Positions 1 to 31,834 of a stretch of DNA of 31,834 bases are shown here, in pieces (position 1 is the first letter of the stretch; each line of letters opens with the position of its first letter). This DNA is from a virus. The notes below the pieces were generated by a model. It did not search any database and was not told the DNA's origin. It saw nothing but the letters and a program-made list of their open reading frames with translations. A program made the translations under genes and the position numbers. The DNA lies in IMG/VR virus record IMGVR_UViG_3300036785_000636, positions 1 to 31,834 of that record. One strand, 5' to 3'.

Positions 1-2
1 GG

Positions 3-206
3 ACGGCGCTGGCCAACGCCGGCGACACGATCGGCCTGGCCAGCGACGAGCGCACCGGCGACGCGCGCACCCTCGGCATCGCGCAGAACATTCAGCCGAT
101 CCAGTACACGCAAGGCTCGAACCTGGCCGGCAGCGTCGCCAGCTCGCTGGCCAATGTCGCCGGCTCAGCGTTCGGCGGCATGATGAAACCCACCAAGACG
201 AGTTAA
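3..206 (+). CDS. C-terminal end of a virion-type protein (partial)
   Basis: An open frame enters from the left edge and stops at TAA 204-206, giving 67 residues with no start in the window. The visible part is rich in Ala, Gly and Ser (for example the segment SNLAGSVASSLANVAGS) and ends in a short basic tail, MMKPTKTS. Such Gly/Ala-rich ends occur in phage internal virion or ejection proteins, but nothing here is diagnostic. The next gene begins 4 nt downstream, so the two are probably co-transcribed. Reading frame is certain; function is inferred only from position next to other virion-like genes. Confidence 0.7.
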   Translation, partial: TALANAGDTIGLASDERTGDARTLGIAQNIQPIQYTQGSNLAGSVASSLANVAGSAFGGMMKPTKTS

Positions 207-210
207 GGCC

Positions 211-1467
211 ATGCCCGGAATCTACATCAACGACGGCGGTCAGACCGGCAGCGCCCTCGGCAGCGTCTTGGGCGGCCTGGCGTCCTCGATGGGCCCGGAG
301 GCGCAGGCCAAGGCCAATATGCTGTGGCTGCAGAGCCAGGGCCAGGCGCTCACCAATCGCGGCCTGAAGACCACTGTGCCGGCGGAAGAGGAGGCCGTGC
401 GGGGCATACCGGGCTATCTCGGCGCGCCGGGCGTCAACGCCGACCCGACCGTCGGCTCGACAGCCGCGAGTCTCGCTCAACCTCCCGACGCCGGCGTCCC
501 GCAGGGCGAGGGCGGCATTCCCGGTGGGCCAGCGTCGACGGCGAGCTATTCGCCTTACGCCAAGATCGTCGCCGGCCAGATGGTGCGCGGGCAACTCGGG
601 CCGGCAGACCTAACCACTGCGGTCAATCTCGGCCAGTCGGGCACGGTCGGGCCGGGCAATACTTACGCCGTGCGGGGCGCCGTCGGTCAGGCGAACAAGA
701 TGCCTTACGACCTTACGGTCGGCACCGAGCGCCATTTCCCGACGGGTGATGGCGCGGGGGGTCCTGGCGGCGCGGTGGTGAGCGGCCCAGACACGACGTC
801 CTCAACCGCGAGCACGGAAACCGCCAAGGCCACGTCTGCGACGGCCGACAAAATCAGGGAAGTCGGCAACGCCGCGGTTGGCGCGCAAGCGCAGTTGCAT
901 GTGCTGAAAGGGCTGTACGACAAGCTTGCCGCTCAAGGCGCTTATGATGCGTCCGGCAAGCTCGTTGACATGGGCGTGGTGCGGCTTGCGCAGAGCTTGG
1001 GCCTTCCTCTCGACCGATTGAGCGATCGCGTTTCAGCGCAGAAATTCATTCAATCGCAAATGCTGGGCCTGCTCGGCCAAGTGCGCGGCGCGCAGGGCGA
1101 GCCGCCCTTGCGGGGCGGCATCGAGGCGATGATGGGCACCCTGCCGAACCCGCTCGACGACCCGGAGCTGTTCCACGCTGCGACAGATTCGCTGGACGCG
1201 GTGCTCAATCACCACATCGCCGACGGCGCGGCGGCGTCCGCCTACAAACAATCAGCCATGGATAAAGCGGCGCAGAATGCGTTTTTCACCGCGCAGGATC
1301 GAAACGCCCAGGCCGAGGCGCGCGAAATCATGAAGCATCCCGAGCTGATCGGGAAAGGCGACGCCGATTTGCCTGTCGTGAACTCACCCGACGAAGCGCG
1401 AAAACTTGGGCCGGGTAAGAAATTCAGACTACCCGATGGTCGTACGGGGACAGTTCCCAATGGCTGA
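211..1467 (+). CDS. Hypothetical internal virion-type protein, 418 aa
   Basis: The ATG lies 4 nt after the preceding stop. I do not recognise a named family. The N-terminal third is Gly/Ala/Pro-rich and low in complexity (TGSALGSVLGGLASSMGPEAQAKANML). Residues about 200-260 are predicted helical (TAKATSATADKIREVGNAAVGAQAQLHVLKG), followed by a more ordered region up to about residue 370 and a short charged C-terminus ending in a small beta-like segment (GKKFRLPDGRTGTVPNG). No signal peptide or membrane helix is seen. It overlaps the next gene by 8 nt. Neighbouring genes encode a virion-type lysin and a polyvalent protein, so a structural or ejected protein is the best guess; this is inference from context. 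Confidence 0.8.
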   Translation: MPGIYINDGGQTGSALGSVLGGLASSMGPEAQAKANMLWLQSQGQALTNRGLKTTVPAEEEAVRGIPGYLGAPGVNADPTVGSTAASLAQPPDAGVPQGEGGIPGGPASTASYSPYAKIVAGQMVRGQLGPADLTTAVNLGQSGTVGPGNTYAVRGAVGQANKMPYDLTVGTERHFPTGDGAGGPGGAVVSGPDTTSSTASTETAKATSATADKIREVGNAAVGAQAQLHVLKGLYDKLAAQGAYDASGKLVDMGVVRLAQSLGLPLDRLSDRVSAQKFIQSQMLGLLGQVRGAQGEPPLRGGIEAMMGTLPNPLDDPELFHAATDSLDAVLNHHIADGAAASAYKQSAMDKAAQNAFFTAQDRNAQAEAREIMKHPELIGKGDADLPVVNSPDEARKLGPGKKFRLPDGRTGTVPNG

Positions 1468-3559
1468 TCCATGGGCCGGTTTTAATCTTGCGCCCGCAGC
1501 GCCCGCAGCGCCCGCAGCGCCCGCAGCGCCCGCAGCGCCCGCAGCGCCCGCAGCGCCCGCAGCGCCTACAGTCCCTGCGGCCCCAACGCCTGTCGAGCAA
1601 CCGACATCGCCAGACGTTCATGATTGGTCGGGCTTCAACCTTTCGTCGTCACAAGCTACGCCACCAGGCAATACGTGGGGCGATTGGGTGCGGACTGGCG
1701 GCGCCGACGTCCTCGAGGGGACCAAGCTCGCGGCGCGCACTGGCGCCCGCTACGTCATGTCGCCGTTCGACATGCTGGTGGGCGGCGCGCAGGCGCTCGG
1801 CGGCGAGTTCGATCGGCTCGGCCTGACCACGCCGGCGCAGCCGCTTCTCGATGTCGACCAAAAGACGCCGATCGATACGTCGAAGCCGCCAAGCGAGCAG
1901 ATGATCTCCGATATTGAAAAGGGCGGTCATGTTGCTGGCCCGATCAGTGTGCCAGGCGCGCCAATCGCGATGGCGCCAGACGCGGGCGCGGCGATGCGAT
2001 TCGTTGATCAGTATGGGACGCTGGCGGCGCCAACTGGATGGGCGCGAATCGCCGAGTCGCCGACTTTCTGGTCGAAAGTCGGCACCTACGGCCGGCAAGT
2101 CGGGGGTTCGGCGGTTGATACATACCTGGGACAGAAGGCTGCTGAAGAGAGTCAGGCGGAGGGCGGCAGTCCGTTCGCCCAGTTCGTGGCTCAGCTCGCG
2201 GCCGGAGGGGCTCGCACCGCAGCCACCCGCGCCGCTGGTGAGACTGCGCGAACCTCCTATGGCGGAGAGACTGGCGGGGAGACCTTCGACGCCTCAAAAC
2301 GTTTGGGCTTCCTGCCGACCGCCGGCATGGTTGGCGGCAACGAGTTGAAGAGCGTCGAGAAGAATATCGGCGCCGTGCCGATCGCCGGCCGTGGGATCGA
2401 GAATGCCCGCGCGCGTAACCGGCAGGCGATCGAGCGCGGCCTCGACGAGGCGACCGGCGAGATCGCCCAACCGGGTGGGGGTCCGCTCGGCGGACCAGCT
2501 AATCCGGACGAGATTGGCCAGCCAGTGATCACCGCCGCGCAGGCCAAGCAGAACCAATTGATCACAGCGAATAAGGCGCGTGAGGACAGCCTCGAGCGCA
2601 ATATCGGCCCGTTCACTGACACTGAGGTCAGTCCGGTGGTCGACGAAATGAACCGGATCATGACCAGTCGAGGCGTCGGTCCGAACATTGGCCGCACGGT
2701 CGCCCCTCGCGCGGCCGACGTGCAGGAAGCCATTCAGCGTCAGAACCCCGATGATCCTACCGCCACCACGGCGTCTTATGGCGCGGTCAAGGACATTCGC
2801 GGCGATTTGGGCAAACGAACGCAAAGCGCCGACCCGGTGGTCGGCGGCAATTACGACCGGCTTTACGGTACGACCACCAGCGCGATGCATGACGCGGCGG
2901 CCAGCAAGGGCCAGGCGCAGGAATTCGCCGACGCTAACGAGGCGTACCGGAAAATGGAGCAGGAGCAGATCCCGTTCCTGCAGCAGTTCAGCGGCGAGCG
3001 GAACGAGACCCGAGGCGGCGGCGTGACCTTCAGAGATACGCCGCAAGCCGGGACGGTCGCCAAGAAGATGCAGACTGCGACCACCGTTGACCCGGAGACG
3101 TTGCGAGGCATGCGCGCTAACCTCGGTGACGATGTCACCAGCAGCGCGGTCGCCAATACCGTCCGTAACTACGGCGTCACCAAAGAAGGATTCAAACCGG
3201 AAGGGTTTTCCGACGCCTACGCCAAACTGAACGAGCCGACCCAGCAGGTAATATGGGGTCGATCGCCTCCAGCGGCGCAAAAGCTTGCCGACGTCAACAC
3301 GGTCGGCAATCAGTTCGAATTGCGCCCCGAACGGCCGGGCCTGACGAAATCAATCGCTAGCCAACTGCTGATTGATCGCATTCTCCGCGGCGGTGGGGCG
3401 ACCCGACTCGGCGGGGTCGCGGCGCTCGCCGGCGGCCTGGAGAGCCCGGACATGGTGCGGGCGCTGGCCGGCCGGGCCGACATTCCGGCGATCCTGTCGC
3501 AATACGCTTTGCGGCAGGCGCTAATTAATCAACAACGCCAGCGCGATACGAATCAATAA
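1460..3559 (+). CDS. Large putative internal virion protein with Ala-Pro repeat linker, 699 aa
   Basis: The frame is open from 1406, but ATG 1460 is the likely start: GGGGA at 1446-1450 lies 9 nt upstream and the start overlaps the previous stop by 8 nt. The protein begins MADPWAGFNL. A run of AAP triplets encoded by a 9-bp DNA repeat follows, and then a second copy of the opening motif (DWSGFNL) before a helical segment (WVRTGGADVLEGTKLAARTGARY). The rest is a long, mostly soluble alpha-helical protein with Gly/Ala-rich patches and a C-terminal segment ending in NQQRQRDTNQ. WxGF-type repeats next to proline-rich linkers are seen in other phage internal proteins from memory, but no enzymatic motif is visible. 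DNA-ejection or tail-tube function is inferred from size and neighbours. Confidence 0.8.
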   Translation: MADPWAGFNLAPAAPAAPAAPAAPAAPAAPAAPAAPTVPAAPTPVEQPTSPDVHDWSGFNLSSSQATPPGNTWGDWVRTGGADVLEGTKLAARTGARYVMSPFDMLVGGAQALGGEFDRLGLTTPAQPLLDVDQKTPIDTSKPPSEQMISDIEKGGHVAGPISVPGAPIAMAPDAGAAMRFVDQYGTLAAPTGWARIAESPTFWSKVGTYGRQVGGSAVDTYLGQKAAEESQAEGGSPFAQFVAQLAAGGARTAATRAAGETARTSYGGETGGETFDASKRLGFLPTAGMVGGNELKSVEKNIGAVPIAGRGIENARARNRQAIERGLDEATGEIAQPGGGPLGGPANPDEIGQPVITAAQAKQNQLITANKAREDSLERNIGPFTDTEVSPVVDEMNRIMTSRGVGPNIGRTVAPRAADVQEAIQRQNPDDPTATTASYGAVKDIRGDLGKRTQSADPVVGGNYDRLYGTTTSAMHDAAASKGQAQEFADANEAYRKMEQEQIPFLQQFSGERNETRGGGVTFRDTPQAGTVAKKMQTATTVDPETLRGMRANLGDDVTSSAVANTVRNYGVTKEGFKPEGFSDAYAKLNEPTQQVIWGRSPPAAQKLADVNTVGNQFELRPERPGLTKSIASQLLIDRILRGGGATRLGGVAALAGGLESPDMVRALAGRADIPAILSQYALRQALINQQRQRDTNQ
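1492..1563 (+). repeat. Tandem repeat, 9 bp x 8 (GCCCGCAGC)
   Basis: Eight perfect back-to-back copies of GCCCGCAGC encode an (AAP)n linker near the N-terminus of the large virion protein. A degenerate continuation (GCCTACAGTCCCTGCGGCC) follows. The unit is a multiple of three, so gain or loss of copies would change linker length without breaking the frame. Confidence 0.95.
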
Positions 3560-3567
3560 GGCTTCAG

Positions 3568-3819
3568 CTATGGCAACAAACACTCGTAATGCGGTTGGGG
3601 TTTATCAAAGTATTGAGACCCATACTGGCAATGTTTAACTGGAGGATCAAAAATTGATACCTGCTTTTGTGCGGTAATTTTAGCATTATCATGTTGGAGG
3701 ACCAGAAACAGGCCGCCAATCACGAGGCCGCCAAAAACAAACAGAAACAGGGCGACAGCGCGCAAAGCGGGCACGGCCAGGATCACGCAGAGCAGGAACA
3801 GACCGATTATGAAGTGCAT
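3568..3819 (-). CDS. Small membrane protein, antisense to the virion cluster, 83 aa
   Basis: The minus-strand frame ends at 3568 and is open to 3867. I chose ATG at 3819 because it directly precedes the hydrophobic stretch; in-frame ATG 3855 or TTG 3867 would add 12-16 residues. No start has a convincing Shine-Dalgarno sequence. The protein begins MHFIIGLFLLCVILAVPALRA, continues with a second hydrophobic segment (VALFLFVFGGLVIGGLFLVL), and ends with a polar tail of about 40 residues containing two Cys and several Tyr/Phe. Two membrane helices, or one long hairpin, are expected. It fills the 328-nt gap between two plus-strand genes and is clearly lower in GC than them, suggesting late insertion of a moron-type gene. 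Antisense frames give only hydrophilic junk. Function unknown. Confidence 0.65.
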   Translation of the reverse strand: MHFIIGLFLLCVILAVPALRAVALFLFVFGGLVIGGLFLVLQHDNAKITAQKQVSIFDPPVKHCQYGSQYFDKPQPHYECLLP

Positions 3820-3887
3820 TTTGACACCATTGGACAGGGGATGATGCCCAAGCATATAGTTGTGCAAATGCCAACAGGCAAGGCTCC

Positions 3888-5741
3888 ATGCCCGCGCTGA
3901 GCCCGCAATTCCGCGACCTGCTCATTCGCACCATCATCGGGGAATCAGCCGGCGAAGGCCCGCAGGGCTGGAACGCGGTCGCCAATGTGATCAAGAACCG
4001 GATTTACTCAAACGCCTGGGGCGACCCGTACGGGCAAGGCAGCGGCACCCGGGTCCTCACGGCGCCGAAGCAGTTCGCCGGCGGGCCCAGCACGAGCCGA
4101 ATGGCGCGCGAGACTAGCGCCAATTCCCCGCTTTACCAGCGGGTCGGCCAGATCACCGATGCGGTGTTCGGCGACACGCCGCAAGCTGACCCGACCGGCG
4201 GCGCGACCCACTTCTACGCGCCAGGGGTGGTCGCCCAACCGAGCTGGGCGGCGGGCGCCAATGGGCAGCGGATCGGCAACCAGATCTTCATGAAATTGCC
4301 GCTGACCGCCGACAACACCGCGGGCACGATCCTGCAGCCAACGAGCGCGCCCGTTGGCCAGCCGGGTCCGGTCAGGTTCTCGGTCGGACCGAAGGCGGTG
4401 GCGGACGGGGTCGACCCGACCCTGCTCGCTACGGTTCGCGCCGCGACCCAGTACCTGCCACCAGGCTGGAGCGCGCAATTGACCTCGGGCTACCGGGCCG
4501 GCGACCCGCGTTTTCACGGCCAAGGCAAGGCGCTCGACATTCAGTTGATCGACCCGAACGGCAAGCCGCTCGAGAATTACCAGAACGAAGCGAATTTTCG
4601 CACGTATGAGCAATTCGCCCAGACCGTGCACGCTCTGCAGCCGGCGGGCTCGACCCCGATCCGCTGGGGCGGCTATTTCTCCGGCAAGAATGGGCCTGGC
4701 GGCGTCTATGGCGCCACGGATCTCATGCATTTCGACATTGGCGCTGTGCCAATGGGCGGCGGCACCTGGGAAGGCGGCCTGACCGCGGCGCAGCGGGCCC
4801 TGATCCCAAACGCGGTCAGTCAGGGGATCGCGCAGCCGACCGCCGCGCCGCCGCCCTCGGGCGGCGACCCCCGCGGCCCGGACGTCGCCATGAACCGCCA
4901 GACCGGAATGGTTGCGGCGCCGGCCCCGCTCGCCCCGCAGCCAACGCCGGCGATGATCCCGCCGCCGGCCAGCGCGAACGCGCCCTCCGCGCAGGCGACG
5001 CCGGTCTCGGCTGTGGCGCCGCCTCCCAGTCGTTTCGGCATGGTGTCGATGATGGGCGCGAACCCTTCCCAGCAACGGACGGTGACCGCCCTCAACCTGT
5101 CTGGCGGTGGAGCCCCGTTCGCCATCCCGCCGGGGGGAGGGGGAAATTTGGCCCCGAAAATCACCCCTGATCAAACCGCGAACGCGGCTCCCTTGCCGCC
5201 AGTCAAGCCGCCAGACGTCGCCGCCCGGCAGGGCATGCCCTGGCCGCGTAATGAACCGGGAGAAGCCGCGCCGGGATCAGCGCCTACCGCTCAGGGCATG
5301 CCGTGGCCACGCAATGAAGTGGGAGAAACGGCGCCGGGAACCGCACCAGCGTCCGCGGCCGCACTCATAGCCAATCCGCCAACGCCGCCACCACGACCGT
5401 CTGCGCCTACGGTGGCGCTCGCCCGAACGCAGGGCAGCGGGCATATCCCAATCATCGATTCGACCCAATCAGGACCGACCGATTGGTTGACCGCCTTAGT
5501 GCGCAATCTGTCCACGATCGGGCATTCCGGCATGGGCTATCCGGCGGTCAATCTACTGCCGCCAGAAGCGCAAGGGACGCCGGATGAAGTCAGCGGCCGG
5601 GTCAGTTACAACCAAATACCACAGCGGACGTTTCCCGGGGCCAATCCGAATATGGGCTACCCAGCCATAGGCGCGGCTCCGACCCTGCCATTCGATTTTC
5701 TGACCAGATTGTTCGGCGGTCAAACCCATGCCGGCGCCTGA
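3888..5741 (+). CDS. Two-domain virion peptidoglycan hydrolase (SleB-like + M15-like), 617 aa
   Basis: Residues about 1-140 resemble the cell-wall hydrolase SleB family (Hydrolase_2): RTIIGESAGEG with Glu19 in the expected catalytic position, VANVIKNR, and DPTGGATHFY at 101-110. Residues about 170-290 resemble a zinc DD-peptidase of the M15/VanY type: SGYRAGD, HGQGKALDIQ (His210, Asp217) and LMHFDIG (His281) supply the usual His-Asp-His ligands. The remaining 330 residues are Pro/Ala-rich and contain a duplicated 21-residue unit beginning QGMPWPRNE. No signal peptide. Position among internal virion genes, far from the holin/endolysin genes, suggests a particle-carried enzyme opening the cell wall during DNA entry rather than lysis. 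A weak SD (AAGG) precedes ATG 3888. The domain calls are from motifs, not a search. Confidence 0.85.
   Translation: MPALSPQFRDLLIRTIIGESAGEGPQGWNAVANVIKNRIYSNAWGDPYGQGSGTRVLTAPKQFAGGPSTSRMARETSANSPLYQRVGQITDAVFGDTPQADPTGGATHFYAPGVVAQPSWAAGANGQRIGNQIFMKLPLTADNTAGTILQPTSAPVGQPGPVRFSVGPKAVADGVDPTLLATVRAATQYLPPGWSAQLTSGYRAGDPRFHGQGKALDIQLIDPNGKPLENYQNEANFRTYEQFAQTVHALQPAGSTPIRWGGYFSGKNGPGGVYGATDLMHFDIGAVPMGGGTWEGGLTAAQRALIPNAVSQGIAQPTAAPPPSGGDPRGPDVAMNRQTGMVAAPAPLAPQPTPAMIPPPASANAPSAQATPVSAVAPPPSRFGMVSMMGANPSQQRTVTALNLSGGGAPFAIPPGGGGNLAPKITPDQTANAAPLPPVKPPDVAARQGMPWPRNEPGEAAPGSAPTAQGMPWPRNEVGETAPGTAPASAAALIANPPTPPPRPSAPTVALARTQGSGHIPIIDSTQSGPTDWLTALVRNLSTIGHSGMGYPAVNLLPPEAQGTPDEVSGRVSYNQIPQRTFPGANPNMGYPAIGAAPTLPFDFLTRLFGGQTHAGA
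5229..5354 (+). repeat. In-frame tandem duplication, 63 bp x 2
   Basis: Two adjacent 63-nt units (5229-5291 and 5292-5354) in the hydrolase linker encode QGMPWPRNEPGEAAPGSAP and QGMPWPRNEVGETAPGTAP plus two further residues each. The units are diverged at several bases, so the duplication is not recent. Confidence 0.9.
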
Positions 5742-7110
5742 TCGTCCGACCCCGCCGCCGAATCGCGGTTTTCTCAACGAGCTTTTCCCCGTCGACCCGC
5801 GCGAGGTGGTCGGCGGCCTTTACAGCCTGGGCACGCAAGGCGTCGGCAATGCCGTCGGCTGGGGCGCGGGCAAGCTCGGGGTCCCGAGCCCTGACTTGCT
5901 CGGACGCGACGTCACAGCCATCCTCGACCAGCCGGTGAGCGGCGGCCTGCCACACCCGAGCCCGGAATTATTGGCGGCGGCGCCGCTGGCGATCGGCGCA
6001 CGTCGCCTGAAGACCGGCGGCAAGGCCGCTAAGGAGGACGCCAGTGTCGCCAGCACGCTCGCGGCGCGAGCTGAGCCGCCGGCCGCGCCGGGCGCTGGAA
6101 CTGGGGTCCCTAACCTGCCGACCCCGCACTCGGTAGGTGATACCCCATCGCCGCCAACGTCGGAAACGGGTTTCACCGCCTATCACGGCTCGCCGCATAC
6201 ATTTGATCAATTCGACATCAACAAGATTGGCACGGGCGAGGGCGCGCAAGCCTATGGCCACGGTCTTTATTTCGCCGACGCTGAAGACACTGCGAAGAGT
6301 TACCGGCCGCGTGGGATCACCTACGAAGGGCAGCCCGTTAGCCAGAACTGGCAAAATTCGGCGCTCGAATTTCTCGATCCGAAAATCTACCAGCAGCAGG
6401 GCGCACAGGCCGCCATCGCCGAGGCCAAGACGCGCATGGCGGACATGGCGGGCTTCTACCGGAAGACCAACCTCGACCAGGGGCCAAACCTCTACGACAA
6501 CGCCTTAAAAAGACTGAACGAGGTCGATCCATCCAAGATCGGCCAAACCGGAAGCATGTACCAAGTAGGCATCAACGCCGATCCGACGCGCTTCCTCGAC
6601 TGGGAAAAGCCCTTCGCCGGGCAGCATCCCGATGTGCAGCAGGCGATCAATAACCTTTGGACAGACAAGGGCGGGTCCCTTGAAGGGCGAACAAACCCGC
6701 CTTTTGTCGCTTCCAGTTCCGGCGACAATGGCGAAGCCATCCATGCCGCGATTGCGACGACCTACGGATCGGCAGGTGACGCAGACCCACAGGCTGCCGC
6801 CAGCGCGGCCCTCGCCAGTAAGGGCATCCCTGGCATCAAGTACCTCGACCAGGGCTCCCGTGACGCAGGGACCGGAACTAGCAACTACGTCCTGTTTGGC
6901 GACCAAGGCATCGACATCCTGAAGCGCTACGGCTTGATCCCCATAGCGGGCGCCCCGCTCGCTTATCCCCTCTCGCCGATCGACACCGCACAACCGACGC
7001 CACCTGCGGGGCCGGCCGACCAGCCGACACCCCAGCCGATCGCCGGCACGCCCGATTATGATGCGTTCTGGCGCCGTCTGCAGGCTCAACAGGGCCGGCT
7101 TACCGATTGA
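5728..7110 (+). CDS. Polyvalent-type phage protein with ADP-ribosyltransferase-like domain, 460 aa
   Basis: ATG 5728 overlaps the previous gene by 14 nt. The N-terminal 140 residues are Gly/Pro/Ala-rich and probably disordered. From residue 149 the sequence FTAYHGSPHTFDQFD...IGTGEGAQAYGHGLYFA matches the pattern of the ART-PolyVal family, ADP-ribosyltransferase domains known from phage and plasmid polyvalent proteins. His153 and Tyr181 are the candidate NAD-binding residues. The family's usual closing segment is also present near residues 365-400 (GIPGIKYLDQGSR...SNYVLFGDQGIDILKRYG). A Pro-rich tail follows. If active, it could be injected with DNA and modify host proteins; target and activity are inference. 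No membrane segment or signal peptide. It is the last plus-strand virion gene before the antisense operon. Confidence 0.8.
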   Translation: MPAPDRPTPPPNRGFLNELFPVDPREVVGGLYSLGTQGVGNAVGWGAGKLGVPSPDLLGRDVTAILDQPVSGGLPHPSPELLAAAPLAIGARRLKTGGKAAKEDASVASTLAARAEPPAAPGAGTGVPNLPTPHSVGDTPSPPTSETGFTAYHGSPHTFDQFDINKIGTGEGAQAYGHGLYFADAEDTAKSYRPRGITYEGQPVSQNWQNSALEFLDPKIYQQQGAQAAIAEAKTRMADMAGFYRKTNLDQGPNLYDNALKRLNEVDPSKIGQTGSMYQVGINADPTRFLDWEKPFAGQHPDVQQAINNLWTDKGGSLEGRTNPPFVASSSGDNGEAIHAAIATTYGSAGDADPQAAASAALASKGIPGIKYLDQGSRDAGTGTSNYVLFGDQGIDILKRYGLIPIAGAPLAYPLSPIDTAQPTPPAGPADQPTPQPIAGTPDYDAFWRRLQAQQGRLTD

Positions 7111-7199
7111 TGCGGCGGACGCCTCACGTTCTACCTTCGCGTCCCGATTTGGCATGGCCCTCGCGCCGCACGGGTCTAGAGGGGGGCATTGCTGCTTGG

Positions 7200-7214
7200 G
7201 GACGTGAGACGTCC
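7200..7214. terminator. Short hairpin between convergent genes
   Basis: GGACGT-GAG-ACGTCC is a perfect 6-bp stem with a 3-nt loop in the gap where the plus-strand virion operon (stop 7110) and the minus-strand operon (stop 7224) converge. No T-tract follows on either strand, so intrinsic termination is possible but weakly supported. Confidence 0.3.
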
Positions 7215-7223
7215 AACACCATC

Positions 7224-7391
7224 TTAGCCCACGACGCCGCGCTCCACCAATAGGCGCCAGACGCGCGCCTGAAGTTCCGGTAAGACTTGCGAATCGAACG
7301 CCGCGCGGCCCCATTCGGCCAGGCGTTCGACGAGGATCGGTTCGTCACGATAGACGTCGCCGCGGCGGGCGAGGGGCGCTAAAGGCAGCAT
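7224..7391 (-). CDS. Small hypothetical protein, 55 aa
   Basis: ATG at 7391 (minus strand) is preceded by a strong AGGAGG Shine-Dalgarno with 5-nt spacing, and the frame ends at TAA 7224-7226. The 55-residue product starts MLPLAPLARRGDVYRD and is rich in Leu, Val, Glu and Arg. It is predicted helical (PILVERLAEWGRAAF, LPELQARVWRLLVERGVVG), amphipathic and soluble. It is the last gene of the minus-strand group, separated from the upstream gene by two strong hairpins. I do not recognise it. A regulatory or host-interaction role would suit the operon, but nothing shows this. Confidence 0.65.
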   Translation of the reverse strand: MLPLAPLARRGDVYRDEPILVERLAEWGRAAFDSQVLPELQARVWRLLVERGVVG

Positions 7392-7456
7392 CGAGACCTC
7401 CTAAAGAGCGTTGGGTGCGGGAGCCCCTGAATATCGCGACGGCTTTGTCCAGGAAC

Positions 7457-7504
7457 CCCCGCCCCTCACGGGGACCGCGCGCGGGTGGTGGCTCCCACGC
7501 GCGG
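7457..7504. other. Two adjacent strong hairpins between minus-strand genes
   Basis: Hairpin 1 is CCCCG (7457-7461) / CGGGG (7469-7473) with a 7-nt loop. Hairpin 2 is CCGCGCG (7475-7481) / CGCGCGG (7498-7504), extended inward past one mismatch by GGG/CCC around an 8-nt loop. They lie just after the stop of the 85-aa gene on the minus strand and before the 55-aa gene. They could attenuate read-through or protect the upstream mRNA. No T-run is seen, so a classical terminator is not established. Confidence 0.45.
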
Positions 7505-7514
7505 CCCCGATTCG

Positions 7515-7772
7515 TCATTCCCCATCATCGTCGTCATTGTCGAACCGGATGGGCGCCGGCGGGCCGTTGATGAAGATCTGACCCTGGAGCCGAACATACA
7601 CAGCCTCGAGGGCGGCGCCGGCCACGACCCATGCCTTGCCCTGGCGCGCGTCCTGCCAAACCTCGGCGGCGCGCTTGCCGCGCTCGATGCAGACGTAGGC
7701 GAGGGCCTCGACGATCCGCGGCGCGCCGCAGGTCTCGACCAACCTATCCAACGCCTGTTCGATGTCGATCAT
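7515..7772 (-). CDS. Hypothetical phage protein, 85 aa
   Basis: ATG 7772 overlaps the end of the upstream minus-strand gene by 4 nt (ATGA), so translation is probably coupled. The product opens with a helical segment (MIDIEQALDRLVETCGAPRIVEALAYV) and ends with the very acidic tail DNDDDDGE. No membrane segment or metal-binding motif is present; two isolated Cys occur. The fold looks like a small all-alpha protein with a disordered acidic tail. I do not recognise a named family. It belongs to the operon that includes the zinc-ribbon protein and is transcribed away from the replication genes. Confidence 0.75.
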   Translation of the reverse strand: MIDIEQALDRLVETCGAPRIVEALAYVCIERGKRAAEVWQDARQGKAWVVAGAALEAVYVRLQGQIFINGPPAPIRFDNDDDDGE

Positions 7773-8044
7773 TGCCAGGTCACCCTCTTGGTTCGGCGCA
7801 AGTGGGCGAGGGCGCGACGGTTGTTCTCATCCACCGCCCACTGGCGCACGATTGCGTAATCGTCGGGCGGAACGCGACCCGGGTGCGCTTTGCGCCATTG
7901 TTCGAGGAAGACTTTGCGTTCTTGCGCCACCATGAACAGGTGCAGGTCGACGTCGCTCGGATCGGGCTCGAACGGGTACGCCTCCCGCCAATAGGCCAGG
8001 CAGGCCTGCTTGCGAACTTTGACGCGTTCATCGTCAGCGGTCAT
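7769..8044 (-). CDS. Hypothetical phage protein, 91 aa
   Basis: It overlaps its neighbours by 4 nt on both sides (7769-7772 and 8041-8044), a hallmark of a coupled operon. The product is charged and aromatic-rich (ACLAYWREAYPFEPDPSDVDLHLF; KVFLEQWRKAHPGRVPPDDYAIVRQWAVDENNRRALAHL), probably helical and soluble, with a basic C-terminus (RRTKRVTWQ). No recognised domain. A second minus frame over the same DNA (7780-8031) gives a Ser/Arg-rich shadow and is discounted. Function unknown; nucleic-acid binding is possible from the basic end but is a guess. Confidence 0.75.
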   Translation of the reverse strand: MTADDERVKVRKQACLAYWREAYPFEPDPSDVDLHLFMVAQERKVFLEQWRKAHPGRVPPDDYAIVRQWAVDENNRRALAHLRRTKRVTWQ

Positions 8045-8277
8045 TGGTAAAATTGTCCGACATCCATGAGTAGAAGCTCATCAACCCCATAGACCGCCCG
8101 CTCGCCGCAGGCCTCACACGTGTACTTGCGCGCGTCAGGCTCGCAGCCGCCCTGCTCATGGCCGCAGGCGGTGCAAAAGCCGGGGTCGTCGAGGCTCGTC
8201 ATACGCCGTTCGACCGCCTCCAGGAGGCGGTCGGCGGTGATGCTGGAATGGACCTTCAACTTAATTTTCTCCGCCAT
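8041..8277 (-). CDS. Small zinc-ribbon protein, 78 aa
   Basis: The product carries two CxxC knuckles, CTAC (Cys35, Cys38) and CEAC (Cys54, Cys57), separated by 15 residues with one further Cys45, so a zinc ribbon is very likely. The N-terminus (KIKLKVHSSITADRLLEAVERRMTSLDDPGF) and the DARKYTCEACGERAVYGVDELLL segment resemble a small protein I have seen in many alphaproteobacterial prophages, with no assigned function. ATG 8277 has no Shine-Dalgarno. It overlaps a tiny upstream ORF that does have one, suggesting coupled initiation. It is the first full gene of the minus-strand operon. Role in nucleic-acid or protein binding is inferred. Confidence 0.85.
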   Translation of the reverse strand: MAEKIKLKVHSSITADRLLEAVERRMTSLDDPGFCTACGHEQGGCEPDARKYTCEACGERAVYGVDELLLMDVGQFYQ

Positions 8278-8311
8278 TAGGCGCAGCGGTAATCCACTCT
8301 TTGCGGGTCAT
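8261..8311 (-). CDS. Possible 16-codon leader ORF of the minus-strand operon
   Basis: ATG 8311 (minus strand) has a GAGGA sequence about 6 nt upstream and encodes MTRKEWITAAPNGGEN, stopping at TAA 8261-8263. That is 17 nt inside the zinc-ribbon gene, which has no Shine-Dalgarno of its own. The arrangement fits translational coupling through a leader peptide. The ORF is too short to be certain. Confidence 0.35.
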   Translation of the reverse strand: MTRKEWITAAPNGGEN

Positions 8312-8425
8312 AGGGATTCCTCGGTTTGTCGGTTATCGTGGCGAACGGCCGCCACTGTGGCCATGTAAGCACAGGAGTTGTGTAATTGCAAACTCCAGCT
8401 TGACAGTGACAGAGGATTCGTTTTG
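8312..8425. promoter_or_regulatory. Divergent intergenic region between the two operons
   Basis: These 114 nt separate the minus-strand operon from the long plus-strand replication operon and must hold promoters for both unless transcription reads through. On the plus strand, TGTAAT at 8381-8386 is a good -10 candidate about 40 nt before ATG 8426, but no good -35 precedes it. TTGACA at 8399-8404 matches a -35 but lacks a downstream -10 before the gene. On the minus strand TTGCAA with TTACAT 17 nt on is a weak candidate. Confidence 0.4.
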
Positions 8426-8647
8426 ATGTTCGCAACGATGAAAGCCCAATCCCCGCCCCCCGATTCGGAACGGGAACGGCTGTACGACTTCGACAAACTG
8501 CGTCATGGCGACACCGTTCCCGTTCGATCGAAGCTCTCGGCGCAGGAGATGTTCCGGCGTTGGCGGCGGCGCACCGGCCGTAAGGCCCGCCTGGTCGGCT
8601 CGCGCGACACGCCCGACGTCCTCTACTTCATCGACGAGGAGGTGTGA
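8426..8647 (+). CDS. Small basic hypothetical protein, 73 aa
   Basis: The frame is open from 8378 with a TTG, but ATG 8426 is preferred: AGAGGA (8411-8416) sits 9 nt upstream. The product contains YDFDKLRHGDTVPVRSKLSAQEMFRRWRRRTGRKARLVGSRD and ends DTPDVLYFIDEEV. The arginine-rich middle suggests nucleic-acid binding, possibly a small regulatory protein, but I cannot name a family. It is the first gene of the replication operon, and its stop overlaps the start of the resolvase gene (TGATG). Confidence 0.75.
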   Translation: MFATMKAQSPPPDSERERLYDFDKLRHGDTVPVRSKLSAQEMFRRWRRRTGRKARLVGSRDTPDVLYFIDEEV

Positions 8648-9099
8648 TGCGCATCCTCGGCGTTGATCCTGGCGTGTCGGGCGGCTACGCGATGCTCGAT
8701 TCCGGCGCCGTGGTGGAGATCGACGACCTGCCGGTGGTCAACAAGCAGATCAACGCCGCCCATTGGCGCCATGTGGTTGAACGGCTCGAGCCCGAGGTCG
8801 CAGTGGTCGAGGACGTGCACTCGATGCCGAAGCAGGGGGTCGCCAGCACGTTCAAGTTCGGCATGGCGGTCGGCTTGATCCGCGGCGTGCTGATCGGCGC
8901 CGGCGTGCCGATCATCAGCGTCGCGCCGACGGTGTGGAAGAAATTTCACCATCTGATCGGCGACGACGGCGAGAAGGCTCGCGCCTTGGCGATCAGCCGC
9001 TTTCCCCGGCTTGAGGGCCTGGCGCGCAAGCGCGATCATAATCGAAGCGAAGCTCTGCTCATCGCCTTGTGGCATTGGCATGCGGATGACCCGGTATGA
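8647..9099 (+). CDS. RuvC-like Holliday junction resolvase, 150 aa
   Basis: A RNase H-fold resolvase is indicated by the N-terminal MRILGVDPGVSGGYAML (Asp7), the AVVEDVHSMPKQG strand (Glu55, Asp56) and the C-terminal DHNRSEALLIA helix (Asp130, Glu135). These are the acidic positions that bind two metal ions in RuvC-family enzymes. The product would cleave branched DNA made during replication and recombination and resolve it before packaging. ATG 8647 has GAGGAGG 4 nt upstream; a GTG at 8644 is too close to it. The length fits compact phage RuvC proteins. It overlaps its neighbours by 1 and 4 nt. Confidence 0.9.
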   Translation: MRILGVDPGVSGGYAMLDSGAVVEIDDLPVVNKQINAAHWRHVVERLEPEVAVVEDVHSMPKQGVASTFKFGMAVGLIRGVLIGAGVPIISVAPTVWKKFHHLIGDDGEKARALAISRFPRLEGLARKRDHNRSEALLIALWHWHADDPV

Positions 9100-9401
9100 T
9101 CTCACTCAACGAAGCCGCCCGGCGGGGTATTGAACGGATCAGAAAACCGATTTGGTCGGACCCGCTGGACCATATCAAGATTAACATTGTCGACGGCAAG
9201 CCTGGTCCCTGGCTGCACCTGTTCGCCCCCTTCAATCAGGAATGTAATGGCCGTGACCCGGTCCGCCTCTTGTGGATTGTCCAATGGCCGAACAGCGCTA
9301 ATTCGCATGAATTCGAGCCTTATACCGGGCCTTTGCCGGATTCGGCCGTCTATCGAGCGGCAGCGCAGGCGTATGCGGGGGTTCTGGTTGATGATCACTA
9401 A
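9096..9401 (+). CDS. Hypothetical protein, 101 aa
   Basis: ATGA overlap with the resolvase stop, so coupled translation is likely. The sequence is soluble and Trp/Pro-rich (KINIVDGKPGPWLHLFAPFNQECNGRDPVRLLWIVQWPNSANSHEFEPYTGPLP) with a short helical C-terminus. It may be a small beta-rich fold. No recognised motif and only one Cys. It overlaps the next gene by 11 nt. Position in the replication operon is the only clue to function. Confidence 0.8.
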   Translation: MISLNEAARRGIERIRKPIWSDPLDHIKINIVDGKPGPWLHLFAPFNQECNGRDPVRLLWIVQWPNSANSHEFEPYTGPLPDSAVYRAAAQAYAGVLVDDH

Positions 9402-9603
9402 CGTCGTGGCGATCGTCGTCATCCTGGTCGCGATGGCGCAGATCGTCGCCGCGATTTGGGTGTTGCGCTCGGTGGCCGCGGCCCGGGCAAGCGCTGACAA
9501 CCTGCTGCATTCCTTTCAGGCCAACAACCACAAGATGACGCGCCTGCTCGACGAAAACGACACCCTGAAAAAGCGAATCGCGCGTTTGGAGTTGCTGGTG
9601 TGA
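9391..9603 (+). CDS. Small membrane-anchored coiled-coil protein, 70 aa
   Basis: The frame is open from 9130, but ATG 9391 is preferred because GGGGG at 9377-9381 lies upstream and the product then begins with a clean membrane helix (residues 3-25, NVVAIVVILVAMAQIVAAIWVL). A heptad-like helix follows (HKMTRLLDENDTLKKRIARLELLV). The topology, one N-terminal transmembrane segment and a cytoplasmic or periplasmic coiled coil, resembles inner-membrane spanins in outline. It sits far from the endolysin and holin-like genes, and no outer-membrane partner is evident beside it. A membrane anchor for replication proteins is another possibility; function is open. Confidence 0.7.
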   Translation: MITNVVAIVVILVAMAQIVAAIWVLRSVAAARASADNLLHSFQANNHKMTRLLDENDTLKKRIARLELLV

Positions 9604-9610
9604 GGGACCG

Positions 9611-9811
9611 ATGCCCACGCAAAAGACAATCTTGCCTCGCGTTAAAAGGCGACTCCGGCTCACGGCCACTGACGATAACGATGATGTTGCGACCATTCCG
9701 GGCGGCTGCCCGCACTGCGGCGAAACCTTATACGTCAAGCCGTTCGCTGTTTACGGCCTTTGTCAGTTCTGTGGTCCGGTCAACTTGGCCCTGCTTGATA
9801 GTTTTCATTAG
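9611..9811 (+). CDS. Small zinc-knuckle protein, 66 aa
   Basis: Two CxxC pairs, CPHC (Cys33, Cys36) and CQFC (Cys51, Cys54), 14 residues apart, define a zinc ribbon. A basic N-terminal stretch (RVKRRLRLT) and an acidic DDNDD segment precede it. GAGGG lies 5 nt before ATG 9611. Such phage zinc ribbons often bind nucleic acid or RNA polymerase, but no target can be read here. The last 41 nt overlap the putative secreted-protein gene in another frame. Confidence 0.75.
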   Translation: MPTQKTILPRVKRRLRLTATDDNDDVATIPGGCPHCGETLYVKPFAVYGLCQFCGPVNLALLDSFH

Positions 9812-10004
9812 CGCCGGTCCAGCTTGGGCCGACTGCCACCATTTCAGTGTCTGGAAGTACCCGTGGGCGCAGAGCTGTTCGCATCGGCCGACGTTCGCGG
9901 CCTTCGCGCCGATGCCGCCCCTCGCGCCGCCTCGGGTTTTCGACGACGATCAAGCCCGCGCCGAGGCGCTCGAAACCCTGCGGCGGGAGCTAGCGCCAAA
10001 ATGA
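9771..10004 (+). CDS. Putative small secreted protein, 77 aa, overlapping both neighbours
   Basis: In the frame ending at TGA 10002-10004, a GTG at 9771 gives a product that opens with a textbook signal sequence: MVRSTWP, a hydrophobic core CLIVFISAG, and an AWA-D cleavage site after residue 20. The mature part holds two Cys (DCHHFSVWKYPWAQSC) and a Pro/Ala-rich stretch, then a charged helix (DDDQARAEALETLRREL). The stop overlaps the next ATG (ATGA at 10001). The DCHH-WKYPW-C pattern recalls short exported proteins in rhizobial phages from memory. The start has no clear Shine-Dalgarno and overlaps the zinc-knuckle gene by 41 nt, so the start is tentative. Function unknown; a periplasmic role is inferred. 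Confidence 0.6.
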   Translation: MVRSTWPCLIVFISAGPAWADCHHFSVWKYPWAQSCSHRPTFAAFAPMPPLAPPRVFDDDQARAEALETLRRELAPK

Positions 10005-10291
10005 AACCCACCATCGATCTTAGCGATATCGATAGTTGGCTCGACGACCCACAAATGGCGGACCGATACAAGCTCGCGCGGGCCTTTGGCGCGGCCGTAC
10101 GCAAACATTTTCGCGGACGTTCGATCGATCATCTTATGGTTATCGGGGCTGCGACGGCCGCGATTCAATCGTCATTGCGCGAATTTCCGGCGAGCCAGCG
10201 CCACGCCGTCCTGCACGACGCTTTCGATCAGCTCGCTTGCATGATTGAGCTGATGGACACGATCCTCAAGCCGGCGGAAGGAACTGCCTGA
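10001..10291 (+). CDS. Hypothetical helical protein, 96 aa
   Basis: ATG 10001 is preferred over upstream in-frame starts because it makes an ATGA overlap with the secreted-protein gene and lies 11 nt after GGGAG; the upstream extension is low-complexity Arg/Ala. The product (MKPTIDLSDIDSWLDDPQMADRYKLARAFGAAVRKHF...) is alpha-helical and acidic at the N-terminus, with a long helical C-terminal part (HAVLHDAFDQLACMIELMDTIL). No known motif. It is probably a small soluble accessory protein of the replication operon. Confidence 0.7.
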   Translation: MKPTIDLSDIDSWLDDPQMADRYKLARAFGAAVRKHFRGRSIDHLMVIGAATAAIQSSLREFPASQRHAVLHDAFDQLACMIELMDTILKPAEGTA

Positions 10292-10304
10292 CAAGGAGAG
10301 AGCC

Positions 10305-10583
10305 ATGCCTAAGATCCTCGATAAAGCGGTGCAGAAAGTCAAAGCGCAGTCGCCGGGCGTCAACCCGTACGCGGTCGCAACGGCGTCACTCCAGCGCAGC
10401 GGCAGTCTTAAGCCCGGAACTCAGCAAGCAACCCCTCAAGGCGTCGCCCGCGGGCGGATGACCGCTTCGCAACGCCAGGCGACGCCGCCGGCGGAGACAC
10501 CGCCCGTGCGGCCGATCGCCAAACCCAAAGCGCCCAAGACCAGTGGCGTGGCGATGGACCTGGCCGCCATGGCGAAGAAGTGA
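10305..10583 (+). CDS. Conserved small phage protein, 92 aa
   Basis: AAGGAGAG lies just upstream of ATG 10305. The N-terminus MPKILDKAVQKVKAQ...VNPYAVATASLQRSGSLKPGTQ resembles a small phage protein family that carries a helical SAYAIATAALQKAG-type motif; its function is unknown to me. The C-terminal half is Pro/Lys/Ala-rich and probably disordered (ETPPVRPIAKPKAPK). The stop overlaps the helicase GTG start (GTGA), so the helicase is probably translated by coupling from this gene. Confidence 0.75.
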   Translation: MPKILDKAVQKVKAQSPGVNPYAVATASLQRSGSLKPGTQQATPQGVARGRMTASQRQATPPAETPPVRPIAKPKAPKTSGVAMDLAAMAKK

Positions 10584-11965
10584 ACGACGACGCTTTGATC
10601 GACGACCTGAAGATCCCGAAACCGTGGCGCCACCAGCTCGAGTACGTCGACTTCGCGGTCCGCTACAAACGCACCGCGGCGGTGCACGACACCGGCGTCG
10701 GCAAGACCCGCTCGGCGATCATGGTCGCCGACCGCATCCACGCGCGCCGCATCCTGGTAATCTGCCCGACGATCGCCCTCACTCACTGGGTGGCGCAATT
10801 CGCCAAGTACAGCGCCATCGATCGATCGACTGTGATCGTACGATCCCCCCAACAAGATATCGCCTTCGTCGATATCGTGCTGGTGTCGTTCGACACGCTT
10901 TCGACCCACGAGAGCGTCGTTCGCCGGCTGGTGCAATACACCTATGACCTCTGCATCATCGATGAAGCGCACGCGCTCAAGAATCGCGATTCGAAGCGTA
11001 CGGTGGCCGCTTATGGGCCGGACGCCAAGGGCGGCCTGGCGCAGCAGGCGCCCACCGTCGTCTTGTGCACTGCGACCTTGATGCCCAATCACCCGGGCGA
11101 GCTATGGACGCATCTGGCCGCGCTGCGGCCAGAACTGCTCAAGGCGCCCGGCTACGACAGCTTCGTCGATCGCTATTGCCAGACCAAGATGAAGCGGTTT
11201 GGCAGGCGGATGGTCGAGACGGTCGTCGGCGCGCAGCGGGGGCCGCCGCTCGACGACCTGCGCCGGCGGCTCGAGACTTTCCGCCACCGGGTGCGGAAAA
11301 AAGACGTCCTCGACCTGCCGCCTTTGGTCATCAACGCCTACCCCGTCGACATACAAGATCTTGAGATCCCGGCCGAGATTCTCGAGGCCTGGCGTAAGTC
11401 CGAGGCCGATATGGCGCGATCGATCGGCTCGGCGACCGGCGAGGCGGCCCTCGCCTTGGCGCGATCGTCGGAACACGCCTCGACCAATCGGCGCCTGACC
11501 GGCGTCGTTAAGACGGCGGCGATGATCGCCGCCCTCAAACAGGAGCTAGACGGCTCGCCGGAAAAAGTGATTGCGTTCGCCTACCACCAGGAGGTGATGC
11601 GGGCGCTCGAGCGCGCCTTCATCAAATACGGTGTCGTCACCCTCGACGGCCGCACGCCGCAGTGGGCGCGCATCGAGTTCATCAAGGCCTTCCAGACTGA
11701 CCCCAAGCGACGCCTGCTCAATGGCCAGATCAGCGTCGCCGGCGAATCGATCGACCTCACCGCGGCCTCGAGCGTGTGGATCATGGAATCCGACTGGACG
11801 CCGAAGACGATCACCCAGGCGATCGGCCGCGCCCACCGGCCCGGCCAGGTCCGTACGGTCAACGTCCACGTCTTGACCCTCGGCGGTTCGATCGACGAGG
11901 CGATTGCGCGTGTCCTGATCCGCAAGGCCGAGGACATCGCGCTATTGATGGAGCCCGCAGCATGA
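10580..11965 (+). CDS. SNF2-type superfamily 2 DNA helicase/translocase, 461 aa
   Basis: GTG 10580 overlaps the preceding stop. Superfamily 2 motifs appear in order: Walker A DTGVGKT (37-43, Lys42), motif Ia ICPTIAL, DEAH box (128-131), motif III TAT (164-166), and in the second RecA lobe SVAGESIDLTAAS and QAIGRAHRPGQ (413-423) with the motif VI arginines. The ending QAIGRAHRPGQ and the short length are typical of phage SNF2-like proteins that work with Cas4/RecB-like nucleases and SSBs. ATP-driven translocation on DNA during replication restart or recombination is inferred from the family; substrate is unknown. Confidence 0.92.
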   Translation: MNDDALIDDLKIPKPWRHQLEYVDFAVRYKRTAAVHDTGVGKTRSAIMVADRIHARRILVICPTIALTHWVAQFAKYSAIDRSTVIVRSPQQDIAFVDIVLVSFDTLSTHESVVRRLVQYTYDLCIIDEAHALKNRDSKRTVAAYGPDAKGGLAQQAPTVVLCTATLMPNHPGELWTHLAALRPELLKAPGYDSFVDRYCQTKMKRFGRRMVETVVGAQRGPPLDDLRRRLETFRHRVRKKDVLDLPPLVINAYPVDIQDLEIPAEILEAWRKSEADMARSIGSATGEAALALARSSEHASTNRRLTGVVKTAAMIAALKQELDGSPEKVIAFAYHQEVMRALERAFIKYGVVTLDGRTPQWARIEFIKAFQTDPKRRLLNGQISVAGESIDLTAASSVWIMESDWTPKTITQAIGRAHRPGQVRTVNVHVLTLGGSIDEAIARVLIRKAEDIALLMEPAA

Positions 11966-12177
11966 GTGATGAAGAAGACAAACCCGAGATCACCCAACAC
12001 ATCGTGCCGTCCGTGTTTCTCGAAAACATACGGTTCCTGTGCGAGCTGATCGAGCGCGACGAAGAGAACGCCCATGGTCAGCTCTCCAATGAGACCCACG
12101 CGCAAATGCGCCTCGTGCACGCGCGCGTCGCTGAGTTGCTAGACCTCATAGTGACCTTCCAGGTCCCAAAGCCCTAA
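11962..12177 (+). CDS. Hypothetical helical protein, 71 aa
   Basis: ATG 11962 makes an ATGA overlap with the helicase stop; the longer upstream frame is an Arg/Pro-rich shadow of the helicase. The product MSDEEDKPEITQHIVPSV is acidic at the start and then strongly helical (FLENIRFLCELIERDEENAHGQL, HARVAELLDLIVTFQ). It could form a helical dimer. Unknown family. It shares the operon with the SNF2 helicase. Confidence 0.7.
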   Translation: MSDEEDKPEITQHIVPSVFLENIRFLCELIERDEENAHGQLSNETHAQMRLVHARVAELLDLIVTFQVPKP

Positions 12178-12449
12178 TGACCGACCACCAACTGGGCGAC
12201 GCGCCGATCGAACGCGGGCTTTACGAACAGATGAACGCTGTCGCGCGAGGATTGGATATGGCGTTCAATGGTCACCTCAAAGGGGGCGAGCGCCACACCG
12301 GCTTCGTGCTTCTGGTGTTCCCGTTCGGCGATCACGAGGGCCGCGCCAATTACATTTCGAATGGCGCAGATCGGGCTGACATCATTACCTTGTTCAAAGA
12401 ACAGATTGCCCGTTTTGAAGGCCAGCCGGAAATGAAAGGACACGCATGA
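12177..12449 (+). CDS. Conserved phage protein, 90 aa
   Basis: ATG 12177 shares one base with the previous stop (TAATG). The central part, MNAVARGLDMAFNG followed by TGFVLLVFPFGDHEGRANYISNGADRADIITLFKEQIARFEG, matches a small protein widely found in phage replication modules, usually annotated only as hypothetical. The GRANYISNGADR loop is its most characteristic element. Likely soluble alpha/beta. It overlaps the next gene by 4 nt. Confidence 0.8.
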   Translation: MTDHQLGDAPIERGLYEQMNAVARGLDMAFNGHLKGGERHTGFVLLVFPFGDHEGRANYISNGADRADIITLFKEQIARFEGQPEMKGHA

Positions 12450-12790
12450 ACGACACGCCCTTGCGCCAGGCGATGGACGCCGCCGACGCGTCTTTGCAGC
12501 TCGAGCATCATATTATCCGCGACACCGCAGAGCACGCGATTGCGGGTGAACTGCAGCTTCGCCAGCGGCCGAGACTTGCGCTGCCGGTCGACAGCCAACG
12601 CCATCAAGCCGATTCCGATGCGGCCCTCGCCGACGCGGTCGAGGCGGTCGCCCGCCAGCGCGCCCGGCTCAGCCGCAAGATTTGCAGCCGACACGACGCC
12701 GAAACAATCCGACGCATCCACGAACTGCTGCGAGGCATGCTCGCAGAGACTGCCGATCCTGGCATGAACGACGAGGAGAGGAAACCGTGA
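12446..12790 (+). CDS. Hypothetical protein, 114 aa
   Basis: ATGA overlap with the previous gene. The product is almost all helical and charged: an N-terminal helix (RQAMDAADASLQLEHHIIRD), a middle His/Arg-rich segment, and a C-terminal RKICSRHDAETIRRIHELLRGMLAE. No motif is recognised. The stop overlaps the GTG start of the next gene (GTGA). It is embedded in the recombination part of the operon. Confidence 0.75.
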   Translation: MNDTPLRQAMDAADASLQLEHHIIRDTAEHAIAGELQLRQRPRLALPVDSQRHQADSDAALADAVEAVARQRARLSRKICSRHDAETIRRIHELLRGMLAETADPGMNDEERKP

Positions 12791-13299
12791 TCAAAATCGA
12801 AATCACCGCCGCCAGTCTAACCGACCTGATCCAAGACCTGACCGCCAGCTTCCCCGCTCTCGTGGCTCCCGCTCGCCCGGCGGCCGCCACAGCCGTGAAT
12901 TTCACGTTCGCCGAAGACCTCGATACGCCCCTCAAGCCCGACGACCCCGACGCAAGGCCCGAGCCCGCCTTCGCCACCCCACAACGCCCCAAGTCGGACG
13001 GCGACGGCGCCGAGGCGCCTGTGCCGGCCGGCGCCGCCCCCGCGACCCCGGCCAAGAAAGGCAAGCCGAAGAAAATCGAACCCGAGCTGGTGACGATTCC
13101 TGACTCCTCACCAGCGATCGACCGTGTAGCCTTGATCAAGAGCTTGACCGACGTCTACCAACACGGCGGCCAGGACATCAAAGAGCGCATCATCGCCTTT
13201 CGCGACGCGCAGGGCGTGCAGCGCCTGAAAGACCTCAAAGACGACATCCTGCCGCAGGCGATGCAGCTCCTGACCGAATTGCAGGCGCTGACCCCGTGA
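12787..13299 (+). CDS. Hypothetical two-part protein with disordered linker, 170 aa
   Basis: GTG 12787 is preferred: it overlaps the previous stop and follows GAGGAGAGGAAA, whereas an upstream in-frame extension is Arg-rich shadow sequence. Residues 1-40 begin MIKIEITAASLTDLIQDLTASF. Residues 50-105 are a Pro/Ala/Lys-rich linker (ATPAKKGKPKK). Residues 115-170 form a helical domain (RVALIKSLTDVYQHGGQDIKERIIAFRDAQGVQRLKDLKDDILPQAMQLLTELQ). The C-terminal domain resembles one found in other phage replication regions, with no function known to me. A scaffold or DNA-binding role is possible. GTGA overlap with the next gene. Confidence 0.75.
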   Translation: MIKIEITAASLTDLIQDLTASFPALVAPARPAAATAVNFTFAEDLDTPLKPDDPDARPEPAFATPQRPKSDGDGAEAPVPAGAAPATPAKKGKPKKIEPELVTIPDSSPAIDRVALIKSLTDVYQHGGQDIKERIIAFRDAQGVQRLKDLKDDILPQAMQLLTELQALTP

Positions 13300-14042
13300 T
13301 CCGCATTCTGTCTTGGTTTTCGTGCGGCGCAGCGTCAGCGGTGGCGACAAAGCTGGCGCTCGCCGAGCACATTTATGTGACGCCGGTTTATTGTGACACC
13401 GGCGCCGAGCATCCTGACAATCGGCGTTTTCTCAAAGATTGCGAAATCTGGTTTGGCGATCCTGTGATCATTCTGCATTCAGAACGGTACGCCGATACCT
13501 GGGATGTATTTGAGCGCCGCCGTTATCTGGCGGGCGTCGAAGGCGCTTTATGCACCGTCGAGATGAAAGTCATGCCCCGGCTTGAGTTTCAACGCCCCGA
13601 CGATGTTCATGTTTTCGGCTACACGGCTGACGCCGCCGACGTTAGCCGCGCTCAACGGCTGCGCGCCAATTATCCAGAACTGACAATTGAGACGCCACTC
13701 ATCGAACGTGGGTTAACCAAGAAAGCCTGTTTGGCGTTGCTTGACCGAGCGGGCGTCCCGCCGCCGGCGATGTACGCTTTGGGTTTCACCAACAACAACT
13801 GCATCCCATGCGTGAAGGCCACCAGCCCGAATTATTGGGCGCTCGTGCGCCAGAAGTTTCCGCTCGAGTTCGAGCGCATGGCCAAGCTCGCCCGCGAACT
13901 GAACGTCCGCTTATGCCGGATCAAGAATGTTCGCCGGTTCATCGACGAAATTCCCGAGAATTGGCCGACGAACAATCCAATCGCGCCAGCGTGCGACTTC
14001 CTTTGTCACCTCGCCGCCCCTGACCTGGAGGATGTCGTATGA
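13296..14042 (+). CDS. PAPS-reductase/ATP-pyrophosphatase family phage protein, 248 aa
   Basis: The N-terminal strand-loop LSWFSCGAASAVATKLAL (residues 5-22) is the variant PP-loop of N-type ATP pyrophosphatases; YCDTGAEHPDN and FGYTADAADVSRAQRL are also typical of the PAPS reductase family. Conserved cysteines occur at 169 and 172 (NNNCIPCVKA) and at 233 and 237 (ACDFLCH), a four-Cys set seen in phage members that could hold zinc or an iron-sulfur cluster. Cys86 lies in CTVEMK. Family members adenylate or sulfurate substrates, including tRNA and DNA, but sulfate reduction itself is unlikely without the rest of the pathway. Modification of nucleic acid or nucleotides is inferred from the replication-operon context. 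GTG start overlaps the prior stop. Confidence 0.85.
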   Translation: MIRILSWFSCGAASAVATKLALAEHIYVTPVYCDTGAEHPDNRRFLKDCEIWFGDPVIILHSERYADTWDVFERRRYLAGVEGALCTVEMKVMPRLEFQRPDDVHVFGYTADAADVSRAQRLRANYPELTIETPLIERGLTKKACLALLDRAGVPPPAMYALGFTNNNCIPCVKATSPNYWALVRQKFPLEFERMAKLARELNVRLCRIKNVRRFIDEIPENWPTNNPIAPACDFLCHLAAPDLEDVV

Positions 14043-15262
14043 CCGACCACGCCATCCACGCCGAACTCGGAGCGTCGAATTCAGCCCGGTGGATGAAGTG
14101 CCCCGGCTCAGTGCCGCTTTCCCGGCCCTACGAGGGCCGTACGACCGCCTACGCCGCGGAGGGTACGGTCGCCCATGCCCTGGCGGAGGCGGCCCTGAGC
14201 GGCGGCCCTGAGGTCGCGGTGGGGGCGATTGTCGAGGCCGACAAGCACCAGGTCCTGATCACTCAGGAGATGCTCGACGGGGTTGAGACCTACCGCGCGT
14301 TCGTCGCCTCGATCAATACGGCCGCAGAGTGGGCGGCGTTTGAGAAAAAGGTTTGGATCACGTCAGTCCCAGCTCCGGCCGAGTGCTATGGCACGGCCGA
14401 CTTCATCGGCTTTGCTTCGCCAACTCTGCATGTCGTCGATTTCAAATACGGCAAGGGTGTTGTCGTCGGCATCGAGATGAATCCGCAGGTGATGTTTTAC
14501 GCCCTCGGCGCTTACGAGACCGTGCCCGAGACGGTGCAGCGGCGTGTTAAAGAGATCAGCCTCACCATCATCCAGCCGCGGATCGACGGCGCGCAACCGA
14601 AGACGTGGTCGATCGATTTGATCGACCTCTTGATGTGGCGCGACGCCGAATTGATCCCGGCGGTCAAGCGGATCGTCGACGGCGACCCGACGCTCAATGA
14701 TGGGCCGTGGTGCCGGTTCTGTCCGGCTTTGGCCGCCTGCCCGCTTAAGCACGACCTGGCGCAGATCGCCGCGCGCGACGCTTTCGTCGACGACGGCGCG
14801 CTCGCCAACACGCTGGAGATTGACCCGCAGGCGGTCGCCGAGCGCCTGCAACTCGCGCTGCGCCTGGCCGATTGGATCGAGGCCCTGCAAAAGGAAGCAA
14901 CCGGCCGGATCTGGCGCGGCGAGGACGTGCCAGGATTCAAACTGGTCGAGGGCCGGTCCTTACGCAAATGGTCGGATAAGGACCCGATCGTCATCCTGCA
15001 GGCGATCATGCGCCGCGCCGGTCTCTCGCATGGCCAGCTCGAGCGCCTGGTCGAGCCGCAGACCGTGCGCTCGCCGGCGCAGGTCGAGAAGGAGCTGCGA
15101 AAAATGCATGCGGACCCCGCCAAGGTCCTCGACGGCCTGGTTGACAAGCCGCCGGGCAAGCCGGCATTGGTTCGCGAAACCGACCCCCGACCGCCGATGC
15201 AACACCTGACCCCGTACGACGCTTTCGCCCAATCCGCCGCCGCTTTGGATGCGGATATCTAA
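14039..15262 (+). CDS. DUF2800 Cas4/RecB-like nuclease, 407 aa
   Basis: ATGA overlap with the previous gene. PD-(D/E)XK nuclease features are visible: EGTVAHALAE (Glu41, His46), GTADF (Asp121), VVDFKYGKG (Asp134, Lys136) and NPQVMFYALG (Gln150). Cys21 plus Cys225, Cys228 and Cys234 (WCRFCPALAAC) make the four-Cys pattern expected for a Cas4/AddB-type iron-sulfur cluster. The C-terminal 150 residues are helical and family-specific. DUF2800 proteins accompany DUF2815 and SNF2 genes in many phages; end-processing nuclease activity during recombination is inferred from that family and context. Length is normal for the family. Confidence 0.9.
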   Translation: MTDHAIHAELGASNSARWMKCPGSVPLSRPYEGRTTAYAAEGTVAHALAEAALSGGPEVAVGAIVEADKHQVLITQEMLDGVETYRAFVASINTAAEWAAFEKKVWITSVPAPAECYGTADFIGFASPTLHVVDFKYGKGVVVGIEMNPQVMFYALGAYETVPETVQRRVKEISLTIIQPRIDGAQPKTWSIDLIDLLMWRDAELIPAVKRIVDGDPTLNDGPWCRFCPALAACPLKHDLAQIAARDAFVDDGALANTLEIDPQAVAERLQLALRLADWIEALQKEATGRIWRGEDVPGFKLVEGRSLRKWSDKDPIVILQAIMRRAGLSHGQLERLVEPQTVRSPAQVEKELRKMHADPAKVLDGLVDKPPGKPALVRETDPRPPMQHLTPYDAFAQSAAALDADI

Positions 15263-15290
15263 GATCAAAGTGCTCGCGAGCACCTTGATC
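15263..15290. promoter_or_regulatory. 28-bp near-perfect palindrome before the SSB gene
   Basis: Directly after the nuclease stop, GATCAAAGTGCTCG pairs with CGAGCACCTTGATC: 13 of 14 positions match around the centre 15276/15277, with one A-C mismatch. It lies 25 nt before ATG 15316. No loop and no T-tract, so it looks more like a dimeric-protein operator than an intrinsic terminator. In RNA it could also form a hairpin limiting read-through into the SSB gene. Confidence 0.7.
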
Positions 15291-15315
15291 CCACAAACCG
15301 TAAAGGACACGACAC

Positions 15316-15855
15316 ATGGCAAGCTTTCAAACCCCCGTCGGGACGCTCTCGTACCCGCATGTCTTCAAGGCTCGGGCGATGCCCGGCTCGGAGGACAAAA
15401 AGTTCTCGGCCGTTCTCTTGTTCAGCCCTACGGCGCTGAAGACGCCAGCCTGGCAAAATCTCAGCCGGGCGGTCGAAGAGCTGGCCAAGCAATCCTTCCC
15501 CAAGCTGATCCTCGGCCGATCGTTGCGCTCGCCCTTCCGGCTGGTGGCCGACCGCCAGGACTCGTTTCCGAAAGGCTACGAGATCTTCATCACCGCCTCG
15601 ACCACCTCGCGCCCCGGCGTGGTCGACGCGCAACGCCAGGACATCCTCGATTCGGCCGATGTCTGGCCCGGCCAGCACGCGCGCTTTTCGGTCAACCCGT
15701 TCTCTTACGACGTGCAAGGCAACAAGGGGATCAGCCTTGGCCTGCAGCACGTGCAGATCGTCAAGAGCCAAGGCCTCGAGCGGCTCGACGGCCGCAAGAG
15801 CGCGCAGGATTCGTTTGACGCTGAATTCGACGAGGGCGACGACGACGAGCCGTGA
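15316..15855 (+). CDS. DUF2815 phage single-stranded DNA-binding protein, 179 aa
   Basis: The N-terminal VGTLSYPHVFKARAMPGSEDKKFSAVLLF, the FPKGYEIFITASTTSRPGVVDAQRQDI segment and WPGQHARFSVNPFSYDVQGNKGISLGLQHVQIVK fit the DUF2815 family of phage ssDNA-binding proteins with an OB fold. The last residues (FDAEFDEGDDDEP) form the acidic tail through which SSBs bind partner proteins. It would coat ssDNA for the polymerase, primase-helicase and recombination enzymes encoded around it. AAAGGA is 9 nt upstream of the ATG. Hairpins flank the gene on both sides, so its expression may be separately controlled. Confidence 0.9.
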   Translation: MASFQTPVGTLSYPHVFKARAMPGSEDKKFSAVLLFSPTALKTPAWQNLSRAVEELAKQSFPKLILGRSLRSPFRLVADRQDSFPKGYEIFITASTTSRPGVVDAQRQDILDSADVWPGQHARFSVNPFSYDVQGNKGISLGLQHVQIVKSQGLERLDGRKSAQDSFDAEFDEGDDDEP

Positions 15856-15861
15856 GGATCT

Positions 15862-15933
15862 GGGGTCGAGCCGCTCCATAGGCTGACCCCGGAGGGGCGA
15901 GCGCGGAAGCAAACCCCCGCTGGCGCGCTCGCC
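15862..15933 (+). promoter_or_regulatory. Double-hairpin leader of the DNA polymerase gene
   Basis: Hairpin 1 pairs 15862-15872 with 15881-15890 (10 bp, one bulged G). Hairpin 2 pairs GGCGAGCGCG (15896-15905) with CGCGCTCGCC (15924-15933), 10 perfect bp. The only unpaired bases between them are GGAGG (15891-15895). No other Shine-Dalgarno precedes ATG 15944. With hairpin 2 folded, GGAGG would be 10 nt from the start codon. Confidence 0.65.
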
Positions 15934-15943
15934 TTCCCATCCC

Positions 15944-17926
15944 ATGCCGCTGCGCCTTAGTGGAGATTTCGAGACCGCCAGTTGCGCTAACCTGACGCGC
16001 TGCGGGGCGTACAAGTATGCGCGCGACCCCTCGACCCGGATCCTCTGCTTCGCCTGGGCGATCGACGACGAGGAGCCGTCGGTGTGGTTCCCCAGCCACG
16101 AACTCGCGCCAGCGCGGATGCTGAAAGCGCTCGCCCGCGGGGCCGAGTTTCACGCCTGGAACGCCAACTTCGAATTCAACATCTGGAACGTCTGTGGCGT
16201 CGCCCTCGGCCTGCCCGCGCTGCCGCTCGAGGCCTTCCACTGCACGATGGCCAGGGCGCTCTACTGGGGTCTGCCGGCCAAGCTCGAGACCGCGGCGCCG
16301 ATATCCGGGACCGCCATGCGCAAGGACGCCGAGGGCGCGCGGCTGATGCAGCAAATGACTAAGCCTCGAGCCGAAGACGCTGATGGAACGTTGCACTGGT
16401 GGGATCTCGAGGACGCCGACAAGCGCCTGCGCCTCGGCGAGTATTGCCAGCAGGACGTGCGGACCGAGCGGGCGATCGGCTGGCGCCTGAAGCCGATGCC
16501 GGCGCACGAGCGCAGCCTTTGGCAGCTCGACCAGCGCATGAACGGCCGCGGCCTCAAGGTCGACGTCGTGGCGGTCAAGGCGATGCAGACAATGGTCGAC
16601 GGGGAAGTGAAACGCATCGGCGCCCGCTTGAGCCTGCTGACCGGCGGCAAGGTGTGGAAGGTCACCCAGACCAAACGCCTGCTCGATTACCTGAAGAGCG
16701 AAAAGGTGGTGATCGACGGCCTGTCGAAGGGCGCCCTGCCTCCGGTGTTGGCCGATGCGAATCTCGATTCGACAGCCCGCGAGATCCTTCTGACCTACCA
16801 GGAAGGCGCCAAGACCTCGACCGCCAAGCTCAAGGCGATGACAGCCTACCTCGACGATGACCAGCGGGTGCGCGGCCTGACCCAGTACGGCGGCGCCCTG
16901 CGCACGCTGCGGTGGGCCGGCCGCGGCGTGCAGATCCAGAACTACCCGCGGCCGACCAAAGCTTACGACCTCAAATGGGCGCTCGACGACATCCTGCGCG
17001 GGGTCGACGCCGAGGCGCTCGCCCTCACGCATGGGTCGCCGATGGACGTGGTCAGCCAGTGCTTGCGCGGGGCGTACGTGCCGGCGCAAGGCCACGCCTT
17101 CGCGGTCGCCGACTATGCGGCGATCGAGGCGCGGGTGGTGGCGTGGCTGGCCGGCGAGGATCGTGCGCTCGCTGTGTTCCGCCGCAACCAGGACATCTAC
17201 ATCGCCGCCGCCCGGGCGGTGATGAGCGCCGACCGCGACCTCGGCAAGGTGCTAACGCTGGCGTGCGGGTTCGGCATGGGCCCGAAGCGCTTCGTGACCT
17301 CCGCGGCGGCGCCGCCGTACTTCATCACGCTGACATTCGAGGAGGCGCAGAGGCACGTGTGGGCGTGGCGCGACGCCAACTCCGCCATTCGCGATCTGTG
17401 GCGGACCGTCGACAGCGTGGTGCGTGCGGTGATCCAGGACCAGGTCAAGGACCAGTGGACGCCGGCGGGCCCGCACTTGGCCTTCCGCATGGGCCGTGGG
17501 TCATTCGAGCATTGCCTGCTGATGCGCCTGCCGAGCGATCGCTGGATCGTCTACCGCGAGGCGTCGATCGACCTGATCGTCAATGACGAGGACGGCCTCG
17601 CCGACGAGGAGGAGGTGATCCGCTATAGCGGCCTGGATTTCTCGAAGAAGTGGGTGAGAGTACGGACCTGGGGCGGCAAGCTGGTGGAGAACGCCACCCA
17701 AGCGACCGCCCGCGACCTGCTCGCCGACGCCATGTTGAGGCTCGACACTGGCGAGGACGACTTGTGCGCGACGGTGCACGACGAACTGATCGCCGAGCCG
17801 CGCCTCGATGAAGCACCAGGGCGCCTGAAGACGATGCTGGCGGTGATGTCGACGGGCCCTGACTGGGCGCACGGCCTGCCGCTGGCGGCGACCGGCGCCA
17901 TCATGGCGCGGTATGGTAAATCGTGA
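15944..17926 (+). CDS. Phage family A DNA polymerase with 3'-5' exonuclease, 660 aa
   Basis: The proofreading domain opens with DFET (8-11) and has HAWNANFEF (70-78) as Exo II. Family A polymerase motifs follow: motif A DYAAIEARVVAWL (Asp390), motif B around Lys435 (LGKVLTLACGFGMGP) and motif C ATVHDELIAE (His612, Asp613). No 5'-3' exonuclease domain is present, as usual for phage-type enzymes of this length. ATG 15944 is chosen because DFET begins only 7 residues in, matching relatives. It would be the replicative polymerase, acting with the SSB and primase-helicase encoded nearby. Its leader lacks a normal Shine-Dalgarno and carries two hairpins. It overlaps the radical-SAM gene by 1 nt. 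Confidence 0.95.
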   Translation: MPLRLSGDFETASCANLTRCGAYKYARDPSTRILCFAWAIDDEEPSVWFPSHELAPARMLKALARGAEFHAWNANFEFNIWNVCGVALGLPALPLEAFHCTMARALYWGLPAKLETAAPISGTAMRKDAEGARLMQQMTKPRAEDADGTLHWWDLEDADKRLRLGEYCQQDVRTERAIGWRLKPMPAHERSLWQLDQRMNGRGLKVDVVAVKAMQTMVDGEVKRIGARLSLLTGGKVWKVTQTKRLLDYLKSEKVVIDGLSKGALPPVLADANLDSTAREILLTYQEGAKTSTAKLKAMTAYLDDDQRVRGLTQYGGALRTLRWAGRGVQIQNYPRPTKAYDLKWALDDILRGVDAEALALTHGSPMDVVSQCLRGAYVPAQGHAFAVADYAAIEARVVAWLAGEDRALAVFRRNQDIYIAAARAVMSADRDLGKVLTLACGFGMGPKRFVTSAAAPPYFITLTFEEAQRHVWAWRDANSAIRDLWRTVDSVVRAVIQDQVKDQWTPAGPHLAFRMGRGSFEHCLLMRLPSDRWIVYREASIDLIVNDEDGLADEEEVIRYSGLDFSKKWVRVRTWGGKLVENATQATARDLLADAMLRLDTGEDDLCATVHDELIAEPRLDEAPGRLKTMLAVMSTGPDWAHGLPLAATGAIMARYGKS

Positions 17927-18792
17927 TGCGAAAAGCTCCGGGAGTGTGGATCAAGGGTGTCGCGCACTGGCGTGATGACGACATTAACGTTGCATACGTT
18001 TCCGTGGCTTTTTCCTGGCGCTTGCCGGAAGCGCGCCTGATCGCCAAAGGTTATCAGGAACTGGGCTACACGGTTCGCGCTGGCGGACCCGGAACCTTCA
18101 CTCGCAAAGCCTACTTAGCCGACGTGGCGACGGTCGGCGGCGACATCCCCGACGCGATTGTCCGACACCACCCGATGGCGACCCGCGCCAGTTACGGGTG
18201 CCCAGTCGGTTGCTGGTTCTGCATCGTGCCGAAAATGGACGGCAAGGCGTTCCGGTTCCTGCCCGATTTCCCGGTGCGGCCGGTGCTGTGTGACGACAAC
18301 CTCTCCGACCTGCCGCCAGACTATCAGGATCATATCGTCAAGCGCTACCAGGCCGCCGGCGTTCCGCTCTTAGACGCTAATAGCGGTTTTGAGCCTGCGG
18401 CGTTCGATGACGACGTTTTTCGACGCTGGCGTCCCATTCTCAAAGGCCCGTGGCGGTTTGGCTTTGACGAGCAAGGCGAGGGCGCGGCAGTCGAGCGCGC
18501 GTTTCGCGTTTTGCGTGATGTCCCAGCACGAAAAAAGCAGGTCTACACCATGATCGGGCACGAGCCGTTTGAGGTCTGCATGGACCGCATACGGAAGGTC
18601 ATCGCTTGGGGCGGCGAGCCGTATGCGCAACCGTTCTTGAAGCTCAACGCGCTCGAAAAAATTCCGGCGATCCGACATGATTGGACGGCGGAAAAGCTCC
18701 GGCATGTACAGCGGTGGGTCAATCGATGGTTGTGGCGTTACACGCCCTTTGAGGATTACGACGCCAACGCCCGCAGCCACCCCAGACGTTGA
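17926..18792 (+). CDS. Radical-SAM-like protein, 288 aa
   Basis: TGATG overlap with the polymerase; a GTG 3 nt earlier would add one residue. The segment MATRASYGCPVGCWFCIVPKMDG holds the CX3CX2C cluster motif (Cys92, Cys96, Cys99) that binds the 4Fe-4S cluster of radical S-adenosylmethionine enzymes. Later segments are compatible with the radical-SAM barrel (DNSGFEPAAFDDDVFRRWRPI, KKQVYTMIGHEPFEVCMDRIRKV). Slight GC drop against the polymerase. Phage radical-SAM proteins of this size are known but mostly uncharacterised. Substrate cannot be read from the sequence; location between polymerase and a methylase-like gene suggests nucleotide or DNA modification, which is inference. Confidence 0.8.
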   Translation: MRKAPGVWIKGVAHWRDDDINVAYVSVAFSWRLPEARLIAKGYQELGYTVRAGGPGTFTRKAYLADVATVGGDIPDAIVRHHPMATRASYGCPVGCWFCIVPKMDGKAFRFLPDFPVRPVLCDDNLSDLPPDYQDHIVKRYQAAGVPLLDANSGFEPAAFDDDVFRRWRPILKGPWRFGFDEQGEGAAVERAFRVLRDVPARKKQVYTMIGHEPFEVCMDRIRKVIAWGGEPYAQPFLKLNALEKIPAIRHDWTAEKLRHVQRWVNRWLWRYTPFEDYDANARSHPRR

Positions 18793-19304
18793 TGGGCAAG
18801 CGCTCGGACTTTCCGCGCCGCGCCCGCGACGACTATCCGACGCCGGCGTCGGCGATCGATCCCCTAACGCCCTTCCTGAACCGTCGCCTGCGCTACCTCG
18901 ATCCGTGCTCGGACGAACCGCACGCCCTCGCCGACGCGCTCACCGACAAGGGTTTCGCCTGCGCCATCTCCGGGATCCTATGCCCGCCGCGGGTCGACGC
19001 CCGCAACGGCGCGTACATGAACGTTGACGCCTTCATCACCAACCCGCCGTGGGCGAAGCGCCCGCTCGAGGCGATCCTGATCAATCTGAGCGATCAGGCG
19101 CCGACCTGGCTCCTGATGCCAGCCGATTGGATTCACACCAAGCAGTCGATTCCGTTTCTGCCGCGGTTGAGAAAAATTATTTCTGTGGGCCGGGTGAAAT
19201 GGATCGAGGCCAGCCCGCATACGAGCCTCGACAACGTCATTTGGTTGCTGTTTGCTCGACCCTCCCAGGTCAAGACCCAGATCGTTTTTTACGGCCGGAC
19301 TTAG
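18792..19304 (+). CDS. DNA N6-adenine methylase-like protein with degenerate SAM motif, 170 aa
   Basis: TGATG overlap with the radical-SAM gene; a TTG 3 nt earlier is less likely. The N-terminal DDYPTPASAIDPL and the NPPW motif (84-87, in DAFITNPPWAKRPLEAI) are typical of phage Dam-like DNA N6-adenine methyltransferases. The usual glycine-rich SAM motif after the first strand is replaced by YLDPCSDEPHALADAL, so SAM binding may be altered or lost. The remaining segments (APTWLLMPADWIH, KWIEASPHTSLDNVIWLLFARP) fit the Rossmann-like fold. At 170 residues it is short for an active family member. It could protect phage DNA from restriction, or act only as a DNA-binding remnant. Confidence 0.7.
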   Translation: MGKRSDFPRRARDDYPTPASAIDPLTPFLNRRLRYLDPCSDEPHALADALTDKGFACAISGILCPPRVDARNGAYMNVDAFITNPPWAKRPLEAILINLSDQAPTWLLMPADWIHTKQSIPFLPRLRKIISVGRVKWIEASPHTSLDNVIWLLFARPSQVKTQIVFYGRT

Positions 19305-19327
19305 CTCGTCAGGTGGCGGAGCGGGCA

Positions 19328-21646
19328 ATGGCGAAACACGTCGATTATGTCCTCGATTACGCGTCTATTCTGCTTCCCGGCATCCCTCACGACGCTGTGC
19401 TTTCCGCCTTCACCAAGGTGACCCTGGAGAACCGCGGCAAGGTTCCCGGGGTCAAGAACGGCGACGGCTCATGGACCGGACTGCCGAACTGGCCGCGCCT
19501 CCCGCCAGCGACTCTGCTCGACGCCGTGCGGTGGGACGGCATGGGCGCGGTCCTCGGTTTCCGCCTCGGGATCGACGGCTATTTCCTCGTCGATGCCGAC
19601 CTCGACACGTCTGCGGCCAGCGCGGCCGCGCTGGCCATCATCCTTCAACACGCCGGCGAGGGCGCGGCGATTCGACGGGTCGACCATCCCGAGCATTTTC
19701 GCTTCAGTTACCTCGGGCGGGTCAGCGACGGCCCAGCGCCCAAGTACCGGCGTTTCGCCTGCGACGGCGGGCATATCGAGTTCAAGGGCTCGGGCGCGTA
19801 CTCGGCCATTCACGGCGTCCACAATCGAAGGCTCAGGCCTTACGTGTGGGACAACGACCCCCTCGACGTTCCGGTCGGGACGATTACGCTCGCGCAGCTC
19901 CAGGCGCTCATGCAGGCGTTGAGCCTCGCCTTGCATGGGGAGGCGGCGCCGATTGCCGGAAAGGCGACGCGCTCCGATAACGCGCTTTATCACCCACCAA
20001 TGCAGTGCTCGATCGAGCAACTGGATCGGGTTCTGGCGATCTTACCCAACGACACTGTTTTCTTTGAACCTTACGAAAGGTTCGAAGCTATGGGTTTTGG
20101 CATTGCCGGCGCGACGGGCAAATCCGCGGCCGGGCGTCAGCGCTGGATCGATTGGTGCGGTCAGGTTTTTCAGGAACAGGAAAACAAACCTGAGGACTTT
20201 TGGGCGTCGATCGAAAACCCACGCTTTGGTTATCCGCGCTTGTTGAAACTGGCTTTTGAGCGAGCGCCGGAAGAGGCTCTAGCCCTCGTTCAGGAAGAAT
20301 CGCGATTTGCGTTCGCTGACGACCTCGACCAAGCGACGATCGCGACCGGCGCCGAAGCGGCGGAAGAGGCGGCGCGGGTTCAAGACGACCTGGTCGCTGA
20401 AGCGTTCGCGGCGAGCGTAGCCGGAGGCATGCGCTATGTCGCGGTTTCGGGAAAATGGTTGGAGTGGCGCAGCGCGCATTGGGTGGAGGACGCGATTCTG
20501 CGGGTTAATTCTTTGGCGCGAAGGACATGCAGGAGGGAGCGAGTGAAGAGAACGAGCATGGCGACAATGGTCAACAAGGTCTTGGCGTTAGCGAAGGCCG
20601 ACCCCCGGTTAGCGGCCACAGCCGATCAGTGGGACCGCAACGACTGGCTGCTCAATACGCCTGGCGGATCGGTCGACCTGAAGACTGGGGTCATGCGTCC
20701 GCATGACCGCGAGGATTATTGCACCAAGATGACCGCGGTCACGCCGCAGGGCGATTGCCCGTTGTTCAAGGCTTTTTTGCGCCGAATCCTGAATGATGAC
20801 GCCGAGCTGATCGCTTTCGTCAAACGTACGATCGGCTATTGCCTGACCGGGGATACGTCAGAGCAAGTCATCTTGTTCAATCATGGTCTGGGGCAGAACG
20901 GCAAGACGGTGTTGATGTCGACGATCGCCGGCATGCTCGGAAGTTATTGCCTCTCGGCGTCGATTGAGACTTTCACTGAAAGCCGCAGCGATCGTCATCC
21001 GACTGAGTTAGCCCGTCTGCAGGGGGCGCGGCTGGTGATTGCTACCGAGACCGAGGCGAATCGGTATTGGGCGGAGAGCCGGCTCAAAGAATTAACCGGC
21101 GGCGAGCGCATCACCGCGCGCTACATGCACAAGGACTTTTTCACTTTTCAGCCCAAGTTCAAGCCCTGGATCTCGGGCAACCACCGGCCGCGGCTGCATA
21201 GCATCGGTCAAGCGATGCGGCGCCGGGTGTTCTTGATCCCGTTTGAAGTTACAATCCCGGATAAGGATCGGGATTTTGGTCTTACCGAAAAATTGAAAGC
21301 GGAATGGCCAGGCATTCTCGCGTGGGCGATCGAGGGCTGCCTAGAGTTTCAGGCCGTGGGTTTGCAGCCGGCGCGAGCTGTGGTGCAGGCGACTGATGCT
21401 TATTTCTCAGAGGAGGACGCCTATGCAAATTGGTTGATGGAATGTTGTGAAATTGATTACAGCTCGCAGGTTCAATCGATGGCCTTGTTTAGCTCATGGA
21501 GCGATTGGGCAGAACACAATCAACGTCCGCGAGACAGCCTTAAGCGGTTTTATGCCGAGATGGGTCGACTTGGGCATATCCCAACTCATGTTAGAACAGG
21601 CAGCGTTTTCAAGGGTTTACGCATCAAACTCAGTTTCGAAGTGTGA
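19328..21646 (+). CDS. Primase-polymerase / D5-type SF3 helicase, 772 aa
   Basis: The frame is open from 19049, but ATG 19328 with GGAG 6 nt upstream is chosen because the earlier part lies inside the methylase-like gene. The N-terminal 230 residues look like a PrimPol domain: DGYFLVDADLD supplies the metal-binding Asp89/Asp91(/93), and YLGRVSD...RFACDGGHIEFKGSGAY is typical. A PriCT-like helical region follows (residues 240-330). The C-terminal half is a D5-N/SF3 helicase with Walker A GLGQNGKT (Lys526), LVIATETEAN as Walker B and ISGNHRP as sensor/motif C. It would open the origin, prime and unwind DNA. A symmetrical inverted-repeat element follows 2 nt after the stop. Several stretches are lower in GC than the polymerase. 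Confidence 0.92.
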   Translation: MAKHVDYVLDYASILLPGIPHDAVLSAFTKVTLENRGKVPGVKNGDGSWTGLPNWPRLPPATLLDAVRWDGMGAVLGFRLGIDGYFLVDADLDTSAASAAALAIILQHAGEGAAIRRVDHPEHFRFSYLGRVSDGPAPKYRRFACDGGHIEFKGSGAYSAIHGVHNRRLRPYVWDNDPLDVPVGTITLAQLQALMQALSLALHGEAAPIAGKATRSDNALYHPPMQCSIEQLDRVLAILPNDTVFFEPYERFEAMGFGIAGATGKSAAGRQRWIDWCGQVFQEQENKPEDFWASIENPRFGYPRLLKLAFERAPEEALALVQEESRFAFADDLDQATIATGAEAAEEAARVQDDLVAEAFAASVAGGMRYVAVSGKWLEWRSAHWVEDAILRVNSLARRTCRRERVKRTSMATMVNKVLALAKADPRLAATADQWDRNDWLLNTPGGSVDLKTGVMRPHDREDYCTKMTAVTPQGDCPLFKAFLRRILNDDAELIAFVKRTIGYCLTGDTSEQVILFNHGLGQNGKTVLMSTIAGMLGSYCLSASIETFTESRSDRHPTELARLQGARLVIATETEANRYWAESRLKELTGGERITARYMHKDFFTFQPKFKPWISGNHRPRLHSIGQAMRRRVFLIPFEVTIPDKDRDFGLTEKLKAEWPGILAWAIEGCLEFQAVGLQPARAVVQATDAYFSEEDAYANWLMECCEIDYSSQVQSMALFSSWSDWAEHNQRPRDSLKRFYAEMGRLGHIPTHVRTGSVFKGLRIKLSFEV

Positions 21647-21647
21647 T

Positions 21648-21745
21648 TGTGACACGAGTGACAGCATGAAAGTAAAGTACTTCCCCGCGCGCGTATACGC
21701 ACGCGCGGGGAAGTGTCATAGGTTGGTGGTGTCACATCTGTCACA
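21648..21745. repeat. Nested, co-centred inverted repeats: origin or operator candidate
   Basis: Outer arms TGTGACACGAGTGACA (21648-21663) and TGTCACATCTGTCACA (21730-21745) are inverted copies matching at 13 of 16 positions. Each arm consists of two (A/T)GTGACA-type boxes 9 nt apart. Inside lies a perfect 13-bp stem, ACTTCCCCGCGCG (21679-21691) / CGCGCGGGGAAGT (21702-21714), with a 10-nt loop containing GTATAC. Both repeats share the same centre, 21696/21697. It lies immediately after the helicase-primase stop and before ATG 21783. Confidence 0.8.
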
Positions 21746-21782
21746 GTTGGTAAAAACTCAACAGTATGCGGAGAAACACCCC

Positions 21783-22130
21783 ATGACTAAAAACGTCATT
21801 CACATGTATGTTCAGTTTATTCAAACATGGAAAGAGCGGCTCGCCGTGCGAAGCGACCGGCAAGCGTTCATCGATGCGGGACGCGCGCTTTTGACCGCGC
21901 ACCTCGACGAGATGATCGAACATGCCGCCGTGTGGACACGGGAATTGGAGTATATTGGGAAGACGATTGGCAATGACCTGGAGCCGAATATCGGCGACAA
22001 GGCGCGAGCTGCGATTGAAGACCTGCAGGGCGAGCTTGTCGTGTTGAGGCAGGAGAACCAGCGTTTGCGAGCGCGGGTTGAGGCCTTGCAGGCGCAGATC
22101 GACGGGAAGGTGGTCAAGCTTGGGTGTTGA
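21783..22130 (+). CDS. Coiled-coil protein, 115 aa
   Basis: The frame is open from 21447, but ATG 21783 is chosen because GGAG (21770-21773) lies 9 nt upstream and the earlier part overlaps the primase gene and the inverted repeat. The product begins MTKNVIHMYVQFIQTWKERLAV, has a helical middle (AFIDAGRALLTAHLDEMIEHAAVWTRELEYIGKTI) and ends in a leucine/glutamine coiled coil (ELVVLRQENQRLRARVEALQAQID). A dimeric DNA-binding or terminase-small-subunit-like role would suit its position between the replication and tail modules, but no specific motif proves it. It overlaps the next gene by 11 nt. Confidence 0.7.
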   Translation: MTKNVIHMYVQFIQTWKERLAVRSDRQAFIDAGRALLTAHLDEMIEHAAVWTRELEYIGKTIGNDLEPNIGDKARAAIEDLQGELVVLRQENQRLRARVEALQAQIDGKVVKLGC

Positions 22131-22620
22131 GGACCCACGGTTCACCAGGCTCGATTGGCGGCCCGGCAAGCGCCATCGAAGGATCAAGCGGGTCAAGCCC
22201 TACGGTGGGCAAAAGATCGCGCCTAAGGCCTTCCTGGAGGCCGCCAAGGCTACGCGGTTCGCGCCTGGTCGGCCAGGGCACCGGGTGTGCACGAGCTTAA
22301 AGCGGGATGGAACGCCTTGCGGCATGCTAGCGGTCAAGGACTTGCGGGTATGCCCGGCGCATGGAGGTTATCGGTCATGGGCGTGGAAAGGCGTGCTGGT
22401 CAAGAGCGGCAAGGGGGAGCTGTTCGCAGTCATGCGAAGGGCCGTCAAGGCCGATCGCTCGCGGGCGGCGCCGCCCGAATTGACGGCGCTGAGCGTCTAT
22501 CAGGAGGCCAGCCAACGCATGCGGCAGCGGTTGATCTTGGCGTTCGGGACGGAGGCGTGGGGGCCGACGCTGGTTCATTTGAGGGCGATCAGAAACAAAC
22601 AAATCAACGTTTACGTTTGA
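22120..22620 (+). CDS. Cys/HGG-motif phage protein, 166 aa
   Basis: I chose TTG 22120 because GGGAAGG (22104-22110) lies 9 nt upstream and no ATG/GTG is suitably placed; the longer frame from 22078 is also possible. A basic N-terminus (DWRPGKRHRRIKRVKPYGGQK) precedes CTSLKRDGTPCGMLAVKDLRVCPAHGGY, a pattern of Cys-GxPC-C-HGG seen in many phage proteins encoded near terminase genes and likely to bind zinc. The rest is helical (SVYQEASQRMRQRLILAF). A packaging or DNA-binding role is inferred from that association. It overlaps the next small gene in a TTGA junction. Confidence 0.65.
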   Translation: MGVEDPRFTRLDWRPGKRHRRIKRVKPYGGQKIAPKAFLEAAKATRFAPGRPGHRVCTSLKRDGTPCGMLAVKDLRVCPAHGGYRSWAWKGVLVKSGKGELFAVMRRAVKADRSRAAPPELTALSVYQEASQRMRQRLILAFGTEAWGPTLVHLRAIRNKQINVYV

Positions 22621-22832
22621 AAGCCCAATCTGCGCTTGAGGAATTGGTGACCAAAGGGAGTGGCGCGCCGCCCAACGTGATCGCCGCCGCGGCCCGCACG
22701 CTGCTCGAATTGGCTGGCGCATTAGGTCGAAATCGCGAGCCAGATCAAGAGGATAGCCCGGGGGACCTCGATCCCGAGTCGCTCACCCTCGAGGAGATCG
22801 AGCGCGAGATCCTGCGCACTGGCGAGGTCTGA
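22617..22832 (+). CDS. Small acidic protein, possible terminase-small-subunit-like, 71 aa
   Basis: The upstream part of this frame is an antisense-like Gly/Arg shadow of the HGG-motif gene; TTG 22617, overlapping its stop (TTGA), is the most economical start, though an earlier GTG is possible. The product (LKAQSALEELVTKGSGAPPNVIAAAARTLLELAGALG...) has a helical repeat resembling short proteins preceding phage terminases, then a disordered acidic part (EPDQEDSPGDLDPE) and a C-terminal helix (LTLEEIEREILRTGEV). No Shine-Dalgarno, so coupled translation is assumed. The start and function are both uncertain. Confidence 0.5.
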   Translation: MKAQSALEELVTKGSGAPPNVIAAAARTLLELAGALGRNREPDQEDSPGDLDPESLTLEEIEREILRTGEV

Positions 22833-23360
22833 ATGACGGTATAAATGACGGTCTTTTGTTCAGAGCCATCCAGCATTATGAGATAAATCAATGAGTTACG
22901 TCGCTCGTTGATGATCCAGCAGATATTATTCGTTGTTAGAACGGACCGTGATCGCCGAGGGCTGGGCGCCTACCCCCCGTGCTGCCCCGTTGCTGCCCCG
23001 CGCTGGTGGGTGTGTCGCAACATGTTGATATCCTTGCATGTTCTCATCAACAGCACTCTTTCGATCATAGAGTGACGTGGCCGTGGGGAAGGCGCAATCC
23101 GCCCTGCCACCACCCCCAACGCCCGGTGGCCGCGTCTGCCAGGCCGGTGTAGTAAAATTTCGGTTTTTCCCTGAAAATCACCACTTCCACCTCTCCCCGC
23201 GGTCTTTATACCCCACCTTTGTGCTGTCCATCACTTCTCCCCCGACCCTTGAAATCGCTGCGGAATTTTTGCCCTCTCGACGGCCAGGGCGCTTTTACGT
23301 TAGGCTCCGCCCCCTAGCCGTACCGCTCGTTCGGCGCGAGCCTCGCCGGGAACATTCCCG
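22833..23360. other. Long non-coding module boundary
   Basis: No credible gene in these 528 nt. The first 110 nt are AT-rich against the rest of the genome. Seen here: direct repeats AATGACGGT (22832-22840, 22844-22852) and TGCTGCCCCG (22980-22989, 22991-23000), the palindrome CAACATGTTG (23018-23027), an inverted repeat TGTTGAT (23023-23029) / ATCAACA (23046-23052), and a stem GCCACC / GGTGGC (23106-23111, 23125-23130). These fit promoters, operators and terminators between early and late gene modules; no single promoter can be assigned. Confidence 0.5.
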
Positions 23361-24710
23361 ATGCCCTCTGCGCCAGTGCAAATCTATGATTTCACTGCGT
23401 TTTCACGCCGCACTCCGACGTCGCAACACCCCGGCGACCGGCTCGACGCCCAGTTCAGGAACCACGCCGACGCGATCCGTGAGCTGATCGCCGCGCTCGG
23501 CGCCCTGCAGGCCCCTAAGGTCGAGGACGTCGTCCCCCTTGCGGTCGCCCTGATCGAGGCCCGCCTCGCCCCGGTGCTCGAACGGCGTGAGATCGCCGCG
23601 CGCGAGACGATCGCCCTGCGCGCCGCCCTGGAGGCGATGCGGAGCGAGGGCGAGCGCCGCGAGGCGCGGACCGCGGAGGCCATGCGCCAGGCCCAAGGCG
23701 CGGCCAGGATCGCTCAGGAAGCCTCCAGGACGGCCGTGGACGCCCGCGACGTCCTCCAGGCCCTCCCACCCCAAAAATCGACGCCCCCACCCCCAGCGCC
23801 CCTCCTGGGGCCGAATACCGGCGGCTTCTATGGCGTGGACACGCAGGGCGCGACCGCTGTCGCCGCTGATTGGGCGCAAGTGTCGATCGAATGGGCCGAG
23901 TGGATGCCCGACGTGATCCCCAATCAGACCCTGGCGGTCACCGGGATCACCGGCGACCATTGGTCGTCGCGCTGGTGGGCCAACAAGTCGGCCAACGCCT
24001 TCGGCATGCTCGCCTGGTGGTACCAGGGCGGCTGGCCCGACCCCGGCCCGCCCAACACCCCCTTCACCCCGACCAACGAGCCGCTGCCGCTCGGCGCGAT
24101 GTATTTCAACACCGGCCGCAACGAGATGATGGTCTGGACCGGCATGGCCTGGGTGCCTTTGGGCATGCCGGCGCCGGCCGTCACCTCCGCCCTCTACTTC
24201 CCCACCGCCGCCGGCAAGACGGCCTACCCGACCACGGCCGCCGATCTGTTCGGGCATTCTTTCACCCTCCTCGCCGACGGTTCGAACGGGATCGCCGTGC
24301 ACGCCAACGGCGTCCGCCTGACCCCCGACGACGGCACCGGGACGCTCGGCGATTACCTGGTCAATCCGGCCTCGTCGTCCGTCACCCTCACCCGCGCCAT
24401 GCCGGCCGGTTACGTCTTGGCGATCGATGTCCTCGTTCCCCCGGCGCAATTGCAGCCGGCGGCGACCAAGATCACCAAGATGAAGCCGTTCGTGTTCAAC
24501 GGCGTGCAGGTCAGCTTCACCCTCCAGGGGACCGATAACTCGACCCCCACCGTCAACAACGCCACCGAGCTGTTCGTCTCCCTCGACGGCGTGCCGCAGG
24601 AGCCGGTCGTCGCCTATGCCTGCACCGGCGCGACCCTCACCTTCGTCACCGCTCCGGCCGCCGACGCCTACGCCTACGTCCTCTGGTATCACCCGCCGGG
24701 GGCCCCGTGA
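23361..24710 (+). CDS. Tail fibre / tail adaptor protein, 449 aa
   Basis: The N-terminus (VQIYDFTAFSRRTPTSQHPGDRLDAQFRNHADAIRELIAALG) resembles the particle-attachment end of podovirus-type fibres. Residues about 55-135 are a long charged coiled coil (EMRSEGERREARTAEAMRQAQGAARIAQEA-like). A Pro-rich hinge (TPPPPAPLLGP) leads to beta-rich modules, including DHWSSRWWANKSANAFG, LGAMYFNTGRNEMMVWTGMAWVPLG and two similar beta domains near residues 275-350 and 370-445. This layout of attachment end, coiled-coil shaft and beta knobs is usual for fibres. It would link the tail to the following fibre proteins. A weak GGGAA precedes the ATG. It starts the late tail cluster after a long non-coding gap. 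Confidence 0.8.
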   Translation: MPSAPVQIYDFTAFSRRTPTSQHPGDRLDAQFRNHADAIRELIAALGALQAPKVEDVVPLAVALIEARLAPVLERREIAARETIALRAALEAMRSEGERREARTAEAMRQAQGAARIAQEASRTAVDARDVLQALPPQKSTPPPPAPLLGPNTGGFYGVDTQGATAVAADWAQVSIEWAEWMPDVIPNQTLAVTGITGDHWSSRWWANKSANAFGMLAWWYQGGWPDPGPPNTPFTPTNEPLPLGAMYFNTGRNEMMVWTGMAWVPLGMPAPAVTSALYFPTAAGKTAYPTTAADLFGHSFTLLADGSNGIAVHANGVRLTPDDGTGTLGDYLVNPASSSVTLTRAMPAGYVLAIDVLVPPAQLQPAATKITKMKPFVFNGVQVSFTLQGTDNSTPTVNNATELFVSLDGVPQEPVVAYACTGATLTFVTAPAADAYAYVLWYHPPGAP

Positions 24711-24711
24711 C

Positions 24712-25194
24712 GTGACTAAGGCCTTCGACCTCGCGTCTTTTGTGCCCGCCCCGACCCCCGCGGTCGGCAATACGGTGCAGATCGCCGCCCTTGGCCCGCC
24801 CGAGACCACCCAATGGGCGAAGGGCTTCGTCGAAGCCCCCTTGAACACCACGCTGTACGCCCGGTCCAACAGCGCTTGGGTTCCCGACCCGATCCAGGCC
24901 GATGCGCCCGACGCCCAGGCCTACGCCCGCAAGGCCGGCGCCTGGCAGCTCCTGAGCGCCTCCGCCGGCCCGCCCGAGGCCCCCAACGACGCTGCGACCT
25001 ACGGCCGTCACGCCCTCGCCTGGGTCGCCGTCGTCCCCCTTTCGGGGGCGACGATGACCGGGACCCTGACCCTCATGGCCGGCGCTCCCGTCAACCCCGC
25101 CGACGCGTCCAACAAAGCCTATGTCGACACCACAGCGAACAGCGTCGCCGTGTCGGTCGTCGCCGCAGCGAATATCGATGCGGGGAGTTTTTGA
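24712..25194 (+). CDS. Tail fibre protein, short, 160 aa
   Basis: GTG 24712 lies 1 nt after the stop of the previous fibre gene; the frame upstream is a shadow. The product opens MTKAFDLASFVPAPTPAVGNTVQIAALGPPE, has a repeat-like beta region (QWAKGFVEAPLNTTLYARSNSAWVP, AQAYARKAGAWQLL, AATYGRHALAWVAV) and ends with PLSGATMTGTLTLMAGAPVNPADASNKAYVDTTA, the fibre-associated TMTG...NKAYVD motif. It looks like a truncated fibre lacking a terminal receptor-binding part. Together with its neighbours it may form a hetero-fibre or an adaptor layer; this is inference. Confidence 0.8.
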   Translation: MTKAFDLASFVPAPTPAVGNTVQIAALGPPETTQWAKGFVEAPLNTTLYARSNSAWVPDPIQADAPDAQAYARKAGAWQLLSASAGPPEAPNDAATYGRHALAWVAVVPLSGATMTGTLTLMAGAPVNPADASNKAYVDTTANSVAVSVVAAANIDAGSF

Positions 25195-25210
25195 GAAGGG
25201 CTAGATAGCC

Positions 25211-26419
25211 GTGGTCAATCGGATTCAGACTTTAAGATCGTCGACGCCTCTCGTCCGTCCGAGCGGTCGTCAACCCGGCGAGCTTTACGTCAACTTTCCC
25301 GACAAGCAATTGGGCGTCGTCGACACGACAGCGACGCCCGTCGATCTCATCGGCGTCAGGTTCTTCTCGGCGACGACGAACTACGTCAAAGGCGATTTCG
25401 TCGTCCAAGGAGGGAATCTTTATCAGGCTGCGGCGGCGGTCCCGGCTGGCGCGTTCAACCTCACCCAGTGGATTCAAGTCGGCGGCAGCGTCATCGTCTC
25501 CGACACCGCGCCAGCATCGCCGCCGCCGCAGGCCGGAGAACTGTGGTTCGATAGCGTCGGCGGACAACTGTACGTTTGGTACGTCGACCCCAACACTAGC
25601 CAGTGGGTGGTCGCCAACACTTTCGGCGGCGGGCCGTATTTGCCCTTGAGCGGCGGGACGATGACCGGGCCGCTCGCCGGGACGACGGCGGCGTTCACTG
25701 GAGCGATAACCACGGCCACGCCTACGCCTGGCGACGTCTCGACCAAGGGAGCGACCACCGCCTTCGTCAATACGGCGATCGCCTCGATCACCATTCCGAC
25801 AGTGCAACGCTTTGCGGCGAATGGGACGTACACGCCCCCGGCCGGGGTTCGCTATGCCCGTGTCCGCATGGTCGCAGGCGGCGGCGGCGGCGGCGGCACA
25901 TTCTCGGGAACACCCGGCGGCGCAGGCGGCAATACGACATTCGCGGGATGGGGCGTATCTGGCGGGGCGGGTGGCGCGCCGGGAGGGGCTGGACCCGGCG
26001 GCGCCGGAGGAGTCGGCGGATCGGGGGGAGGAAACGGGACTGGAACGCTCGTCGTGCGCCTCAACGGGGGCTATGGAGGCAATGGGCAATCGACCCAGCA
26101 GTCCACCCTTCTCGTTTATCTGATGGGCGGCGGCGGCGGCTCAACCTATTTCGGCGGCGGCGGCGTCCCAAACTATGGCCCGCCAATCTCAACCACAGGC
26201 GGCGGGGGCTCGGGCGGCCTGAGCGGCGCGGCCACGATCGGCGGCGCGGGCGGCGGCGGCGGCGGCGAATATGTCGAGTTTTTCGTCGCCAACCCGGTCA
26301 CTGGACCCGTCGTGATCGGCGCGCTGGGGGCGGCAGGGACCGGGAACACCGGCTCGGGCGGCGCCAATGGTGTCGCGGGCACATCGGGCCTTGTCATCAT
26401 CGAGGAGCATTACGCATGA
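25211..26419 (+). CDS. Tail fibre with glycine-rich terminal domain, 402 aa
   Basis: GTG 25211 has GAAGGG about 10 nt upstream. Residues 1-140 are beta-rich fibre sequence (LYVNFPDKQLGVVDT, ELWFDSVGGQLYVWYVDPNTSQWVVA). The PLSGGTMTGPL...TKGATTAFVNTAIA motif follows at about 142-190. From residue about 215 the protein is a glycine-rich adhesin-like domain with polyGly runs (MVAGGGGGGG, GGGGGS) and a closing beta segment (PVVIGALGAAG...GLVIIEEHYA). Gly-rich tips of this kind occur on phage adhesins and bind host surface molecules. Host target unknown. The stop overlaps a 10-codon ORF leading into the next fibre gene. Confidence 0.85.
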   Translation: MVNRIQTLRSSTPLVRPSGRQPGELYVNFPDKQLGVVDTTATPVDLIGVRFFSATTNYVKGDFVVQGGNLYQAAAAVPAGAFNLTQWIQVGGSVIVSDTAPASPPPQAGELWFDSVGGQLYVWYVDPNTSQWVVANTFGGGPYLPLSGGTMTGPLAGTTAAFTGAITTATPTPGDVSTKGATTAFVNTAIASITIPTVQRFAANGTYTPPAGVRYARVRMVAGGGGGGGTFSGTPGGAGGNTTFAGWGVSGGAGGAPGGAGPGGAGGVGGSGGGNGTGTLVVRLNGGYGGNGQSTQQSTLLVYLMGGGGGSTYFGGGGVPNYGPPISTTGGGGSGGLSGAATIGGAGGGGGGEYVEFFVANPVTGPVVIGALGAAGTGNTGSGGANGVAGTSGLVIIEEHYA

Positions 26420-26430
26420 GGCGAGCGATT

Positions 26431-26454
26431 GCGGACGCGGACTTCTGACCATGC
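26431..26454 (+). repeat. 24-bp direct repeat, copy 1 (fibre gene junction)
   Basis: Identical to 27699-27722. It begins GCGGACGCGGACTTCTGACC and ends in the ATGC that starts the next gene. The coding sense of this copy is the end of a 10-codon ORF, MRRAIADADF (26416-26448), overlapping the stop of the Gly-rich fibre gene by 4 nt. Confidence 0.9.
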
Positions 26455-27716
26455 TGGATTTTCCCGCCTCCCCGACCCCCGGCCAGATCTTCACCGCCCC
26501 CAACGGCACGCAATGGACCTGGGACTCGGTCAAGTGGACGTCCGGCGCCAACGTCGGCGGCTACCTGCCGCTCGCCGGCGGCACGATGAGCGGCGACATC
26601 GTGCTGGCGCACGATCCGCCCGCCGCGCTCAATCCGGCGACCAAGCAGTACGTCGATGCGCAGAACATCCGCTACAAAAATCGCATCATCAATGGCGACA
26701 TGGCGGTCGATCAGCGCCACGGCGGGGCCACTAGTACCCCTGCCGTATCAGCTTACGCCATTGATAGATGGGAGCTATTCGTAACTGTTGGCAGTAAGGG
26801 GAATGTTGGTCAGATCGCTGCGCTCTCGGGTTTGTTTCCTTATACATCGTGTTTGAGTTGGGGAACTGCCGCCGCTTATGCGGTGACAGCATCGGATTAC
26901 TTCTTCTTCGTTCAAACTATCGAAGGCGTGAATTTTAATGACACACAGTGGGGATACGGAAGTGCGCAGCCGGTTACGTTGGAGTTCTGGGCTAGTTCGA
27001 CGCTAACTGGGACGTTCGGCGGTTCGATCCGCAACGGCGCTGACACTCGATCTTACGTCTTCACCTATTCGCTTCCGACCGCAAATACATGGACGAAGGT
27101 CAAGATCAATGTCCCTGGCGACACGGCGGGAACCTGGTCCGTCGCGGCTACCGCCAAGGGATTGGATCTGGCGTTTAGCATCGGAGCTGGCGCGACGTTT
27201 CAGACAACGGCTGGCGCTTGGGTGGCGGGCAACTTTCTCACCGCTCCCGGCGCGGTCAGCGTGGTTGGCACGCTCAACGCCACGCTCAACATCACTGGCG
27301 TTGCGCTGATGGTCGGCGCGGCGGCGGCCAACGCCGAGCCGGAGTTCAAGAAGTATGCCGACAATCTGGTCGACTGCCAGCGGTATTACGAGAAGTCCTA
27401 TCCGCAAACAAGTGCGCCGGGAGCAGTTATTTCGTCTGGCGCTCCTTATGTTTTATTCAATTTGCCAAGCGCCATTATGACTAACGGTTCGGCTAACATA
27501 CAGTTTAAGGCAACTAAACGATCGTCGCCAACTACAATCGTTTATTCGCCAACGACTGGCGCGTCTGGGAAGGGGCGAGATATCGCGAATAATGCAGAGG
27601 TTGTCGCCAATTCTGTCAATGTTGGCGATAGTGGGTTTGCAGTGTATTCCGTTACTTCAGTAGCGACTGCGCAGCCAAATTTCTCATGGCACTGGACGGC
27701 GGACGCGGACTTCTGA
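26451..27716 (+). CDS. Tail fibre / receptor-binding-type protein, 421 aa
   Basis: ATG 26451 lies 2 nt after the stop of a 10-codon ORF and has no strong Shine-Dalgarno, so reinitiation is likely; an in-frame upstream start at 26367 would overlap the Gly-rich fibre gene. The N-terminus (MLDFPASPTPGQIFTAPNGTQWTWDSVKWTSG) is a small fibre-type domain, followed by PLAGGTMSGDIVLAHDPPAALNPATKQYVDAQ and RYKNRIINGDMAVDQRHGG...YAIDRW, a signature of many phage fibre proteins. The last 300 residues are beta-rich and probably carry the receptor-binding surface. From about 26750 the DNA is visibly lower in GC than the first part of the gene, suggesting an exchanged C-terminus. It ends WTADADF. Confidence 0.8.
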   Translation: MLDFPASPTPGQIFTAPNGTQWTWDSVKWTSGANVGGYLPLAGGTMSGDIVLAHDPPAALNPATKQYVDAQNIRYKNRIINGDMAVDQRHGGATSTPAVSAYAIDRWELFVTVGSKGNVGQIAALSGLFPYTSCLSWGTAAAYAVTASDYFFFVQTIEGVNFNDTQWGYGSAQPVTLEFWASSTLTGTFGGSIRNGADTRSYVFTYSLPTANTWTKVKINVPGDTAGTWSVAATAKGLDLAFSIGAGATFQTTAGAWVAGNFLTAPGAVSVVGTLNATLNITGVALMVGAAAANAEPEFKKYADNLVDCQRYYEKSYPQTSAPGAVISSGAPYVLFNLPSAIMTNGSANIQFKATKRSSPTTIVYSPTTGASGKGRDIANNAEVVANSVNVGDSGFAVYSVTSVATAQPNFSWHWTADADF

Positions 27717-27722
27717 CCATGC
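27699..27722 (+). repeat. 24-bp direct repeat, copy 2 (fibre gene junction)
   Basis: Identical to 26431-26454. It covers the last codons of the 421-aa fibre gene (ADADF-stop) and the ATG of the next small gene, at the same phase as copy 1. The two copies bracket one complete fibre gene. Confidence 0.9.
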
Positions 27723-27910
27723 AGCTTGTCTACTCAACACCCGAAGAAACTACGATCCAAGTCACCCTCGACGAGAGAGAAACGCTTGGCGATCTCGTCG
27801 GCCCGACCGTCGCCCATGTCCCGACCGATCCGATGAACCGGCACTATGCCGCGATCCTTGACAAGGCGCTGCGGGTTGTCCGCAACGAACACGCACGGAT
27901 GAAGTCATGA
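27719..27910 (+). CDS. Small tail-module accessory protein, 63 aa
   Basis: ATG 27719 lies inside the second repeat copy, 2 nt after the fibre stop. The product MQLVYSTPEETTIQVTLDERETLGDLVGPTVAHVPTDPMNRHYAAIL contains a short beta part and a helical NRHYAAILDKALRVVRNEHARMKS end. Small proteins with an N-x-x-Y-A-x-I motif often follow fibre genes in phages; function unknown to me, perhaps fibre assembly. ATGA overlap with the next membrane-protein gene. Confidence 0.7.
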   Translation: MQLVYSTPEETTIQVTLDERETLGDLVGPTVAHVPTDPMNRHYAAILDKALRVVRNEHARMKS

Positions 27911-28209
27911 GCGTTCTCGGCATTCTGATCGGCGTTTTGAACTGCGTTCTGCTCGTCGCGGTGCTGGTGCTGGTCGGCGCGATCATCGTCTGGGTCGCCT
28001 CGATATTCGAATGGCCGATCCCGTGGACCATCCAGCGCATCTACCTGCTGATCTGCCTGCTGGTGTTCATCATCTGCGTCATTGCGATGCTGGCCGGCGA
28101 GCCGATGGTGCATTTTTTCGGCCGCGTCGGCGGCCTGCCCTTTCCCCGCCTCGCGGCCGGAGCTGTATCGTTCGGACACTGGCTATTGTCACCCGGACGG
28201 CTGGCGTGA
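27907..28209 (+). CDS. Membrane protein with two helices, 100 aa
   Basis: ATGA overlap with the preceding gene. Two hydrophobic segments, about residues 7-33 (LIGVLNCVLLVAVLVLVGAI and onward) and 45-63 (IYLLICLLVFIICVIAMLA), are joined by a short aromatic loop (EWPIPWTIQR). The C-terminus is soluble and weakly basic. It lies near the endolysin and a three-helix protein, so a holin or antiholin role is possible. The two-helix topology would fit a class II holin. Otherwise unknown. Confidence 0.75.
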   Translation: MSVLGILIGVLNCVLLVAVLVLVGAIIVWVASIFEWPIPWTIQRIYLLICLLVFIICVIAMLAGEPMVHFFGRVGGLPFPRLAAGAVSFGHWLLSPGRLA

Positions 28210-28301
28210 CCCGAAGATTGACGGCGAAAACTGATCGACTTCACCGGGTTTGAATGCGAGCGTGATTTTTATTGGTGGCGATACGAGGAGGAGAGAAAGC
28301 G

Positions 28302-28925
28302 ATGGCCGGTAAAAAAGTGATTATCGTCGGTGAAATCTACGATGCTGATTTGACTATCGGGGGTGGGCCAATGCCTCCGGGGCAACCCCCGACTTGGGGT
28401 GGCGGTGGTCAACCGGGGCCGTTTCCGCCTCCGGGCGTGTGGGGTGGCGCAGGCCAACCGTCGTTCCCCGGCGTCATGCCGCCGATTGCCTACCCGCCTC
28501 CGGGTTGGGGTGGCGGCGGACAGCCAGGACCGTTTCCACCTCCTGGAACGTGGGGCGGCGCCGGACAACCGTCTTTCCCCGTCGCCATGCCGCCGATCTT
28601 CATCCCGCCGGGGGTCATCGACGGTGTGCATCCCGAACACCCGATCGTCATTCCGCCGCCGTCGAGCCCGGGCGCCCCGGCGCACCCGATCGTCATTCCG
28701 CCAGACAGTCCGATCTGGCCGCCCGATGCGCATCCAGAACATCCGATCGTGATTCCTCCAACACCCCCGGGAACGCCGACTCACCCGATCGTGTTGCCGC
28801 CAAACGAGCCGCCGAAGGTTTTATCGAACTGGGACGTGAAGACCTACTGGACGGCGCAAAGCGGTTGGGCGGTGGCGATCGTTCCAAGCGACAGCCACCC
28901 CGGCGTGCCGACGCCGGCGCAGTAA
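28302..28925 (+). CDS. Pro/Gly-rich repeat protein, 207 aa
   Basis: AGGAGGAGAG lies upstream of ATG 28302, one of the strongest ribosome-binding sites in the window. After MAGKKVIIVGEIYDADLTIGG the protein is built of repeats: two copies of WGGGGQPGPFPPPG followed by WGGAGQPSFP, then HPEHPIVIPP twice and related HPIVIPP / HPIVLPP units. A short folded C-terminus follows (VLSNWDVKTYWTAQSGWAVAIVPSD). Its sequence points to an extended polyproline-type rod. Similar proteins appear near lysis genes of alphaproteobacterial phages from memory; function is not known. It could be a decoration, spacer or cell-surface protein. Confidence 0.8.
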   Translation: MAGKKVIIVGEIYDADLTIGGGPMPPGQPPTWGGGGQPGPFPPPGVWGGAGQPSFPGVMPPIAYPPPGWGGGGQPGPFPPPGTWGGAGQPSFPVAMPPIFIPPGVIDGVHPEHPIVIPPPSSPGAPAHPIVIPPDSPIWPPDAHPEHPIVIPPTPPGTPTHPIVLPPNEPPKVLSNWDVKTYWTAQSGWAVAIVPSDSHPGVPTPAQ

Positions 28926-28926
28926 A

Positions 28927-29460
28927 ATGATGAACGCTGCAGAATGGGCGGACGTCCTGCGCCAGTCGGCGCCGGACGGCAAGCCGTGGATCATCGACGG
29001 CCTGGCCGAGGCGATGCCCGTTCTGGAGCGCGACTACGGGATCGACACCGTCGATCGCCAAGCACACTTTCTGGCGCAGATCATTCACGAGAGCGATGGT
29101 CTGCGCACCACCCAGGAATATGCGACGGGTCAGGATTACGAGGGGCGCAAGGCGCTCGGCAATGTCGAGCGCGGCGACGGCGTGCGCTATAAAGGTCGCG
29201 GCCTGATTCAGTTGACCGGCCGCGCCAATTATCGCGCCGCCGGCGACGCGCTCGGTTTCGACTACCTTCAAGAGCCGCTGCGGGTTGAGCGTTTCCCGCA
29301 CGCCGCGCTGGTCAGCGGCTGGTTCTGGCGCACCCACGCCTTGAACCGCCACGCCGACGCCGACGACATCGAGGCGATCACTCGCGCCATCAACGGCGGC
29401 CTGACCCACCTCGAGCGGCGCGTGGCGGTGCATGAGACGGTGCGAAAGGCGCTCGCATGA
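28927..29460 (+). CDS. GH19-type endolysin, 177 aa
   Basis: The segment AHFLAQIIHESDGLRTTQEY carries the catalytic Glu55/Glu64 pair expected of glycoside hydrolase family 19 (chitinase/lysozyme fold), followed by YKGRGLIQLTGRANY and the GWFWRTHALNRHAD helix. The enzyme would cut the glycan strands of peptidoglycan at the end of infection. No signal peptide or SAR-like anchor, so export must rely on a holin. The gene starts 1 nt after the stop of the repeat protein; ATG 28930 is an alternative start. A three-helix holin-like protein is encoded 290 nt downstream. Confidence 0.92.
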   Translation: MMNAAEWADVLRQSAPDGKPWIIDGLAEAMPVLERDYGIDTVDRQAHFLAQIIHESDGLRTTQEYATGQDYEGRKALGNVERGDGVRYKGRGLIQLTGRANYRAAGDALGFDYLQEPLRVERFPHAALVSGWFWRTHALNRHADADDIEAITRAINGGLTHLERRVAVHETVRKALA

Positions 29461-29490
29461 CCTGAGGTTTTAACTGAGGAGAAGGGACCT

Positions 29491-29727
29491 ATGGTGGCGT
29501 CCAATGACAAAGACAAACCCGCGCAGAGCGAGTTCAAGCTCGCGCCGCCGGGCAGCAAGGACTACGTGGCCGGCCAGCCCGCCGATGAGGCGGAATTAAA
29601 GACGGTCACCGAGGAAGACGAGAAGCGCAAGGAGGCCGGGCGAAAACTCGCCGAGGAGGCCCAGAAGAAGGCCGAGGCGGCGCAGGCTGCGCCGCCTCCG
29701 CCAGACCCGCACGCCTCGAAAAAGTGA
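29491..29727 (+). CDS. Charged helical protein, 78 aa
   Basis: GAGGAGAAGGG lies just upstream of ATG 29491. The product is hydrophilic: a Lys/Asp/Pro start (NDKDKPAQSEFKLAPPGSKDY) and a long charged helix (EEDEKRKEAGRKLAEEAQKKAEAAQAA) ending in a Pro tail. No membrane anchor, Cys or enzymatic motif. Sits between endolysin and holin-like genes; may be a lysis accessory or a small virion protein. Unknown family. Confidence 0.75.
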   Translation: MVASNDKDKPAQSEFKLAPPGSKDYVAGQPADEAELKTVTEEDEKRKEAGRKLAEEAQKKAEAAQAAPPPPDPHASKK

Positions 29728-29747
29728 CGCGTTGACGCGCATGATCG

Positions 29748-30050
29748 ATGAACGAACCCGCGCGCCTGTTCGGCTGGGGGCCGGTGGCGGTCGCCGCGGT
29801 CACCATGGTCGGGGCGTTTGTCATCCTGCAGGCCTATCGGGCGTGGCGATTGCGCGAGCGCTTTCAGCCGATGACGCGGGACTTCATCGCGGTTCTCGTC
29901 ATCACCTGTTTCCTGGGCGCGGTGATTTACACCTTGTCGGCGGGCCCGGACGCCGAGAAAAGCCTCGATCTTTTACTGGGCGCGCTGATCGCGGCGGCGA
30001 GCGCAATCGTGGCTTTCTACTTCAACATGCCGCCGCCACCTGGAGACTGA
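29748..30050 (+). CDS. Holin-like three-helix membrane protein, 100 aa
   Basis: Three membrane segments are visible at about residues 10-30 (WGPVAVAAVTMVGAFVILQAY), 46-64 (FIAVLVITCFLGAVIYTL) and 72-92 (LDLLLGALIAAASAIVAFYF), separated by short charged loops. Size and topology match class I holins, and the gene lies 290 nt after the endolysin. Function is therefore inferred as pore formation for endolysin release. Alternative: a generic small phage membrane protein. The two-helix protein encoded at 27907 is a competing holin candidate. It ends 1 nt before the next ATG. Confidence 0.65.
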   Translation: MNEPARLFGWGPVAVAAVTMVGAFVILQAYRAWRLRERFQPMTRDFIAVLVITCFLGAVIYTLSAGPDAEKSLDLLLGALIAAASAIVAFYFNMPPPPGD

Positions 30051-30051
30051 C

Positions 30052-30336
30052 ATGATTCCGAAGACGGACCCGCGCCATCCCGGCGCCTACAGCGACGACC
30101 ACTGTGACCCGCATGCCCGCATCAGCACCAGCGCCAATGCGCACGCCGGCCTGGGCCGCTCGGATAACGGCGCGTTCAAGGCGATGCCGCAAGGCGGCGA
30201 GAGTGCGTGGGGCGACGCGATGGTCGCCAAATACAAGCCCGGTGGCGGACGCGCGCCGTCCAATGACGTGCCGAAGGGCGCCGAGTTGAACGAGGCTGGC
30301 GACGGCTACGGCTCGGCGGACGAAGACGCCCAATGA
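30052..30336 (+). CDS. Hypothetical protein preceding terminase, 94 aa
   Basis: The product MIPKTDPRHPGAYSDDHCDPHARISTSANAHAGLGRSDNGAF is Gly/Ala/Asp-rich and mostly disordered, with an acidic end (NEAGDGYGSADEDAQ). No DNA-binding motif is seen, so a small-terminase role, suggested by its position, is not supported by sequence. A GAGACTG stretch upstream of ATG 30052 is a weak Shine-Dalgarno. ATGA overlap with the terminase gene. Confidence 0.7.
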   Translation: MIPKTDPRHPGAYSDDHCDPHARISTSANAHAGLGRSDNGAFKAMPQGGESAWGDAMVAKYKPGGGRAPSNDVPKGAELNEAGDGYGSADEDAQ

Positions 30337-31834
30337 ATGACGCCGACCGGCGCTTCCTGCTCTTGGAGCGGAAGAAGGCGATTCTTCAAGCTCGTGAGAG
30401 CTTGATTCTCTTCACCCGCTACTTGAGCCCGCGCCCGGATAAGCGCGCCGACGCGCGCGTGTCGGCCTACCAGGACGAGCGTCACCATCGGGTGGTCGGC
30501 GCGGCGCTCGAGGAGGTCGAGGCTGGCCGGATCAAGAAACTGATGATCACCGAGCCGCCGCGGCACGGCAAGACCCGGCTCGCGTCGATCTCGTTTCCGG
30601 CCTGGTACGTCGGCCGCAGCCCGAGCAAGAGCGTCGTGCTGGCGAGTTACAACGACAAGTATTCGGTCGACATCGGCGGCAACGTGAAGACCCTGATGCA
30701 ATCGCCGCTCTACGGCCATGTCTTCCCCGAGACCCGCCTGCGCTATGGCGGCGCGGCGGTCGACCGACTGAGCGTGGTCGGCGGCGGCGATATGTTCTTC
30801 GTCGGCGTCGGCGGCACGATCACCGGCCGCGGCGGCGACGTCAATCTGATCGATGACCCGGTCAAGAACCGTCAGGAGGCCGACAGCGTTGTCGTGCGCG
30901 ACAAGGTGTGGAACTGGTTCACCAACGTCTTCCGCTCGCGCCTGATGACCAAGGACGCAGCGATTATTTTGATCATGACTCGCTGGTCCGACGATGACCT
31001 GATCGGCCGGCTCATCGATCCGGCGAACCCGCACTACGACCAGGAGGAGGCGGAGAGCTGGCGGATCATCAGCCTGCCGGCCTTAGCCGAGGCCGACGAC
31101 CCGCTCGGGCGCGCGGTCGACGAGCCGTTGTGGCCGACGCGCTTCGATCAAAAGTTCCTGTTTGACATGCGCCGGCAAGACCCGAATTCCTTCTCGGCTT
31201 TGTACCAGTGCCGGCCGACGCCGGCCGAGGGCGCCTTCTTTCGCGCGGCCTTCATTCGCACTTACACCAAGATGTCGGACCTTCCATCTGTGGATTCCAT
31301 GCGCTTCTATGGCGCGTCGGATTTCGCCGTGGCGACGCGGCAGGAGAACGACAAGTCTTGTCATTTGGTGGTCGGGGTCGATTCCGACGACAACATCTGG
31401 CTGATGCCCGACATGAGCTGGATGCGGATGCCGTCCGACACCAGCGTCGATATCATTACCCACCTGATGCTCAAGTATCGGCCGATGCTGTGGTTCGCCG
31501 AGAAGGGCGTGATTCAAAAGAGCGTCGGGCCGTTCTTGCGCAAGCGGATGTTGGAGAAGCGGGCGTTTTGCGTCATCGACGAGATCACCCCGATCGCCGA
31601 CAAGCAGGCTCGCGCGCAATCGATCAACGCGCGCATGGCGATGGGGCGGGTGCACTTCCCGCGTTTCGTTCGCTGGTACGCCGACGCCCGCGATCAATTG
31701 CTCAAATTCCCGCATGGCACCTTCGATGATTTCGTCGACACGTTGTCGTTGATCGGCCTCGGGCTGATGAAGCAGATCCCGGCCAAGGCCCAGCCGAAGG
31801 CGATCGACGCCGGCCCGCAGCCGATGACCTTGGG
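30333..31834 (+). CDS. terL: Terminase large subunit, partial (3' end beyond window), at least 500 aa
   Basis: ATG 30333 overlaps the previous stop, and the frame is open to the window edge. The N-terminal ATPase has Walker A EPPRHGKT (Lys80) and Walker B VNLIDDPV (Asp174/175), with LIMTRWSDDDL as a coupling segment. The nuclease domain shows GASDFAVA (Asp330), MLWFAEKG (Glu390) and FDDFVDTLS (Asp465/466/469), the RNase H-fold residues that bind metal. It packages and cuts phage DNA during head filling. Only the extreme C-terminus is missing. Portal and capsid genes are expected just outside the window. Confidence 0.95.
   Translation, partial: MNDADRRFLLLERKKAILQARESLILFTRYLSPRPDKRADARVSAYQDERHHRVVGAALEEVEAGRIKKLMITEPPRHGKTRLASISFPAWYVGRSPSKSVVLASYNDKYSVDIGGNVKTLMQSPLYGHVFPETRLRYGGAAVDRLSVVGGGDMFFVGVGGTITGRGGDVNLIDDPVKNRQEADSVVVRDKVWNWFTNVFRSRLMTKDAAIILIMTRWSDDDLIGRLIDPANPHYDQEEAESWRIISLPALAEADDPLGRAVDEPLWPTRFDQKFLFDMRRQDPNSFSALYQCRPTPAEGAFFRAAFIRTYTKMSDLPSVDSMRFYGASDFAVATRQENDKSCHLVVGVDSDDNIWLMPDMSWMRMPSDTSVDIITHLMLKYRPMLWFAEKGVIQKSVGPFLRKRMLEKRAFCVIDEITPIADKQARAQSINARMAMGRVHFPRFVRWYADARDQLLKFPHGTFDDFVDTLSLIGLGLMKQIPAKAQPKAIDAGPQPMTL

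Follow-up and report, generated by a model that had tools for sequence, protein, structure and literature searches.

The primase-helicase gene and its surroundings

The window analysed here, meaning the whole stretch of 31,834 nucleotides, is a 31.8-kb record from a tailed phage, whose replication block encodes an SF2-type helicase, an exonuclease, a family A DNA polymerase, a methyltransferase-like protein and a PrimPol/SF3 protein. The record additionally has tail-fibre and endolysin genes. A PAPS-reductase-like gene (13296-14042) is located between the exonuclease-side module and the polymerase, and a gene for a GH19 chitinase-type endolysin occupies positions 28927-29460.

The PrimPol/SF3 protein (Table 1) matched DNA primase in PHROG (1.9e-120), with the primase models spanning its Prim-Pol part, and D5_N (2.4e-28) and DUF5906 (1.5e-10) in Pfam; the Pfam match to Prim-Pol was sub-threshold (20.5 bits, relative to a cut-off of 22.8). 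The model of its C-terminal half (pLDDT 91.7) had the SaPI5 primase-helicase as a top structural match (Z 30.0), and also matched the structures of African swine fever virus PrimPol and poxvirus D5. Hexamers have been solved for the SaPI5, African swine fever virus and poxvirus D5 proteins, and double hexamers for the viral ones. The AF2 model of the C-terminal winged helix (pLDDT 87.8) matched RFX DNA-binding domains as well as the origin-binding domain of phage P4 (1KA8; Z 9.0, 2.3 A over 76 residues).

Table 1. Features of the primase-helicase gene and of the site that follows it, in positions of the window.
Feature	Position	Strand	Remark
PrimPol-type primase + SF3 (D5-like) helicase, proposed initiator	19328..21646	+	772 aa from ATG; open from GTG 19049
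C-terminal winged helix, proposed origin-binding domain	21395..21643	+	residues 690-772
Whole mirror-symmetric site	21648-21745		98 bp; starts 1 nt past the helicase stop codon
Left outer initiator box (candidate), TGTGACA	21648..21654	+	from sequence
Left inner box, AGTGACA	21657..21663	+	9-nt pitch; pitch kept in relatives
Left arm of central 13-bp stem, ACTTCCCCGCGCG	21679..21691	n/a	perfect pairing
Alternating pyrimidine-purine tract, CGCGCGCGTATACGCACGCGCG	21686..21707		22 nt; Z-DNA-prone; equivalents in relatives
Right arm of central 13-bp stem, CGCGCGGGGAAGT	21702..21714	n/a	perfect pairing
Right inner box, TGTCACA	21730..21736	-	from sequence
Right outer box, TGTCACA	21739..21745	-	9-nt pitch

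Anatomy of the mirror-symmetric site

The original prediction had described the letters, positions and 9-nt spacing of the boxes in each arm, and a perfect 13-bp stem with a 10-nt loop that shared the centre 21696/21697 with them. We confirmed all of these elements, with exact coordinates and a common centre at 21696.5. The box letters are TGTGACA in three of the four boxes and AGTGACA in the fourth. The same centre is shared by a feature that the prediction had missed, an uninterrupted alternating purine-pyrimidine run that is the longest in the 31.8-kb record. The stem is likewise the record's longest perfect short-loop stem, the runner-up having 12 bp, and the core is 58% GC.

The original prediction held chance co-centring to be unlikely. 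The four boxes scored 27/28, which was never equalled when the region was shuffled 600 times with its dinucleotides kept (best shuffle, 25). The single-strand folding energy of the region gave z = -5.9. A scan of the whole 31.8-kb record, which may be a fragment, found the paired-box word, which we had been advised to seek elsewhere in the genome, nowhere else, and no second box array was present in these 31.8 kb. Searches for Rfam and tRNA matches returned none. No DNA-level match to the 190-bp region was found in plasmids or phages, as expected because the boxes change fast. Cumulative GC skew, suggested as a further check, lent no support to an origin, as there was no switch at 21.7 kb.

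Conservation in relatives

We gathered loci from viral and genome contigs by helicase protein similarity alone, and scored mirrored box pairs whatever their pitch. Among lags 5-15, the first 77 loci singled out lag 9, and only in the 260 nt past the stop codon (52/77); in the control regions of the same loci (downstream, in-gene and shuffled), lag 9 was found in 0 of 68-77. The final sample of 98 loci was made non-redundant at 90% and left out every locus that had been found via box letters. An element with a pitch of 9 or 10 was present in 75 of these 98 loci, relative to 2 of 98 shuffles (any lag), and a stricter score retained 63 loci and no shuffles, with score thresholds that were set on the same data they were applied to.

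The conserved layout consists of two boxes per arm, mirrored, at a 9-bp (rarely 10-bp) pitch, with a median start 18 nt past the helicase stop codon and a median gap of 62 bp between the arms. Box spacing and common centre, the features whose conservation the prediction had made decisive, were thus kept in most relatives, beside the helicase gene, and similar elements were not scattered through the control regions. On the tree of relatives, the pitch (9 vs 10) changed about 10 times. The elements with a 10-nt pitch in L089, L102, L122, L166, L255 and L303 accompany the winged-helix motifs SRWL and, mostly, RLHGG, which these loci share.

Box letters vary among relatives (GTGACA, CTGACGC, GAAGG, GGCAC and others). 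The Acidithiobacillus phage AcaML1, which is the nearest named relative by protein (47% identity), has the same layout in other letters directly after its primase gene: TCTGACGGG TCTGACGGG TCTGACGGA, the centre CGCGCGCGCG, then CCGTCAGAT CCGTCAGA. Among the hosts in which genome loci were found are Alpha-, Beta- and Gammaproteobacteria, Acidobacteria, Elusimicrobia and Planctomycetota, and an archaeal virus, of Methanoculleus, also carries the element.

We also worked in the opposite direction: viral contigs were scanned for this layout with the box letters of the window, which gave at least 80 contigs. Where an SF3 helicase of this kind was detectable, the element lay within 500 nt past the gene in 19 of 25; in one of the three far cases (L021) the helicase gene appears to be split across the contig ends. 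In other matches the gene ahead of the element encodes a VapE-like SF3 helicase or a RepA-like AAA_25 helicase. In L005 (8207-8303) and L018 (2505-2601), arrays with many copies of the GTGAC box, the same letters, lie 9 nt after the RepA-like AAA_25 helicase, which is unrelated to SF3. Near-identical AT-rich arrays of the class GTGACAAGTGTGACA...TGTCACGTTTGTCAC were seen in L009, L011, L013, L016, L043 and L047, and also in L058, L067, L068, L071 and L082; no ORF of at least 150 aa ends within 700 nt of them on either side.

In several phages with related helicases, namely phiC31, Kieran, Tbone, Dubu, GMA4, phiSHEF5, phi_270 and KidneyBean, the region after the gene had no such element, which is therefore not universal. 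The box scan found no four-box form after the gene of Bordetella phage BMP-1, which is close to BIP-1, for which a 3' stem-loop has been reported (PMC4234260). Locus L003, related via the N-terminal primase half only, had no mirrored boxes; about 480 nt past its helicase gene (7839-8119) are repeated (AT)CCGCAGAAAT(A) words, possibly another type of origin.

Composition of the core

The longest alternating run in 91 elements averaged 18 nt, compared with 8.4 in shuffles, and runs of at least 18 nt were present in 59% of the elements but in 0.01% of same-size windows from the same loci. Of the elements, 80% had a 14-nt alternating run or else an 8-bp stem, as did 3.3% of controls. The usual core in relatives is therefore a GC-rich alternating tract or a co-centred hairpin, and not an AT-rich melting region. 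The suggestion of boxes flanking a cruciform thus held in part: the boxes and stem are both present in the window, which has the alternating tract as well, but in most relatives the tract is alternating and CG-rich and no stem of such length accompanies it.

Alternation is absent from some Rhodobacteraceae loci, where the core is instead a co-centred stem of 8-20 bp with TTATC(CACC)/GATAA at its borders. Of 91 cores, 22 had TATC in each half, where 1.2 were expected. In four loci of Rhodobacteraceae type (L035:458-558, L198, L204 and L193), an inner mirrored motif, CCTTATCCACCGTATA / TATACGGTGGATAAGG, lies between the boxes; it is one letter from a DnaA box.

Covariation of box letters with the helicase

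In 87 aligned cases, box distance was correlated with the distance between C-terminal domains after the motor had been removed (partial r 0.197, 1 in 1000 permutations), whereas the corresponding values were -0.045 for the motor given the C-terminus and 0.007 for the region before the motor. Fifty-five sliding windows of 15 residues, over 450 residues, placed the peak in the last 30 residues, at 744-758 and 752-766 (0.26 and 0.285; permutation p 0.0005), and in closely related pairs the partial correlation rose to 0.47. Nineteen of the 30 strongest corrected residue-base couplings fell in residues 700-772, which make up 16% of columns. The residues that covary with the boxes are mainly at 739-759, with wing residues 750-757 coupled predominantly to bases on the 5' side, and recognition-helix residues 739-742 to those on the 3' side, of the box.

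Single residue-base rules were suggestive (739 R/K vs C/G, Fisher 2e-4; 753 W vs C), and were non-significant by independent pairs on the tree, an underpowered comparison (5.5 pairs vs 1, p 0.125). Because shared descent is incompletely removed by permutations and these single-position tree tests were non-significant, the covariation is strong but statistical. At that strength, box letters appear to track the last ~30 residues of the helicase, in its winged helix, and not its motor. The primase-helicase is thus a more probable reader of the boxes than the 115-aa coiled-coil protein encoded downstream.

The PrimPol of NrS-1 uses GTG/GTGA templates, and the boxes of the window contain GTGA. We rejected a general role of the boxes as primase recognition sites, as those of many relatives (CTGACGC, GAAGG) have no GTG.

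Comparison with known replicons

The crenarchaeal plasmid pRN1 encodes, in ORF904, the same PrimPol-SF3-winged helix order, with an element of similar size just after the gene; the window likewise has all three domains in one protein, and an inverted-repeat element of ~100 bp (98 bp) 3' of it. The 100-bp stem-loop of pRN1 is essential for replication and sufficient in cis, is described as lacking an iteron structure, and was not specifically bound by the full-length protein in vitro (PMC4234260). When we re-read this stem, we found a mirrored box pair with a 9-nt pitch, TGTCCATAGTGTCC...GGACACTATGGACA, and 62 bp between the scored arms. It differs from the window in its AT-rich core and its box letters. 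The stem-loops of both pRN1 (L085:5090-5182) and pRN2 (L183:62-156) can be read as mirrored tandem boxes at a 9-nt pitch.

Origins of phage-inducible chromosomal islands (PICIs, which comprise SaPIs and the PICIs of E. coli), identified in a plasmid test, are immediately 3' of the pri-rep initiator and have two iteron sets around an AT-rich centre (PMC6092414), and the SaPI Rep recognises its origin, in downstream iterons, by its C-terminal domain (PMC7581432). The window resembles these in placing two box sets around a centre directly 3' of the proposed initiator, which is itself similar to the SaPI5 protein. However, its core is not AT-rich, having a 22-nt alternating CG-rich run, there are exactly two boxes per arm at a 9-bp pitch, and the genome belongs to a tailed phage, which encodes tail fibres and its own DNA polymerase, and not to a satellite island. 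The isolated C-terminal domain of SCCmec Cch2 binds its direct repeats (PMC7581432), which also form an iteron site after a self-loading helicase; there, direct repeats alone matter, the helicase is of another lineage, and the primase is a separate protein.

Streptococcus thermophilus phages of the Sfi19/Sfi21 type have mirrored tandem boxes, AGTTACTTAGTTACT...AGTAACTAAGTAACT, 62 nt after a D5-like primase gene, although with a pitch of 8 and an AT-rich core. This region after the primase has a known role as an origin (Sfi21 phage-encoded resistance). The window has features of initiator-helicase origins, namely an initiator gene directly upstream and mirrored boxes round a centre that are kept in relatives, but is unlike an iteron plasmid origin of the RepA/DnaA type, as its core has no AT-rich DUE; TTATCCAC-like motifs are present only in some relatives.

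Discussion

The anatomy computed here, the conservation and position of the element, and the covariation of its boxes with the winged helix lead us to conclude that the site is very probably a cis-acting origin, or initiator-loading site, of the upstream PrimPol/SF3 protein, a reading that also draws on the analogous replicons. The plausibility that had been assigned to a replication origin after this gene has thus been strengthened by the conservation in relatives and by the covariation. The place and logic of such an origin are known already; distinct here are the fixed two-plus-two mirrored boxes and a different core.

The initiator might instead only be loaded or controlled at this site while synthesis begins elsewhere, as with the crr of phage P4, which we consider unlikely but the most credible of the alternatives. 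In P4, crr directly follows the alpha gene and contains type 1 boxes facing either way, of which one pair has a 9-nt pitch, and the origin-binding domain resembles the winged helix of the window. P4 has a separate annotated origin and needs crr besides it, so that a loading site need not equal a start site. Against this reading, the record has no second box array, and the pRN1 stem-loop alone restores replication when moved (PMC4234260). The P4 system differs in that crr is made up of two direct repeats of 120 bp, each with five boxes, where the element of the window is single copy in the record, and in the bacterial-type (Toprim) primase of the alpha protein.

That the mirrored boxes bind a dimeric regulator of the downstream gene (the helicase, the 115-aa protein or another), with no role as an origin, was the main alternative in the original prediction, and we now regard it as very improbable. 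The element does lie between the helicase stop codon and the next start codon (21783), a -35/-10-like match covers the left boxes (9/12, weak and about chance level), and the 115-aa protein has a weak bZIP-like match. However, no relative of that protein turned up in the phage collection, box letters covary with the helicase's own winged helix, and the element stays in place though the downstream genes differ (a polynucleotidyltransferase in AcaML1, a Holliday junction resolvase in CL2). Furthermore, a promoter operator needs neither ~62 bp between its arms nor a Z-prone core.

It is extremely improbable that the site terminates transcription or forms an RNA structure behind the helicase gene, since the 13-bp GC-rich stem, despite a terminator-like score on the minus strand, has no T-run after it on the coding (+) strand, no plausible gene before the T-rich tail on the minus strand and no Rfam match, and most relatives have the alternating tract without a comparably long stem. 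We give just as little credence to a recombination, packaging or mobile-element end (an attachment site, dif, or a MITE with terminal repeats): the 98 bp with 16-bp terminal inverted repeats resemble a small MITE, but the element is single copy, is fixed beside the initiator gene in relatives, whose control regions lack it, and its box letters change while its architecture stays.

Under the origin reading, we infer by analogy that the helicase would bind the site as two hexamers and that replication would start bidirectionally. The C-terminal winged helix would bind the boxes with two adjacent subunits per arm, at the 9-bp pitch, and two helicase assemblies would nucleate ~66 bp apart on the duplex, facing opposite ways because the arms are mirrored. 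ATP-driven pumping of duplex towards or through the two rings could then strain the core, and the alternating CG/CA, self-complementary sequence might adopt a non-B form (B-to-Z or cruciform) and open, after which the fused PrimPol would prime both strands. How the core melts is a hypothesis only: we suppose that it may be meant to leave B-form under torsion. Our tentative model, which we hold to be possible but somewhat doubtful as a whole, is that the core is a dedicated structural-transition element, a GC-rich alternating tract that takes the role of AT-rich melting DNA and opens via Z-DNA or a cruciform under the torsion of two facing SF3 helicases, and that a fast-evolving lock between winged helix and boxes provides replicon specificity.

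This element may provide a single recognisable anatomy for origins across a large phage group in which most start sites lack annotation, and it would tie these phages to the pRN1, P4 and PICI replicons. Its alternating CG core contradicts the usual expectation of AT-rich melting at origins, and allows a direct test of how a self-loading SF3 helicase begins to open the duplex. The covariation of boxes and winged helix suggests that the specificity of these initiators follows a code that can be read, and their pairing may be what would keep adjacent replicons independent when they use the same machinery.
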